64,000 bases of DNA, taken from positions 248,001 to 312,000 of the forward strand of contig NZ_CP139575.1 in NCBI RefSeq assembly GCF_034298135.1. Direction: 5' to 3'. Source of the DNA: Lactobacillus acidophilus. Lineage in GTDB: Bacteria > Bacillota > Bacilli > Lactobacillales > Lactobacillaceae. The position numbers and the translations under genes are program-made. Under the pieces are notes generated by a model. The model did not search any database and was not told where the DNA came from. It was given only the letters and a program-made list of their open reading frames with translations. Shown in pieces: positions 1-64,000 of the stretch; positions within the stretch are counted from its first letter, which is position 1, and the number at the start of each line of letters is the position of its first letter.

Positions 1-1426
<1,426 letters not shown>

Positions 1427-1451
1427 AAGAAATATTGGGAAGGAGAAAAAT

Positions 1452-2324
1452 ATGACCAAAACTGTTAGGTTAAACTATCCTCAATGGGAAGGCGGAATGA
1501 ATCCGAATTACATTATTGGTAACCAAATAATGAATGTAATTGTCCCTAAAACCAAGTTGATGGAAAACGTGGATATCCCAGTAGCTTCAATTAATAGATT
1601 AAATTCTTTTAAAAGAGAAAACGGGGTTGATGCTGAAGAAATCCTGAAACAGCAAACGTCCATCGCAATTCAGAGCTTATTATTAAAAAGTCCAGATAAA
1701 GTAATAACTATTGGTGGGGATTGCAGTACTAGTTTGGCTCCATTTAATTATTTGAGTGGAAAATATAAAAATAAATTAGGTATTATTTGGCTTGACGCAC
1801 ATCCAGATATATCTGATACTACTCAATCTCATCATTTGCATGAAATGGTTGTTTCAACTTTGATGCACCAAGGTGCTGAATCATTTGAAGAGTTAATAAA
1901 TCATCCAATTAATAAACAACAAGTTTTATTTACTGGTTTAATCACTAAAGATTTGCGTCCTATGGATGATAAAGTAACAAAATTAGATATGAAATGTTTA
2001 ACTCCATCAGATTTAGAAAATGATGAATCTCAAATTACTAGTTGGATTAGATCAAATAAATTTACTAAAATTGCTGTTCACTGGGATTTAGATGTCTTAT
2101 CTTATGAAGATTTTAGATCTATATATCCAGCTGAACCACATACTAATCCTAATAAATTCCCCGCAGCTGTTGGAACAATGAAATTAAAAAAGATTTTTGA
2201 TATTTTAAATGATATTGAACAAATCAGTGATTTAGTCGGCTTAACTATTGCAGAACATATGCCATGGGATGCAATAAATATGCGTATGGGGTTAAAAAAA
2301 TTGAATTTGTTTAAGGAAATTTAA
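1452..2324 (+). CDS. Arginase/agmatinase-fold (ureohydrolase) protein
   Basis: A 290-residue protein of the ureohydrolase superfamily, whose members hydrolyse guanidino compounds with a binuclear Mn centre. Metal-site motifs are visible: TIGGDCSTS near residue 88, WLDAHPDIS near 115 and HWDLDVLS near 210. In classical arginases the first motif is GGDHS, with His as a metal ligand; here it is Cys. The start was placed at ATG 1452 because AAGGAGA sits just upstream; the longer frame from 1419 overlaps the previous gene and has no such site. The protein could be an arginase, an agmatinase or a relative with another substrate. Genes for arginine use are not seen nearby. Confidence 0.8.
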   Translation: MTKTVRLNYPQWEGGMNPNYIIGNQIMNVIVPKTKLMENVDIPVASINRLNSFKRENGVDAEEILKQQTSIAIQSLLLKSPDKVITIGGDCSTSLAPFNYLSGKYKNKLGIIWLDAHPDISDTTQSHHLHEMVVSTLMHQGAESFEELINHPINKQQVLFTGLITKDLRPMDDKVTKLDMKCLTPSDLENDESQITSWIRSNKFTKIAVHWDLDVLSYEDFRSIYPAEPHTNPNKFPAAVGTMKLKKIFDILNDIEQISDLVGLTIAEHMPWDAINMRMGLKKLNLFKEI

Positions 2325-2377
2325 ACATATAGTTAGAATTAATAGTATTTAAAAAGTAGTATGATTGTGAAATAAAG

Positions 2378-2411
2378 AAAAGTGTTGTTCTGATAAATGA
2401 ACAACACTTTT
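2378..2411. terminator. Bidirectional intrinsic terminator
   Basis: A perfect 13-bp inverted repeat (AAAAGTGTTGTTC / GAACAACACTTTT) with an 8-base loop and T or A runs on both sides. It lies between the convergent arginase-like gene and the MATE gene and can serve both. Confidence 0.9.
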
Positions 2412-2419
2412 TTATACGC

Positions 2420-3754
2420 TTAATTTTTTATTTTATCCTTGAGATCTAGACTCTTTTCATAGATGAAGTAACCGATGATGCAGGTGATTACATCACTTAC
2501 TGCTTGAGCCCAGACAATGCCGTGATAGCCGAAGATGTTTTTCAAAGTCTCTAATGCGATAAAGTAAACTACTCCTTGACGTGCGATTGCCATGATGAAG
2601 GCAGCCCAGGCATTACCAACTGATTGGAAAACGGTAGTGTAAACCAGAATAATACCAACAATTGGTGTAGTAATGATAGTTGCAATTAACATGTAACTAC
2701 CGGCATTGACGATGTCTGGTTGATTCATAAATAAAGCAGTGACTGGACGAGCAAATAGAATTAATAATCCACCGGAAACTACGGCATAGACAACTTGGAC
2801 AAGAATATCGAAGTTTAAAATCTTCTTTAATCGTTTCCAGTTTTTGGCACCATAGTTGTAACCAATTAAGGGTTGTGAACCAAAGGCAAAACCGACGATT
2901 ACTAAGATGACGATACTGTAAATCTTTTGTGTGATTCCCATTGCAGCAACTTTATTTGCACCGTATAAGGCTAAAGATGAGTTAAGAAGAGCCATACCGA
3001 AGCTTTGTGCAAAGTTAGTAATTGAACCGGGGATGCCGATTGCCACGATATCTTTGATGGTTTTGCCACTGATTTTAGTATATTTTAGCTTTAATTTGAT
3101 GTATTCAGTTTTACATAGGACGTAATAAATAAGAATAATATCAGTAACTAGATAGCCTGTAATATTGGCGATCCCAACACCGATGGCTCCCATTTTGAAA
3201 ACAAACAGGAAAATGGGATCGAGAATGATAGCTAAAATTGTCCCTGTCATTGTGGCAATCATTGCTTGAGTGGCTAAGCCTTCTGTTCTGATCAGATTTT
3301 GTGGAATAATTGAAAAGACAATTGGAGCAGCACCAATTGATATTATGCGATAAAAGTCGGCCGCATCTTGATAAGTAGCGGCTTTCGCACCCAAAAGGTG
3401 AAGAATTGGATTTTCAAAAATTAATAAAATAGCTGTCAGTATTAAACCAGTGACAAATCCACCGATCATACAAAAGCTACTTACACGTTTACTTAGTTGA
3501 TAATTTCTTTCACCAAACAAACGTGAAATTAATGAAGAGCCACCTAAACCGAAAATGTCAGAAACAGCGATTAGAAAAGTAAAGAGTGGTGCACCAATTG
3601 TAATTCCGGCTACTAGATTAGTATCGCTGGTTTTAGCAACAAACATTGTGTCAGCTAGGTTGTAGATCATAGTAGTGATCATCCCTAGGACGACTGGCAG
3701 TGCTAGCTTAAAATAGACCTTCTTGATTGGCGCTTTAGCAAATAGTTCATCCAT
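2420..3754 (-). CDS. MATE family multidrug/Na+ efflux transporter
   Basis: About 444 residues with 12 predicted membrane segments and the two-fold repeat of MATE exporters (for example VVLGMITTMIYNLADTMFVA near the N terminus). These pumps export cationic drugs or metabolites using a Na+ or H+ gradient. The start is uncertain. ATG 3754 begins MDELFAKAPIKKVY, which looks like a normal MATE N terminus. An in-frame ATG 24 bases further upstream (3778) would add MFYIAEKY, encoded by the right end of the adjacent TnpB element. Neither start has a clear Shine-Dalgarno sequence. The insertion has therefore replaced this gene's original upstream region. Confidence 0.9.
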   Translation of the reverse strand: MDELFAKAPIKKVYFKLALPVVLGMITTMIYNLADTMFVAKTSDTNLVAGITIGAPLFTFLIAVSDIFGLGGSSLISRLFGERNYQLSKRVSSFCMIGGFVTGLILTAILLIFENPILHLLGAKAATYQDAADFYRIISIGAAPIVFSIIPQNLIRTEGLATQAMIATMTGTILAIILDPIFLFVFKMGAIGVGIANITGYLVTDIILIYYVLCKTEYIKLKLKYTKISGKTIKDIVAIGIPGSITNFAQSFGMALLNSSLALYGANKVAAMGITQKIYSIVILVIVGFAFGSQPLIGYNYGAKNWKRLKKILNFDILVQVVYAVVSGGLLILFARPVTALFMNQPDIVNAGSYMLIATIITTPIVGIILVYTTVFQSVGNAWAAFIMAIARQGVVYFIALETLKNIFGYHGIVWAQAVSDVITCIIGYFIYEKSLDLKDKIKN

Positions 3755-3769
3755 ATATTTTTCTGCTAT

Positions 3770-3951
3770 ATAAAACATGGAAATATGTAGAAGAAGACGA
3801 ATTTTCTACATATCAGAAAGATATATTTTTCCTTTCTTTGTTTCATTTACTGTCGTCTTCACTAGTATTCTGATATTCCACTTGGGAGTAGTCACATTGA
3901 CCAGCTCTTACAGCTTAAGGGCTTAGCCAGCCCCGTTGTCTTTATTTCTTT
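3770..3951 (-). ncRNA. Candidate omega RNA (right-end RNA) of TnpB element copy 1
   Basis: The non-coding stretch between the tnpB stop codon and the right end is well conserved between the two copies, although their left non-coding ends have diverged. It can fold: a GGCT / AGCTGGTC helix directly after tnpB, then the 10-bp terminal hairpin ATATGTAGAA / TTCTACATAT. TnpB nucleases are known to use RNA from this position as scaffold and guide. The assignment is by position, conservation and folding only. Confidence 0.5.
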
Positions 3952-5109
3952 TTATCTTGCTAAAGCTAAAAGATTTAAAACCGCATTTTTATCTCGATCG
4001 TTCTTGTAGCCACACTCATAACAGATATATTCATTATGCTTAGTGCCATGCTTTTTATTGCCTTGCAAAGTGATCTTTTCCTCGCCTTTTTTGACATAAC
4101 CGCACGCAGCACATCTTTGAGTTGATGGGTATGTTTTATCAGCTAAGATCAATTCTTTGCCATACCAATTACACTTATAAGTTAATATCTGCCTAAATCT
4201 ACTGAAAAGAGATCTCTGCATTCCTTTGGAAGCTACATGGGTCATCATCATTTGCTTTACTGCCAAGTCTTCAATTACTATTTGGTCGTAATTATCTACA
4301 AGCTTAGTAGTGAACTGCTGTAAAAGATCATTTTGGATATTAGCTACCTTGCGATAATCTCTTTGCAATTTGGTTCTCACTGCAAAGTAATTATTTGATT
4401 TTGTAGCTAACTTACCGTTAACTTCTCTTTTACGTGCCAGCATTCTTTGATAATGCTTAATGCGCTTATAAAGCTTTTGCAATTTAGCAGGCAAAACATT
4501 AATTTTGCCATCTGTGTAATTAAAGTGACCGACATTGACATCAACTGCTGTCTTTTGATAAGTTTTAGCCTTACTTGAAATCTCTTCTTCATAAGGCAAA
4601 GCCGCATAATAAGCTCCTTTTTCTTTGAAGATACTTATTACTTTGACTTCATTCATCTTTAGAGCTTCATAGCTTTTTAAATCAAACCAATCTGCTTTTG
4701 AAATGCTTCTTGGACGATCAAGGCGAAGCTTGCCATTAACAATCTTAGCCCTATCAGTTTTAAAGCCTTGTCTGGGAGCTTTCTTTGATTTAAAACTAGG
4801 TATTCCCCAATCAGATTGTGACTTATCAAAGAAGTTCTTCCATGCATTAGCCAAGTCTTTAACAGCTAATTGCAAGCATCGAGCTGACAAATCATATTGC
4901 CAGTCAGCTTTATTTGCGACTAGTTCATCACGGACTCTGCGTTCGTTAGGACTGGGATTATCTTTTTTGTTTAGTGTATGAGCTTCATACATTAATTGCC
5001 AAGTTTCTAAGCCTTTATTCCAGCAGTATCGCCGATAGTCACATAAAGCATCAAGATGCTTTTGCATGGTCTTATTAACTTTTAGCTTTACTACTTGTGT
5101 TTTAATCAT
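3952..5109 (-). CDS. tnpB: TnpB RNA-guided nuclease of IS200/IS605-type element
   Basis: A 385-residue OrfB/TnpB protein, full length for the family. RuvC-like catalytic residues are intact: Asp in AVDVNVGHF (about 190), Glu in IVIEDLAV (about 280) and Asp in NDRDKNAV (about 371-373). A four-Cys zinc ribbon (CAACGY ... CYECGY, 333-366) lies between the last two. GGGAGGTGA precedes the ATG at 5109. TnpB proteins cut DNA guided by a right-end RNA and promote retention of the element. Nothing suggests inactivation. The second copy at 40301-41458 encodes a closely similar 385-residue protein. Confidence 0.92.
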   Translation of the reverse strand: MIKTQVVKLKVNKTMQKHLDALCDYRRYCWNKGLETWQLMYEAHTLNKKDNPSPNERRVRDELVANKADWQYDLSARCLQLAVKDLANAWKNFFDKSQSDWGIPSFKSKKAPRQGFKTDRAKIVNGKLRLDRPRSISKADWFDLKSYEALKMNEVKVISIFKEKGAYYAALPYEEEISSKAKTYQKTAVDVNVGHFNYTDGKINVLPAKLQKLYKRIKHYQRMLARKREVNGKLATKSNNYFAVRTKLQRDYRKVANIQNDLLQQFTTKLVDNYDQIVIEDLAVKQMMMTHVASKGMQRSLFSRFRQILTYKCNWYGKELILADKTYPSTQRCAACGYVKKGEEKITLQGNKKHGTKHNEYICYECGYKNDRDKNAVLNLLALAR

Positions 5110-5290
5110 TGCTTCACCTCCCAGAATGCAAACATAAGTTTATCTAAGAAGACGAAGCAAAACAAGTAAATATTGAATCAAAGCTTATTTTCCATGTTTA
5201 ACTTTCTAAATAAGCTTAATCTTTTGTTTTCATCTATAAATTTCTACATATTTCTATATTTTTATTAACTGTTAACCAGCTCCTACATTG

Positions 5291-5343
5291 AAAAAAGCGA
5301 CCTAGAAAGATGCTTTGAGGAAATCCTCACGATTCTAGGTCGC
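5291..5343 (-). terminator. Intrinsic terminator of the SLAP gene
   Basis: On the minus strand, GCGACCTAGAA pairs with TTCTAGGTCGC (11 bp, perfect), with an inner GAGGA/TCCTC helix in the loop, followed by a run of six T. It lies 37 bases after the stop codon of the SLAP gene. Confidence 0.9.
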
Positions 5344-5379
5344 CATTTATTATCGATTATTTAATTTTAGCATATTGTG

Positions 5380-6357
5380 TTAATTTGCTAAATGATTTGC
5401 TAAGTTGAAGTTACCTTGAAATTCATCGGTAGTACTCTCCTGATCCATACCATATTCGGAATAGTCGCCCCAATAGATATATTGAGCATTGTTACCTTTA
5501 GTACCAGCAATTCTAAAGTAAAGGGCAGCACTATCGCCTTGTCCAGTAACTTTTGTTGCATCAACCTTAACCTTTTTACCAACTTTTAAGGCCTTGTTAG
5601 TTGTTTTTAATTTATTATCCAAAACGTGAATCTTATTCAAAATAGTGGCAGTAGTTGTACCAGAGGCTTGATATACAGTATTACCATTGATGTAGCCAAC
5701 ATTTGAAGCTCTAATATAAGCATCCTTACCTAATGAATAATACAATTTGCCATTAATAGTTGTTGTATTTAAGCTTCTTTTTTTAGAACCATTAAGATTT
5801 GAAAAATAGTAAAACATATCATTTTTGGTTGTCACATGTGTTTTATCAGGTGTCTTAAGTAACATATATTTTGGAATTAATGTAAGCCCGTTAAAGGTAG
5901 TACGATGTCCATTTTTATCATAGATACGTGAATTAGCACTTAAGACTAAGACATTTTGTCCATCCATTGAACTAACATTTATTGATTTAATATAACGTTT
6001 TTTACCAATATTGATATAAGAAGCGGTTGCGTAGTGATAATTCTTATTGGTACTATCAGTTATCTTTTTACCTTGGATCAGTACTGGACTGCCATAATAT
6101 TTAAAAGTTTGACCAGCTTTAACTGTTGAGGCTTCGGTCATCTTTTTACCATTAATAGTCTTGGTAGTTGTAGAAGCGTTACCTTTGCTGTTGAAAACTT
6201 GAATAGTGTTGTTAAAAGTCTTTTTTAATTTGATTTTATCTTTTAGTGTTTGATTAACGGCTTGAACTGGATGGATTGGTTGATTAATCAGTGCAACTAC
6301 TGGAGAAGCGCTGATTAAAAGTGTCGCTGCAATAGCTACTAATTTTTTATTCTTCAT
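5380..6357 (-). CDS. Secreted SLAP-domain (S-layer-associated) surface protein
   Basis: A 325-residue exported protein. ATG 6357 has AAGGAGA upstream and begins MKNKKLVAIAATLLISASPV, a typical signal peptide with likely cleavage near VQAVN. The mature part contains SLAP-type repeats: IYDKNGHRTTFNGLTL and, later, KLYYSLGKDAYIRASNVGYING. Lactobacillus surface-layer proteins use these to bind cell-wall teichoic acids. The C-terminal 90 residues are not recognised and may be a separate domain. It is likely held non-covalently at the cell surface; no LPXTG anchor is seen. It may be co-transcribed with the M1 peptidase gene upstream, but a hairpin between them argues for partial termination. Confidence 0.85.
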   Translation of the reverse strand: MKNKKLVAIAATLLISASPVVALINQPIHPVQAVNQTLKDKIKLKKTFNNTIQVFNSKGNASTTTKTINGKKMTEASTVKAGQTFKYYGSPVLIQGKKITDSTNKNYHYATASYINIGKKRYIKSINVSSMDGQNVLVLSANSRIYDKNGHRTTFNGLTLIPKYMLLKTPDKTHVTTKNDMFYYFSNLNGSKKRSLNTTTINGKLYYSLGKDAYIRASNVGYINGNTVYQASGTTTATILNKIHVLDNKLKTTNKALKVGKKVKVDATKVTGQGDSAALYFRIAGTKGNNAQYIYWGDYSEYGMDQESTTDEFQGNFNLANHLAN

Positions 6358-6417
6358 AATATTCTCCTTATAATGAAACCTACAAGTTGATTTTAACACT
6401 TTCATAAGTGCTAAAAT

Positions 6418-6456
6418 TAAAATAAAAATCTCCGAAAACAAAAGCTCCGGAGATTT
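6418..6456 (-). terminator. Intrinsic terminator of the M1 peptidase gene
   Basis: On the minus strand AAATCTCCG pairs with CGGAGATTT, followed by TTTATTTT. It lies a few bases after the peptidase stop codon and upstream of the SLAP gene. Confidence 0.8.
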
Positions 6457-6461
6457 AATAT

Positions 6462-7979
6462 TTATTTGTTCAAATAATCAGGATCGATAAATTGATTAAT
6501 CACATAGTTTACTTTCTTTGAGTTGTCATACTTACGAATGATATTCAAAAAATCCTGTGTAGTAGCTTGTTTTAAGTAGTAGGTTTCATAGTAATCATGC
6601 AAAGCATTAAAGAATTTCTTTTTACCCATAGCGATCATTAAGATTGCTGGGAAAGAACTACCGGCTTCATAAGCCATCTCGTCAGTATCGATTCCTTTTG
6701 GTGGATTGTTGAGAGGACGGTTAACGTAGATACCTTTTTGACGATGATCGGTTAAAAAGGTATTAGCTAAGTTAGCCAGAACTTGATTTGCCTTTTTCAC
6801 TGTTTTACGATTATAAAGTTTGTTGTGCATAAGTTTAGCAGTATAGGCTTTACTCTTAGTATAAGTTAAATCATAAACACTGTTTTCAAGGAAATTAGTA
6901 AGTCCTTCATCAAGCCATGGCTCGGTGTATTCGTCATTGCCAACAGTAGCGTAGAACCATTGGTGACCAATTTCATGGGAAACATCTTCGGTTAATTCAT
7001 TGTATCTGTTGATTGGGTGTTTCTTTTGTACAAAGCCACTCGCATCGATCATAATTAAACTAGGATATTCCATTCCACCGGTATCTTTACCAAGTAAGCC
7101 TTCAGTCATATCGATTTCTTTATAAGGATATTTACCAATTTTCTTGGTGAAAATATTGAAACTATCTTTAGCAGTCAATAAGGCAAGTTTGTTATATTGC
7201 TTACTATTTTTACCGGCAAAATAATAATTATTAATTCTTATACCATCTGCATAAGTATGAGAAACCTTGAATTTATTAGAAGCAACGATAGCAAAATCTC
7301 TCATATTTTCCGCAACGATTGTAGTCTTGCCATTTTTGGTGCTATTTTGTCCTGAAGCAGCAACCTTGTAACTCTTTGGTGCATAAAAGCTAACATGAAA
7401 ATTGCTGACAGTGGTATTACGGTTTTCACCACCGTCATAATATGGATGGTAATTCCATTTTCCGTTGCGATAATCGCTTAGGTAAGGAAAACAGAAGGAT
7501 AAGTTATAAACTTTACCGCCATTAATATTTTGGTAGCCAAAACGATCTTGTCTTTTGGGAACGCTGGTGACTACATTAACAGTTAAGTCGGTAGATTCAC
7601 CTGCATTTAAGCTTTTATCAACGAATAGGTTGCTCTTATCTTTGCCAGTGGTATAGGAAAGATTTTCTCCAGCTGAGGAAATACTTTTAACTGTAGTTTT
7701 TGCATTTTTGGCAATTTTAAAATGCTGATGGTCATACTTTAAAACACCATTAGCAATATTTCTGATCAGTAAGTTCTTAACTGGTTCATTGCCGTTATTA
7801 ACGACATGCATGGTAACTTTTTCGGTTAGTTGATTTTTGCGAGTATTTAGTTTTACAGTCATATTGTAGTTGGTTGCTTTGACTGCGGGATCGGCAGCGG
7901 CCTGAGCCTTTGAATTAAAACTAAATAATGCTGCAATTGTTATTGCACTTGATAATAAAAGTGTTGTTCTTTTTTTCAT
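6462..7979 (-). CDS. Secreted M1 family zinc metallopeptidase
   Basis: A 505-residue exported aminopeptidase-like protein. The start at ATG 7979 follows GGAGG; MKKRTTLLLSSAITIAALFS plus AQAAADP forms the signal peptide. The zinc site HEIGH (about 335-339) with the third ligand Glu in WLDEGLTNF (about 358) is complete. GGMEYP (about 302-306) stands in the place of the M1 exopeptidase motif GAMEN. It is much shorter than cytoplasmic PepN (about 840 residues), so it has the N-terminal beta and catalytic domains but little of the C-terminal helical domain. It probably trims extracellular peptides. No wall anchor is seen. Confidence 0.9.
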   Translation of the reverse strand: MKKRTTLLLSSAITIAALFSFNSKAQAAADPAVKATNYNMTVKLNTRKNQLTEKVTMHVVNNGNEPVKNLLIRNIANGVLKYDHQHFKIAKNAKTTVKSISSAGENLSYTTGKDKSNLFVDKSLNAGESTDLTVNVVTSVPKRQDRFGYQNINGGKVYNLSFCFPYLSDYRNGKWNYHPYYDGGENRNTTVSNFHVSFYAPKSYKVAASGQNSTKNGKTTIVAENMRDFAIVASNKFKVSHTYADGIRINNYYFAGKNSKQYNKLALLTAKDSFNIFTKKIGKYPYKEIDMTEGLLGKDTGGMEYPSLIMIDASGFVQKKHPINRYNELTEDVSHEIGHQWFYATVGNDEYTEPWLDEGLTNFLENSVYDLTYTKSKAYTAKLMHNKLYNRKTVKKANQVLANLANTFLTDHRQKGIYVNRPLNNPPKGIDTDEMAYEAGSSFPAILMIAMGKKKFFNALHDYYETYYLKQATTQDFLNIIRKYDNSKKVNYVINQFIDPDYLNK

Positions 7980-8053
7980 ACGTTTTACCTCCAAGAAAAG
8001 TTATTCTTATTATTTGAAATTATGTCTGAAAAGTCAATTCAATTATGAGGGGG

Positions 8054-8082
8054 TTGTATAGTTATGGGCTATAATTTATAAG
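8054..8082 (+). promoter_or_regulatory. Candidate promoter of the helveticin-like gene
   Basis: TTGTAT, a 17-base spacer, then TATAAG, ending 39 bases before the start codon. An alternative -10, TATAAT at 8070, is too close to this -35. Judged by eye. Confidence 0.4.
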
Positions 8083-8121
8083 TAGATAGAAATTTATGAT
8101 TAAAGAAAGAAGATTAATAAT

Positions 8122-9099
8122 ATGGTCGGAAGTATTACACCTAAATTGGTTTATCGCTTGAATGGGATGCACCATGTAGTAGCACAAGTTGGTGCAGTAA
8201 ATGGTGATCATGTTTTTGCTTTGCAACTGCTTCACAGCGCGCATGATGTATTAGTTTATAGAAAGCATAAGGGACTGACCAAGGATATTAATTATACTAA
8301 TCCTCACTTAGTAATGACCGGCTTTGGTCATACACAAACCTGGGTTCCAGCAAATGATAACGATGAATATTTCGTTGGTGCTAAACCTAATTCTGGTAAC
8401 TGGACTACACAAATTGCACGTGTAAAATATCCAAGATTACTGTCAGAAAATTATACTTCAAATACGCAATTGCCACGTTTGTCACATTTAAACCGTGTAA
8501 CTGACGTTCCTTATGATGGTCACAATCATTTGCACAGAGTTGAAGCTTCAGTTTCACCAAACGGTAAATATTTTATGATTGCTTCAATCTGGAATAATGG
8601 TTCTGGTCACTTTGGTTTGTTTGATCTAGATGAAGTAAATCAAAAATTAGATGAGAATGGTACAACTAATACACCAATTACTGACCTTCACTGCTTAAGT
8701 GCATTTCATATTGATAACTTTGATAATCCAAGTGTTGCTCCTGATGAAGAAGAACCAACAATGATTGATTCAGTCCAGGGTTATGCTATTGATAATGACA
8801 AGAATATTTATATATCTAATCAATTATCACCAAAGATTAACCATGAAACTGGTGAAGTAACCACTTGGGCACGTAAGATTGTTAAGTTCCCATGGGGCGA
8901 GACTGATAGCAATAATTGGCAAGTAGCAATGATTGATGGTATTGATTTACCTGATCGCTACAGCGAAGTAGAAAGTATTCATGTTAATGCTCCCGACGAT
9001 ATTTATTTAACAGTTGCTTACCACCAAAAGATTGTTAAGGGCGATGAATATGCTTTAAGAACATTGGAAAACCAAATCTTTCATATTGATAATTTATAA
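8122..9099 (+). CDS. Helveticin J family class III bacteriocin
   Basis: A 325-residue protein resembling helveticin J, a large heat-labile bacteriocin of Lactobacillus. Family blocks are recognisable: GFGHTQTWVPA near residue 68, QIARVKYPRL near 95, HRVEASVSPNGKYFMIAS near 138, and SEVESIHVNAPDDIYLTVAYH near the C terminus. It has no signal peptide, as in helveticin J. The Shine-Dalgarno is weak. It stands alone, with its own promoter and terminator and no recognisable immunity or transport gene beside it. Activity is not established; homologues are common in this group and many are uncharacterised. Confidence 0.8.
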   Translation: MVGSITPKLVYRLNGMHHVVAQVGAVNGDHVFALQLLHSAHDVLVYRKHKGLTKDINYTNPHLVMTGFGHTQTWVPANDNDEYFVGAKPNSGNWTTQIARVKYPRLLSENYTSNTQLPRLSHLNRVTDVPYDGHNHLHRVEASVSPNGKYFMIASIWNNGSGHFGLFDLDEVNQKLDENGTTNTPITDLHCLSAFHIDNFDNPSVAPDEEEPTMIDSVQGYAIDNDKNIYISNQLSPKINHETGEVTTWARKIVKFPWGETDSNNWQVAMIDGIDLPDRYSEVESIHVNAPDDIYLTVAYHQKIVKGDEYALRTLENQIFHIDNL

Positions 9100-9118
9100 A
9101 ATTAGAATTAATAATTTG

Positions 9119-9158
9119 AAAAGAAGTAAAAAATCAATTTTACTTCTTTTTCTTTTTG
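9119..9158 (+). terminator. Intrinsic terminator after the helveticin-like gene
   Basis: AAAAGAAGTAAAA pairs with TTTTACTTCTTTT (13 bp), followed by TCTTTTT. Confidence 0.85.
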
Positions 9159-9196
9159 CAAAAATATATGCAATTAATATGCAAACGATATATAAT
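9157..9196 (+). promoter_or_regulatory. Candidate promoter/operator of the antitoxin gene
   Basis: TATAAT at 9191-9196 lies 29 bases before the start codon. Just upstream, ATATGCAA occurs with a near copy AATATGCAAA and TTTGCAAA before it. Short repeated sites overlapping the promoter would suit autoregulation by a ribbon-helix-helix antitoxin. This is inference from position. Confidence 0.35.
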
Positions 9197-9225
9197 ATTA
9201 AGTAGACGAAGAAAGGATGACGATT

Positions 9226-9534
9226 ATGGCAGAAAAAACAACGGGACTTTATGTCAGAATGAATCCAGAAAAGAAGGAAAAGGCGGAAGCTATTTTGAAA
9301 AAGCTGGGTTTGAATTCGGCTACGGCAATTAACATGTTTTATGATCAAATTATTTTGCATAATGGTATTCCTTTTAGAGTTGAGATTCCAAATGCATGGG
9401 ATAATTTGGATCAAATGAATAAGTATGAATACACCAGGTTGCTTGACGAACGTCTTAATACGCTTAGTGGAAGGGAAGATTTGTTAGGAGAAATTGCCAA
9501 GCAACTTGATGATGACAAAAAGAAAGATGAATAA
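9226..9534 (+). CDS. RelB/DinJ-family antitoxin, no toxin partner adjacent
   Basis: A 102-residue protein with the RelB/DinJ N-terminal ribbon-helix-helix pattern: TGLYVRMNPEKKEKAEAIL, then LGLNSATAINMFYDQIILHNGIPF. Such proteins dimerise, repress their own promoter, and neutralise a RelE/YafQ-type RNase. ATG 9226 was chosen because AAAGGA lies 8-9 bases upstream; ATG 9217 overlaps that site. The usual toxin gene is missing: the next gene, 17 bases on, is an SPFH membrane protein. It may act in trans or be a remaining regulator. Confidence 0.85.
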   Translation: MAEKTTGLYVRMNPEKKEKAEAILKKLGLNSATAINMFYDQIILHNGIPFRVEIPNAWDNLDQMNKYEYTRLLDERLNTLSGREDLLGEIAKQLDDDKKKDE

Positions 9535-9551
9535 TTTTTTGAGGTAAGACT

Positions 9552-10433
9552 ATGATGATAAGAATTATACTTGGAGTAATTATTGTTCTAGCTATCGTTT
9601 ATATTTGTTGTGGTTTTAGAATTGTACCGCAAAATAATGAAGGTTTGGTTGAAACTTTAGGTAAATATTCTAAGACGGTTAAGGCAGGTTTTATCTTTAT
9701 TTGGCCACTTTTCCAAAGACTTCGTAAAGTTCCTTTGGCACTTCAGCCCCTTGAGATTTCTAAATATTCAATTATTACTAAAGATAACGCTGAAATCACT
9801 ACTAGTTTGACTTTGAACTACTTGGTTACTGATTCTTACCGTTATTTCTACAACAACACAGATTCAGTTGAATCAATGGTGCAGCTAATCAGAGGACATT
9901 TACGTGACATTATTGGTCGAATGGATCTGAACTCAGCTCTTGGTTCAACTAAGGAAATTAATGATCAATTATTTGTAGCGACTGGCGATTTAACTGACAT
10001 TTACGGTATTAAAGTGGTTCGTGTTAATGTCGATGAACTTTTACCTAGTCCTGAAATTCAAAGAGCCATGGATAAACAATTGACGGCTGATCGTGAAAAG
10101 ACCGCCGCAATTGCCAAGGCAGAAGGTGAAGCACGCACGATTGAAATGACTACTAAAGCTAAGAATGACGCTTTGGTAGCTACAGCCAAGGCCAATGCTG
10201 AAGCAGTGAAGACCCAAGCTGATGCGGATGCCTACCGTGTGAAAAAGATGGAAGAAGCTTTGTCCAATGCTGGTGAAGGGTACTTCAGAAATCAAAGTTT
10301 AGACAGCTTCAATCAATTAGCTCAAGGTCCTAACAACTTAGTTGTTGTAGGTAAAGATGAAATGACTGATCTAGGTAAGGTTCCAGCTTTGAAAAAGGTG
10401 TGGGATGAAAGTGGTCAAAATGAAGATGAATAG
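9552..10433 (+). CDS. SPFH/Band 7 (stomatin-like) membrane protein
   Basis: A 293-residue protein with one N-terminal membrane segment (IILGVIIVLAIVYICCGF) and an SPFH domain (RIVPQNNEGLVETLGKYSKTV onwards). An Ala/Lys/Glu-rich coiled coil follows (AIAKAEGEARTIEMTTKAKN, about 185-235). Such proteins form oligomeric scaffolds in membrane microdomains and can modulate membrane proteases. GAGG precedes the ATG. It follows the antitoxin gene by 17 bases, so the two are probably co-transcribed; a functional link is not evident. Its usual NfeD partner is not next to it. Confidence 0.9.
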   Translation: MMIRIILGVIIVLAIVYICCGFRIVPQNNEGLVETLGKYSKTVKAGFIFIWPLFQRLRKVPLALQPLEISKYSIITKDNAEITTSLTLNYLVTDSYRYFYNNTDSVESMVQLIRGHLRDIIGRMDLNSALGSTKEINDQLFVATGDLTDIYGIKVVRVNVDELLPSPEIQRAMDKQLTADREKTAAIAKAEGEARTIEMTTKAKNDALVATAKANAEAVKTQADADAYRVKKMEEALSNAGEGYFRNQSLDSFNQLAQGPNNLVVVGKDEMTDLGKVPALKKVWDESGQNEDE

Positions 10434-10443
10434 TTGAGTAAAG

Positions 10444-10480
10444 AATAGATCAATTCTCAAGTCGAGAATTGATCTATTTT
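10444..10480 (+). terminator. Intrinsic terminator
   Basis: A perfect 15-bp stem (AATAGATCAATTCTC / GAGAATTGATCTATT) with a 5-base loop. The T tract is short (TTTT within the stem and just after), so it is a moderate terminator for the antitoxin-SPFH unit. Confidence 0.75.
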
Positions 10481-10579
10481 AGTTATGCATTAATTGTATA
10501 CCAGCATTTATATTAAGTAATTTTCTGTTCTTTTCGTACGCCTTATACTGATAACAACAAGTTGAGGATAAGAGGGAAA

Positions 10580-11254
10580 ATGAAAATTATGTTAGGTCGT
10601 GTTTATTCAGATTTAGGTCCCGTTGTAGGACAAATTAATGGTGAAGATATTCATGCTAACCAACTAGAAAGACGTGGTTACGACTGGGAGAACGGTTATG
10701 GTACTCCATCGGATGGGAAAGATACCAACCGTGATGGTCAACCAGTTAGAAAATTAACTAAAGATGCCAAAAGTATCATTATCTTTTGGTCACGTTCTGG
10801 TTCAACTAAGTTATTAGCAAGTAAAATCGCGCGTGAAACCGGTGCTGATATTTTAGAAATCACTTTAAAGACGCTTTATCCAGCAAACTATCGTAAAACG
10901 CTAAGTCGTGCTAACCGGGAGAGAATTCAAGATGCTCCACCAGAGCTTGCGATGCAGTTACCCGATTTGAGCCAATATGACACAATTTACTTAGGTTATC
11001 AAACTTGGGCAATGACTTTAAGCCAGCCAATGAAGGCATTTTTACTTCAATATGGTGGCGAATTTTCTAATAAAAAGATTGCCCCATTTCTTTCTGAAGG
11101 TGGCTACGGCACAGGTGATAGTATCGAATTGATCCGTGAAATTATTGCTCAAAATGGTGGCAAAAATAATACTTATACTTCTGCATTGGTAGTTGATGGC
11201 AATCGTGTTGATGAAAGTGATGCGGAAGTTAAAAGATGGTTGAAAAATATTTAA
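10580..11254 (+). CDS. Flavodoxin-like protein
   Basis: A 224-residue protein whose C-terminal 160 residues form a flavodoxin fold. The FMN phosphate loop is IIFWSRSGSTKLLASKIA (about 70-87), followed by LGYQTWAMTLSQPMKAFL and FLSEGGYGTGDS, which match flavin-contact loops. It probably acts as an electron carrier or quinone/NAD(P)H-linked reductase. The first 60 residues are an unrecognised extension. ATG 10580 was chosen because AAGAGGGA precedes it; an upstream TTG at 10562 lacks such a site. It is a single gene with its own terminator. Confidence 0.85.
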   Translation: MKIMLGRVYSDLGPVVGQINGEDIHANQLERRGYDWENGYGTPSDGKDTNRDGQPVRKLTKDAKSIIIFWSRSGSTKLLASKIARETGADILEITLKTLYPANYRKTLSRANRERIQDAPPELAMQLPDLSQYDTIYLGYQTWAMTLSQPMKAFLLQYGGEFSNKKIAPFLSEGGYGTGDSIELIREIIAQNGGKNNTYTSALVVDGNRVDESDAEVKRWLKNI

Positions 11255-11281
11255 ATTGATTAAGTGAATAGATATAGTGAA

Positions 11282-11303
11282 AGTCCCATTGGGGCTTTTT
11301 TGT
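11282..11303 (+). terminator. Intrinsic terminator of the flavodoxin gene
   Basis: AAGTCCC pairs with GGGGCTT (one G-T pair), with a 3-base loop, followed by TTTTTT. Confidence 0.8.
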
Positions 11304-11317
11304 TATGCTTTAATAAA

Positions 11318-11397
11318 TATAGTTCGTAAAATATACCTTTACAAATACTTATCTAGTGATGTATTGTATTGATATAAAATTATATAAGAACAATATT
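11318..11397 (+). promoter_or_regulatory. Candidate PurBox and promoter of fhs-purEK
   Basis: TTGATA (11369-11374), a 17-base spacer and AATATT (11392-11397) form a weak promoter. Centred at 11324-11327 is TAGTTCGTAAA. Its reverse complement TTTACGAACTA fits the Gram-positive PurBox (core CGAA). It lies about 78 bases upstream of the predicted start of transcription. In Lactococcus, PurR activates from a PurBox near -76; a similar role is inferred here. Confidence 0.45.
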
Positions 11398-11440
11398 GCA
11401 ATAATATAGTAATATTGTGCGGAATACGAAAGGAACAACC

Positions 11441-13102
11441 ATGCCAACTGACATTGAAATTGCTGATGCAGCTAAAATGCAACCTATAACTGAAATCGCC
11501 CAAAAGTTAGGCTTGTCTAGTGACGATATTGAACAATATGGTCACTATAAGGCCAAGATCAATTTGCCTGTTAAAGAAGTTGAGGGCAAAAAGCACAAAT
11601 TGATTTTGGTGACTGGAATTAATCCAACTTCTGCAGGCGAAGGAAAATCTACTGTTTTAGTTGGTTTGGGGGATGCATTAAATCAATTAGGCCATCAAAC
11701 TACGATTGCCATGCGTGAGCCATCAATGGGTCCTGTCTTCGGGATTAAAGGTGGTGCAACAGGTGGTGGTTACAGCCAAGTTGTACCAATGGAAGATATT
11801 AACTTGCACTTCACCGGTGATATGCATGCTTTAACTTCTGCTAACAACACCTTAGCTGCATTGATTGATAATTACATCATGCGTGATAATGTTCTAGGAC
11901 TAGATCCACGTAGAATTATTTGGAAGAGAGTCGAAGACGTAAACGATCGTGTTTTAAGAAATGTTGTCACTGGTCTCGGTGGCATCATGCAAGGTGTTCC
12001 TAGAGAAACTGGTTTTGATATTACTGCTGCTTCAGAAATGATGGCTATTCTCTGCTTGTCTGAAAGTCTTCATAATTTGAAGAAGAGAATTGGTCGCATC
12101 GTAGTTGGTTATACATATGAAAAGAAGCCTGTTACCGTTGATCAATTAGGTTTCACTGGCGCAATTACGCTTTTACTTAAAGATGCCATTAAGCCAAATT
12201 TGGTTCAAACTTTGGATCATACTCCAGCTATTATTCATGGTGGACCTTTTGCCAATATTGCTCACGGCTGTAACTCTGTTTTAGCTACCCAAATTGCCTT
12301 GAAGACTTCCGATTACACAGTTACTGAATGTGGTTTTGGTGCGGACCTTGGTGCTGAAAAGTTTTTGGATATCAAGCGTCCGGTTTTAGGTGAAACACCA
12401 AATGCAGTTGTAATAGTCGCTACTGCTCGTGCTCTTAAGCTTAATGGTGGAGCTGACAAGGATGAATTAACTAAAGAAGATATTCCAGCTCTAGAAAAAG
12501 GCATGGCTAACTTACGCAGACACGTTGAAAACATGCAAAAATACAATTTGCCAATTGTGGTCGCAATTAACCACTTCAATAGCGACACTGAGGCTGAAAT
12601 CAAGACTATTCAAGATGCTTGTGCAGAAATGGGCGTAAAAGCAATTGAAGTTGACGCATGGGCAAAGGGTGGACAAGGTACCCAAGATTTAGCCAAAGAA
12701 GTGGTTAAACTTGCTGATGAAGAATTGGAATTCCATGAATTATATAAGAATTCAGATTCTATTGAAGATAAATTAAGTGCTATTGCTACCAAGATTTATG
12801 GTGCTAAACGAGTAGTTTTATCTAAGAAGGCTAAGAGACAAATTAAGACTTTCAATGAACAAGGCTGGAATGATTTGCCTGTATGTATTGCTAAGACGCA
12901 GTATTCATTTACAGATGATCAAACTAAATTAGGCGCTCCAACTGATTTTGACTTCCATATCCGTGATCTTGTTCCTAAGCTTGGTGCAGGATTTATCGTT
13001 GCTTTATCAGGTACCATGATGACCATGCCAGGTTTGGCTAAACACCCAGCTGCAGAAAACATGGACATTGATGATAATGGTCAAATTGCAGGATTATTTT
13101 AA
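11441..13102 (+). CDS. fhs: Formate-tetrahydrofolate ligase
   Basis: A 553-residue ATP-dependent enzyme making 10-formyl-tetrahydrofolate from formate. This cofactor is used by PurN and PurH in purine synthesis. The P-loop is [14 protein letters not shown] (about 60-73), and the family blocks [20 protein letters not shown] and [13 protein letters not shown] are intact. ATG 11441 follows AAAGGA; a GTG at 11417 lies before that site. It is 17 bases from purE, so fhs-purE-purK is one unit. That arrangement links C1 supply directly to purine synthesis. Confidence 0.97.
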
Positions 13103-13119
13103 TTTTAAGAGGAAAGAAT

Positions 13120-13605
13120 ATGTCTGAAGTAAGCGTAATTATGGGTAGTAAATCAGATTGGCCAACAATGAAGCATGCTTGCCAAATCTTGGATCAGTTC
13201 AATGTTAGTTATGACAAACACGTCATTTCAGCACATAGAATGCCAAAAGAAATGTATGAATTTGCCCAATCTGCCGAAAAAAATGGTACTAAGGTAATCA
13301 TCGCTGGTGCCGGCATGGCAGCTCATTTGCCTGGTATGACGGCTGCTAATACCGTGATTCCTGTGATCGGCGTTCCCGGTCAAACTAAGGCATTAGGCGG
13401 AATGGATTCTCTTTTGTCTATTGTGCAAATGCCAACGGGCATCCCTGTAGCCACAACTGCTATCGGCAGTGCAGGTGCAAGCAATGCTGCCTTGCTTGCG
13501 TTAGAAATTCTCGGAATAGGTAACGAAAAAATAAGACAGCAACTAAAAAACTATCGACAAAAAATGCATGACGAAGCAAAAGAAAGCGGTGTAGAACTTG
13601 ACTGA
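13120..13605 (+). CDS. purE: N5-carboxyaminoimidazole ribonucleotide mutase
   Basis: 161 residues, normal for class I PurE. It converts N5-CAIR to CAIR. Visible motifs are MGSKSDWPTMKHA (substrate phosphate loop) and ISAHRMP with its catalytic His, then AGAGMAAHLPGM. GAGGAAAG precedes the ATG. Its last 8 bases overlap purK, which makes its substrate. Confidence 0.97.
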   Translation: MSEVSVIMGSKSDWPTMKHACQILDQFNVSYDKHVISAHRMPKEMYEFAQSAEKNGTKVIIAGAGMAAHLPGMTAANTVIPVIGVPGQTKALGGMDSLLSIVQMPTGIPVATTAIGSAGASNAALLALEILGIGNEKIRQQLKNYRQKMHDEAKESGVELD

Positions 13606-14746
13606 TCCAGATTTTATTGAACAAGGTAAAACCATCGGCATTATTGGTGGTGGTCAATTAGGGCAAATGATGGCCTTATCCGCTAAATATGGCGGTATGA
13701 AGGTGATTACGCTAGATCCTACTCCTAATTGTCCTTGCGGTCAGGTGGCTGACAAGCAGATTGTGGCCGAATATTCAGATGTTAAAGCGATTGAAGAATT
13801 AGCCAAAGAAAGTGATGTTTTAACATATGAATTTGAAAATGTAGATCTTAATGCGCTGAAAGACGTTGCCGACAAGGTGAAAGTACCACAAGGTACCAAC
13901 TTGCTATATATTACTAAGCACAGATTGCGGGAAAAGAACTTCTTGCGTAGTGCCGGCTGTATGACTGCACCATACCTCCCTGTTAAAAACATGGCTGACC
14001 TAAAAGCAGCGATTAAAAAGATTGGCTATAACTGTGTCCTTAAAACCTGTGAAGGTGGTTATGATGGCCACGGCCAAGAAGTCTTAAAGAGCGATGCTGA
14101 CCTTGAAAATAATGAGCATATCAAGGAAATTCTAGCTACAGGAGACTGCATCCTTGAAGGTTGGGTACCGTTTAAAGTTGAAGCTTCTGTGATGGTTGCG
14201 AGAAATGCCAAGGGCGAAGTACCGGTTTTTCCAGTCAGCGAGAACTATAATGCCGAAGAAATTTTGCACATCAGTATTGTGCCTGCGCGTGTTTCAAAAA
14301 AAATCTATGACAAAGCTCAAGCTATTGCTAGGCGAATAGCAGAGGCAATTCATTTACGTGGAATTTTGGGTGTAGAACTGTTTATTTTAGACAATGGTGA
14401 TATTTATGTTAATGAATTAGCACCACGTCCGCATAATTCGGGTCACTACTCGATTGAAGCATGCAATTTTGACCAGTTTGATGTTCATGATCGTGCTATC
14501 TGCAATTGGCCGCTGCCTAAAATTAAGCTTTTATCTAAAGTGGTCATGATCAATGTTTTGGGTCAACATGTGGCTGGTGTGAGAAAGATAATTCCTCAAA
14601 AGAGTAACTGGCATTTTCATGATTATGGCAAGGCCGAAGTTCGTCATAATCGAAAGATGGGACATGTCACGATTCTTACTGATGACATTGAAAAAACACT
14701 GCAAGAAATTAATGATACCCATATCTGGGAAACTAAAGTAAATTGA
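13598..14746 (+). CDS. purK: N5-carboxyaminoimidazole ribonucleotide synthase
   Basis: A 382-residue ATP-grasp enzyme that carboxylates AIR with bicarbonate and ATP to N5-CAIR. The N-terminal block is IGIIGGGQLGQMMALSAK; the ATP-grasp region includes LKTCEGGYDGHGQ and VNELAPRPHNSGHYSIEAC. The start is TTG at 13598, overlapping the purE stop by 8 bases in another frame, with no strong Shine-Dalgarno. Translational coupling to purE is likely. It is the last gene of its unit. Confidence 0.96.
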   Translation: MTDPDFIEQGKTIGIIGGGQLGQMMALSAKYGGMKVITLDPTPNCPCGQVADKQIVAEYSDVKAIEELAKESDVLTYEFENVDLNALKDVADKVKVPQGTNLLYITKHRLREKNFLRSAGCMTAPYLPVKNMADLKAAIKKIGYNCVLKTCEGGYDGHGQEVLKSDADLENNEHIKEILATGDCILEGWVPFKVEASVMVARNAKGEVPVFPVSENYNAEEILHISIVPARVSKKIYDKAQAIARRIAEAIHLRGILGVELFILDNGDIYVNELAPRPHNSGHYSIEACNFDQFDVHDRAICNWPLPKIKLLSKVVMINVLGQHVAGVRKIIPQKSNWHFHDYGKAEVRHNRKMGHVTILTDDIEKTLQEINDTHIWETKVN

Positions 14747-14758
14747 TATGCTTTGAAA

Positions 14759-14786
14759 AAGAGAGCTATAAAGCTCTCTTTTTTTG
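14759..14786 (+). terminator. Intrinsic terminator after purK
   Basis: AAGAGAGCT pairs with AGCTCTCTT around a 4-base loop, followed by a long T run. It separates fhs-purEK from the main pur operon. Confidence 0.9.
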
Positions 14787-14797
14787 TTCAATTCTTA

Positions 14798-14930
14798 CAA
14801 AACACGAACGATTATTTATACTATCATTTTTAATATTCAATAAATCATTGACATTACAGACACTTATTGATAATATTGTTAGCATAAAAGTGAACGAATA
14901 ATTATTCGCTTGCCAGAAATGTTCGTGTTT
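14798..14930 (+). promoter_or_regulatory. pur operon promoter with PurBox-like sites
   Basis: TTGACA (14848-14853), a 17-base spacer and TAATAT (14871-14876) make a good promoter with a start near 14883. A PurBox-like AAAACACGAACGATT has its CGAA core at 14805-14808, about 76 bases upstream. Two more cores lie downstream, GAACGAATA (14893-14900) and the inverted AATGTTCGTGTTTT (14919 onward), about 23 bases apart. This layout combines a Lactococcus-like activator site with a Bacillus-like pair of inverted boxes. No guanine riboswitch fold is apparent. Confidence 0.6.
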
Positions 14931-14950
14931 TTTACCAAGGAGAAAGAAAA

Positions 14951-15667
14951 ATGGCAAAGTTGTTGTATACCGGTAAAGTTAAAGAAATGTGGTCTACAGA
15001 TGACCCAGAAGTTTTACGCGTGGTTTATACCGACCAAGCAACTGCCGGTAACGGTGAGAAGAAGGATGACTTTAAGAACAAAGCCTATTTAAACAACGAG
15101 ATTTCAACCTTAATTTTTGAATATTTAGCCAAAAACGGGATTCCAACTCATTTCATCAAGAAGATTTCAGACACAGAAGAATTAGTTAAAAAGTGTGAAA
15201 TGTTCCCACTTGAAGTTGTTACTAGAAATATAGCAGCTGGTCACTTTTCAAGTCGCTATGGGATGGGCGAAGGTGAAAAATTCGATACGCCAGTTGAAGA
15301 ATTGTTCTACAAGAGCGATGAACTTGATGACCCAATCATGAATGAATCTGATGCGATCGCATTGCATATCGCCACTGCAGAAGAACAAAAGAAAATCTGG
15401 GAATTATCACGTCAAGTTAACAAGCTTTTGATTCCACTTTTTGATAAAGCAGGAATGGAATTAGTTGACTTCAAACTTGAATTTGGTAAAGATGCAGATG
15501 GAAATATCATCCTCGCAGACGAGTTTTCACCAGATAACTGCCGCCTTTGGGATAAAAAGACTAAGGAGCACATGGATAAAGATGTCTACCGCAGAGACAT
15601 CGGTGACTTAACCACCGTTTATGAACAAGACTTAGCCCGCATTCAAGAAGCACTTAAGGAGATCTAA
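14951..15667 (+). CDS. purC: SAICAR synthetase
   Basis: 238 residues, normal length. It joins CAIR and aspartate using ATP. The start is LLYTGKVKEMWST, and the family blocks VTRNIAAGHFSSRYG and LVDFKLEFGKD are intact, as is LADEFSPDNCRLWD. AAGGAGA lies upstream. It is the first gene of the pur operon and abuts purS directly. The downstream lyase gene purB is not in this window. Confidence 0.97.
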   Translation: MAKLLYTGKVKEMWSTDDPEVLRVVYTDQATAGNGEKKDDFKNKAYLNNEISTLIFEYLAKNGIPTHFIKKISDTEELVKKCEMFPLEVVTRNIAAGHFSSRYGMGEGEKFDTPVEELFYKSDELDDPIMNESDAIALHIATAEEQKKIWELSRQVNKLLIPLFDKAGMELVDFKLEFGKDADGNIILADEFSPDNCRLWDKKTKEHMDKDVYRRDIGDLTTVYEQDLARIQEALKEI

Positions 15668-15922
15668 ATGACTACTATTCGTATCTACGTAACCTACAAG
15701 CCTTCAGTTTTTGATCCACAAGGAGCCGCAATCACCAATTCAGTTAATTCCCTTGGTCATGACGAAGTTAAGAAAATAGTTGTTGGTAAGTTCTTCGATG
15801 TAACCGTAGACGAAGATGATTTGGATAAAGTTAAGGCTGATGTAAAAGATATCGCTGAATCATTACTAGTCAACTTCAATATGGAAACTTACAAGATTAA
15901 AGTTTTGGAGGAAAATGCATGA
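15668..15922 (+). CDS. purS: FGAM synthase, PurS subunit
   Basis: 84 residues; the small subunit of the three-part FGAM synthase of Gram-positive bacteria, thought to help ammonia pass from PurQ to PurL. Motifs typical of PurS are [15 protein letters not shown] and the C-terminal [11 protein letters not shown]. It begins right after the purC stop and overlaps purQ by 4 bases. Confidence 0.96.
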
Positions 15923-16590
15923 AAATTGCAGTAGTTGTTTTTCCAGGCTCTAATTGCGACATCGATATGTACGAAGCCTTTCACACTGTTTGCAAGGATG
16001 ATGTCGAATATGTTTCTTACAAAGAAAAGAGCTTGGATGGCTTCGATGTAGTTGTTTTGCCCGGTGGTTTTTCCTACGGTGACTACTTAAGAACCGGTGC
16101 CATTGCTCGTTTTTCAAATATTATTCCAGCCGTTGAAAATATGGCAAAGGAAGGAAAGCTGGTCTTAGGTGTCTGCAATGGTTTTCAAATTTTAACAGAA
16201 ATGGGATTGCTTCCCGGAGCACTTAAGAAAAACGATAGCCTTCAATTCGTTTGCAAAACCGTAACCTTAGAAGTTGAAAATATGCATACGCCATTTACTA
16301 ATGAATATGCTGATAAAGAGTTTATCCAAATTCCTATTGCTCACGGTGATGGCAGCTATTACGCAGATGAAAATGTGCTAGAAGAACTAGAAGATAATCA
16401 TCAGGTTGTCTTTAGATATCATGGTGAAAATCCTAACGGTAGTCTTCACGACATAGCTGGTATCTGTAACAAAGAAGGCAATGTATTAGGTATGATGCCT
16501 CACCCTGAAAGAGCCGTTGAAGAAATTCTCGGTGGAATAGATGGTTTGCCTTTATTTAAGTCACTTTTGAAAGCAGGAGTTCAAGCATGA
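15919..16590 (+). CDS. purQ: FGAM synthase, PurQ glutaminase subunit
   Basis: A 223-residue class I glutamine amidotransferase. The nucleophile Cys is in [19 protein letters not shown] (about residue 86), and the His-x-Glu partner is in [11 protein letters not shown] near 193. It supplies ammonia to PurL. The 4-base ATGA overlap with purS, and the same with purL at its end, indicate tight translational coupling in equal amounts. Confidence 0.97.
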
Positions 16591-18815
16591 AACAAGCGAT
16601 GACACCAGAAGAAATCAAAGAAAAGAAGCCTTACCTTGATTGGAGCTTATCAGAACATGAATATGACTATATTTGTGATCATTTGCTTCATCGCTTGCCT
16701 AACTATACTGAAATCGGTTTGTTCTCCGCAATGTGGAGTGAACACTGTTCTTACAAGAAATCCAAGCCAGTACTAAAGCTTTTCCCAACTAAGGGTAAAC
16801 GTGTTGTCCAAGGCCCAGGTGAAGGTGCCGGCGTAGTTGATATTGATGATGGACAAGCAGTTGTGTTCAAAGCTGAAAGTCACAACCACCCAACTACAGT
16901 TGAACCTTACCAAGGTGCCGCAACTGGTGTTGGCGGTATTTTAAGAGATGTTTTCAGTATGGGAGCTCGTCCAGTCGCAATCCTTGATTCGCTTCACTTT
17001 GGTGAATTAAAGGATAATCCAACAATGCGTTACAAGATGGAAGAAACTATCAAGGGCGTGGGCGACTATGGCAACTGCATGGGAATCCCTAACTTAGGTG
17101 GTGAAACCACCTTTGATCCTTGCTATAACGGCAACATTTTGCTTAACGCAATGAACGTCGGCATTATGGATATCAAGGATATGGAACATGGGGATGCCAC
17201 AGGTGTCGGCAATGCAGTAATGTATGTCGGTGCTAAAACTGGTCGTGACGGTATCCACGGTGCAACTTTTGCTTCAGCCGACTTTTCTGAAGAACATGCT
17301 ACTCAACGTTCAGCGGTTCAAGTTGGTGATCCATTTATGGAAAAGCTTTTGATGGAAGCCTGCCTGGAATTGATTTTGCATCACCGCGAATGGCTCGTCG
17401 GTATTCAAGACATGGGTGCAGCTGGAATCGTATCTTCAAGTGCTGAAATGGCCACTGAAGGTAAATCTGGCATGGATCTTAATTTGAACTTGGTTCCTCA
17501 ACGTGAACCTAATATGTCAGCTTACGAGATTATGCTTAGCGAATCGCAAGAAAGAATGCTTCTTTGCGTGAAGAAGGGTCACGAAGAAGACGTTAAAAAG
17601 ATTTTTGATGAATATAATCTTGATGCAGTGACTATTGGTCGAATTACTGATGATGGCAGATATGTTCTTCATCATGATGATCAAGTAGTTTGCGACATTC
17701 CAGTTGTAACTTTGACTGAAAAGGTTCTTGAAGAAAAAAGCGAAGAGAAAAAGCCACAAAGAATTATTGATGTAGAACAAAGCGAAAACTGGCAACCTGA
17801 GATTGAAGATGCAGGTCAAACCTTAAGAGCTCTTTTGAATCAACCAACTATTGCTAATGATCAATTTGTAACACAACAATATGACTCACAGGTTCGCACA
17901 GATACTATTGTTGGTCCTGGTTCAGATAGCGGGATTCTGCGTGTTCGCCATACTAAGAAGGCAATCGCCATGACAACTGATACCAATGGTCGTTTTGTCT
18001 ATCTTGATCCTAAAGTTGGCGGACAAAGAACAGTCCTTGAAAGTGCCACAAACATTGTAGCTAGTGGTGCTTTGCCTTTAGCTATTACCGACTGCCTTAA
18101 CTATGGTGATCCTAATGATCCAGAAATCTTCTGGGAATTACACCAATCTTGCCAAGGAATTGCCGATGCATGTGAGATCTTAGAAACACCAGTTGTTTCA
18201 GGCAATGTTTCTCTTTATAACGAAAACAACGGTAAGGCAATTTATCCATCGCCAATGATCGGTATGGTGGGATTGATCAAAAACTATGATCATGTCATTC
18301 CAATGCATATGCAAACAGCAGGCGACAAGATTTATCTCGTTGGTAAAACAGATGATGATTTTGCTGGTTCAGAATTGCAAAAGATGATGACAGGTAAAAT
18401 TAGCGGCTTGCCACATGCACCAAATTTGCCAGGAATCAAAGACTACCTATATAAATTGCAAAAATTAATGGCAGAAGGACTTGTCCAAAGTGCTCATGAT
18501 TTAAGCGAAGGTGGCTTAGGCGTATCCTTAGCTGAAAGTGTATTTGATACTGATCTTGGCGTAAACGTAAAACTCGATTTTAATAAAAATCTTTTGTTCA
18601 GTGAAACTCCAGGACGCTTGATCGTTTCCGTCGCTCCTGAAAATGCGGCAAAGTTTGAACAAGAAATGGGCGATGCAGTTAGCGAAATTGGTCAAGTTAC
18701 AGATGACAAGCAATTAAATATTTCTCTTACAAATGATCAAGTAAATGAAGATGTTGCGAAATTGCAAAAGATTTGGAAGGAGTGCATCCCTTGTTTAATG
18801 AAATCAAAAGCCTAA
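16587..18815 (+). CDS. purL: FGAM synthase, small-type PurL subunit
   Basis: 742 residues, the size of the small PurL that works with PurS and PurQ. It is an ATP-dependent enzyme of the AIR synthetase fold. Visible blocks are [13 protein letters not shown] near residue 50, [20 protein letters not shown] near 93, and [16 protein letters not shown] near 637. It overlaps purQ by 4 bases and purF by 25 bases. Confidence 0.97.
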
Positions 18816-20239
18816 ATGAGGAATGTGGCATCTTCGGAGTTTTTGGAGCTCCTAATGCTAGTCAATTAACCTATTTAGGCTTGCATAACTTACAGCACCG
18901 CGGCCAAGAAGGGGCCGGCATTGTTTCAAGTGATGGCGAGCATTTATACCAACACCGCGATCGTGGGCTTCTATCCGATGCCTTTGCCGATCCTAACGAT
19001 TTAAAAAAGCTAGTCGGTGACAGTGCTATAGGCCATGTTCGCTACAGTACGACGGGGCGCAATTCGATTCAAAATGTGCAGCCATTTCTTTTTCACTTTC
19101 TCGATGGGGATGTGGCTTTAGCTCACAACGGTAATTTAGTTAACGCCGTGTCTTTACGAGACAAGCTGGAAAAACAAGGTGCAATTTTTCAATCTTCATC
19201 TGATACCGAAATTTTAATCCACTTGATTCGTAATCATATTAAAGATGGTTTTATTTCGGCATTAAAGCAAGGTTTAAACGAAGTTCATGGCGGTTTTGCC
19301 TTCTTGCTTTTACAAAAAGATCGCATGATTGCAGCCCTGGATCCTAACGGAATCAGACCTTTATGCATTGGCCAGCTTGATAATGGCGCATACGTTGTTT
19401 CTAGTGAGACTTGCGCGCTAGACATAATTGGTGCCAAATTTGTTCGCGACGTTCAACCGGGTGAATTAATCATCATTGATCGAGATGGGATGAAAATTGA
19501 TCATTTTACTGAGGATACTCATTTAGCAATCTGTTCAATGGAATACATCTATTTTGCTCGACCTGATTCGATTATTCACGGCGTGACTGTCCACAATGCT
19601 AGAAAGAGAATGGGACGACTGCTGGCTCGTGAAGCCCCAGCCGATGTTGATATGGTAATTGGCGTGCCGAATTCATCTTTGTCAGCTGCTTCTGGTTACG
19701 CTGAAGAGTTACATTTGCCATACGAAATGGGACTAGTTAAGAATCAATATGTTGCTAGAACCTTCATCCAACCTACGCAAGCCTTGCGTGAAAAGAGCGT
19801 GAAGTTGAAGCTTTCGGCTGTACGAGGCGTTGTTGCTGGTAAAAAGATCGCTGTCATTGACGATTCAATTGTAAGAGGGACAACTTCTAAGCAAATTGTC
19901 AGAATGCTTAAAGAAGTAGGTGCCAAAGAAGTTCACTTGAGAATTGCTAGTCCACCATTTAAATTTCCTTGTTTTTACGGCATTGACATTTCAACTCGGG
20001 CTGAATTAATAGCTGCTCATTATTCAGTAGAAGAAATGCGTAAAATCATCGGTGCTGATAGCCTTGGCTTTTTGAGCGTTGATAGCTTGATTAAAGCAAT
20101 CAATGTGCCTGATCGTGGAGACTTATCGGGGCTGACAGTTGCTTACTTTAATGGTAAATATCCAACTAAATTGGATGACTACGAAGCTGGATACTTAGCT
20201 TCTCTTAATGCTCAAGAACGGCGAAAAAGAAAGGAATAA
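18791..20239 (+). CDS. purF: Amidophosphoribosyltransferase
   Basis: 482 residues; makes phosphoribosylamine from PRPP and glutamine, the committed step. The start was placed at TTG 18791, because GGAAGGAG sits 8 bases upstream. This gives an 11-residue propeptide ([11 protein letters not shown]) before the catalytic CGIFGVFG, as in Bacillus. The PRPP loop [14 protein letters not shown] is intact. Bacillus PurF binds a 4Fe-4S cluster partly through a C-terminal CxxC. Here that segment reads [13 protein letters not shown] with no Cys, so the cluster is probably absent. It overlaps purL by 25 bases. Confidence 0.95.
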
Positions 20240-20241
20240 AG

Positions 20242-21279
20242 ATGAATCGTTATAAAGAAGCAGGCGTTGACGTTACTGCCGGATACGATTTGGTTAATCG
20301 AATCAAGCCCTTAGTGGCTGCAACCAAGCGTAAAGGTGTGATGGGCAGCATTGGTAGTTTTGGCGGGATGTTCGATTTAGAAGAATTAGGCTACAAGCAT
20401 CCCGTTCTCGTCTCAGGTACCGATGGCGTTGGTACTAAGTTGATGATCGCCCAAAAGATGCACAAAAACGACACTGTCGGCATCGACTGCGTGGCCATGT
20501 GCGTTAACGATGTGCTAGCTCAAGGCGCAGAACCTTTATTTTTCCTAGATTACATCGCATGCGGACACAACGATCCTGAAAGATTAGCTGATGTTGTTAA
20601 AGGTGTAGCCGAAGGCTGCAAGCAAAGCGGGTCTGCCTTGATTGGTGGCGAAACTGCCGAAATGCCAGATATGTATGAGCCACATGAATACGATCTGGCC
20701 GGCTTTTCCACAGGGATTGCGGAAAAAGAAGACTTGTTATCAAGTTCTTTAGCTAAAGCAGGTGATCATCTGATTGCCTTGCCATCAAGCGGCGTCCATT
20801 CAAATGGTTTTAGTTTAATTAGAAAAATCTTGTTCAAAGATCACGACGTTTCATTAGACGATAAGCCAGCAGAATTATCAGGCAAGACTGTTGGTGAAAC
20901 ACTACTTACGCCAACCAGAATCTATATCAAAGCTGTTTTGCCACTAGTAAAAAAGCATTTGATTCACGGCATTGCCCATATCACTGGCGGCGGCTTCATC
21001 GAAAACTTGCCACGTATTTATGACGATAATCTGCAGGCGGTGATTAATAAAGGATCTTGGCCTGGTTTACCGATTTTTGATTATTTGAAAAAAATAGGCG
21101 TATTGAGTGATCAAGATTGCTACAACACCTTCAATATGGGCATCGGATTAGTATTAGCCGTTTCATCAGAAAATGTTGATGCAGTCAAAGAACAGCTGAA
21201 TACCGAAAATGAAGAATTTTATGAAATAGGTAAATTGACGGCTCGTCCAGCAGGCAAAGCCAAGATCGTCATCGAATAG
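20242..21279 (+). CDS. purM: AIR synthetase
   Basis: 345 residues; ATP-dependent ring closure of FGAM to AIR. Family blocks visible are [46 protein letters not shown] and [15 protein letters not shown]. It starts 2 bases after the purF stop. Full length and intact. Confidence 0.97.
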
Positions 21280-21288
21280 AGGATAAAA

Positions 21289-21891
21289 ATGAGAGTTGCT
21301 ATTTTAGCCTCTGGGAATGGAACTAACTTTGAAGCGTTAACTAAACAGTTTCAAGTAGGCGAAATTCCTGGAAACGAAGCTTTAATGTTTTGCAATCATC
21401 CGAATGCTCAGGTAATTAAAAGAGCCGAAAGATTAGGTGTGCCGCACGAAACTTTTTCCGTTAAAGAATGTGGCGGTAAAGATACTTATGAAGAACGTCT
21501 ACTAAAAGTTTTGCAGGATTATCAAATTGATTTCATTGTTTTGTCTGGATATCTAAGAATGGTTGGTCCCAAGATTTTAAATGAATATCCAAATTCAATC
21601 ATCAACTTACATCCCGCATTACTACCTAATTATCCAGGTCTTAATTCAATCGAAAGAGCATTTGATGATTATAAAAAAGGCAAAATAAAAGAAACTGGCG
21701 TCACAGTCCACTTTATTGATGTCCATTTGGATCACGGTCCAATCATTGCTCAGCAAGTTGTACCAATCTATCCTGATGATACAGTTGATACGCTTGAAGC
21801 AAGAGTTCATGAAACAGAACACAAATTATTCCCAGCTACGTTAAAAAAAGTATTAAGTCAAAGAATGGAAAAGGAAGAAAAACAAAAATGA
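21289..21891 (+). CDS. purN: Phosphoribosylglycinamide formyltransferase
   Basis: 200 residues; transfers the formyl group of 10-formyl-THF (made by Fhs) to GAR. It begins with the substrate loop [13 protein letters not shown]. The catalytic Asn-x-His is in [15 protein letters not shown] (about 105-119), and the Asp is in [19 protein letters not shown] precedes the ATG; the end overlaps purH by 4 bases. Confidence 0.97.
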
Positions 21892-23429
21892 AACGAGCAT
21901 TAATCAGCGTTAGTGATAAGACCAACTTGGTAGATTTTGCTAAAGGTTTAGTTCAAAACGGCTATGAAATTATTTCTACCGGTGGTACCAAGAAGACTTT
22001 GGACGAAGCTGGTGTTAAGACAATCAGCGTTGAAGAAGTTACTAATTTTCCTGAAATTTTAGATGGTCGTGTAAAGACTTTAAACCCATATATTCATGGC
22101 GGACTTCTTGCTAAGAGAGACGATCTTGAACACATGGCAACTTTAGAGAAATTAAACATTAAGCCAATCGATCTAGTTTGCGTCAACCTTTATCCATTTA
22201 AGCAAACTATTGAAAAGCCAGACGTTACTACTGAAGAAGCGATCGAAAACATTGATATTGGTGGTCCAAGCCTCTTGCGTGCTGCTTCAAAGAACTATCA
22301 AGACGTTACTGTCGTAACCGATAAAAACGACTATGACTTAGTTTTAAAAGAAATTGCTGAAAAAGGTAACACCACTCTTGAAACAAGAGCTAAGCTAGCT
22401 GCAAAAGTCTTTAGAGCAACCGCCGCTTATGATGCAGTTATTGCCAACTACTTAACTAAGCAAGTTGGACTTGAAGATCCTGAAAAATTGACTTTGACTT
22501 ATGATTTGAAAGAAAAAATGCGCTATGGTGAAAACTCACACCAAAAGGCATGGCTTTACGAAGATGCAATTCCAAAGAGCTTCTCAATTTTGCAAGCACA
22601 TCAATTGCACGGCAAGAAGCTTTCTTACAACAACATTAAGGATGCTGATGAAGCACTTCGTTGTATTCGTGAATTTCAAGATGAGCCAACCGTTGTTGCG
22701 ATGAAGCATATGAACCCATGTGGTATTGGTCGCGGCGACACGCTCGAAGAAGCATGGGACAGAGCATACGAAGCAGATTCAGTTTCAATCTTTGGCGGCG
22801 TTATCGCTTTGAATAGAAAAGTTGATTTAGCCACTGCTAAAAAGATGCACAAGATTTTCTTGGAAATTATCATTGCACCAGGCTTTGATGATGATGCACT
22901 CGAAGTTTTGGAAAAGAAAAAGAATATTAGATTGCTTAAACTAGACTTCAGTAAAGAAAATGAACCAACTCGTCCAGAAATTGTTTCAGTCATGGGTGGT
23001 ATTTTGCAACAAGAACAAGATACTTTGGTTGAAAACACTGACGACTGGAAGGTAGTTACTAATGCGCAGCCAACTGAAGCACAGCTTAAGACAATGATGT
23101 TCGCTTTAAAAGCGGTAAAACATACTAAATCTAATGCGATTGTGGTTGCTAACGATGAGAGAACTCTTGGTGTTGGTGCAGGTCAGCCTAACAGAATTGA
23201 TTCTGCTAAAATTGCGATTAAACATGCTGGGGATGCAATCGATGATCGTGCAGTCCTTTCATCAGATGCTTTCTTCCCATTTAATGATTGTGTAGAATAT
23301 GCAGCAAAGCATGGCATTAAGGCAATCGTTCAACCTGGTGGTTCTATTCGCGATAAAGATTCAATTGAAATAGCTGACAAGTACGGCGTAGCCATGGTAT
23401 TTACAGGTTACCGTCACTTTAGACACTAA
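21888..23429 (+). CDS. purH: AICAR transformylase / IMP cyclohydrolase
   Basis: 513 residues with both domains. The N-terminal IMP cyclohydrolase has [16 protein letters not shown] and STGGTKKTL. The C-terminal AICAR transformylase has the KHMNPCG and GQPNRIDS blocks and ends in FTGYRHFRH. It performs the last two steps to IMP. It overlaps purN by 4 bases and abuts the purD region. Confidence 0.97.
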
Positions 23430-23441
23430 TTGGTGAGAGCT

Positions 23442-24713
23442 ATGAAAGATGATTTAGTTTTATTGGTTGTTGGTTCGGGTGGACGTGAATTTGCTGTGGC
23501 AAAAAAGCTGAAGGAGAGTCCGCATGTGAAGACTGTGTATTGTGCACCGGGCAATGTGGGGATGCAGACGATCGGTGTCGAAACCGTGCCGATTGAAGAA
23601 ACTGATCTTGATGGATTGCTAGATTTTGCTAAAAGCCACAATGTCGATTGGACTTTTGTTGGTCCAGAAAATGTCCTTTGTGCTGGCATTACCGACAAGT
23701 TTAACAAAGCCGGGCAAAAGATTTTCGGTCCTAACCAAAGAGCGGCACAACTAGAAGGCTCAAAAGATTATGCTTTACGCTTCATGAGTAAATACGATAT
23801 TCCAACTGCTCGCTATGAAACCTATACTAGTGCTGAAACCTGTATTGCTGGCTTGAAGGATTTTGAATATCCAGTAGTTATCAAGGAAGATGGCCTAGCT
23901 GGCGGCAAGGGCGTGACAATTGCTCAAAACCAAGACGTTGCAGAAGAAACGATCAGGGAAATGTTTGCTGGTGGTCAAATTGCTGTAGTGCTTGAAGAGT
24001 GCCTGGTTGGTCCTGAATATTCAATGTTTGTGGTTGTCTCTGAAGACCAATTTACAATTTTGCCAATGGCACAGGACCATAAGCGAGTGGGCGACGGCGA
24101 CAAGGGCCCAAATACTGGCGGTATGGGATCATATTCTCCTTTGCCACAGCTGAAAAAAGCAGATCGTCAAAGAATGATTGATGAAATTGTGAAGCCAACG
24201 ATGAATGGCCTGGTTCAAGGAATTTATCATTATTGTGGTGTGCTATACATCGGCTTGATGATGACTGAGAGTGGCCCTAAGGTCATTGAATATAACGTTC
24301 GCTTGGGCGATCCAGAAACTCAAGTTGTCTTGCCACGCATTAAAAATGATTTTGCCATGGTAATTGATGCGGCAGTAAATCATGAGAAGCTGCCTGAGAT
24401 TGAGGAAAATGATAATTGCGTGTTAGGCGTGGTTGTCTGCAGCAAAGGCTATCCAACGCACCCAGCACCTAATGTTAAGATCGGCAAGCTGCCTGAAGGT
24501 GCTAATACCTATATCGATTACGCCAATGTTAAAGGTGATTTGGAAAACTTGACGGGTGATGGTGGCCGCTTGTTCATGGTGATTTCGGAAGCTGACAATT
24601 TAGTTCAGGCACAAGACAATGTTTATTCTTATTTAAGTAAGCTTGATCTGCTGGATTGCTTCTACCGGCATGATATTGGTAATCGTGCTTTGGGAGATTT
24701 TAATATTATATAA
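23442..24713 (+). CDS. purD: Phosphoribosylamine-glycine ligase
   Basis: A 423-residue ATP-grasp enzyme joining phosphoribosylamine and glycine. It begins LLVVGSGGREFAVAKKL; ATP-grasp blocks VIKEDGLAGGKGVTIA and VIEYNVRLGDPETQVVLPR are intact. ATG 23442 was chosen because GGTGAG lies upstream; a TTG at 23430 overlaps the purH stop and lacks such a site. It is the last gene of the pur operon. No clear intrinsic terminator is seen between it and the CRISPR leader, only an ATGTC/GACAT inverted repeat without a T run. Confidence 0.96.
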   Translation: MKDDLVLLVVGSGGREFAVAKKLKESPHVKTVYCAPGNVGMQTIGVETVPIEETDLDGLLDFAKSHNVDWTFVGPENVLCAGITDKFNKAGQKIFGPNQRAAQLEGSKDYALRFMSKYDIPTARYETYTSAETCIAGLKDFEYPVVIKEDGLAGGKGVTIAQNQDVAEETIREMFAGGQIAVVLEECLVGPEYSMFVVVSEDQFTILPMAQDHKRVGDGDKGPNTGGMGSYSPLPQLKKADRQRMIDEIVKPTMNGLVQGIYHYCGVLYIGLMMTESGPKVIEYNVRLGDPETQVVLPRIKNDFAMVIDAAVNHEKLPEIEENDNCVLGVVVCSKGYPTHPAPNVKIGKLPEGANTYIDYANVKGDLENLTGDGGRLFMVISEADNLVQAQDNVYSYLSKLDLLDCFYRHDIGNRALGDFNII

Positions 24714-24926
24714 TGTCTTAACTTAATGACATTGATAAGGCTACCCATATTTTGTTTATTTGTAATCCTGTGAATATAATAGCAATTTAAAATTATTATA
24801 TGAGCTAGATATATGTAGAAGAATATTTGATATAATTGTGTCGATGATTTGGTTGGGGAAATGCAAACTAAAGAAATTTTGCTTTTTAGTAAATTTAAAA
24901 TAGCTTAACGATGGGATTCCTTTAGT
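24714..24926 (+). promoter_or_regulatory. CRISPR leader
   Basis: 213 AT-rich bases without a gene, directly before the first repeat. An extended -10 promoter, TG-A-TATAAT (24828-24836), would start transcription near 24843 in the direction of the array. Leader identity is supported by the decayed repeats being at the opposite end of the array and by the repeat strand: the GGTGATCC handle follows the hairpin when read in this direction. Confidence 0.7.
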
Positions 24927-26785
24927 GTTTTCTCCACGTATGTGGAGGTGATCCTAAGAGAAAACGGTGGTTTCCTCTTATTTTTATGTTTTCTCCACGT
25001 ATGTGGAGGTGATCCTAAATCCGGACAACGCTTGCCACCTACGTATTAGTTTTCTCCACGTATGTGGAGGTGATCCTCATTGAGACACACATTGCGACGA
25101 CTAAACTCTGTTTTCTCCACGTATGTGGAGGTGATCCTTTTAATGAAAGGTGCTAGTTTTGTGACACTTTGTTTTCTCCACGTATGTGGAGGTGATCCTG
25201 ATTTTCCAGATTCGGCTACTATTTCGGCAGAGTTTTCTCCACGTATGTGGAGGTGATCCCTTAGGCTATTCCGCACACAATATGTGGCGTGGGTTTTCTC
25301 CACGTATATGGAGGTGATCCTGACTGCAATGCAAGCAAGAGCGGACATAGCAAGTTTTCTCCACGTATGTGGAGGTGATCCCGTCATAAATTAGCTTTCT
25401 GCCCTTTTGCGTCCGTTTTCTCCACGTATGTGGAGGTGATCCTGCTGCTACGAGCGCTTTTGGTCACATTAAAGAGTTTTCTCCACGTATGTGGAGGTGA
25501 TCCTCATTGATGCACCGGTACTTAACTCAAATCAAAGTTTTCTCCACGTATGTGGAGGTGATCCTGACTACGATATTTTCTTTTAATTATATCTTGGGTT
25601 TTCTCCACGTATGTGGAGGTGATCCCAATATCATCAGCATTTTTCACACCAGAAAATAATTTTCTCCACGTATGTGGAGGTGATCCCGATTTGCGTGGCA
25701 AATGAATGGTTGATCTTGAATTTTCTCCACGTATGTGGAGGTGATCCTATTCTTTTTCACTATCAAAATCAAATATTTCTATTTTCTCCACGTATGTGGA
25801 GGTGATCCCACAAAAAAGCCACCTAGAAGATAAAATTCTTCATTTTCTCCACGTATGTGGAGGTGATCCCCTTAACTAGTGCAAATTTAATATTTGGATA
25901 GCTATTTTCTCCACGTATGTGGAGGTGATCCTGTTTACAACATCATGGTTAGAGCAAAACTTGTATTTTCTCCACGTATGTGGAGGTGATCCTATATACA
26001 TAGTTGTTTGTTTCAAAAATTGCCGATTTTCTCCACGTATGTGGAGGTGATCCTATATACATAGTTGTTTGTTTCAAAAATTGCCGATTTTCTCCACGTA
26101 TGTGGAGGTGATCCCTTTGGCCATCTTCGGTCTTAAACTTAGCTAAAATTTTCTCCACGTATGTGGAGGTGATCCCGGGTAAACAAGTCAGAGTTACTCG
26201 CAGCAAATATTTTCTCCACGTATGTGGAGGTGATCCTTAGGCGAAACCCCGAGAGCAATTTCAAGCACGATTTTCTCCACGTATGTGGAGGTGATCCTAA
26301 AACGTTGAAGCTTATTGTCCGCTTTAACGTATTTTCTCCACGTATGTGGAGGTGATCCTGGGTACCGAGGGTGGCAATATCTTCCTTATTTATTTTCTCC
26401 ACGTATGTGGAGGTGATCCTATATACATAGTTGTTTGTTTCAAAAATTGCCGATTTTCTCCACGTATGTGGAGGTGATCCCGGAATGTATGATAAAAATT
26501 GGCTATTTGCCTAATTTTCTCCACGTATGTGGAGGTGATCCTATTGATGCAACACCTAGCGCAAGTCAACCTGGATTTTCTCCACGTATGTGGAGGTGAT
26601 CCCAGGGTGGTTTTAAGTACGAGATTGACTACGATATTTTCTCCACGTATGTGGAGGTGATCCTCGATGGTAACTCTGTAGCTTTTAGAGCCTTTTATTT
26701 TTTCTATGAAAGTGGAGGTAACCCTGAAGCACAATATTTTTAAAATAATTGGGCAAGATTTTCTCCAAAAAAGTGGAGCTACATT
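24927..26785 (+). CRISPR. Type I-E CRISPR array, 29 good repeats plus 2 decayed ones
   Basis: Repeats of 28-29 bases recur every 61 bases (one step of 62). Each has a CTCCAC-GTAT-GTGGAG hairpin and then the GGTGATCC handle, the pattern of type I-E repeats of lactobacilli and Streptococcus thermophilus CRISPR4. Repeats 1-12 begin with G, 13-29 with A. Repeat 7 (25293) has one G-to-A change in the stem. Two decayed repeats at 26697 and 26758 keep the 61-base spacing. Spacers are 32-33 bases. The spacer at 25993, 26054 and 26420 is the same sequence three times. No cas gene lies on either side; the neighbours are purD and polA. Confidence 0.98.
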
Positions 26786-26810
26786 AACGCAGTGAAGGAA
26801 AGATCACAAG

Positions 26811-26841
26811 AAAAAGTCCCTAATCAGGGCTTTTTTCTTTT
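26811..26841 (+). terminator. Intrinsic terminator after the CRISPR array
   Basis: AAAAAGTCCCT pairs with AGGGCTTTTTT (one bulged T) around AATC, followed by CTTTT. It would end pre-crRNA transcripts before polA. Confidence 0.75.
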
Positions 26842-26928
26842 CCAAAAACAACATGCTGAAATAGTGTACCGTAAACTGGTAAAATAGATAAGTAAACATA
26901 GATCAATTAATAAATAAGGGGGAATAAA

Positions 26929-29589
26929 ATGGCAGATAAAAAATTACTTCTAATAGATGGAAATTCAGTTGCTTTTCGTGCCTTTTATGCTTTGTATCGG
27001 CAACTTGATCGCTTTACTAGTCCAGATGGGTTGCACACTAATGCGATTTTTACCTTTAAAAACATGTTGGATGCCATTCTTAAACAAGTAGATCCAACTA
27101 ATATCTTAGTTGCTTTTGATGCGGGCAAAGTTACTTTCAGAACTGCCATGTATAAAGACTACAAGGGCGGCAGACAGAAGACACCTAGTGAATTGCTTGA
27201 ACAAATGCCTGTTATTCGTGAAATGTTAACGGATTTAGGGATTACAAGCTATGAACTGAAGAATTATGAAGCCGACGATATTATTGGTACTTTATCAAAA
27301 ATGGGTGAAGATGCTGGCTACGAAGTTACAGTAGTTACCGGTGACCGTGACTTAACTCAACTTGCTTCAGACAAGACTACAGTTTTGATCACTAAAAATG
27401 GTGTGGGTGACACCGAAGCCTACACGCCTGAACACATGAAGGAAGTTAACGGCATAACTCCAACCGAATTCATTGATATGAAGGCTTTGATGGGTGATAA
27501 CTCCGATAATTATCCTGGTGTTGAAGGCATTGGCCCTAAGACAGCTTCTAATTTGATTCAAAAGTATGGTTCAGTAGAGAATCTTTATGACCACATTGAC
27601 GATTTGAAGAAGTCTAAGCGTAAAGAACGTTTAATTCGTGATAAGGATAAGGCATTTTTAGCTAAAAAACTTGCCGCTATTGACCGTGAATCACCAGTTA
27701 CGGTTACTCTTGAAGACACGATTAAAAAAGATCCAAATTATGAAAAATTGCGTGATCTTTATGAAAGATTAGGCTTTAGAAAATTTTTAGCTGAATTGAA
27801 TCTAGAGACTGCTGGTGAAGATTCTGGTGATACCGAGAATTACGATTACGTTGAGCTGACTGAGGATAATGTTGCTGAATTAGACGACTTGAAAGAAAAT
27901 GAGATAAGTTTTTATCTTGAAATGCTTGGCGATAATTATCATTTAGCACCATTTGAAGGTTTTAGCTTGAAGGTGGGCGATAAAGTTTATGTCTCAAAAG
28001 ATATTGCTTTATTACAAGAAAAGCCACTTAAAGATATCCTTGAAAATAGGAAAATTCAAAAGGATGTCTTTGACCTAAAGCGGATGACTGTTGGTTTACA
28101 TCGACTAGACGTTATTGTTGAAGGACTCAACTATGATATGCTTCTTGCTTCATATTTGGTCAATAATGAAAAGAACTCTAATGACTTAGGTGAAATTGCC
28201 CACCTTTATGATGAATATTCAATCAAGACGGACCTTGAAGTATATGGTAAAGGTAAGAAACAAGCAATCCCAGAAGATAAAGAATTCTTCAAGCACTTAG
28301 CCGCTAAAGTATGTGTAATTGAAAAACTTAAACCAGAGTTACTTAAACAACTCAAAGAACATGAACAAGATGATTTGTTTGAAACCATTGAGATTCCAAC
28401 TGCTCGTGTTTTGGCTAAAATGGAAATTAATGGTATCAAGGTGGAAGCAAGTACATTAATTGAATTGCAAAATGAATTTGCCGTTAAATTAAAGGAACTT
28501 GAAGACAAAATTTATAAACAAGCTGGCGAAGAATTCAATTTAAATTCTCCTAAGCAATTAGGTCATATTTTATTTGAAAAATTGAATTTACCAGTATTGA
28601 AAAAGACAAAGACAGGTTACTCAACTTCCGTTGAAGTCCTTGATCAATTAAAAACACAGAGTCCAATCGTGAGCGAGATTTTGGATTATCGTCAAATTGC
28701 CAAAATTCAATCTACTTATGTTAAGGGATTACTTGATGTAATTCAACGAGATGGTCGTGTTCACACCCGTTATCTGCAAACTTTAACAGCTACTGGACGT
28801 TTATCTAGTGTTGATCCTAACTTGCAGAATATCCCTACTCGTACAGAAGAGGGTAAGCAAATTAGAAAGGCTTTTGTACCTAGTGAACCTGATGGCTATA
28901 TCTTTTCTTGCGACTATTCACAAGTTGAACTTCGTGTTTTAGCCCATGTTTCAGGTGATCAAAACATGCAAGAAGCCTTCAAGACTGGCTATGACATTCA
29001 CGCTCATACCGCAATGAGGATTTTCCATTTGGACTCACCAGATGAAGTAACGCCACTTATGCGTCGTCACGCTAAGGCCGTTAACTTCGGTATCGTTTAC
29101 GGAATTTCAGATTATGGTTTGTCAAAGAATTTAGGCATTTCTAGAAAGCGTGCCAAAGAATTTATTGATAATTACTTTGAACAATATCCTCAAATCAAGG
29201 ACTATATGGATAAGGCAGTCCAAGAAGCACGTGAAAAGGGCTATGCCGAAACTATTATGCATAGACGTAGATATTTGCCAGATATCCATGCTAAAAAATT
29301 CACTGTCCGTTCATTTGCGGAAAGAACAGCAATTAATTCACCAATTCAAGGGTCTGCGGCCGATATTATTAAGATTGCGATGATTAATATGCAAAAGAAA
29401 CTTGATGAATTGCATCTTAAAACTAAAATGGTAATTCAGGTTCACGACGAATTAATTTTTGATGTTCCAAAAGATGAACTTGAAACAATTAAGAAGATTG
29501 TTCCAGAAATAATGCAATCAGCAGTTAAATTGGATGTTCCTTTAATTGCCGATTCAGGTTGGGGACACAATTGGTATGATGCAAAGTAG
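26929..29589 (+). CDS. polA: DNA polymerase I
   Basis: 886 residues with three domains: 5' nuclease (1 to about 290, starting LLLIDGNSVAFRAFYALY), a 3'-5' exonuclease-like domain (about 300-470) and the polymerase (about 500-886). Polymerase motifs are DYSQVELRVLAHVSGD (A), RRHAKAVNFGIVYG (B) and QVHDELIFDVP (C). The exonuclease Asp-x-Glu motif of E. coli is absent (ISFYLEMLGDNYH here, as in the dead Bacillus domain), so it likely lacks proofreading. GGGGGA precedes the ATG. It heads polA-mutM-coaE-nrdR-dnaB-dnaI. Its 5' end (26954-26986) resembles the last CRISPR spacer. Confidence 0.98.
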   Translation: MADKKLLLIDGNSVAFRAFYALYRQLDRFTSPDGLHTNAIFTFKNMLDAILKQVDPTNILVAFDAGKVTFRTAMYKDYKGGRQKTPSELLEQMPVIREMLTDLGITSYELKNYEADDIIGTLSKMGEDAGYEVTVVTGDRDLTQLASDKTTVLITKNGVGDTEAYTPEHMKEVNGITPTEFIDMKALMGDNSDNYPGVEGIGPKTASNLIQKYGSVENLYDHIDDLKKSKRKERLIRDKDKAFLAKKLAAIDRESPVTVTLEDTIKKDPNYEKLRDLYERLGFRKFLAELNLETAGEDSGDTENYDYVELTEDNVAELDDLKENEISFYLEMLGDNYHLAPFEGFSLKVGDKVYVSKDIALLQEKPLKDILENRKIQKDVFDLKRMTVGLHRLDVIVEGLNYDMLLASYLVNNEKNSNDLGEIAHLYDEYSIKTDLEVYGKGKKQAIPEDKEFFKHLAAKVCVIEKLKPELLKQLKEHEQDDLFETIEIPTARVLAKMEINGIKVEASTLIELQNEFAVKLKELEDKIYKQAGEEFNLNSPKQLGHILFEKLNLPVLKKTKTGYSTSVEVLDQLKTQSPIVSEILDYRQIAKIQSTYVKGLLDVIQRDGRVHTRYLQTLTATGRLSSVDPNLQNIPTRTEEGKQIRKAFVPSEPDGYIFSCDYSQVELRVLAHVSGDQNMQEAFKTGYDIHAHTAMRIFHLDSPDEVTPLMRRHAKAVNFGIVYGISDYGLSKNLGISRKRAKEFIDNYFEQYPQIKDYMDKAVQEAREKGYAETIMHRRRYLPDIHAKKFTVRSFAERTAINSPIQGSAADIIKIAMINMQKKLDELHLKTKMVIQVHDELIFDVPKDELETIKKIVPEIMQSAVKLDVPLIADSGWGHNWYDAK

Positions 29590-29597
29590 GTGATAAA

Positions 29598-30428
29598 ATG
29601 CCCGAGATGCCTGAAGTTGAGACAGTTCGTAGAACATTATTGCCTTTAATTAAAGGCAAGACGATTGAAAAGGTAGTTTTATGGTATCCAACGATTGTGG
29701 CTACAGATCATGATGAATTTTTGAAGGAATTACCTGGTAAAAAAATCATTGGAATTGATCGTTACGCCAAATATTTGCTTATTCGATTAAGCGATAATTT
29801 GACGATTGTATCGCATTTGCGCATGGAGGGGAAATATCATCTAACTACTGAAGATGCGCCAAAAGATAAGCATGATCATGTAGAGTTTGTTTTTACAGAT
29901 AAGACTGCATTGCGGTATAATGACGTTCGTAAATTTGGGCGAATGCAGTTAATCATTACTGGCACTGAACGTCAAGTGACAGGGATAAAGAAATTAGGGC
30001 CCGAACCTAATACGTCTGAGTTTAGTCAACAATATTTAATCGATAATCTAAAAAAGAAACATAAAAATATCAAAAACGTTTTACTCGATCAAACTACGGT
30101 GGCAGGATTAGGTAATATTTATGTCGATGAAACTTTATGGCAAAGTAAAATTCATCCATTAAGTATTGCTAATAAGATTCCTGCTAAAAAAGTAGCTGGT
30201 TTATGGGAAAACATTAATCAAACAATTGCGCTAGCAATCGAAAAACGGGGGACAACTGTCCATAGTTATCTAGATGCTAATGGAGAAGTTGGTGGTTATC
30301 AAGAAATGCTACAAGTGTATGGGCATGTAGGCGAAGAGTGTCCACGTTGTGGCAATATTTTTGAAAAGATTAAAGTGTCGGGAAGAGGAACAACATTTTG
30401 TCCTCATTGTCAGGTGATTTATAAATGA
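29598..30428 (+). CDS. mutM: Formamidopyrimidine-DNA glycosylase
   Basis: 276 residues; removes oxidised purines such as 8-oxoguanine and nicks the strand. The N terminus MPEMPEVETVRR provides the catalytic Pro2 and Glu3. A C-terminal zinc finger (CPRCGNIF ... CPHCQ) and the DNA-contact block VAGLGNIYVDE are present. It follows polA by 8 bases and overlaps coaE by 4. Confidence 0.97.
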   Translation: MPEMPEVETVRRTLLPLIKGKTIEKVVLWYPTIVATDHDEFLKELPGKKIIGIDRYAKYLLIRLSDNLTIVSHLRMEGKYHLTTEDAPKDKHDHVEFVFTDKTALRYNDVRKFGRMQLIITGTERQVTGIKKLGPEPNTSEFSQQYLIDNLKKKHKNIKNVLLDQTTVAGLGNIYVDETLWQSKIHPLSIANKIPAKKVAGLWENINQTIALAIEKRGTTVHSYLDANGEVGGYQEMLQVYGHVGEECPRCGNIFEKIKVSGRGTTFCPHCQVIYK

Positions 30429-31027
30429 CATATGTTTTAGCATTAACTGGCGGAATTGCTACAGGAAAGAGTACCGCTGATCAATTTTTTAAGAATAAAA
30501 ATATTCCAGTTGTTGATTGTGACCAAATTGCTCATGATTTAATGAAACCTAAAAATGCTTCATGGCAAGCAATTAAAGATAATTTTGGTACAGAATATTT
30601 AAATAGTGATCAAACAATTAATCGTAAAAAGCTGGGACAATTAGTTTTTAGTGACCCAACCGCATTAAATAAACTAAATCAGTTGACTCATCCGTTAATT
30701 TTCGATAAAACAATACAAAAGATTAAAATGTACCAAGATAAAGACATTGTTATTCTTGATGCACCGGTTTACTTTGAGTCTAATTTAGATAAAAAGAAAA
30801 TTGCGAACGGAGTTTTGGTAATTACTTTGCCAGAAGCTACTCAAATTAATCGATTAAAGCAAAGAAATAATTTAACTGATGAAGAAGCAAAAATGAGAAT
30901 CAAAAGTCAGATGCCACTTAATAAAAAAGCGCAAATGGCTGATTTCGTGATTGCAAATACTGGTACAATAGAAGAACTAGAAAATAAACTAGAACAATTA
31001 TTAATTAAAATCAAAGAAGAGGGATAG
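30425..31027 (+). CDS. coaE: Dephospho-CoA kinase
   Basis: 200 residues; last step of CoA synthesis. The P-loop is LTGGIATGKSTADQFF at the N terminus, followed by the family blocks DCDQIAHDLM and HPLIF. It overlaps mutM by the ATGA junction and is 2 bases from nrdR. This polA-mutM-coaE-nrdR order is common in Firmicutes. Confidence 0.96.
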   Translation: MTYVLALTGGIATGKSTADQFFKNKNIPVVDCDQIAHDLMKPKNASWQAIKDNFGTEYLNSDQTINRKKLGQLVFSDPTALNKLNQLTHPLIFDKTIQKIKMYQDKDIVILDAPVYFESNLDKKKIANGVLVITLPEATQINRLKQRNNLTDEEAKMRIKSQMPLNKKAQMADFVIANTGTIEELENKLEQLLIKIKEEG

Positions 31028-31029
31028 CT

Positions 31030-31497
31030 ATGGAATGTCCAAATTGTCATCAAAATGCCTCCCGCGTTATTGATTCACGTCCTAGTGATGAAAACCGTGC
31101 AATCAGACGACGCAGAGAGTGTGAAAATTGTGGTTTTCGTTTTACTACTTTTGAAAGAATTGAAACAGCACCATTATTAGTAGTTAAAAATGATGGAACG
31201 CGTGAACCATTTAGTCGTAAAAAGATTCTTCATGGTGTTATGGCTGCAGGCCAAAAGCGACCTATTAGTAGTGAACAATTTGAACATCTTGTTGACCAAG
31301 TTGAGAATAAGGTAAGAAAACAAGGTGTTAGTGAAATTTCATCTAAAAAGATCGGTCAATATGTTATGGATGATTTGGCAGATTTAGATGATGTAGCATA
31401 CATTCGTTTTGCCTCGATTTATCGTGAATTTAAAGACATGTCTAGCTTCATGAAGACAATGGAAGATATGATGGCTAAAAAGGAAAAGGGTAATTAA
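31030..31497 (+). CDS. nrdR: Ribonucleotide reductase repressor NrdR
   Basis: 155 residues; zinc-ribbon (CPNC ... CENCGFRF, residues 3-34) plus ATP-cone domain (VVKNDGTREPFSRKKI onward). It represses ribonucleotide reductase genes according to dATP/ATP. Its NrdR boxes would be at nrd genes, which are not in this window. Full length. Confidence 0.97.
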   Translation: MECPNCHQNASRVIDSRPSDENRAIRRRRECENCGFRFTTFERIETAPLLVVKNDGTREPFSRKKILHGVMAAGQKRPISSEQFEHLVDQVENKVRKQGVSEISSKKIGQYVMDDLADLDDVAYIRFASIYREFKDMSSFMKTMEDMMAKKEKGN

Positions 31498-31499
31498 TT

Positions 31500-32840
31500 A
31501 TGTTTGAGACTTCTGATCCCAAGCATCTTTACTATGTAGCCAATCAAATTACTCTTTTTCCAGAAGATGAAAAAATATTAATCAAGTTATATCAACCATT
31601 AGTTGGGGCTGTCGCAGTATCTTTATATCATACTTTAGTCAATGATTATGATCCGTATGGCATGATTTCAGAAGCTAAAGGAATTTATTCACTGCAAGAA
31701 CAATTAGATTGTAGTTTGAAGCAAATGTTTAATTCATTGCACAAACTTGAAGCTGTGGGATTAGTTCAAACATATTTATCTGATAATGTCTTTAATAATA
31801 TTTTGGTTTTTAAATTATTGAAGATACCTAGCTCAGATAATTTCTTTTCTACTCCTTTGCTGGCTAGTTTACTCAAAGAAAAAGTAGGGGTTACTACTTT
31901 TCATAATTTGAGTCATAATTTTGCTCAAGAAACTAAGTTGAAAGAAAGAGCGATCAAAAATGCGCGGGATGTGTCTGCTACATTTTTTGATGTTTTTCGT
32001 TTACCTGGAGATGAAGCAATTACTCCGTCCAATGATGTAATGCAAGCAGCACAAGAGAATCAATCGTATGAGGTAAAAGAAGCCAAGGTTAATGATCGTG
32101 ACTCTATTGATTGGGATGTAATCAAAGATCAATATGAAATTTATCAGATTCCTGCAAGTGAAGTCGATGCAAAGAAAAATCAAATTCGTGGTCTGATGCA
32201 GACATATGGCTTAACCGAAAAAGAATTTGTAGATGAGAGTTTACCTTGTCTTCATGGCTCATATACATTAAATATGCGTGATATTAGCAATACCATAGCT
32301 GAAAACTATAAGCGCATGAGCACCAGAGAAAATGTTCAAAAACAATTGAGTCAAGGACAAGAAAAGGCACTGGCTGCTATTAAAGGTATGGACGATGGTG
32401 ATCGAAAGCTCTTAAAAGAAGCTAATGAGAATTCACCTGCTGAATTTTTGTATAAGCTTAAAACGCAAAAAGGCGGTATTACCAGTGCAAACGAAAAGCA
32501 AATTATTAATAATTTACATACACAATATGGATTGCCAGAAGATTTGATTAATATTTTGACTTATACCTGTTTGACATATGATACGGTGATTAGTTCAAAT
32601 CTTGCTTATAAAATTGCTAATGATTGGCTGCAACATGGTGTCGCCACAGCAACTCAAGCTTTACAATATGTGAAAAAGCGACGTGACAGTTTTGGCAAAA
32701 AACAGCGTGTGACACGTAATTTTCAGCCTAAACGGGTGGAAAAAGGTACCGATTGGAGCAAGAAAAAAGCTAAGAAAGATGCTGGGATGTCCACTGAACA
32801 ATTGAAAAATTTATTTAAGGACTTAAATAATAAAAAGTAG
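31500..32840 (+). CDS. dnaB: Replication initiation/membrane attachment protein DnaB
   Basis: 446 residues; the Firmicutes primosome protein DnaB (not the replicative helicase). With DnaD and DnaI it loads the helicase at oriC and restarting forks. It begins VANQITLFPEDEKILIKLYQPLVG, a winged-helix N-terminal domain, and a DnaD-like domain lies in the C-terminal half. The C terminus is Lys-rich. It is 2 bases after nrdR and its stop codon touches dnaI. Confidence 0.9.
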   Translation: MFETSDPKHLYYVANQITLFPEDEKILIKLYQPLVGAVAVSLYHTLVNDYDPYGMISEAKGIYSLQEQLDCSLKQMFNSLHKLEAVGLVQTYLSDNVFNNILVFKLLKIPSSDNFFSTPLLASLLKEKVGVTTFHNLSHNFAQETKLKERAIKNARDVSATFFDVFRLPGDEAITPSNDVMQAAQENQSYEVKEAKVNDRDSIDWDVIKDQYEIYQIPASEVDAKKNQIRGLMQTYGLTEKEFVDESLPCLHGSYTLNMRDISNTIAENYKRMSTRENVQKQLSQGQEKALAAIKGMDDGDRKLLKEANENSPAEFLYKLKTQKGGITSANEKQIINNLHTQYGLPEDLINILTYTCLTYDTVISSNLAYKIANDWLQHGVATATQALQYVKKRRDSFGKKQRVTRNFQPKRVEKGTDWSKKKAKKDAGMSTEQLKNLFKDLNNKK

Positions 32841-32849
32841 GTGAAAATT

Positions 32850-33758
32850 GTGGAACCAATTGGAAACGTGATTAAAAAAATTGTAAAAGAGCGTAATTTG
32901 GGCAGTAAAGAAGATATCTTAAATCAAGTTTTGCAAGATCCTGATATTAATGCCTTTCTTCAAGCCAATAAAGCCAAGATTGATCAAAAAATGATTAAGA
33001 ACAGTATGTCTGGATTATACGAATTTTATTCGCAAAAACGTAATCCTAGCAAGGTAATGGCAGGGTATGCTCCACAATTATTTTTAAACGGTAAAGTAAT
33101 TGATGTTCGTTATGCACCTACACAAGCTAAAGTGGCACAAGATAGAAAAAGAGCAGCTAAAAAACGTCTTCATTTAATAGATTTACCTGGGAGATTGCAT
33201 GATGTTGAGTTAAGTAAGATAGATATTACGGACGATCGTAATCAGGTCTTAACTTTAATTTATGATTTTTTAAATAAGTATAGTAAAGATTCACATCAAC
33301 AAGGATTATATTTGTCCGGGGATTTTGGCGTTGGAAAAACCTATATTTTAGCAGGACTGGCTAATTATGTTGTGACAAATATGGAGAAAGACGTTGTCTT
33401 TTTACATGTACCGACTTTTATTGCAGGACTAGCTAGTCATTTTGGGGATAATAGTTTGCAAGATGAAATTCGTCGTTTGTCGGAATGTGATCTATTAATT
33501 TTAGATGATATCGGTGCAGAAACACTTAGCCAATGGTCACGTGATGATGTTTTAGGCGTAATTTTACAGGCGCGCATGGACAATGTGTTACCAACATTTT
33601 TCTCATCCAACTTGGATATGGAAGCTCTTGAGTCGCATTTTGAAGAAACAAGGAATGCGACAGATCCTGTAAAAGCTAGAAGATTAATGCAACGTATACG
33701 TTTTCTAGCTAAGGAAGTTGTAGTTTCTGGTCCTGATCGGAGAAATTCTTTGCGATAA
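32850..33758 (+). CDS. dnaI: Helicase loader DnaI
   Basis: 302-residue AAA+ protein that loads the replicative helicase. The Walker A motif is SGDFGVGKTYILAGLA near residue 155, and Walker B is LLILDDIGAE near 217. GTG 32850 was chosen because it yields MEPIG, the same start as Bacillus DnaI, and has AGGTGA upstream; an in-frame GTG at 32841 is the alternative. Directly downstream of its partner dnaB. Confidence 0.93.
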   Translation: MEPIGNVIKKIVKERNLGSKEDILNQVLQDPDINAFLQANKAKIDQKMIKNSMSGLYEFYSQKRNPSKVMAGYAPQLFLNGKVIDVRYAPTQAKVAQDRKRAAKKRLHLIDLPGRLHDVELSKIDITDDRNQVLTLIYDFLNKYSKDSHQQGLYLSGDFGVGKTYILAGLANYVVTNMEKDVVFLHVPTFIAGLASHFGDNSLQDEIRRLSECDLLILDDIGAETLSQWSRDDVLGVILQARMDNVLPTFFSSNLDMEALESHFEETRNATDPVKARRLMQRIRFLAKEVVVSGPDRRNSLR

Positions 33759-33772
33759 TTTTGAAAAAAGTC

Positions 33773-33800
33773 TTGCATCCCAAACTTTGATGCGTATAAT
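33773..33800 (+). promoter_or_regulatory. Promoter of thrS
   Basis: TTGCAT, a 16-base spacer and TATAAT, just upstream of the T-box leader. Confidence 0.7.
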
Positions 33801-33806
33801 TGAAAT

Positions 33807-34025
33807 TAATTAAGCGAACATGATGTTTTTCAACTCAGAGAGAGGGGCCTAGTTCTGGAAGCTTCTCATTAGAAAAACACCCCAATCGTTTATCCCAAAA
33901 TTGAAAAGAGATAGGTTGGATACCTTTATTAATCCATGTTAAGAGGTTAGATAAACGCTAACCTGAATTTTGGGTGGAACCACGCAATTAACGTCCCAGT
34001 GCATTGTCGCACTGGGATTTTTTTT
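33807..34025 (+). promoter_or_regulatory. T-box riboswitch, threonyl-tRNA type
   Basis: The leader has the T-box signature GGGTGGAACCACG (33972-33984). It precedes a terminator, TCCCAGTGC / GCACTGGGA plus a long T run (33994-34025). Upstream is a stem I region with an AGAGAGA bulge motif. An ACC triplet after GAAAAAC, near 33876, is a possible Thr specifier. Uncharged tRNA-Thr would favour the antiterminator and thrS expression. The specifier is tentative. Confidence 0.88.
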
Positions 34026-34037
34026 GGAGGTAATTTT

Positions 34038-35972
34038 ATGAGTTTTTCAGTTACTTTGCCAGATGGCTCAAAGAAAGAATTCGACAAGGCTGTTTCAGTT
34101 AAAGAAGTAGCTTCATCAATCGCTACTTCTCTTGGAAAGGCTGCTGTTGGTGCTAAGGTAAATGGTCAAGTTAAGCCACTTGATTACGAAATTGATAGTG
34201 ATGTTGAAATTGCTATCATTACTGATAAGGATGAAGAAGGATTAGATATCTTAAGAGCAACTGCAGCTTTTGCATTTGAAGCTGTTGCTAAGAAGAAGTA
34301 CCCAGAACTTCGTTTAGGTCAACACGTAGCTGATGAAGGTGGCTTCTATGTTGATACTGACAAGAAGGACCAAATTAAGGTTACTGAATTGCCAGAACTT
34401 GAAAAGGCAATGGAAAAGCTTATTAAGAGTGGTCAACCTATTGAACATGTTGTAATGGACAAGTCAGAACTTGAAGAAATGTTCAAGGATGATCCATTCA
34501 AGAGCGATCTTTTAAAGAAGATTGACTCTGACAAGGTTGATGCTTACAAATTAGGTGACTTTGTGGACTTTGGCTTTGATGCATTATTACCAAACACTGG
34601 TAAAATTAAGCACTTTAAGCTTTTATCAGTAGCTGGTGCTTACTGGCTTGGTAAGTCATCAAACCCTATGCTTCAAAGAATTTTTGGTACTGCATTCTTC
34701 AAGGAAGCTGCTTTAAAGGAAGACTTGAAGCGTCGTGCTGAAATTAAGGAACGTGACCACCGTACTATCGGTCGTGACCTTGATCTCTTCTTCGTAGATC
34801 CTAAGGTTGGTGCAGGTCTTCCTTACTGGATGCCAAAGGGTGCTACTATTCGTCGTGTTGTTGAACGTTACATCATCGATCGTGAAGTAGCTGACGGTTA
34901 CAAGCACGTTTACACTCCAGTACTTATGAACCTTGATGCTTACAAGACGTCAGGTCACTGGGCACACTATCGTGATGACATGTTCCCACCAATGGACATG
35001 GGTGATGGCGAAATGCTTGAACTTCGTCCAATGAACTGCCCATCACATATTCAAATTTACAAGCACCACATTCGTTCATACCGTGATTTACCACTTCGTG
35101 TTGCTGAACTTGGTATGATGCACAGATACGAAAAATCAGGTGCTTTATCTGGTCTTCAACGTGTACGTGAAATGACCTTGAACGATGGTCACACATTTGT
35201 AGAACTTGATCAAGTTCAAAGCGAATTTGCTAAGATCTTGAAGTTGATCATGGACGTATACAGAGACTTCGATATTACTGATTACTACTTCAGACTTTCA
35301 TACCGTGATCCAAAGAACACTGACAAGTACTTTGCAAATGATGAAATGTGGGAAAGAAGTCAAAAGATGCTTAAGGGTGCTATGGATGACCTTGGCCTTG
35401 ACTATGTTGAAGCTGAAGGTGAAGCAGCATTCTATGGTCCTAAGCTTGATATTCAAACTAAGACTGCTTTGGGTAACGACGAAACTATGTCAACTATCCA
35501 ACTTGATTTCATGCTCCCAGAAAGATTTGGCTTAACTTACGTTGGTAAAGATGGTGAAGAACACCGTCCAGTTATGGTTCACCGTGGTATTGTTGGTACT
35601 ATGGAAAGATTCATTGCTTACCTTACTGAAATCTACAAAGGTGCATTCCCAACTTGGCTTGCTCCAGTTCAAGCTGAAATCATCCCAGTTAACAATGAAG
35701 CTCATGGCGAATATGCAGAAAAGGTTCGTCAAGAACTTGCTAAGCGCGGCTTCAGAGTAGAAGTTGATGATAGAAACGAAAAGATGGGTTACAAGATTCG
35801 TGAATCACAAACTCAAAAAGTACCTTACACTTTAGTATTAGGTGACGAAGAAATGAAGAACGGTAGCGTTAACGTACGTCGTTACGGTACTGATGAAGAA
35901 ATTTCTAAGAGTCTTGATGACTTCATTAATGAAATTGATGCTGACGTTAAGTCATACTCAAGAGAAAACTAG
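34038..35972 (+). CDS. thrS: Threonyl-tRNA synthetase
   Basis: 644 residues, full length: TGS domain (1-60), editing domain, class II catalytic core and anticodon-binding domain. Core motifs include [15 protein letters not shown] (zinc-binding Cys) and [17 protein letters not shown] 34038 follows TTGGAGG; the upstream extension from 33999 lies in the T-box terminator. It has its own terminator. Confidence 0.97.
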
Positions 35973-35992
35973 TCTTAATAAAATAAACAATA

Positions 35993-36028
35993 AAAATCCG
36001 CTAGGAATAATATCCTGGCGGATTTTTT
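35993..36028 (+). terminator. Intrinsic terminator of thrS
   Basis: AAAATCCGCTAGGA pairs with TCCTGGCGGATTTT (one G-T pair) around ATAATA, with a run of six T. Confidence 0.9.
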
Positions 36029-36129
36029 GGTAATAATACCATTCACCGTTAGATTTTTGCCGTTTACCGAAACTTGCTGGTTTTAGTTATTTAGATAGCT
36101 ATACTAATAAACAAGTAAGGGGGAATGAT

Positions 36130-36564
36130 ATGAAAATTAAGTTTAATGTTGACCAGAATTTATCGGAAGAAAAAGCAGAATTTTGGTTAAAAAAGATGAC
36201 CGAAAAAATGAAACGGATTACTAAAGAACTGAGATCTGAACAAGATTTCCTTTGGGGCTATCAGGATAGGGATGCACATGCAATTAAATTTTCACAGATT
36301 TTTGCAATACAGGTGGAAAATGAAAAGACGTTGATATGTACAGAAGCTGATAGCTATGTTTTTAGAGGTAGATTGTATCAAGTAGAGAAAATTTTACCTG
36401 ATAATTTTGTTGTTGTATCCAGAAGTTCAATTGTTAATTATCACTTGATCGATCATCTGGAAATTATTAGGATAGGCAACATTGATGCTATTATGAAAAA
36501 TGGTTTGCGAATTCAAGTTGCACGAAGAAAGATTAAATACTTGAAAGAGAGGATAGGATTATGA
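36130..36564 (+). CDS. LytTR-domain DNA-binding regulator
   Basis: 144 residues. The C-terminal 100 residues are a LytTR domain: IFAIQVENEKTLICTEADSYVFRGRL, then FVVVSRSSIVNYHLIDHLEI and KIKYLKERIG. There is no receiver domain. GGGGGA lies before the ATG. It overlaps the next gene, a DUF3021 membrane protein, by 4 bases. Such pairs usually autoregulate, the membrane protein restraining the regulator. Upstream, CCGTT occurs twice 14 bases apart (36046 and 36060), possible binding sites. Confidence 0.85.
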   Translation: MKIKFNVDQNLSEEKAEFWLKKMTEKMKRITKELRSEQDFLWGYQDRDAHAIKFSQIFAIQVENEKTLICTEADSYVFRGRLYQVEKILPDNFVVVSRSSIVNYHLIDHLEIIRIGNIDAIMKNGLRIQVARRKIKYLKERIGL

Positions 36565-36986
36565 AAAATTTGAAACAATTATTAGTCAGTGGCTTAATTG
36601 GTGTTGGCATTGGCATGAGTTGGCTAGCAGTAGAGATTTTAGGAATGTATTATTCGGAAAATTTGACTAAAAGTACCATTAATGTTTCAACCTTTTTGTT
36701 TTGGGTGCTAGCTTCATTTCTAATTGGAGTCTTTTTCTTTTTAGCAGGGTTGGTTTTCAACAATGATAGTTGGTCTTTAAGAAAGCAGATTTTTATTAAT
36801 TTCTTTGTTTGTTTGGCCGCATGGCTAGTATTTAACTTCTATTTGAATAGCTTTGATTTTGTAGGGATGAATTTATTGCTAGTAATTGGAGAATTTATCA
36901 TTATGTACACGATTGCATATGGAGCATATTTTTATCATTTAAGAACTGAGGTTAAGCAAATTAATGAAAAATTGAAGAAAGAGTAG
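36561..36986 (+). CDS. DUF3021 family membrane protein
   Basis: 141 residues with four hydrophobic segments (for example LLVSGLIGVGIGMSWLAVEI and FLIGVFFFLAGLVF) and a charged C terminus. Family members occur next to LytTR regulators, as here. The role is probably to sense a membrane signal and control the partner; no ligand is known. The ATGA overlap shows coupling to the regulator gene. Confidence 0.8.
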   Translation: MKNLKQLLVSGLIGVGIGMSWLAVEILGMYYSENLTKSTINVSTFLFWVLASFLIGVFFFLAGLVFNNDSWSLRKQIFINFFVCLAAWLVFNFYLNSFDFVGMNLLLVIGEFIIMYTIAYGAYFYHLRTEVKQINEKLKKE

Positions 36987-36996
36987 ATTTTGTAGC

Positions 36997-37025
36997 ATAG
37001 CTGATTTAATCAGCTATTTTTATTT
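36997..37025 (+). terminator. Probable terminator after the DUF3021 gene
   Basis: ATAGCTGATT and AATCAGCTAT form an inverted repeat with a very short loop, then TTTTATTT. The loop must open, so the usable stem is about 8 bp. Confidence 0.6.
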
Positions 37026-37127
37026 AGTAACATAAATGTAATTATTGTAAAAAAAACGTAAAATTAATGCTTCGATCGTAGTTTTTAGTGGCATAATAGA
37101 CATGTAATTTTGAGAGGAGATATTCAG

Positions 37128-37643
37128 ATGAAGAAAAAAGTTTTCGTATTTTTGGCAGCATTTTTAATGATTTTAGGATTTGCTAGTGCTAATGCTACTA
37201 CGGCAAATGCAGCAAGTTGGGGTGCTAAAAAAGTTTTTACTACGCCTAAAAACACTCGTGGTACCTGGTATCATAAAGAAGATGGCAAAATAATCAAAAC
37301 TAAAATTACAGCTCATACTATTAATGGACTCAAACTCTACCAAGTATTGAAGGGAAAAGAATCAGATAAGTGGGCTGATAAGTTAGCAGCTGCTGATGAA
37401 AAAGCAAATTATAAATTAGCCGATAAAGTATCTAGTTCAATGTTTGAAGCTTATACTTTTAAATTCCACGGCGTTACGGGCTTTAATGCTAATGGCTGGC
37501 TCGCAGGCGCAGGAGATGGTTACTACTATGTTCCTGTTAAAAAGACAATTAAAGGAAAGAAAGTTAATGCTTTACGTGTAGGTGAAGGTGCCGGCAATTA
37601 TTTTGTAAGTTATGCTTACCAAAACAAAAAGTTGATAAAATAA
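37128..37643 (+). CDS. Small secreted protein of unknown function
   Basis: 171 residues. ATG 37128 follows GAGAGGAGA and begins MKKKVFVFLAAFLMILGFAS, a signal peptide likely cleaved near ANAAS. The mature part (about 140 residues) is Lys-, Tyr- and Gly-rich (GVTGFNANGWLAGAGDGYYY) and has no recognised domain, anchor or catalytic motif. Probably a Lactobacillus-specific surface or secreted protein. It is a single gene; it sits between the LytTR pair and the infC operon, and either could simply be a neighbour. Confidence 0.75.
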   Translation: MKKKVFVFLAAFLMILGFASANATTANAASWGAKKVFTTPKNTRGTWYHKEDGKIIKTKITAHTINGLKLYQVLKGKESDKWADKLAAADEKANYKLADKVSSSMFEAYTFKFHGVTGFNANGWLAGAGDGYYYVPVKKTIKGKKVNALRVGEGAGNYFVSYAYQNKKLIK

Positions 37644-37676
37644 TCTACTACTTTGTGAAAAAAGCTCATAATTTTA

Positions 37677-37705
37677 TTGACGAGGATAGTATTAACGAGT
37701 ATACT
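37677..37705 (+). promoter_or_regulatory. Promoter of the infC-rpmI-rplT operon
   Basis: TTGACG, a 17-base spacer and TATACT: the best-looking promoter in this part of the window, about 150 bases before infC. Confidence 0.75.
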
Positions 37706-37711
37706 ACTACT

Positions 37712-37822
37712 AGTTGAGAACAAGAAGAAGCACCCGCTTCTCGCCTAAGTTAAGTAAACCTCTAGGCTGATCGATAATTTCTGTTGATTAAAGGCGGGGT
37801 GATACTTATCCCGCCTTTTTCT
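37712..37822 (+). promoter_or_regulatory. L20-type leader with attenuator
   Basis: A structured leader before infC ending in a strong terminator-like hairpin AAGGCGGG / CCCGCCTT plus T run (37791-37822), 30 bases before the infC Shine-Dalgarno. Low-GC Gram-positives control this operon by L20 binding a leader that causes early termination; position and layout match. The L20-binding fold itself was not verified. Confidence 0.7.
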
Positions 37823-37853
37823 TGTCCTCAAATTAACACGGAGGTGAACAGTT

Positions 37854-38387
37854 ATACCAAGGAGTTTAATCTTAAACGACAGAATTCGCGCTCGCGAAGT
37901 TCGTTTAATTGATGAAGATGGTGGTCAAGTTGGTGTGATGAGTAAGAGTGAAGCCTTGAATCGTGCAAGCGATGCAGGTCTTGATTTAGTTCTTATTTCA
38001 CCCAACGCTAAGCCACCTGTAGCACGTATCATGGACTACGGTAAGTACCGCTTTGAACAACAAAAGAAGCTTAAGGAATCCCGTAAGAAGTCCAAGACAG
38101 TTAGTGTAAAAGAAATTCGTTTGAGTCCAACAATTGAAGGCAACGACTTTGAAACTAAGTTAAAACATGTTCGTAAGTTCATTTCTAAAGAAGGGGCTAA
38201 AGTTCGTGTTTCAATTCGTTTTAGAGGTCGTGCCATCACTCACAAGGAATTAGGTCAACAAGTACTTGAAAAGATGGCTGAAGCAACTTCAGATATTGCT
38301 AATGTTATTAGTAAGCCTAAGATGGAAGGCCGTTCAATGTTCTTAATGCTTGCACCTAAGAGTGATAAGGACAAAAAGAAAAAGTAG
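37854..38387 (+). CDS. infC: Translation initiation factor IF-3
   Basis: 177 residues; binds the 30S subunit and checks start codon selection. The start was placed at the rare codon ATA 37854, because a full GGAGGTGA lies 6 bases upstream and the resulting (M)[19 protein letters not shown] aligns residue for residue with Bacillus IF-3 (MSKDFIINEQIR). infC genes are known for rare start codons (AUU in E. coli and Bacillus), which let IF-3 limit its own synthesis. The first ordinary codons (GTG/ATG near 37935) would cut off 27 conserved residues. Confidence 0.93.
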
Positions 38388-38408
38388 TTAATTGGAGGAA
38401 ATAGAAAT

Positions 38409-38609
38409 ATGCCAAAGATGAAAACACACCGCGCTTCTGCTAAGCGTTTCAAGAGAACTGCAAATGGTGGTTTAAAACGTCACCACGCATTTACTGGTCA
38501 CCGTTTCCACGGTAAGACTAAGAAGCAACGTCGTCACTTGAGAAAGCCTGCTATGGTTTCACGTAGCGACATGAAGCGTATTAAGCAAATGGTTGCTCAA
38601 ATGCACTAA
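38409..38609 (+). CDS. rpmI: 50S ribosomal protein L35
   Basis: 66 residues, highly basic: [20 protein letters not shown] is the typical L35 start. GGAGGAA lies upstream. Middle gene of infC-rpmI-rplT. Confidence 0.97.
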
Positions 38610-38650
38610 TTATTTGTTCTTGAATCAGACTGTAGTAGGAGGAATTTTAA

Positions 38651-39007
38651 ATGCCAAGAGTTAAAGGTGGAACAGTAACACGTCAACGTCGTAAGAAGAT
38701 CATGAAGCTTGCCAAGGGTTACCGTGGCGCAAAGCACATGCAATTTAAGGCTGCAAGTACTCAATTATTCGTTTCATACAAGTACGCATTCCGTGACCGT
38801 AGAAGACGTAAGAGTGACTTCAGAAAGTTATGGATCGCTCGTATTAACGCAGCTGCAAGACAAAACGACATCTCATATTCTAAGTTAATGCACGGCTTGA
38901 AGTTAGCTGGTGTTGACATGAACCGTAAGATGTTAGCTGATATTGCTTACAACGATTCAAAGACTTTTGCACAATTAGCAGACACTGCTAAGAAGGCATT
39001 AAACTAA
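38651..39007 (+). CDS. rplT: 50S ribosomal protein L20
   Basis: 118 residues, starting [20 protein letters not shown]; full length. It is an early assembly protein of the large subunit and, in related bacteria, the repressor of this operon through the leader upstream of infC. AGGAGG lies upstream. Confidence 0.97.
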
Positions 39008-39018
39008 TAATTACTTAA

Positions 39019-39056
39019 AAATAAAGGCCAGGAAAATCATTCCTGACCTTTATTTT
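39019..39056. terminator. Bidirectional terminator rplT / add
   Basis: AATAAAGGCCAGGAA pairs with TTCCTGACCTTTATT (one mismatch), with T and A runs at both sides. It serves both convergent genes. Confidence 0.88.
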
Positions 39057-40058
39057 TTATTTCTGCAAAAATGCTCGTAATCTAATTTTTTCATCAGGTG
39101 TCGTAAATGCAGCGTCAACTGCGTTGAGATAAAGCGTTGTTTCTTCTTCAGGTGTTAAATCAGTTCGTTTTTCAAGCACTTTGTATTCATGGAGTAAATT
39201 AGTATCAGAAACCGTCATATCATCGGAATTAAGTGTAACTTTCATCCCTTTATGAAGCAATTTCTTAATCGGATAGGAATCGATTTGATCAAATGCCTTA
39301 GTATTCATATTGGAAGTGGCACAACATTCTAGTACGATTTGTTGATCGATTAATTCCTGAGTCAATTGGGTATCTTCTGTGCAGCGAATACCATGACCAA
39401 TTCTTTTAGCGCCCATTGCTAGTGCTTGACGGATCGAATCAGGACCATCTGCTTCACCAGCATGGATTGTATAAGGTACACCAAGTTGTTGAGCCTGATT
39501 AAAGAATGATTTGTACTTAATATTAGGAATAGGACCTTCAGCACCAGCTAGATCAAGCCCAACTACGCCTTTATTTAAGAATTTTTTGGCAAGCTCAACT
39601 GTTTCTATATTTTCTTTTTGATTATTAGAAAATCGCATTAAGCATAAAATTAAGCCTGCGTGCAATTCAGGTGAGTCATTTTTTTCTTTTTGATCATACA
39701 AAAATTTATTTAAACCACTGATGGCTGCCTTAATTGCATCTTCTTGCGTTAAACCTTCTTTAGTATGAAGCTGCGGAGCAAAACGAATTTCTGCGTAAAC
39801 CAAACCTTGTGCTTTTAATTCAGTTAGAAGATCATAAACGATCGTTTCAAGGTCATGTCTTGTCTGCATTAATTTATTAGGTAAAGCAAATTTTTCTAAA
39901 AATTGATCTAAACTTTTGCAACTAGAATCAACTGACAATTCTTGGCGCAGTTCTTGATCCGTTGGAATAGGCAAATCATGTTCTTGCATTAGTTTCTTTA
40001 CAGTAGAAACAGGAACTGAACCATCTAGGTGAAGGTGTAAATCGATAAATTTTCTCAT
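39057..40058 (-). CDS. add: Adenosine deaminase
   Basis: 333 residues; converts adenosine to inosine for purine salvage. Zinc and catalytic motifs are complete: DLHLHLDGSVP (HxH) at the N terminus, YTIHAGEADGP (His, Glu) near 197, RIGHGIR near 220, and TLNSDDMTVS (Asp pair) near 277. AAAGGGAAGACA precedes the ATG. It is a single gene. Together with the pur operons it gives the cell both synthesis and salvage of IMP. Confidence 0.95.
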   Translation of the reverse strand: MRKFIDLHLHLDGSVPVSTVKKLMQEHDLPIPTDQELRQELSVDSSCKSLDQFLEKFALPNKLMQTRHDLETIVYDLLTELKAQGLVYAEIRFAPQLHTKEGLTQEDAIKAAISGLNKFLYDQKEKNDSPELHAGLILCLMRFSNNQKENIETVELAKKFLNKGVVGLDLAGAEGPIPNIKYKSFFNQAQQLGVPYTIHAGEADGPDSIRQALAMGAKRIGHGIRCTEDTQLTQELIDQQIVLECCATSNMNTKAFDQIDSYPIKKLLHKGMKVTLNSDDMTVSDTNLLHEYKVLEKRTDLTPEEETTLYLNAVDAAFTTPDEKIRLRAFLQK

Positions 40059-40300
40059 TGTCTTCCCTTTCTAAATCTGGATGAACTAGGTTAAATTGTT
40101 AGTATTTTATCACGTTTTCCTAAGAATGAAACAAAAGTTTCTAATACAAACACATTTTTGATATTATATATAATGAAAAAAATGGAAAATCAGCTTCACT
40201 CAGAAAGATAAACATGGAAAATGAATAAAATTTAATATTTTGTTTGCTTGTGTAAAATTACTCATCTGCTAAACTGGTGTTTGGTTTAGGAGGTGAAGCA

Positions 40301-41458
40301 ATGATTAAAACGCAAGTAGTTAAGCTAAAAGTAAATAAAACAATGCAGAAGCATCTTGATGCTTTGTGCGACTATCGTAGATATTGTTGGAATAAAGGAT
40401 TGGAGACCTGGCAGTTGATGTATGAGGCCCATACATTAACTACTAAAGATAACCCTAGTCCTAATGAACGCAGAGTTCGTGATGAATTAGTAGCTGGTAA
40501 AGCCGACTGGCAATATGATTTATCAGCTAGATGTTTACAGCTAGCTATTAAAGATTTAGCTAATGCGTGGAAGAATTTTTTAGATAAAGCTCAGCCTGAC
40601 TGGGGGAAGCCAAGATTTAAATCTAAGAAAGCTCCTAGGCAAGGCTTTAAAACAGATCGGGCTGAAATTGTTAATGGCAAGCTTAGACTTGATAAGCCTT
40701 GGAGTATCGCAAAAGATAATTGGTTCGATCTAGCAAGCTATGAGGCTTTGAAGATGCGCAAAGTTAAAATAGCAAGTATCTTTAAAGAAAAAGGATTATA
40801 CTATGCGGCTTTAACCTATGAAGAAAACATTCCGGCTAAGGCTAAAACTCATAAGAAAACTGCAATTGATGTTAATGTTGGACATTTCAACTACACAGAT
40901 GGTCTAATCAATGTTTTACCTGTTAGGCTGCAAAAGCTCTACAAGCGAATTAAACATTATCAAAGAATGTTAGCTCGTAAAAGAGAAATTAATGGTAAGC
41001 TGGCTACCAAGACGAATAATTACTTAGCAGTGAGAGCCAAATTGCAAAGAGATTACCGTAAAGTAGTCAATATCCAAAATGACCTTTTACAAAAATTCAC
41101 TACTAGGTTAGTGAATGATTACGATCAAATCGTAATTGAAGATTTGGCAGTCAAAGAAATGATGATGACGCATGTGGCTTCAAAGGGCATGCAGAGATCG
41201 CTTTTTGGTAAATTCAGACAGATCTTAACTTATAAGTGTGATTGGTACAATAAAGAATTAATTCTTGCTTCTAAAATGTATCCATCAACACAAAGATGTG
41301 CAAAGTGTGGATATGTCAAAAAAGGTGATGAAAAGATTACTCTACAAGGTAATCAAAAACATGGTACTAAACATAATGAGTATATCTGTTATCGGTGTGG
41401 CTACACTAATGATCGAGATGAAAATGCAGTGCTAAATCTTTTAGCTTTAGCAAAATAA
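40301..41458 (+). CDS. tnpB: TnpB RNA-guided nuclease of IS200/IS605-type element
   Basis: 385 residues, closely similar to copy 1 with scattered substitutions. Catalytic Asp (AIDVNVGHF), Glu (IVIEDLAV) and Asp (NDRDENAV) and the zinc ribbon (CAKCGY ... CYRCGY) are intact. ATG 40301 follows AGGAGGTGA, the same start context as copy 1. The frame begins upstream at 40277, but the Shine-Dalgarno lies inside that extension. Confidence 0.92.
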   Translation: MIKTQVVKLKVNKTMQKHLDALCDYRRYCWNKGLETWQLMYEAHTLTTKDNPSPNERRVRDELVAGKADWQYDLSARCLQLAIKDLANAWKNFLDKAQPDWGKPRFKSKKAPRQGFKTDRAEIVNGKLRLDKPWSIAKDNWFDLASYEALKMRKVKIASIFKEKGLYYAALTYEENIPAKAKTHKKTAIDVNVGHFNYTDGLINVLPVRLQKLYKRIKHYQRMLARKREINGKLATKTNNYLAVRAKLQRDYRKVVNIQNDLLQKFTTRLVNDYDQIVIEDLAVKEMMMTHVASKGMQRSLFGKFRQILTYKCDWYNKELILASKMYPSTQRCAKCGYVKKGDEKITLQGNQKHGTKHNEYICYRCGYTNDRDENAVLNLLALAK

Positions 41459-41643
41459 AGAAAATTAATGGGGTTGGCTAGACCCTTAAGCTGTACGAGC
41501 TAGTCAATGCGATTACTCCTAAATTGGAATATCGGAATACTGGTGAAGACGACAGTAAAGAAAACAAAGAAAGGAAAAATATATCTTTCTGGTATGTAGA
41601 AATCTCATATCTTTCTACATACTTCCATGTTTTATATGGCAGA
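41459..41643 (+). ncRNA. Candidate omega RNA (right-end RNA) of TnpB element copy 2
   Basis: Non-coding right end with a TTGGCTAG / CTAGTCAA helix just after tnpB and an 11-bp hairpin near the end. The outermost pair of that hairpin is G-C here and A-T in copy 1, a compensatory change. If transcribed as in known TnpB systems, the guide would continue into yqeG. Confidence 0.5.
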
Positions 41644-41649
41644 TTTTAT

Positions 41650-42174
41650 ATGTTATTTAGACCAAAATATACAATAGATACTATTTACAATTTGGACCCT
41701 CGCAAATTAAATGAAATGGGAATAAAAGCAGTTTTTTCAGATTTAGATAATACTCTACTTGCTTGGAATAAATTTGAAACTGCAAAAGAAATGGATAAGC
41801 TAAATAAAAAACTTGCTAAGGCAAATATTAAGTTAGTTGTCATCTCTAACAATAATGCCGAACGTGTCGGTAAAGTACTTAACCCATACCACATTGATTT
41901 TGTAGCGAAGGCACGTAAGCCTTTGCCGTTTGCCATTACGCGTAAGCGAGAAGAGATGGGATTGAATAAAAATCAAGTAATGATGGTGGGAGATCAACTA
42001 ATTACAGATATGCAAGCAGGTAATTTAGCTGGCGTTGAGACTGTTTTGGTTAAACCATTAGTTGAGACTGATAAGTGGAATACCCGAATTAATCGTTTCT
42101 TTGAGAAGATTATCTTTTTCTTTCTTGGTTTATCACATCGAGTAACATTTAAGGAGAATTTACAAAATGGATGA
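41650..42174 (+). CDS. yqeG: YqeG family HAD phosphatase
   Basis: 174 residues. HAD motifs are FSDLDNTLLAW (catalytic Asp pair), VVISNN, and MVGDQLITDMQAG. YqeG is a conserved Firmicutes HAD-IIIA phosphatase, substrate not settled. ATG 41650 (MLFRPKYTIDTIYNL) gives the family's usual start; the longer frame from 41524 reads through transposon sequence. There is no clear Shine-Dalgarno: the TnpB element ends only 6 bases before the ATG. It overlaps yqeH by 8 bases. Confidence 0.9.
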   Translation: MLFRPKYTIDTIYNLDPRKLNEMGIKAVFSDLDNTLLAWNKFETAKEMDKLNKKLAKANIKLVVISNNNAERVGKVLNPYHIDFVAKARKPLPFAITRKREEMGLNKNQVMMVGDQLITDMQAGNLAGVETVLVKPLVETDKWNTRINRFFEKIIFFFLGLSHRVTFKENLQNG

Positions 42175-43276
42175 GGATATTATTTGCGTTGGATGTGGGG
42201 CTATTCTTCAATCCGATGATCCTAAAAAAGCAGGTTATTTACCTAAGAGTGCACTAGATAAGGCAAAGCGTGAAGAAAACACAGATGTTTATTGTCAACG
42301 CTGCTTTAGATTGCGGCACTATAATGAAATCATGCCTGTTGATTTGAATAACGATGACTTCTTGGCTTTACTTAATTCATTGTCTGAAAAGAAAGCATTA
42401 GTAGTTAATGTTGTTGATTTATTTGACTTTTCTAATTCGCTTTTGTCATCATTGAAGCGCTTTGTAGGAAACAATGATTTCATCTTAGTAGGAAATAAGT
42501 TTGATCTTTTCCCTAAGAATTCTAAACAAAGCAAAATTAAGGACTGGATGAGACAAGAAGCTAACCGAATGGGATTATATCCCAAGGATATCTTTTTGGT
42601 ATCAGCTAAAAAGAAAGTAAATTTAGAGAGTTTAATTTCTTATATCAATGATCATTCTCAAGATAAAGATGTTTATTTTGTAGGAACTACCAATGTTGGT
42701 AAATCGACATTAATCAATGCAATCATTGATATGATGGGTGATATTCAGGATTTAATTACTACTTCGCGCTTCCCTGGCACCACTTTAGATCAAATTGAAA
42801 TTCCATTAGAAAATGGTCACTTTTTGATTGATACACCAGGGATTATGACGGATAACCAACTTGCTACACATTTAAATGCTAAAGATTTGGAATTAGTATC
42901 ACCTAAAAAGCCACTTAAGCCAGCTACTTATCAACTTTTGCCAGGTAACACATTATTTTTGGCGGGACTTGGCAGAATTGATTTTTTGAAAGGTGAATCA
43001 ACTAGTTTTACAGTATATGTGGCACGTGATATGTATGTTCATAGAACTAAGACTGCCAATGCCGATGCTTTTTATGAAAAGCATAAAGGAGAATTATTGA
43101 CTCCCCCTTCTGCAGATGATCAGATGGCTCCGCTTAAAGGTAAAGAGTTTAGAACTGATTATAAGAGTGATCTTTTGTTTGGCGGAATCGGTTTTGTGAC
43201 TGTGCCTAAGGGATGCGTTGTTAAAACTTATACTCCTGATGGTATTGGTTTAGGAATTCGTCGTGCATTAATTTAG
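42167..43276 (+). CDS. yqeH: Circularly permuted ribosome-assembly GTPase YqeH
   Basis: 369 residues. A zinc-binding N terminus (CVGCGA ... CQRCFRLRHY) is followed by a permuted GTPase: NKFD (G4) near 118 comes before the P-loop GTTNVGKSTLIN near 175, then DTPGI. YqeH acts in 30S subunit maturation. AAGGAGA lies upstream; it overlaps yqeG. In Bacillus aroE and the RNA-binding yhbY lie between yqeH and nadD; both are absent here. Confidence 0.95.
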   Translation: MDEDIICVGCGAILQSDDPKKAGYLPKSALDKAKREENTDVYCQRCFRLRHYNEIMPVDLNNDDFLALLNSLSEKKALVVNVVDLFDFSNSLLSSLKRFVGNNDFILVGNKFDLFPKNSKQSKIKDWMRQEANRMGLYPKDIFLVSAKKKVNLESLISYINDHSQDKDVYFVGTTNVGKSTLINAIIDMMGDIQDLITTSRFPGTTLDQIEIPLENGHFLIDTPGIMTDNQLATHLNAKDLELVSPKKPLKPATYQLLPGNTLFLAGLGRIDFLKGESTSFTVYVARDMYVHRTKTANADAFYEKHKGELLTPPSADDQMAPLKGKEFRTDYKSDLLFGGIGFVTVPKGCVVKTYTPDGIGLGIRRALI

Positions 43277-43286
43277 AGGTTTTCAT

Positions 43287-43943
43287 ATGGTTAATCCAAA
43301 ATGTATTGAGAAAGAAGCACCTGTTGCCAAAGTTGAATCTAAGTTAGAACGAGAAAATGGTAAGGGTAGACAAATTGGCATTATGGGTGGAACTTTTAAT
43401 CCAGTTCATATTGCTCACTTAGTTGCTGCAGAGCAAGCAATGACTAAATTGCGTTTAGATGAAGTATGGTTTATTCCTGATAATATTCCACCACATAAGA
43501 ATGCTCCACTTACTTCAGCTAAGGATCGAGCAACAATGCTTGATTTAGCTACTCGAGATAATCCTAAATTTAGAGTTAAGTTACTTGAATTATTCCGTGG
43601 CGGTATTTCATATACAGTTGATACAATGCGCTATTTAAAAGAAAAAGCACCACAAAATAATTATTACCTAATTATGGGTAGTGATCAGGTAAATAGTTTC
43701 CATACATGGAAGGAAGCACCAACTTTAGCAAAAATGGTGACTTTGGTGGGTATTCGTCGTCCAGGTTATCCGCAAGATCCACAATATCCAATGATTTGGG
43801 TTGATGCACCAGATATTCGTTTAAGTTCAACTGCTATTCGTCGTTCAGTTGCAACCGGCACTTCAATTCGTTACTTAGTACCAGAAGCTGTTAGAAAGTA
43901 TATTGAAGAAAAGGGGCTTTACCTTGACGAAACTAATTTTTAA
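43287..43943 (+). CDS. nadD: Nicotinate-nucleotide adenylyltransferase
   Basis: 218 residues; forms NaAD from NaMN and ATP. The nucleotidyl-transferase motif is MGGTFNPVHIAHL, starting near residue 35, and RLSSTAIRR near 195 is the second signature. About 30 extra residues precede the usual start; an internal ATG (at MGGTFNP, 43384) is an alternative but lacks a clear Shine-Dalgarno. The 3' end overlaps yqeK. Confidence 0.95.
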   Translation: MVNPKCIEKEAPVAKVESKLERENGKGRQIGIMGGTFNPVHIAHLVAAEQAMTKLRLDEVWFIPDNIPPHKNAPLTSAKDRATMLDLATRDNPKFRVKLLELFRGGISYTVDTMRYLKEKAPQNNYYLIMGSDQVNSFHTWKEAPTLAKMVTLVGIRRPGYPQDPQYPMIWVDAPDIRLSSTAIRRSVATGTSIRYLVPEAVRKYIEEKGLYLDETNF

Positions 43944-44523
43944 AAAAACATATTCGCCATTATCTAGTGATGAAATTATTGCTAAAGAAAAGGCAAATAT
44001 GGATGATAAGAGATTTCAACACTGCGTACGTGTTAGCGAAACTTCACGTAAATTGGCCAAATTAAATGGCTATGATGAAGATAAAGCGGCACTTGCTGGA
44101 TTTGTACATGATTATGCAAAACAAGTTCCAATTGAAGAATATCGTAAAGTAATTAAAGAGCAAGATTTTGATAAAGACTTGCTTAATTGGAATCGTGCAA
44201 TCTGGCATGGTATTGTTGGAACTTATTTTATTGAACATGATTTAAAGATTAGGGACCCCGAAATTTTAACTGCAGTGCGTCGTCATACAACTGGAGATAC
44301 TGAAATGACCACATTAGATAAAATTGTTTTTATGGCAGATTTTATTGAACCAGGTCGTAATTTTCCAGGAGTAGACAAGGCACGTGAAATTACCTATGCT
44401 AATCTTGATGAGGGTGTTGGCTATCAATTAGCACACACTTTAGCATTTTTAGTTGAAAAAAGAAATAAAGTATATCCACGTACGCTTGATGCCTACAATG
44501 TTTGGAGTACTACTAATTATTAG
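43924..44523 (+). CDS. yqeK: HD-domain hydrolase YqeK (Ap4A hydrolase family)
   Basis: 199 residues with an HD metal site: HCVRVSETSRKLA, then AGFVHDYAK and HGIVGTYF. YqeK family proteins cleave diadenosine tetraphosphate symmetrically. The start is taken as TTG 43924, within the nadD 3' end and preceded by AAAAGGGG; an upstream TTG at 43903 is less likely. A conserved neighbour of nadD and rsfS. Confidence 0.9.
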   Translation: MTKLIFKKTYSPLSSDEIIAKEKANMDDKRFQHCVRVSETSRKLAKLNGYDEDKAALAGFVHDYAKQVPIEEYRKVIKEQDFDKDLLNWNRAIWHGIVGTYFIEHDLKIRDPEILTAVRRHTTGDTEMTTLDKIVFMADFIEPGRNFPGVDKAREITYANLDEGVGYQLAHTLAFLVEKRNKVYPRTLDAYNVWSTTNY

Positions 44524-44537
44524 AAGGAGAAAAAAAT

Positions 44538-44885
44538 TTGACTAGTCAAGAAATTTTAGATTTTACAACCAAAGCAATTAGTGATCGTCATGGTGAAGAT
44601 ACTGAAGCTTATGACATGCGTGGTGTTAGCATTTTAGCTGATTACTACGTAATTACTAGCGCAGGTTCTAACCGTCAATTACATGCTATTGTTAATTCAA
44701 TCGTTGATGCGGCTCATGAAAATAATTACACTGATTATCGTATTGAAGGTACAAGAGATTCTAATTGGCTTTTGCTTGATTTAGGTGATGTTGTGGTAAA
44801 CGTATTTACTAAAGAAGCTCGTGAGTTTTATAATCTTGAAAAATTATGGGCTAATGGTAAACAAATTGAATTAAAGGAAGACTAA
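44538..44885 (+). CDS. rsfS: Ribosome silencing factor RsfS
   Basis: 115 residues; binds L14 and blocks subunit joining when nutrients are short. Family blocks DMRGVSILADYYVITS and GTRDSNWLLLDLGDVVVNVF are intact. The start is TTG 44538 with AAGGAGA upstream. Same operon as yqeK. Confidence 0.95.
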   Translation: MTSQEILDFTTKAISDRHGEDTEAYDMRGVSILADYYVITSAGSNRQLHAIVNSIVDAAHENNYTDYRIEGTRDSNWLLLDLGDVVVNVFTKEAREFYNLEKLWANGKQIELKED

Positions 44886-44891
44886 TAAAAT

Positions 44892-46043
44892 ATGAGTGCG
44901 GTTGGGATTATTGCGGAATTTAATCCTTTACATAGTGGGCATGAATTTTTATTAAATCAGGCACGACTTATCGCTAAAAAGGATCCAATTGTTGTATTAA
45001 TGTCCGGTAACTACGTTCAACGTGGTGAAATGGCGATTATGAGTAAGTGGGATAGAGCAAAAGCAGCTCTTCAATCAGGAGCCGATTTAGTCTTCGAAAC
45101 TCCGTTTTCTACTGCTGTAGAACCGGCAGATTTATTTTCATTAGGTAATATTGATCAGTTAGCCAAATTAGGTGTAACAGATTTAGTGTTTGGTGTTGAA
45201 GATGCTAATTTGAATTTTGCATATCTTGGCAGTAGAATTGCTGAAATCCCACAGAATCATATGGATTTTAAGGATTATAGTCAAACTTATTCTACTCAAT
45301 ATAATCAAATGGTTGCACATGAAGTGGGACATGAGATTAATCAGCCGAATGCAATTTTAGGGTTAGCGTATGCTGTCGCAAATCATAATTTAGGTTCGCC
45401 TTTAAAACTTCACCCGGTAAATCGAATTGGTGCAGGACATGATGATATTTTACAACGTAGTGGGGTAGTTCAAAGTGCAAGTGCAATTAGAAATTTGCTC
45501 TTGCATGGTGAAGACACCAGCAATTTAAAGTATTGGATGCCTAAAAATGAAGCGAATATTTTAGCTAAACAAAAAGTTTATCCTAATTGGAATTTACTTT
45601 ATCCATTTTTAAAGTACCGTATTGAATCTTCATCTATTGAAGATCTGCGGCGAATTTACCAAATGAGTGAAGGCTTAGAATATAAGATGAAGCAAGAAAT
45701 TCATCTTGCCCGTGATTTTACTGAATTTTTGCGTAGAATTAAATCTAAGCGGTATACTTATGCTCGTCTACGTAGGTTGAGTTTGTATACTTTATTGAAT
45801 GTAACCTATGATGATATGCTTGATAGCTTTAATCATGAATCTTTGATGTTATTGGGTTTTAGTAAAAAAGGGCGTCAATATTTAAAGCAAAACCGTAAAA
45901 ATATTCAAACAGAAATTATTTCTAAAGTTGATAAAAGAAGTGCAAAAAGTGGTTCGCTTGCTTTGCAAGTTAGAACGGATCGCTTATTTGAACAAGTAAT
46001 GGGTGTTGATCAAAACTTTGGTCAACGACCAATCGAGGTGTAA
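44892..46043 (+). CDS. tmcAL: tRNA(Met) cytidine acetate ligase
   Basis: 383 residues; formerly YlbM. It uses acetate and ATP to acetylate the wobble cytidine of elongator tRNA-Met. The nucleotidyl-transferase motif [17 protein letters not shown] is at the N terminus and [13 protein letters not shown] follows. It is directly after rsfS, and yceD starts 2 bases after its stop. Confidence 0.92.
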
Positions 46044-46044
46044 T

Positions 46045-46593
46045 ATGCTAGAAATTAGTTTTTCTAAAATTAAAAATTCTTCTGAACCTTTAACTCACAT
46101 TGAACGTGATGTTGAGATGAGGCCAGAATTCTTTAAGAGAAGTAAAGATCTATTAATTGATGCAAAAAACGTCCATTTATCTGGTGACTTATTTTATGAA
46201 GAACCATTTGTAACAGGGAGCTTTCACGTAACTGCTGACTTGGTAGTTCCATCAAGCAGAAGCTTGAAACCTGCTGATTATCATGAAGATTTTACCTTTA
46301 CTGAGAATTATATTGATCGTAAACCAACTAAAGTAGAATTAGAAGATAATGATACAATTGTTCAAGTTGAAAATGATATGGTTGATTTACAAACTGCGGT
46401 TGAAGATAACATTTTACTTCATATTCCAGTTACCATTTTGACTCCAGAAGAAAAAGAGAAGGATGTTTATCCTGAAGGTAATGGTTGGGAAGTTGTATCT
46501 CAAGCTACATTTGATGAAGGTAAGAAGAATCAAATTAACCCAGCATTTACTAAGTTGAAGAATTTATTTGATGATAAAAAAGAAGATAAGTAG
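46045..46593 (+). CDS. yceD: YceD family (DUF177) protein
   Basis: 182 residues. In bacteria YceD genes are usually followed by rpmF (L32) and are linked to 23S rRNA/ribosome biogenesis. The N terminus MLEISFSKIKNSSEPL and the central VTADLVVPSSRSLKPADY fit the family. ATG 46045 follows GAGGTG; an upstream start would lie in tmcAL. rpmF is not present after it: a terminator follows. Confidence 0.85.
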   Translation: MLEISFSKIKNSSEPLTHIERDVEMRPEFFKRSKDLLIDAKNVHLSGDLFYEEPFVTGSFHVTADLVVPSSRSLKPADYHEDFTFTENYIDRKPTKVELEDNDTIVQVENDMVDLQTAVEDNILLHIPVTILTPEEKEKDVYPEGNGWEVVSQATFDEGKKNQINPAFTKLKNLFDDKKEDK

Positions 46594-46612
46594 TTTTAGC
46601 AAATAATATGAT

Positions 46613-46647
46613 AAACAATCAAAGAAATTTAGCTTTGATTGTTTTTT
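46613..46647 (+). terminator. Intrinsic terminator after yceD
   Basis: AAACAATCAAAG pairs with CTTTGATTGTTT (12 bp), loop of 8, then TTTT. Confidence 0.9.
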
Positions 46648-46756
46648 CATCTTGTTTTAGGGTCATTTTTAAAGTATCCTTTAATTATAAAAACATTTTT
46701 TAATTAATTTATTATGTATTAGAAAACCAAATTGATCTACGAGGAATTGAATTAAC

Positions 46757-47473
46757 ATGGCAAAAATTCTAATTATTGAAGATGAAAAGAATTTGGCTCG
46801 ATTTGTTGAGCTAGAATTACAACACGAAAATTATGAGACTGTAGTAGAAAATAATGGTCGTAAAGGGTTAGATGACGCTCTTGCCCAAGATTTTGATGCA
46901 ATATTACTTGACTTGATGTTGCCAGATTTGAATGGTCTGGAAATTGCTCGTCGAGTTCGTCAAGTAAAGACTACACCAATTATTATGATGACTGCGCGTG
47001 ATTCTGTAATTGATCGTGTATCTGGCTTAGACCATGGTGCAGATGATTACATTGTTAAGCCTTTTGCTATTGAAGAACTTCTTGCACGTTTACGTGCCGT
47101 CTTACGCCGAGTAAAGATTGAAAAAGATGCTTCTAAAGTTACAGTTGCAAAACAAAAGATAGTTAAGTTTAAAGATTTAACTATTGAAACTGCTAACAGA
47201 ATTGTTCACCGCGGAGATGGTAAAGCAATTGACTTGACTAAACGTGAATATAACTTGTTAATGACCTTAATTGAAAACAAGAACAACGTAGTCAGTCGTG
47301 ATCAATTGCTGAACAAAATTTGGGGTCCAGAATCAAATATTGAAACTAATGTTGTTGAAGTTTATGTTCGTTACTTACGTAATAAGATCGATGCTCCAGG
47401 TCAACCATCTTACATTAAGACGGTTCGTGGTACCGGTTATATGGTAAGAGATGAAGATGATGATCAAGAATAA
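46757..47473 (+). CDS. OmpR-family response regulator (LisR/ArlR-like)
   Basis: 238 residues: receiver domain (1-120) with phospho-Asp in AILLDLMLPDLNG near residue 54 and Lys in YIVKPFAIEELLARL, plus a winged-helix OmpR domain (LTKREYNLLMTLIENK onward). ACGAGGAATT lies upstream. It overlaps its histidine kinase gene by 23 bases. By gene order it matches the LisRK-like system studied in L. acidophilus for acid response and proteolysis; that identification is from memory. The prtP-type gene lies 12 kb downstream. Confidence 0.93.
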   Translation: MAKILIIEDEKNLARFVELELQHENYETVVENNGRKGLDDALAQDFDAILLDLMLPDLNGLEIARRVRQVKTTPIIMMTARDSVIDRVSGLDHGADDYIVKPFAIEELLARLRAVLRRVKIEKDASKVTVAKQKIVKFKDLTIETANRIVHRGDGKAIDLTKREYNLLMTLIENKNNVVSRDQLLNKIWGPESNIETNVVEVYVRYLRNKIDAPGQPSYIKTVRGTGYMVRDEDDDQE

Positions 47474-49028
47474 TAAAGAAGCGCAGGAAGAGACCAAGCA
47501 TTCATCGCTAATCATTCGATGGGTAAGTATCGTTGCATTGACGATTACGGTCTCTTTTGTCATATTTTCAGTTGTCGTTTATCAAATTGTTAGTCAACAG
47601 TCACTTAATCAACAAGAAGAAACTTCGGCCAATGTGGCAGTAACATTGGATAGAACTTTGAGTTCGATTCCAAATGAATTAGAAATTTCTAATGTGATTC
47701 CGTCGCTTTCTCCGTCTACTAGACGTGTATTAAAAGGTGGTCCAGCTATTAGTAGTAAAGATGCTAATAATAATGCTTTTAGTGACAATTTGATTTCATC
47801 AATTTCTAATCCAGATATTAGTGTTGCTGTTTATAATAAGCATAATGAAGTTGTTTTTGCTAACGGTGATACAACGCCTAAATTTAAGCCTTTTAAAGGT
47901 GATTCAAATGTGGTGAAGATCAAACAAAATCGGCGTTTGCTATTAATAACTTATCAAAAAGTTTATTCATCAGTTAATAATAAATTAACGGGTTATATTG
48001 TCGTCTCGAATAGTATGAGATATTACAATAATTTGATGAACAACTTGCTGCGCTTAATGCTAGTACTTTCTCTGATTGCTATTGTGGCATTTATAGGTAT
48101 TTCTTATATATTGGTTGTTAGTGTTGTTAAACCGATTAAGAATATGTCTAAAGTGGCTAAGGAAGTTAATGCTGATCCTAATAGTGTGGCAAGAATTAAA
48201 GAGCTTAACCGGGATGATGAATTAGAAGAATTGGCAACGTCAATTAATAAAATGCTTGATCGAATGCAAAGTTATATTGAGCAACAAAAGCAATTTGTTG
48301 GGGATGTATCTCATGAATTGAGAACTCCAGTGGCCGTAATTGAGGGGCATTTGAATATGCTAGAGCGCTGGGGTAAAGATGATCCACAAATTTTGGATGA
48401 ATCAATTAAGGCGTCTCTTCAAGAAGCTGATCGAATGAAACATTTGATTCAGGAAATGCTTGATTTAACTAGAGCTGAACAAATTGATGTTCAATATCCT
48501 TATGAAGTAACAAATGTTAACGAAACAGTAAAACGAGTTGTTTCTGATTTGGCAATGGTTCATTCAGACTTTAAGATTCAACTTGATGAAGATGATTTAC
48601 CACCAGATACAGAAATTCAAATTTATCATGGTCACTTGGAGCAGCTGTTAGTAATTTTAATAGATAATGGTATTAAGTATTCTACTGATATAAAACAAAT
48701 TAATGTTTCAGCTGGTGTGACTAAAAAAGAAGTTAATATCATTGTTCAGGACTTCGGTGAAGGTATTTCTCAAGAAGATCAAGAGAAGATCTTTAATCGT
48801 TTCTACCGTGTTGATAAAGCAAGAACTCGTGAAAAAGGTGGTAACGGTTTAGGATTATCAATAGCTCAAAAGTTAGTTGATAGCTATGATGGTGAAATCA
48901 GTGTTGAGTCCGTTGAAGGACAAGGTAGTCAGTTTAAGCTACGCTTCCCACGGTTAACCAAGAAACAGGCAGCTAAACTTAGAAAATTAAGTGAAAATGC
49001 TAAAAAGCCAAAAAGTAATTTAGAATAA
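47451..49028 (+). CDS. Sensor histidine kinase (LisK/ArlS-like)
   Basis: 525 residues: two membrane helices (about 25-47 and 203-225) around an extracellular domain, then HAMP, the H box FVGDVSHELRTPVAVIEGH, N box LVILIDNGIKYS, and G boxes DFGEGIS and GGNGLGLSIA. Several ATG codons near the start (47451, 47457, 47460) are possible; all lie inside the regulator gene. The kinase ends with a Lys-rich tail. Confidence 0.92.
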   Translation: MKMMIKNNKEAQEETKHSSLIIRWVSIVALTITVSFVIFSVVVYQIVSQQSLNQQEETSANVAVTLDRTLSSIPNELEISNVIPSLSPSTRRVLKGGPAISSKDANNNAFSDNLISSISNPDISVAVYNKHNEVVFANGDTTPKFKPFKGDSNVVKIKQNRRLLLITYQKVYSSVNNKLTGYIVVSNSMRYYNNLMNNLLRLMLVLSLIAIVAFIGISYILVVSVVKPIKNMSKVAKEVNADPNSVARIKELNRDDELEELATSINKMLDRMQSYIEQQKQFVGDVSHELRTPVAVIEGHLNMLERWGKDDPQILDESIKASLQEADRMKHLIQEMLDLTRAEQIDVQYPYEVTNVNETVKRVVSDLAMVHSDFKIQLDEDDLPPDTEIQIYHGHLEQLLVILIDNGIKYSTDIKQINVSAGVTKKEVNIIVQDFGEGISQEDQEKIFNRFYRVDKARTREKGGNGLGLSIAQKLVDSYDGEISVESVEGQGSQFKLRFPRLTKKQAAKLRKLSENAKKPKSNLE

Positions 49029-49030
49029 AA

Positions 49031-49064
49031 AAATTCCAGTTCAATTTGAACTGGAATTTTTGTT
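49031..49064. terminator. Bidirectional terminator kinase / yidC
   Basis: AAATTCCAGTTC pairs with GAACTGGAATTT (12 bp) with AATTT loop and A or T runs on both sides, between convergent genes. Confidence 0.9.
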
Positions 49065-50032
49065 TACTTACGTCTTTGTTGCTTACCTTTATTACGATTA
49101 CGTAAATCTTGGTGTAATTCTTTTTTAGCTTCGTTATTCTTACTGCCGCTTGTTGAATCAGTATCAAACAATGAAGCGACTTTTTCCTTAGTAACAACTA
49201 CTTCAACAGGCTTTTCCTTTAATTCGTCTGCAACGTGTTGCTTAACCTTGGGAGTAAGAATAAAGGTAACAATCAATTGTTGGATAATCATTACAAAGTT
49301 ACCTGCTGCCCAATAAAGTGCTAAGGCACCTGAGAATGATAAACTGAAGAACAATGTCATGATTGGGTTAAATAGCATCATGGATTGCATGGTCTTCTTT
49401 TGTTCTTCAGGAATACCGATTGTAGAGATGTAGCCTTGGATAACAGTGAAGACAGTAGCGATAATTGCTAAGACAACTGACTTTTGGCTAAGTGAAATAC
49501 CAAAGAAAGTTGAATGAGCTAATTCTTGTGAGTAGAATACTGCTTGATAAATTCCCCACATAATTGGTAATTGGATAAGTAAAGGAAGACATCCAATACC
49601 ACCGGTTAAGGAAACCTGGTTCTTTGAATACAGCTCTCTTTGCCACCCTGACAGAGTCATTTGTTGATCAGGTGTAATGCCCTTATGCTTCATTGCATTT
49701 TGGATCAGCTTCATTTGAGGCTGTAAGCGAGCCATTTTTTCTTGTTGACGAACACTCTTATTTTGTTGAACCAACATAAGAGGCATCAAAATGAGTCGAA
49801 CTACAAATGTAATGATCACGATACCCCAACCAGCACCATTTTCACCACCGATCATGTGTGCTGTTTGGATCATGATATTTTGTAAAGGACGACCTAACCA
49901 TTGGTAAACCCAGCCGTAAATACCACTATGTGGCGTTACATTTGGATTATTAGTTGCCCCGCAGGCACTCAACACAAGTGTAGCTACTAAAACAAGAGCT
50001 ACAACTCCCATATATTTTTTGATTTTTCTCAT
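49064..50032 (-). CDS. yidC: Membrane protein insertase YidC (lipoprotein type)
   Basis: 322 residues with a lipoprotein signal (VATLVLSACG, lipid on Cys) and about five membrane helices. The conserved core is WGIVIITFVVRLILMPLML, where the groove Arg lies, and a Lys/Arg-rich tail ends in KGKQQRRK. It inserts proteins into the membrane with or without SecYEG. It is the second gene of acyP-yidC; Gram-positive bacteria often carry two yidC genes and the other may be elsewhere. Confidence 0.95.
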   Translation of the reverse strand: MRKIKKYMGVVALVLVATLVLSACGATNNPNVTPHSGIYGWVYQWLGRPLQNIMIQTAHMIGGENGAGWGIVIITFVVRLILMPLMLVQQNKSVRQQEKMARLQPQMKLIQNAMKHKGITPDQQMTLSGWQRELYSKNQVSLTGGIGCLPLLIQLPIMWGIYQAVFYSQELAHSTFFGISLSQKSVVLAIIATVFTVIQGYISTIGIPEEQKKTMQSMMLFNPIMTLFFSLSFSGALALYWAAGNFVMIIQQLIVTFILTPKVKQHVADELKEKPVEVVVTKEKVASLFDTDSTSGSKNNEAKKELHQDLRNRNKGKQQRRK

Positions 50033-50073
50033 TTAAATAAATCACCACTTAATTTCTATCTAAAAATACATAC

Positions 50074-50346
50074 TTAATATAATACATGAAAGTCGTGCAT
50101 TTTTTCTACACTTGGAACTGATTCTTGTTCAATATTTTCAATATGTGCAAAGCCAGAAGCAGAAGGTAATTTTTCGATGAAATGATCGATATCGCTAGAC
50201 TCACCTTGTAAATAGATTGTGACGGTGCCATCTGGATTATTTTTTACGGTACCTGGGATATTCATTTTATTAGCTAAAGCTTGTGTGCTCCAGCGAAAAC
50301 CAACACCTTGTACTATTCCTGAAACGATTAATTTTCTAGTTTCCAT
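50074..50346 (-). CDS. acyP: Acylphosphatase
   Basis: 90 residues; hydrolyses acyl phosphates. The substrate loop GIVQGVGFRWSTQALA contains the catalytic Arg; Asn is in VKNNPDGTV. AGAGGTTTA is upstream. Located 41 bases before yidC on the same strand. Confidence 0.95.
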   Translation of the reverse strand: METRKLIVSGIVQGVGFRWSTQALANKMNIPGTVKNNPDGTVTIYLQGESSDIDHFIEKLPSASGFAHIENIEQESVPSVEKMHDFHVLY

Positions 50347-50471
50347 AGATTAAACCTCTTAAAAAAATAATTCTATCTCTAATTTTACCATGTTCAATTA
50401 TTCCATTAGCATTAATTGAAATTATGGTATATTTTATTTAATTGAATGAACATAATAAAAGGAGATCAAAT

Positions 50472-51239
50472 ATGCAACAAATTAGTTCCGTTAATAACGC
50501 GACAATAAAAAAGTTAGCTAAATTAAATCAAAAAAAGTATCGTGATGATGAAGGTAGTTATCTTATTGAAGGCTTTCACTTATTTGAAGAAGCAATTAAA
50601 GCTGGCAAAAAATATCAATATATATTAGGTACTGAAGAGGCACTCGATAAGGTAAATGAAGATTATAATCTTGAATTAGATGGTAAAAATGTAATTTTAA
50701 TTAATAAAGCAATTGCACGTCATTTGAGTAGTACTAAAAATTCTCAAGAGATCTTTATGGTTCTTAAAATTGATCAACCAAGAGAATTTCCATTTAATTA
50801 TGGTAAATGGGTTTTACTTGATAATTTAGCTGATCCTGGCAATGTGGGTACTATTATCAGAACTGCGGATGCAGCCGGTTTTGATGGTGTCGTATTATCT
50901 TCAGAAAGCGCAGACTTATATAATCCAAAGACGCAACGTGCCATGCAAGGAAGTCAATTTCACATTGAATTAATTAAGCGAGATTTGGCAGATGCAATTA
51001 CAGATTTTCAAGATGCTGCTATTCCAGTATATGCAAGTATGCTTGATAAGAGTGCTAAGCAACTGCAAGATTTTGAAAAAGTACCACAATTAGCCTTAAT
51101 TATTGGTAATGAAGCACATGGAGTAAGTAGTACAATTGCTAGTTTAAGTGATGAAAAGTTATATATTCCGATTAAGGGTAAGGCTGAGTCCTTAAATGCT
51201 GCAGTAGCTGCAGGAATTATGATTTACCATTTTGCTTAA
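50472..51239 (+). CDS. TrmH/SpoU family RNA 2'-O-methyltransferase
   Basis: 255 residues: an N-terminal substrate-binding domain (YLIEGFHLFEEAIKAGK) and a SPOUT knot domain with motifs LLDNLADPGNVGTIIRTADAAG, LALIIGNEAHGVS and IPIKGKAESLNAAVAAGIM. It methylates a ribose in rRNA or tRNA; the site is unknown. ATG 50472 follows AAAGGAGA; the longer frame from 50442 includes that site. It is divergent from acyP. Confidence 0.92.
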   Translation: MQQISSVNNATIKKLAKLNQKKYRDDEGSYLIEGFHLFEEAIKAGKKYQYILGTEEALDKVNEDYNLELDGKNVILINKAIARHLSSTKNSQEIFMVLKIDQPREFPFNYGKWVLLDNLADPGNVGTIIRTADAAGFDGVVLSSESADLYNPKTQRAMQGSQFHIELIKRDLADAITDFQDAAIPVYASMLDKSAKQLQDFEKVPQLALIIGNEAHGVSSTIASLSDEKLYIPIKGKAESLNAAVAAGIMIYHFA

Positions 51240-51341
51240 CGCTTGTAATTAGTAAGTGAATTTTCTATAATAACTTATAGTAATACAATAAAAATGTATA
51301 TAGATTTTTATTTGCAATCTATAAGATTATGGGGGATTTTT

Positions 51342-51692
51342 ATGCAAGAAGTTAAGGAAAAAAAGGAGACTATTCCTTGTAAACCAGAAAATTATGAATT
51401 ATGTTGTCATTTTATCAATGCTTTTCAAATAATTGGTAAAAAATGGAATGGATTAATTATTAGTTCATTGTGTGACACAGAAGATATGCGTTTTAAAGAT
51501 TTAGCTCGTTGTATCGAAGCTTGCTCTGATCGTGTTTTAGTTGAAAGACTAAAAGAATTAGAAAGAGAAGAAATCGTTAAGAGAAGCGTAGATAAAAATA
51601 CTGGTATCATTTCTTATGGCCTCACTGAAAAAGGGGCAGATCTTAAGCCAGTATTTGATCAAGTTCATAATTGGGCTGATAAATGGGCTTAG
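51342..51692 (+). CDS. HxlR family transcriptional regulator
   Basis: 116 residues; winged-helix HxlR domain (IIGKKWNGLIISSLCDTEDMRFKDLARCI and LVERLKELEREEIVKR). ATG 51342 follows GGGGGA. It has Cys near positions 14, 22, 23, 44, 53 and 57, more than most relatives, which could mean thiol sensing as in some HxlR proteins. No divergent enzyme gene to regulate is adjacent; the next gene is pheS. Confidence 0.88.
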   Translation: MQEVKEKKETIPCKPENYELCCHFINAFQIIGKKWNGLIISSLCDTEDMRFKDLARCIEACSDRVLVERLKELEREEIVKRSVDKNTGIISYGLTEKGADLKPVFDQVHNWADKWA

Positions 51693-51695
51693 GGC

Positions 51696-51724
51696 TTGCA
51701 AGAATTCCAAAAAAGAAATATCAT
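51696..51724 (+). promoter_or_regulatory. Promoter of pheST
   Basis: TTGCAA, a 17-base spacer and TATCAT, at the end of the HxlR gene and just before the T-box leader. Confidence 0.6.
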
Positions 51725-51734
51725 ATTAATTAAT

Positions 51735-51955
51735 TACTAAGATCAAGACTAGTAACGGTTAATTTCTAGACAGAGAATCTTCTTTAAAAAGCTGAAAGAG
51801 AAGATAGAATGATAATCGTGAATTTCATCTTGGGAGTAGAATCTAATCAATTCCGGTATTTCACCGTTATCGAAAACTTGAGTGTGGGCATATTTATGTT
51901 CAAACTAGGGTGGTACCGCGACGCTTCGTCCCTATTTAGGGACGGGGCTTTTTTG
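51735..51955 (+). promoter_or_regulatory. T-box riboswitch, phenylalanyl-tRNA type
   Basis: The leader ends with the T-box signature AGGGTGGTACCGCG (51907-51920). A terminator follows, GCTTCGTCCCT / AGGGACGGGGC plus T run (51923-51954), 20 bases before pheS. A TTC triplet in GTGAATTTCATC near 51824 is a plausible Phe specifier. Uncharged tRNA-Phe would favour read-through into pheST. Confidence 0.9.
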
Positions 51956-51974
51956 TTTTGAAAGGAAAGATTTA

Positions 51975-53024
51975 ATGGACTTATTTGATAAGTTAAAAGA
52001 GCTTCATGAAGAAGGACTTAAGCAAATCAGTAAAGCTACTGATGAAAAGACTTTGAATGAAGTAAGAGTCGAACTTGTTGGTCGTAAGGGTGAATTAACT
52101 AAGATTTTGCACTCAATGCGTGATGTTGCACCAGAAAATAGACGTGAAGTGGGTCAAAAAGTTAATGAATTGCGTGATTTGTTTAATGCCCAATTAGACG
52201 AAGCAAAGGAAAACATTGTTAAAGCAGTTTTAGCTAAACGACTTGAAGAAGAAAAAATTGATGTTACTTTGCCAGGTCGTGAAGGGCATTTGGGCTCCAA
52301 GCACCCAATTAATATCATCTTGGATGATCTTGAAAGTTATTTCATTGGTATGGGTTACAAAGTTGTACAAGGTCCAGAAATTGAAACAGATCACTATGTC
52401 TTTGAAATGATGAACTTACCAAAGGATCACCCAGCTCGTGATATGCAAGCTACTTTCTACATTAATGATGAAAACTTGCTTAGATCTCAAACTTCAGGTG
52501 ACCAAGCTCGTGTGCTTGAAAAGCATGACTTCTCAAAGGGTCCTCTTAAGATGGTTGGTCCTGGTAAGGTATACCGTCGTGATGACGATGATGCGACTCA
52601 CTCTCACCAATTTATGCAAATGGAAGGGTTAGTTATTGACAAGCACGTTACTATGAGCGATTTAAAGGGTACTTTGGAAATGATCGCTAAGCACGTATTT
52701 GGGCAAGATAGAGCAACCCGTTTACGTCCAAGTTATTTCCCCTTCACTGAACCATCTGTAGAAATGGATGTATCTTGTTTTAATTGTGATGGTAAAGGTT
52801 GTCCAATTTGTAAATACACTGGTTGGATTGAAGTATTAGGTGCTGGTATGGTTCACCCTAATGTTTTAGAAAATGCTGGTGTTGATTCAAACGTTTACGG
52901 TGGTTTTGCCTTCGGTGTAGGACTTGATCGTTTCGCAATTTTGAAATACGGCATTGATGATATTCGTGACTTCTACACAAACGATGTTCGTTTCTTAGAA
53001 CAATTCCGCAAGGAGGAAAAGTAA
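51975..53024 (+). CDS. pheS: Phenylalanyl-tRNA synthetase alpha subunit
   Basis: 349 residues: N-terminal coiled coil and class II catalytic core. Motifs are [34 protein letters not shown] and [26 protein letters not shown]-like cysteine cluster ([18 protein letters not shown]) is typical of Firmicutes PheS. It is 3 bases before pheT. Confidence 0.97.
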
Positions 53025-53027
53025 TAG

Positions 53028-55442
53028 ATGTTAGTTTCATATAATTGGTTACAAGATTTTCTTAATTTAGATCAAGAACCTCATGCTTTAGCTGAAAAGA
53101 TTACTCGTACTGGTGTTGAAATTGCCGATGTTAAGCATCCAGAAGAGGGCCTTAAGAAGTTAGTTGTAGGTAAAGTTATTGACTGTGAAGGAGTTGAAGG
53201 TACTCACCTTCACTTAACTCATGTTGATGTTGGTGAAGATGAACCATTACAAATCGTTTGTGGTGCACCTAATGTTGCTGCAGGTGAATTAGTAATTGTT
53301 GCTCTTCATGGCGCAAGAATTGCCGGTAATGAAAAGATTAAGAAGGGTAAGATTCGTGGTATCGAAAGTTATGGTATGATCTGTGGCTTACAAGAAATCG
53401 GTTTTAGTGATAGTGTTGTACCTGAAGAATTTGCTGATGGAATTTATGTTTTCCCAGAAGATGCTGACGTTAAACCTGGTCAAGATGTTTATGAAGCGTT
53501 AGGTATGGACGACTATATTTTAGACTTTGATATTACACCAAACCGTGCAGATACTTTAGGTATGGAAGGTGCAGCTTACGAAGTTGGTGCTATTGTAGAT
53601 CAAAAGCCCAAGATTGGAGATGTAGTCTTAAAAGAAGATGGTCCAGACTGGACTAGTTCTCTTGAAGCAAATGTTGATGAAAAGTTAGCTCCGAAATTCT
53701 ACTTGCGTAAATTGACTGGTGTTAAGATTCAACCATCACCACTTTGGATGCAAAGACGTCTTTGGAATGCAGGCATTCGTCCAATTAACAATGTTGTTGA
53801 CGTGACTAATTATGTAATGCTTTTAACTGGTCAACCAATGCATGCATATGATGCAAAAACTTTTGAAACGGGTAAGCTCGAAGTTAGATTGGCTAACAAG
53901 GGTGAAAAGTTGACTTTACTTAATGAAAAAGAAGTTGAACTTGATCCTCGTGACATCATTATTACCGATGGTGAAAAACCTGTAATGATGGCAGGTGTTA
54001 TGGGTGGCTTAAATTCAGAAATTACTTCGGAAACTACTGATGTAATTCTTGAATCAGCAATTTTTGATCCAACTTTGGTTAGAAAGTCTGCTCTTCGTCA
54101 TGCTAACCGTACTGAAGCTTCAAGTCGCTATGAAAAGGGTGTTAATTGGGATGCCACCGAAAAGGCTATTAACATGGCTGCACTTTTACTCAGAAATGAT
54201 GCACAAGCTACTATTGACGAAGGAATTATTAAAGCAACTGATACTAAGCGTGAACCAGTTGTAGTTAAAACTACCGTTTCACACATTAATGATGTTTTAG
54301 GATCAGAAATTAGTGCTGAAGAAATGATCAAAATTTTTGATCGTTTAGGCTTTGTAGTTGACCAAGATGGTGACAATATTGCTGTTCATGTTCCAAACAG
54401 AAGATGGGATATTTCAATTCCTGCTGACTTGGTTGAAGAAGTTGGTCGTATTTACGGCTATGATAATTTGAAGTCAACCCAACCACTTTTGGCTGAAACT
54501 CATGGCGGTTACTCAGAAAAAGAAGAAATGATGCGCCGTATGAAGGCAATTGTGGAAGGTCAGGGCTTAATGGAAGCTATTTCTTACTCATTGACTTCAC
54601 CTGAAAAAGCTGTTCGATACACAAAGGATCCTAAGGACATTGTTAAGGTACAAATGCCTTTGAATTCAAGTCGTTCAGTAATGCGTCAAAACTTGATGAC
54701 TGGTTTGGTTGATGCAGCTAGCTATAACTTTGCTAGAAAGCAAACTCAATTAGCATTGTTTGAGCAAGGTCGTGTTTATGATCACGAAGGTGGTACATTT
54801 AATGAACATGAACATCTTGCTGCATTATATTCAGGTAATACTTTTGCTGAAAATTGGCAACATTTGACTCAAAAGGTTGATTTCTACTTTGTTAAAGGTC
54901 AATTAACTAATTTATTTACTGCAATTGGTATTGATCCTGAAAAGGTAACTTATGAAGCCGCTCCAATATTAGGCATGCACCCAACTAGAACTGCTGCTAT
55001 CTATATTGATAAGCAATATGTAGGTATGATTGGTATGATTGCTCACGCTGTAACTTTAGCTGATAAGGCACTTCGTGGTGCAGAACTTTACGGTTATGAA
55101 ATCAATCTTGATACAATTATTCCAATGCTTACTAAGGGAATGACTGCTGTTCCAGCTCCTAAGTTCCCAGCAATTGAGCGTGATCTTTCACTTTTAGTAG
55201 ATAAAGAAATCACTAACCAAGAAGTTGAAAATGTAATTAAATCTAACGCAGGTAAATATTTAGTTGATCTTAAAGTAATTGATGTTTACGAAGGTAGCCA
55301 TATTGCTATTGGAAAGAAGAGTTTCGCATATAACTTGACTTTCTTAAATAGAAAAGATACTTTAACTGATAAAGTTGTTAATAATGCAATGGACAAGATC
55401 ATTGCTGGCTTAGAAAATGATCTTGATATTAAAGTACGTTAA
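53028..55442 (+). CDS. pheT: Phenylalanyl-tRNA synthetase beta subunit
   Basis: 804 residues, full length: tRNA-binding OB domain (about 40-150), B3/B4 editing domain, B5 domain, catalytic-like domain and C-terminal anticodon-binding domain (PKFPAIERDLSLLVDKEI onward). AAGGAGGAAA lies upstream of the ATG. Co-transcribed with pheS under the T-box. Confidence 0.97.
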   Translation: MLVSYNWLQDFLNLDQEPHALAEKITRTGVEIADVKHPEEGLKKLVVGKVIDCEGVEGTHLHLTHVDVGEDEPLQIVCGAPNVAAGELVIVALHGARIAGNEKIKKGKIRGIESYGMICGLQEIGFSDSVVPEEFADGIYVFPEDADVKPGQDVYEALGMDDYILDFDITPNRADTLGMEGAAYEVGAIVDQKPKIGDVVLKEDGPDWTSSLEANVDEKLAPKFYLRKLTGVKIQPSPLWMQRRLWNAGIRPINNVVDVTNYVMLLTGQPMHAYDAKTFETGKLEVRLANKGEKLTLLNEKEVELDPRDIIITDGEKPVMMAGVMGGLNSEITSETTDVILESAIFDPTLVRKSALRHANRTEASSRYEKGVNWDATEKAINMAALLLRNDAQATIDEGIIKATDTKREPVVVKTTVSHINDVLGSEISAEEMIKIFDRLGFVVDQDGDNIAVHVPNRRWDISIPADLVEEVGRIYGYDNLKSTQPLLAETHGGYSEKEEMMRRMKAIVEGQGLMEAISYSLTSPEKAVRYTKDPKDIVKVQMPLNSSRSVMRQNLMTGLVDAASYNFARKQTQLALFEQGRVYDHEGGTFNEHEHLAALYSGNTFAENWQHLTQKVDFYFVKGQLTNLFTAIGIDPEKVTYEAAPILGMHPTRTAAIYIDKQYVGMIGMIAHAVTLADKALRGAELYGYEINLDTIIPMLTKGMTAVPAPKFPAIERDLSLLVDKEITNQEVENVIKSNAGKYLVDLKVIDVYEGSHIAIGKKSFAYNLTFLNRKDTLTDKVVNNAMDKIIAGLENDLDIKVR

Positions 55443-55517
55443 AGGTTGACTTTACTGGTGTAAACCAATATTATTGATCAGTGCAAAGAAAATTTAATTT
55501 CTGAGGAGTTAAAAATT

Positions 55518-55994
55518 ATGCCTGAAAAATCTTATCCAATGACTGCTGAAGGTAAAGAAAAACTTGAAGCAGAATTAAAGAATTTAAAATTAGTTAAACG
55601 TCCAGAAGTAATTGAACGTATTAAGGTTGCGCGCTCATTCGGTGACTTATCAGAAAACTCTGAATATGATGCAGCTAAAGATGAACAAAGTCATTTGGAA
55701 GACAGAATTGCTCAAGTAGAAGAAATGCTTAAGTATGCTCAAGTTGTTGACGCTGAAAGCGTTGATCCAAATGAAGTTTCAGTTGGTAAGACCATTACTT
55801 ATACTGAAGTTGGCACAGATGATCCAGAAACTTACACTATTGTAGGTAGTGATGAATCAGACCCATTGAATGGCAAGATTTCAAATGATTCACCAATTGC
55901 TCAAGCTTTGCTTGGTAAGAAGAAGGGTGAAACTGTATCAATTACCACTCCTGGTGGCCAATTTGACGTTGTAATTAACAAGGTTGAAGCTTAA
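55518..55994 (+). CDS. greA: Transcription elongation factor GreA
   Basis: 158 residues: N-terminal coiled coil with the acidic tip ([19 protein letters not shown]) that promotes transcript cleavage by RNA polymerase, then the C-terminal FKBP-like domain. GAGGAG precedes the ATG. It follows pheT by 75 bases. Confidence 0.97.
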
Positions 55995-56001
55995 TAAATA
56001 A

Positions 56002-56033
56002 AAAAGAGGAGTGGGTGATACTCCTCTTTTGTG
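56002..56033 (+). terminator. Intrinsic terminator after greA
   Basis: AAAAGAGGAGT pairs with ACTCCTCTTTT (11 bp), loop of 7. Confidence 0.9.
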
Positions 56034-56054
56034 TTATTAGAAAGGATTTTTAAA

Positions 56055-56969
56055 ATGAGAAAAGTAGGTATAATCGGAATGGGTCATGTAGGTGCTACTG
56101 TAGCATATACTTTGTTTACTCATGGAATTGCTGACGAATTAGTTTTAATTGATAAAAATGAAGATAAAGTTGCTGCTGAATATAATGACTTACGTGATTC
56201 TTTATCAAGAAATAATTACTACGTTCGTGTAACTATGCAAGATTGGCATGAATTAAAAGATGCGGATATTATTGTAACTGCTTTTGGTGATATTGCGGCT
56301 AGTGTCAAGACTGGCGATCGTTTTGGTGAATTTGAACTTAACGCTAAGAATGCAAAAGAAGTCGGTGAAAAGATTAAGAACACTGGTTTTAAGGGTGTAC
56401 TTCTTAATATCTCTAATCCATGTGATGCTGTTGCACAAATCTTGCAAGAAACTACTGGATTAAGTAAGAACCAAGTTTTAGGTACTGGTACTTTCTTGGA
56501 TACTGCAAGAATGCAAAGAATTATTGGTGAAAAGCTAGGTCAAGATCCAAAAAATGTTGAAGGTTGGGTTTTGGGTGAACATGGTTCATCACAATTTATC
56601 GCTTGGTCCACTGTTCGTGTTAACAACAAGATTGCTATTCAATTATTTAGCGAAAATGAACAAAGAAAGTTAAATAAGGTACCAAACAAGAATTCATTTG
56701 TGGTTGCAAATGGAAAAGGCTACACTAGTTACGCAATTGCTACATGTGCTGTAAGGCTTATTCAAGCAATCTTTTCTGATGCTCATTTATATGCTCCTGT
56801 ATCAGTATACAATCCAGAATACAAGACTTATATTGGCTATCCTGCAATTATTGGTCGTGATGGAATTGAACAAGTGATTGAATTGAAACTTACTTCAAAT
56901 GAACGTGAAAAGCTTCAAGCAGCAGCTGATAAGATCAAGGAACACTTGGAACAACTGAAGAACAAGTAA
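56055..56969 (+). CDS. L-2-hydroxyisocaproate / L-lactate dehydrogenase family enzyme
   Basis: 304 residues; NAD-dependent 2-hydroxyacid dehydrogenase of the LDH/MDH fold. The dinucleotide loop is GIIGMGHVGATVAYTL, and the catalytic His is in LGEHGSSQFIAWSTV. The block GTGTFLDTARMQR and the TAFGDIAAS loop resemble the L-hydroxyisocaproate dehydrogenase of Weissella confusa more than true LDH, so it probably reduces branched 2-oxo acids from amino-acid catabolism. ATG 56055 follows AAAGGA. Confidence 0.85.
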   Translation: MRKVGIIGMGHVGATVAYTLFTHGIADELVLIDKNEDKVAAEYNDLRDSLSRNNYYVRVTMQDWHELKDADIIVTAFGDIAASVKTGDRFGEFELNAKNAKEVGEKIKNTGFKGVLLNISNPCDAVAQILQETTGLSKNQVLGTGTFLDTARMQRIIGEKLGQDPKNVEGWVLGEHGSSQFIAWSTVRVNNKIAIQLFSENEQRKLNKVPNKNSFVVANGKGYTSYAIATCAVRLIQAIFSDAHLYAPVSVYNPEYKTYIGYPAIIGRDGIEQVIELKLTSNEREKLQAAADKIKEHLEQLKNK

Positions 56970-56988
56970 AACTTGATGCTTAAGAATT

Positions 56989-57017
56989 AAAGGCGATCTG
57001 AGGATTGCCTTTTTTTA
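56989..57017 (+). terminator. Intrinsic terminator
   Basis: AAAGGCGAT pairs with ATTGCCTTT, followed by a T run, after the hydroxyacid dehydrogenase gene. Confidence 0.8.
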
Positions 57018-57083
57018 TTTTCATTTTTTCTTTACTAAGAGTAGAATGAAAATAAAATTAAGTTTGAAGGCAGGTGCCGTTAT

Positions 57084-58367
57084 ATGGCTTTTTATGATTT
57101 GAAATATTTAGAAGACACTTTTATTCATTATGTTAAGCAAAATACTAGATCTTATGAAGAAAATCATGATCAGGTTCCCTCATCACCTAATCAAGTTAAG
57201 ATGGGAAAAGAACTTGCGAAAGCTCTAAAAGAAATAGGTCTTGTTGCATATTATAATGAAAAAAATGGTTTTGCCATTGGGTATTTAAAGAAAAATGTTG
57301 AAGACGATGTAACACCGATTGGCTTTTTCTCACATATTGATACGGCTGATTTCAATGCCGAAAATATTAAGCCTCAAATTCATCGCAATTATGATGGTAA
57401 GAGGATTGCTTTAGATAAAGAGAATAATATTTATCTTGATCCCAAAGAATTCCCTGCCTTGGCTAGTTGTAAAGGCGAAACTTTGATTACTTCTGATGGT
57501 CACACTTTGCTTGGAACAGATGATAAAGCAGGGATTGTTGGGATTTTAGGGATGCTTAAGTATTTGAGCGAACATCCTGAGATTGAGCATGGTGATATTT
57601 ATATTGGCTTTGGTCCAGATGAAGAAATTGGATATGGTGGTCAAAGATTTGATCCCCAAGATTTTCCTGGTGTCGAATTAGCCTATACTTTAGAAAATGG
57701 ACGACCAGGTGACTTTGAATATGAGACTTTTAATGCAACTGAAGCACAAATTCACATTCGCGGTACGGTCGTTCATCCAGGTGAGGCGTATGGCTTAATG
57801 GTGAATGCGACCAGCCTAATGAACGAATTTTTGAATCAATTGCCAAAAGATGAAGTTCCGGAAAAATCTAAAAATCATGATGGCTTTATTTTGGTATTAA
57901 ATGCCGCAGGTTCAGTAGATCATGCAGATATTAGTTTAATTATTAGGGATTTTGACTGGGATAAATTTACCGCTAAAGAGCAACTAATTGAGGAAATTGT
58001 TGCAAAACTTAATCAGAAATATGGCGAACGTTTTTCATTAAAGATGCGTCGGCAATATGAAAATATCTATAATGTGATTAAAGACAAGCCTTATGTGGTT
58101 AATCTAGCTCTTGATGCGTATAAAAAGTTGGGGATTAAGCCTCACATTCAAACATTTAGAGGTGGAACAGATGGTAACTTTATCACGCAAAAAGGTATCC
58201 CAACTCCTAATTTATTCAATGGTGGTGGGAATTATCATGGTCGCTATGAATATGCAACTGTTGAGCAAATAGATAAGTTAGCGGAAGTATTAACTGAAAT
58301 TGTCAAAGAACATTTATATCAAACGCGTCATGGACGTAATAATTCACCATTGATCAAATATTGGTAA
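57084..58367 (+). CDS. pepT: Peptidase T (tripeptidase)
   Basis: 427 residues; M20B zinc aminotripeptidase acting in the cytoplasm on peptides taken up after casein breakdown. Metal ligands are seen in FFSHIDTADF, LLGTDDKAG and GFGPDEEIGYGGQRFD. AGGCAGGTG precedes the ATG. About 15 residues longer at the C terminus than usual. It precedes the ltrA remnant and the cell-envelope proteinase, which supplies peptides. Confidence 0.96.
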   Translation: MAFYDLKYLEDTFIHYVKQNTRSYEENHDQVPSSPNQVKMGKELAKALKEIGLVAYYNEKNGFAIGYLKKNVEDDVTPIGFFSHIDTADFNAENIKPQIHRNYDGKRIALDKENNIYLDPKEFPALASCKGETLITSDGHTLLGTDDKAGIVGILGMLKYLSEHPEIEHGDIYIGFGPDEEIGYGGQRFDPQDFPGVELAYTLENGRPGDFEYETFNATEAQIHIRGTVVHPGEAYGLMVNATSLMNEFLNQLPKDEVPEKSKNHDGFILVLNAAGSVDHADISLIIRDFDWDKFTAKEQLIEEIVAKLNQKYGERFSLKMRRQYENIYNVIKDKPYVVNLALDAYKKLGIKPHIQTFRGGTDGNFITQKGIPTPNLFNGGGNYHGRYEYATVEQIDKLAEVLTEIVKEHLYQTRHGRNNSPLIKYW

Positions 58368-58387
58368 AACTAGCAGAAGGAAGAAAA

Positions 58388-59332
58388 ATGAAAAAGATGA
58401 TTACTAAACCGGTAGGGATGTTTGAACTTTTTTACGATTTGGTTTTTGTTTATACGATTTCTAAAATTACAGCAATGATTCATCATCCTGTAAATGGAAT
58501 TATTCCGGTAGTTACTTTATTATAATTTTTGTTGGTAGTTATTGTAGTAATGCAAGTATGGCTGTATCAGAGTTTATACTTCAATCGCTATAGTCAAAAT
58601 CGTTTTTTTGATATAGTTGGCTTGCTATTTAATATGTTTGTGGCAGTTTATCTAGCAAACAATATTAATACCGACTGGAGTATAACGTTTCGATATTTTA
58701 ATTTAGCCATGGTAGCAATGCTTATTGATTTGATCATGTAATATTGGTTGGGTACGTCAAAAGATGAGAAAAATGATAAGCAAGTATTTGTTCTAATACT
58801 AACAATTGAGTTGGTATTAGCTCTAATTGGGTTAATTATTGGTTATCCAAATGGTATATACGGCGTAATTGCTGGATATATTTTTGGTTTCTTATTGCCA
58901 ATATTTTTATATAAAAAATTTAATGCTAAAAAAGTTAATTTTCCACATTTAGTTGAACGAGTTAGCTTGATTATAATTATTGCATTTGGGGAAGCTATCG
59001 TTAATTTAGCTAACTATTTTAATAATAAGACACCTTTATTTATGCTATATTATTGTTTGCTTCATTTTGTATGATGTTTACAAGTTATGTGATTTTTTCT
59101 GATAAAATTATCAATCATCATCAAGTCACTAAGGGCTTTATTTATAAATGGAGTTTATAGCAAAAATTTGTGTCAATTTAGTAATAGAAACATTGCTTTA
59201 TTGATTTTGATATTCATTGTAGGAACTATATTGGTTTTATTGTTTTGTAATAGTCGTGTTGCAATGATGATAATCCTACTTGTGTGGAATACAGCGTATA
59301 CTTTGTTCATCGTAGCAAAAAGTCGAGTTTAA
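58388..59332 (+). pseudogene. ltrA: Broken ltrA (low temperature requirement A) gene
   Basis: An ATG at 58388 with AAGGAAG upstream opens MKKMITKPVGMFELFYDLVF, the LtrA start. In the same frame there are stops at 58523 (TAA) and 58739 (TAA). Between and after them the membrane protein continues, including VERVSLIIIIAFGEAIV, the LtrA signature region. Near 59070 a frameshift moves the similarity to another frame (MMFTSYVIFSDK), with more stops before the end IILLVWNTAYTLFIVAK at 59332. With at least four lesions it cannot make full LtrA. The intact family members are membrane proteins of uncertain role. Confidence 0.85.
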
Positions 59333-59375
59333 TTTTTACAATTTTTTCTGAAAAATATTCGTATTAATGTTTGAA

Positions 59376-59412
59376 AGTACTTTGTAACCTTTAAGGTTAT
59401 GAAGTATTTTTT
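59376..59412 (+). terminator. Intrinsic terminator downstream of the ltrA remnant
   Basis: AGTACTTTGTAACCTT pairs with AAGGTTATGAAGTATT (three G-T pairs), followed by six T. It could instead be a leader hairpin of the proteinase gene, 125 bases downstream. Confidence 0.7.
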
Positions 59413-59536
59413 ATATATTAATAATTATAAAATAAGAGGAAAATTATTAAAAAATATAGACAATTTAATCTGGTAGTATTAATATTAACATAAATTTCAT
59501 AAAAACTATCAAAAAAGGAAAATAGGAGTTAATAAT

Positions 59537-62500
59537 ATGAGAAATAAAAAAGTGGGGAGTGTAACTACAGACTACAGTTACCTTAATCAATCTAGGAACC
59601 ATTTAAATTTAGTAACTGGTAAAGAAAATGATAGTAAATTAAAAATTTGGCGAAAAAATTTTGCTACAGCTGCTATTATTGCATTAGCATCTGGCACTAC
59701 AATGTTGTTTTCAGCTCATTCTGTAAAGGCAGATGAAGTTGATGATATTACTGTTCAAAATGATAAACAAGTAAATACTACGATTGTACAAAATAATAAA
59801 GATCAACAATCATCTGATACACAACAAAATGTAAATGAGAATAGGGCAAGCAGCCAGCAAGCTATAAGAAGACCAGGGACTGGTAACAAGTTAACAGATC
59901 AATGGCCTGATAATTATCAATCAGATCAACAAAATAATAGTTCTCAAGCTGAAACTACAAAAATTTCTACCACTGGTTATTCTAATCAAACTGAACAGCA
60001 ATCAAATAATACTGTACCGTCTACAGTAGCCAGTTCGACAGTATATAAAGAATCAAGCGATGATCAAGCTGGACAAAAAGATACTAATGGTGTTGAGCTT
60101 CCAGCTAATAACCAAGACCATATTAAGGGAAATGTTCAGGATGCTTGGGATCAAGGCTATAAGGGACAACATACTGTAGTTGCAGTTATTGATTCAGGTG
60201 TTGATACAAGTCATAAAGACTTTCAAACGATGCCTGAAAATCCTAAGCTTTCTCAAGCTGAAATAGAAGCGTTGATCGCAAAATTAGGTTACGGTACTTA
60301 TATAAATTCTAAGTTTCCTTTTGTGTACAATGCAGTAGATCATGAAAACCAAAGTATGAAAGGGCCTGATGGTGAGCCTCACGGTCAACATGTTTCAGGA
60401 ATTATAGCTGCTGATGGTCAACCAAATGGTGATCAAGAATATGTGGTTGGAGTTGCTCCAGAAGCACAATTAATGCATTTTAAAGTCTTTGGCGACAATG
60501 CTACTTCATTAGACTTAGCACAGGAAATCTATGATGCAACTAATTTAGGAGCAGACGTAATTCAAATGTCTTTAGGTGGAGGGGTTGCAGCTGCTGATCT
60601 CAATGTTGCAGATCAAAGAGCGGTTCAATATGCTATTGATCATGGTGTAATTGTTTCTATCTCAGCTTCTAATAACGGTAATGCTGCTTCAATTCAAAAT
60701 CCAAGCAATGTTACTGACTTAGATAATTATGAAGCTGGTACACATGTGGGTAACTATGAACCTTTCAGCTCTAGTACTGTTGCGGATCCCGGTGCTGCTC
60801 GTGGTGCCATTACTGGAGCAGCAGAAACATCAGGCTTGGGTGATAAAAGTGATATGGCAACATTCACATCTTGGGGACCATTACCAGATTTTACTTTGAA
60901 ACCTGATGTCTCTGCGCCTGGTAGCAATGTGATTTCTTTGGCTAATGACAACGGTTATACTACTATGAGTGGTACTTCAATGGCAGGTCCGTTTATTGCC
61001 GGTGCTGCTGCATTAGTTAGACAAAGATTGCAACAAACTAATCCTGAATTAAAAGGTGCAGATTTGGTAGCAGCTGTAAAAGCACTATTAATGAATACTG
61101 CTGATCCGCAAATTCAACAAGGCTTCACAACTATTGTTTCTCCAAGAAGACAAGGTGCTGGTCAGATTAATGTTGGTGCAGCAACTAAAGCACCTGTTTA
61201 TATTTTAGCTAATGATGGTACAGGCTCTGTTAGTTTACGTAACATTAAAGAAACGACTAATTTTGAACTAACTTTCCACAATTTAACTGATAATACAGAA
61301 ACTTATACTTTTGATGATTTAGGTGGTGGTTTTACCGAGGTTAGAGATACTGATACTGGATTATTCCATGATGTTCAATTAGCGGGCGCACGAGTTACTG
61401 GTCCCAATACTATTACGGTAAATCCTAAAGAGACTAAAAAAATAGTATTTACTTTAAATTTAACTGGCTTAAAGCAGAATCAATTGGTTGAAGGATATTT
61501 GAATTTTACTAATTCTAAGGATAAGTTGTCTCTGTCAGTACCTTATTTAGGCTACTATGGTGACATGACATCTGAGGATGTCTTTGACAAGAAAGCTAAC
61601 GAAGATAAGCCAGATATTAAAGGTAATCGCTTAACAAATGAAGACAATTACCCACGTGGGATTGCTGATGAAGAATCACTTAAAGAATTAGTTAATATTG
61701 AAGGTAACTATAATTGGCAAGAAGTTGCTAAGCTGTATGAAAGCGGTAAGGTTGCATTTTCTCCTAATGGTGACAATAAGAGCGACTTAATTATGCCATA
61801 TGTATATTTAAAGCAGAATCTTCAAGATTTAAAGGTAGAAATTCTAGATGCTAAAGGAAATGTTGTTCGTGTATTAGCAGATGCACATGGTGTTCAAAAA
61901 TCTTATAACGAAGATGGTACTGGTACCGTTGATGCCTTAATTAGTGTTGATTCTGGTAAATTTAATTGGGATGGTAAAGTTTATAATTACAAAACGGGTA
62001 AAATGGAAGTTGCACCAGATGGTCAATATACTTATCGCTTTGTTGCTACGCTTTACAATGATGGACCACATAAGGTTCAAACCAATGATACGTCAGTAAT
62101 TATTGATACTACTGCTCCAATTTTAAAAGATGTAGAATATGATGTTACTACTAAAACTATTACTGGAACATATTCTGATGCAGGTGCAGGATTTACTGAT
62201 TATTCATATGCTACTGTAACTATAAATGATCGAGTTTTTGGTTTTAAATTAAACGATAATGATAATTCAACATTTGATAATACTGACAAGACTATAGGAC
62301 ATTTTAGTTTTGCTTTAACTCCTTTAGAACAACAGGCTCTAACTGCTGCTCATAATAAAGTGAGTGTTTGTTTAAGCGATGTGGCAGATAATACTGCTGT
62401 TAAAACACTTGATGTAGCAAGTGTGGGTGATGGTAACAAGATTGCTATTTGGAATGCTGTTAATGGTGTACCATTTAATTCCAATTCTCAAGATTATAGT

Positions 62501-64000
62501 GATAAGAATAATAGTTACTTATTACGTGGTAGTGCTACTGAAAACTTCTACGTTAATGGTAAGTTAGTGCAAGTTGCTCCAAATGGTGAATTTGTTTTAC
62601 CGGTTTCTTTAGATGAACAAAATTTAGTATTTACTTCTGATGAAAATGGCCAAAATGTGCTAAGACAATTTACCACCTATACTCCTAAAGCTGATTTTGC
62701 TTGGCAGCATATTGATGGTAGTGAAAGATCATTTGGTGTTTCAGTTTATTCAATTGATGCAGCTGATCCAAATGATGCAATAGTTCAAGCAGCAGTGCCA
62801 AAAGGAAATAATGTTAAGGCTTTTGCAAAAGATTACTTTACTGGTGAAACATATGTTGGTGAAGTAAAAGATGGTGTAGCAACATTCCATATTCATACTT
62901 CAATTAATCCGGATCCTCAAACGGGTATTAATCGTCGAGCCCTTTTACAAGGTTGGGTTGAAATTGATGGACCAACTTATAATGCTAAGCAAGTAACAGA
63001 TCCGACTGCCATTAGTGATAGAAATTATATTGGTGTTTATTACAAACCAGATGCTTCATCTCATGTTTATAGTAATCGTGATGAGCTAGGCGTAGATGAT
63101 TTTACTGATGAACAAGCAGATGTGTCGGATTTTGGACCAAGTAAATTCCTGTATCCAGGCCACAATGCCCCAAGTGATGGTAATGCAAATATTTCATTTG
63201 ATTATGTAAATGATAATAATATAAGTACGTTTGGACAAGAAGCAGTTAAAGCAGGTTATTATGATCCTATTGCTAAAGTATTCACTATTACAGGTCATGT
63301 AGATAAAGATGTAGTTAGTTTGGTTGCTTTACAAGATAATCCAAATGAAGATGCACCTGAAAATCGGGTTGCAATTGATAAAGATGGTAATTTTATAATT
63401 AAATTCCACATGGATGATCCGTCTACAAGACAACTTACTTATATTTATAAGGTAAAGGATTCATCAACAGATAAGATTGATACGGTTAAAGGTTCGATTA
63501 CTCTTGTTCTTGATACAGTTTTGCCAACTTTGCATGTTGATCAATTAAATGGTGCTGACAACTTAACAATTACAACTAATAATCCAACATTTAAAATTTC
63601 TGGTAATGCTAACGATGACTTGGATGACTATAGTGTATACATTAATGGTGATAATGTATTTACTCAATTTAATGGTTCAAGCTTCAATTATATTCCAGGA
63701 ATGTATGGTGACCCAAATCAAAAAACACCTAACTTATATGGAGGCTATGACTTTGAGCAAGAAGTAAATCTTGATGATGAGAATGGAAAGCCAACTACAC
63801 ATATCTTTAATATTGAATTAATTGATCAAGTGGGTAATAAAGTATTCAAAACTTTAACGGTCAACTACGATCCAAATGCCACTAACTCTGAAGACCCAAG
63901 TAACGGTACAGGTGACAGTGGAATTGAAGTTGTTCCAACTGTACCAAGAAAAGTTCAACCTCTTTCGGATGATAATTCAACTAACATTAATGATAAGCAA
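59537..64000 (+). CDS. prtP: Cell-envelope serine proteinase (lactocepin, S8), 5' part
   Basis: 1488 codons are open to the window end. AGGAG precedes ATG 59537. A long N terminus with signal peptide (KNFATAAIIALASGTTMLFS, cut near VKADE) is followed by a Gln/Asn-rich prosegment. The subtilisin triad is Asp in VIDSGVDTSHKDF (about 219), His in EPHGQHVSG (about 282) and Ser in SGTSMAGP (about 481). The His-Ser distance, about 200 residues, leaves no room for the PA insert of lactococcal PrtP. Fn3-like domains follow from about 555. The C terminus and anchor lie outside. It degrades milk protein outside the cell. Confidence 0.95.
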   Translation, partial: MRNKKVGSVTTDYSYLNQSRNHLNLVTGKENDSKLKIWRKNFATAAIIALASGTTMLFSAHSVKADEVDDITVQNDKQVNTTIVQNNKDQQSSDTQQNVNENRASSQQAIRRPGTGNKLTDQWPDNYQSDQQNNSSQAETTKISTTGYSNQTEQQSNNTVPSTVASSTVYKESSDDQAGQKDTNGVELPANNQDHIKGNVQDAWDQGYKGQHTVVAVIDSGVDTSHKDFQTMPENPKLSQAEIEALIAKLGYGTYINSKFPFVYNAVDHENQSMKGPDGEPHGQHVSGIIAADGQPNGDQEYVVGVAPEAQLMHFKVFGDNATSLDLAQEIYDATNLGADVIQMSLGGGVAAADLNVADQRAVQYAIDHGVIVSISASNNGNAASIQNPSNVTDLDNYEAGTHVGNYEPFSSSTVADPGAARGAITGAAETSGLGDKSDMATFTSWGPLPDFTLKPDVSAPGSNVISLANDNGYTTMSGTSMAGPFIAGAAALVRQRLQQTNPELKGADLVAAVKALLMNTADPQIQQGFTTIVSPRRQGAGQINVGAATKAPVYILANDGTGSVSLRNIKETTNFELTFHNLTDNTETYTFDDLGGGFTEVRDTDTGLFHDVQLAGARVTGPNTITVNPKETKKIVFTLNLTGLKQNQLVEGYLNFTNSKDKLSLSVPYLGYYGDMTSEDVFDKKANEDKPDIKGNRLTNEDNYPRGIADEESLKELVNIEGNYNWQEVAKLYESGKVAFSPNGDNKSDLIMPYVYLKQNLQDLKVEILDAKGNVVRVLADAHGVQKSYNEDGTGTVDALISVDSGKFNWDGKVYNYKTGKMEVAPDGQYTYRFVATLYNDGPHKVQTNDTSVIIDTTAPILKDVEYDVTTKTITGTYSDAGAGFTDYSYATVTINDRVFGFKLNDNDNSTFDNTDKTIGHFSFALTPLEQQALTAAHNKVSVCLSDVADNTAVKTLDVASVGDGNKIAIWNAVNGVPFNSNSQDYSDKNNSYLLRGSATENFYVNGKLVQVAPNGEFVLPVSLDEQNLVFTSDENGQNVLRQFTTYTPKADFAWQHIDGSERSFGVSVYSIDAADPNDAIVQAAVPKGNNVKAFAKDYFTGETYVGEVKDGVATFHIHTSINPDPQTGINRRALLQGWVEIDGPTYNAKQVTDPTAISDRNYIGVYYKPDASSHVYSNRDELGVDDFTDEQADVSDFGPSKFLYPGHNAPSDGNANISFDYVNDNNISTFGQEAVKAGYYDPIAKVFTITGHVDKDVVSLVALQDNPNEDAPENRVAIDKDGNFIIKFHMDDPSTRQLTYIYKVKDSSTDKIDTVKGSITLVLDTVLPTLHVDQLNGADNLTITTNNPTFKISGNANDDLDDYSVYINGDNVFTQFNGSSFNYIPGMYGDPNQKTPNLYGGYDFEQEVNLDDENGKPTTHIFNIELIDQVGNKVFKTLTVNYDPNATNSEDPSNGTGDSGIEVVPTVPRKVQPLSDDNSTNINDKQ

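Follow-up and report, generated by a model that had tools for sequence, protein, structure and literature searches.

The window, that is, the whole 64,000-nucleotide stretch of the Lactobacillus acidophilus genome (G000) analysed here, carries a CRISPR array with purD upstream and polA downstream (Table 1), and we take the array of L. acidophilus to be situated between these two genes. The spacers, 27 of them different, are 32 nt long in 28 of 29 cases and 33 nt long in one, and follow each other in a 61-nt register. The last base of the repeat is C or T in all 29 repeats. The final spacer, spacer 29, stands ahead of a degenerate repeat with mismatches at 7 of 27 positions; the end of an array next to such a repeat is usually inferred to be leader-distal and the oldest. 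Only one internal change was found in the 29 repeats, given which the array looks young. The first base of the repeat is G in repeats 1-12 and A in repeats 13-29, with a single switch along 24927-26664. One spacer is present in triplicate, as spacers 18, 19 and 25 (25994-26025, 26055-26086 and 26421-26452), which is a sign of duplication or rearrangement inside the array. Between the array and polA, at 26726-26786, lie a spacer-like stretch of 32 nt and a second degenerate repeat-like piece (at about 26753-26778); judged by eye, these pieces have no clear similarity to the relics found in sister species. A 9-mer common to spacers 11 and 28 was within chance by a hand estimate and was set aside.

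Table 1. Features of the purD-polA region in the window, and CRISPR relics at the corresponding site of three related genomes (positions refer to the window unless a locus is named)
Feature	Position	Strand	Remarks
purD	23430..24713	+	upstream neighbour of the array; 92-94% to G004, G012 and G028
CRISPR array	24927..26725	+	29 intact 29-nt repeats, 29 spacers; ends in degenerate repeat 26697-26725
Spacer 2	25017..25048	+	32/32 to own 16S rRNA genes, four chromosomal copies, AAT PAM
Spacer 6	25261..25292	+	29/32 to tape-measure gene (Pfam TMP_3) in G028, AAC PAM
Spacer 12	25627..25658	+	32/32 to own oppA-like gene (Pfam SBP_bac_5), AAC PAM
Spacer 13	25688..25719	+	32/32 to own dipeptidase gene (Pfam Peptidase_C69), AAC PAM
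Spacer 29	26665..26696	+	32 nt; matches polA of the relatives' type; with T at 26664, 33-mer 31-32/33 in seven genomes
polA, first 26 nt	26929..26954	+	relatives' type: 0 differences to 4/6 relatives, 4-6 to other clade; AAT PAM retained at 26952-26954
Own polA site matching spacer 29	26955..26986	+	7 mismatches; holds or borders the left breakpoint (26950-26979 across fits)
polA segment of the other clade's type	26961..28374 (about 26960-28375)	+	sister to G025; 5'-nuclease domains and RNase H-like domain
polA 3' part	28379..29589	+	relatives' type; DNA polymerase A domain
Two-repeat CRISPR relic in G004	L185 3117-3206	polA strand	directly behind purD
Two-repeat CRISPR relic in G028	L187 4317-4406	polA strand	directly behind purD
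Two-repeat CRISPR relic in G012	L186 925-1014	polA strand	directly behind purD

The same repeat, or nearly so, was found on a Cse1-bearing contig in three other Lactobacillus genomes (G002, contig C53; G003, C26; G015, C62). On all three criteria, namely the repeat and spacer lengths, the cas8e (Cse1)-linked repeat family and the AAY PAM, the array is predicted to be of type I-E. The sequence-only reading had inferred this PAM from the array, and it is borne out for the five spacers with an assignable target (AAT for spacers 2 and 29, AAC for spacers 6, 12 and 13), in all of which the last repeat base is the last base of the PAM. Cse1 is present in 24 of the 75 Lactobacillus genomes. In the L. 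acidophilus genome, which is a single contig with a completeness of 99.9%, neither PF09481 (Cse1/Cas8e) nor PF01867 (Cas1) was found, cas2, cas3 and cas5-7 lying outside the search. By the absence of Cas1 and Cas8e, the array is an orphan.

Spacers 2, 12 and 13 match their own chromosome over their full length, with an AAY PAM, and by our count the four 16S copies, the oppA-like gene and the dipeptidase gene make six target sites. One of the target copies of spacer 2 was confirmed as bacterial SSU rRNA (Rfam). The 33-mer of this spacer also occurs, at 33/33, in the 16S genes of many other bacteria, and the 33/33 matches of query positions 91-123 in plasmid and 'phage' records, considered as phage targets, were read as 16S rRNA in chromosomal or mislabelled records. 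The 32 bases of spacer 13 are identical in G022, G059 and G070, but there without an AAY PAM, whereas the site does have an AAC PAM in G028, G012 and G072 but with 1-3 mismatches; thus the best source of this spacer is the species itself. When all first-look candidates of spacers 3-12 and 14-28 in the own genome were scored, spacer 12 gave the only perfect match; spacers 2, 13 and 29 were searched by pattern, and for spacer 1 the scoring in L. acidophilus covered 4 of the 27 first-look candidates (1800-base query).

Spacer 29 differs in its target. As the sequence-only reading had stated, 26664-26696 aligns without gaps to polA 26954-26986 with 26 of 33 bases identical, and the seven differences (an Ile third base, GGT/GGA, AAC/AAT, TCT/TCA, GTA/GTT and two bases in AGA/CGT) are all synonymous. 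The 33-base element named there is indeed a spacer, one base shorter: the repeat has 29 nt and the spacer 32, and the T at 26664 belongs to the repeat, as its last base, and derives from the PAM. In the spacer itself, the mismatches to the own polA fall at positions 1, 7, 10, 13, 16, 23 and 25 of 32. Two of the seven lie in the type I-E seed. With seven mismatches in its own polA, spacer 29 has no full match with PAM there and does not qualify as a present self-targeting spacer.

A search for the 33-mer with up to three mismatches in the 75 Lactobacillus genomes gave eight that match: the own array, and seven others in which the match lies at the start of polA. The identity is 32/33 in G004, G009, G012, G028 and G068, and 31/33 in G026 and G072 (G012 being taken as L. 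gallinarum, G028 as L. kitasatonis, G072 as L. ultunensis and G068 as an uncultured Lactobacillus), and AAT precedes the site in all seven. The near-perfect match with AAY upstream in the polA of another species, which had been proposed as a check on a foreign source, does therefore exist. Outside these seven, the best match among the 59 aligned polA rows is 29/33, and none of the sampled genomes has a polA match of 33/33. Spacer 29 differs from the seven at 1, 1, 1, 1, 1, 2 and 2 positions, and these differ among themselves at 0-4, so that the spacer fits as a member of their set. A better match in a phage or plasmid, which would have spoken against polA as the source, was also sought: none of the phage records (6 with any match at E up to 10) or plasmid records (1) covered 80% of the query, and viral_contigs contained no match to a degenerate pattern of the site. 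As the matches were few and partial, and not comparable to the polA of the relatives, a phage or plasmid source of the spacer was rejected.

The judgement that chance would hardly produce the match is upheld by random synonymous recoding with each species' own polA codon usage, which gave p = 0.0003-0.0005 for the four relatives tested at 32/33 and 0.003-0.004 for the two at 31/33 (G028 was left out). A chance resemblance, or a short duplicate of the 5' end of polA remaining in the array, might be suggested by the position of the target, 290 bp away on the same strand, and by a repeat pair, D4, that extends to 42 nt at 79%. However, the exact 32-nt length, the 61-nt register and the PAM base in the repeat are those of a spacer, and the identity of 32/33 in relatives (recoding p < 0.001 for the four tested) argues against chance; in addition, a degenerate repeat and not polA follows spacer 29, and by our reading D4 continues only through T-rich sequence. 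We therefore consider this explanation extremely improbable.

The seven genomes whose polA matches spacer 29 are the closest sampled clade of L. acidophilus (hereafter the relatives). In a comparison of the nine genes polA to rplT against 20 loci, some of which lack some of the genes, the eight genes after polA had their best matches in the seven genomes, for example coaE with 84 versus at most 57%, dnaB with 82 versus at most 61% and infC with 95 versus 94% (relatives versus others). The whole polA, in contrast, is closest to that of G025, a genome of another clade (90 versus at most 82% in the relatives), and a sliding comparison revealed a switch of type inside the gene.

Phylogenetic placement of the two parts of polA was based on 60 loci, the own one and 59 from the 70 further genomes in which polA was matched, and the polA trees have 59 rows, G028 being omitted with an open frame broken at residue 256. 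In the tree of the 5' part, L. acidophilus is sister to G025 (100/100) and nested with G015, G036, G073 and G003; a tree that places it with the relatives instead is worse by 277 log units (AU p = 6.4e-6), and the result stays without the first 75 columns (p = 5e-4). The 3' part groups with the relatives (100/98). Among the alternatives for this part, a pair of L. acidophilus and G025 is not firmly rejected (p = 0.074), and L. acidophilus with the whole other clade is rejected (p = 0.021). Both trees place the relatives next to the same group of 20 genomes, so that it is the L. acidophilus genome that stands apart. Adjacent segments with different, well-supported placement identify recombination in polA, a xenologous replacement.

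Several observations concern the polA of the relatives. The interruption of the open frame at residue 256 in G028 is that of the L. kitasatonis assembly (L048 / L169), and may be either a sequencing error or a real break. The first 75 nt are identical in G004, G009 and G012 (L044, L045 and L046), though in many other bins these genes diverge by 16-21%, and G009 equals G068 at columns 375-450 of the codon alignment. The mean third-codon identity among the relatives is 0.79 at the 5' end, versus 0.48-0.68 in the other bins. It seems that polA recombines among the species of the relatives too.

The left end of the replaced segment lies close to the start of the gene. Before 26955, the own polA has no difference to four of six relatives and two to the other two, versus 4-6 to four genomes of the other clade, and the 100 nt upstream of polA are 67-76% identical to the relatives and 41-51% to the other clade. 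All six bases between 26929 and 26950 that are diagnostic against G025 agree with the relatives. The seven diagnostic bases that open the stretch from 26961 have the pattern O O O N O O O (O, the base of G025; N, that of the relatives), and the next eleven, up to 27017, are all of the G025 type. In a fit with two breakpoints, the best interval for the left end was 26973-26977, with 26958-26967 nearly as good. The right end fell at 28374-28379, which lies after the Pfam RNase H-like domain (residues 328-467) and ahead of DNA_pol_A (residues 509-884). The G025 sites allow a left end from 26950 on, and the six fits listed span 26958-26979, which is inside the protospacer; the left breakpoint thus falls inside the PAM/protospacer. 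On the other hand, the two clades are homologous only from the start of polA onwards, so that a long tract would tend to end near there, and the location of the breakpoint in the protospacer counts less than it seems.

These data bear directly on the proposal that an old self-targeting spacer was escaped by drift or selection at silent sites of the own polA. That all seven differences are synonymous, two of them at positions 1 and 7, would suit such a history. However, the changes run past the protospacer: the next 33 nt have 11-13 differences to the relatives, 12 to most of them, and only one to G025, and the 5' part belongs to the other clade's type over its entire length, also at the protein level. 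Silent change is contradicted by the trees, in which the 5' part groups with another clade, and we consider this explanation very unlikely.

The array site was also compared with those of related genomes. Neither purD nor the array repeat was found in any of the 59 other loci, which cover at most some 6 kb ahead of polA, and less where some contigs end. In G004, G012 and G028, a two-repeat CRISPR relic lies behind purD, and about 9-18 kb of other genes follow before polA, which may have been deleted in L. acidophilus or inserted in these three. The position of the relics behind purD makes the array site look ancestral to the group of these three genomes. The relic spacer is identical in G004 and G028, two different species. 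Import of the array together with the polA flank, which was also considered, is disfavoured by these purD-linked relics.

To judge how unusual the foreign tract is, 39 segments were chosen, polA being halved; one is a gene near 4 kb and the rest lie from 13 to 58 kb, and 30 were comparable and nine were not. By identity, 29 of the 30 lie nearer to the relatives (with G025 as the only representative of the other clade for the purine genes), and the sole exception is the 5' part of polA, which, protein included, is 72% identical to the relatives versus 89% to the other clade. Segment 21289-21891 counted as the other clade's type on bits, yet its identity, 91 versus 73%, favours the relatives, whose only copy (G028) seems frame-broken. 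At four-fold sites, the tract is 55% identical to G025 and 38-54% to the relatives; this low identity to G025 suggests that the donor is unsampled or that the swap is old. The GC3 of the tract gave no dating signal. A phage or plasmid as donor of the tract was rejected, the three records of each kind matching at 66-70% over at most 35% and being Listeria/Enterococcus records.

Our first choice, which we hold to be somewhat more probable than its rivals combined, is that spacer 29 once targeted its own chromosome and is now a fossil, the target having been replaced later by recombination. The spacer would have been taken from a clade-type polA 5' end with an AAT PAM, most likely on the chromosome of the own lineage, and would be one of four spacers of the chromosomal kind in the array. 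Recombination with the other Lactobacillus clade may then have replaced the segment of polA from about codon 9-16 to about codon 483, before the polymerase domain, and in this way left the seven mismatches in the self-target. The target of spacer 29 would have been lost first and the cas genes later, the loss of which would let the remaining self-spacers persist harmlessly. A self origin is favoured because the three other chromosomal spacers are perfect self-matches with an AAY PAM, and we infer that a self source, not a sister species, and acquisition before the replacement are both most likely. The sequence-only reading, too, had offered an old self-targeting spacer: its self origin agrees with our first choice, and its mechanism gives way to replacement in place of silent change. 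Points against the fossil reading are the want of a 33/33 genome, an order of events that is itself reconstructed, and an old-looking tract versus a young-looking array. In addition, escape would be simpler by a point change in the PAM or seed than by a 1.4-kb tract from another species, and recombination at the polA 5' end may be ordinary, as the relatives share it between species. The pairing with G025 that the 3' part does not firmly reject also weighs on this side.

The serious rival reverses the order, and appears to us possible, if less probable than not: the replacement in polA came first, and spacer 29 was taken later from relatives'-type polA DNA of a sister species or a conspecific strain, and was never self-targeting in this lineage. 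The spacer would then record DNA contact between species or strains. An origin in the polA of a related species had been the other proposal of the sequence-only reading, and the far better match there is real, at 31-32/33 in seven sister genomes, but those species are the closest clade of L. acidophilus itself. The same order is favoured by a tract that looks old or of unsampled origin beside an array that looks young, by the polA 5' end that is also shared between species among the relatives (G004, G009 and G012 over 75 nt), and by archaeal spacers against chromosomal genes of other species, described in the excerpted parts of PMC3285040. However, the other three chromosomal spacers match the own genome perfectly, spacer 13 better than it does the relatives that have the AAC PAM, and a coincidence would be needed, in that the only foreign segment of 30 and its breakpoint both fall on the target of spacer 29.

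Beyond the fossil reading, self-targeting of polA may itself have driven the inter-clade replacement, a break or selection at the protospacer having established a conversion tract with one end inside the PAM/protospacer and the other ahead of the polymerase domain; we put this forward tentatively and consider it rather unlikely.

Self-targeting in this species is already published. For L. acidophilus NCFM, self-targeting spacers, lost cas genes and six genome-targeting spacers have been described (Stern et al. 2010 and others, as cited in the excerpted parts of PMC6990116). The NCFM account, as excerpted, and the present genome are alike in having a cas-less array with spacers that match the own genome, and in our reading its six genome-targeting spacers stand beside the six target sites counted here. 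The excerpted parts of PMC6990116 make no mention of a polA spacer or of a target replaced by recombination. Among the open-literature matches listed, none describes the polA spacer or an inter-species replacement as a way out of self-targeting, and an earlier mention is possible.

In archaea, spacers against chromosomal genes of related species, including Orc1 and PCNA, have been described, and the authors named self-targeting followed by gene loss as an alternative that they could not rule out (PMC3285040, as excerpted). That case is similar in that the best match of a spacer is a core gene of a related species; unlike it, the organism here is a bacterium with three further perfect self-spacers, and its own gene is present but mosaic, which is direct evidence of the fate of the target. 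In Pectobacterium atrosepticum, the excerpted parts of PMC3630108 describe by experiment that chromosomal targeting reshapes the genome, with mutation of the PAM or protospacer and large deletions. There as here, self-targeting would select cells in which the target is changed or gone; the present case is unlike it in being an inter-species replacement in a core gene, deduced from sequence comparison.

Self-targeting spacers are usually recognised only while they match the genome, and a screen of this kind would miss a target that has been overwritten, such as that in polA. If the order were reversed, spacer 29 would be a bacterial memory of chromosomal DNA of a sister species. Should the proposed order hold, a spacer that matches the allele of the clade beside a recombination breakpoint in the own allele would be a searchable signature, and CRISPR autoimmunity can push inter-species recombination of core genes and create chimeric proteins. 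Were self-targeting also what drove the replacement, the locus would document, in nature, how a cell evades autoimmunity through gene conversion between species, with a chimeric polymerase as its product and the loss of the cas genes to follow.
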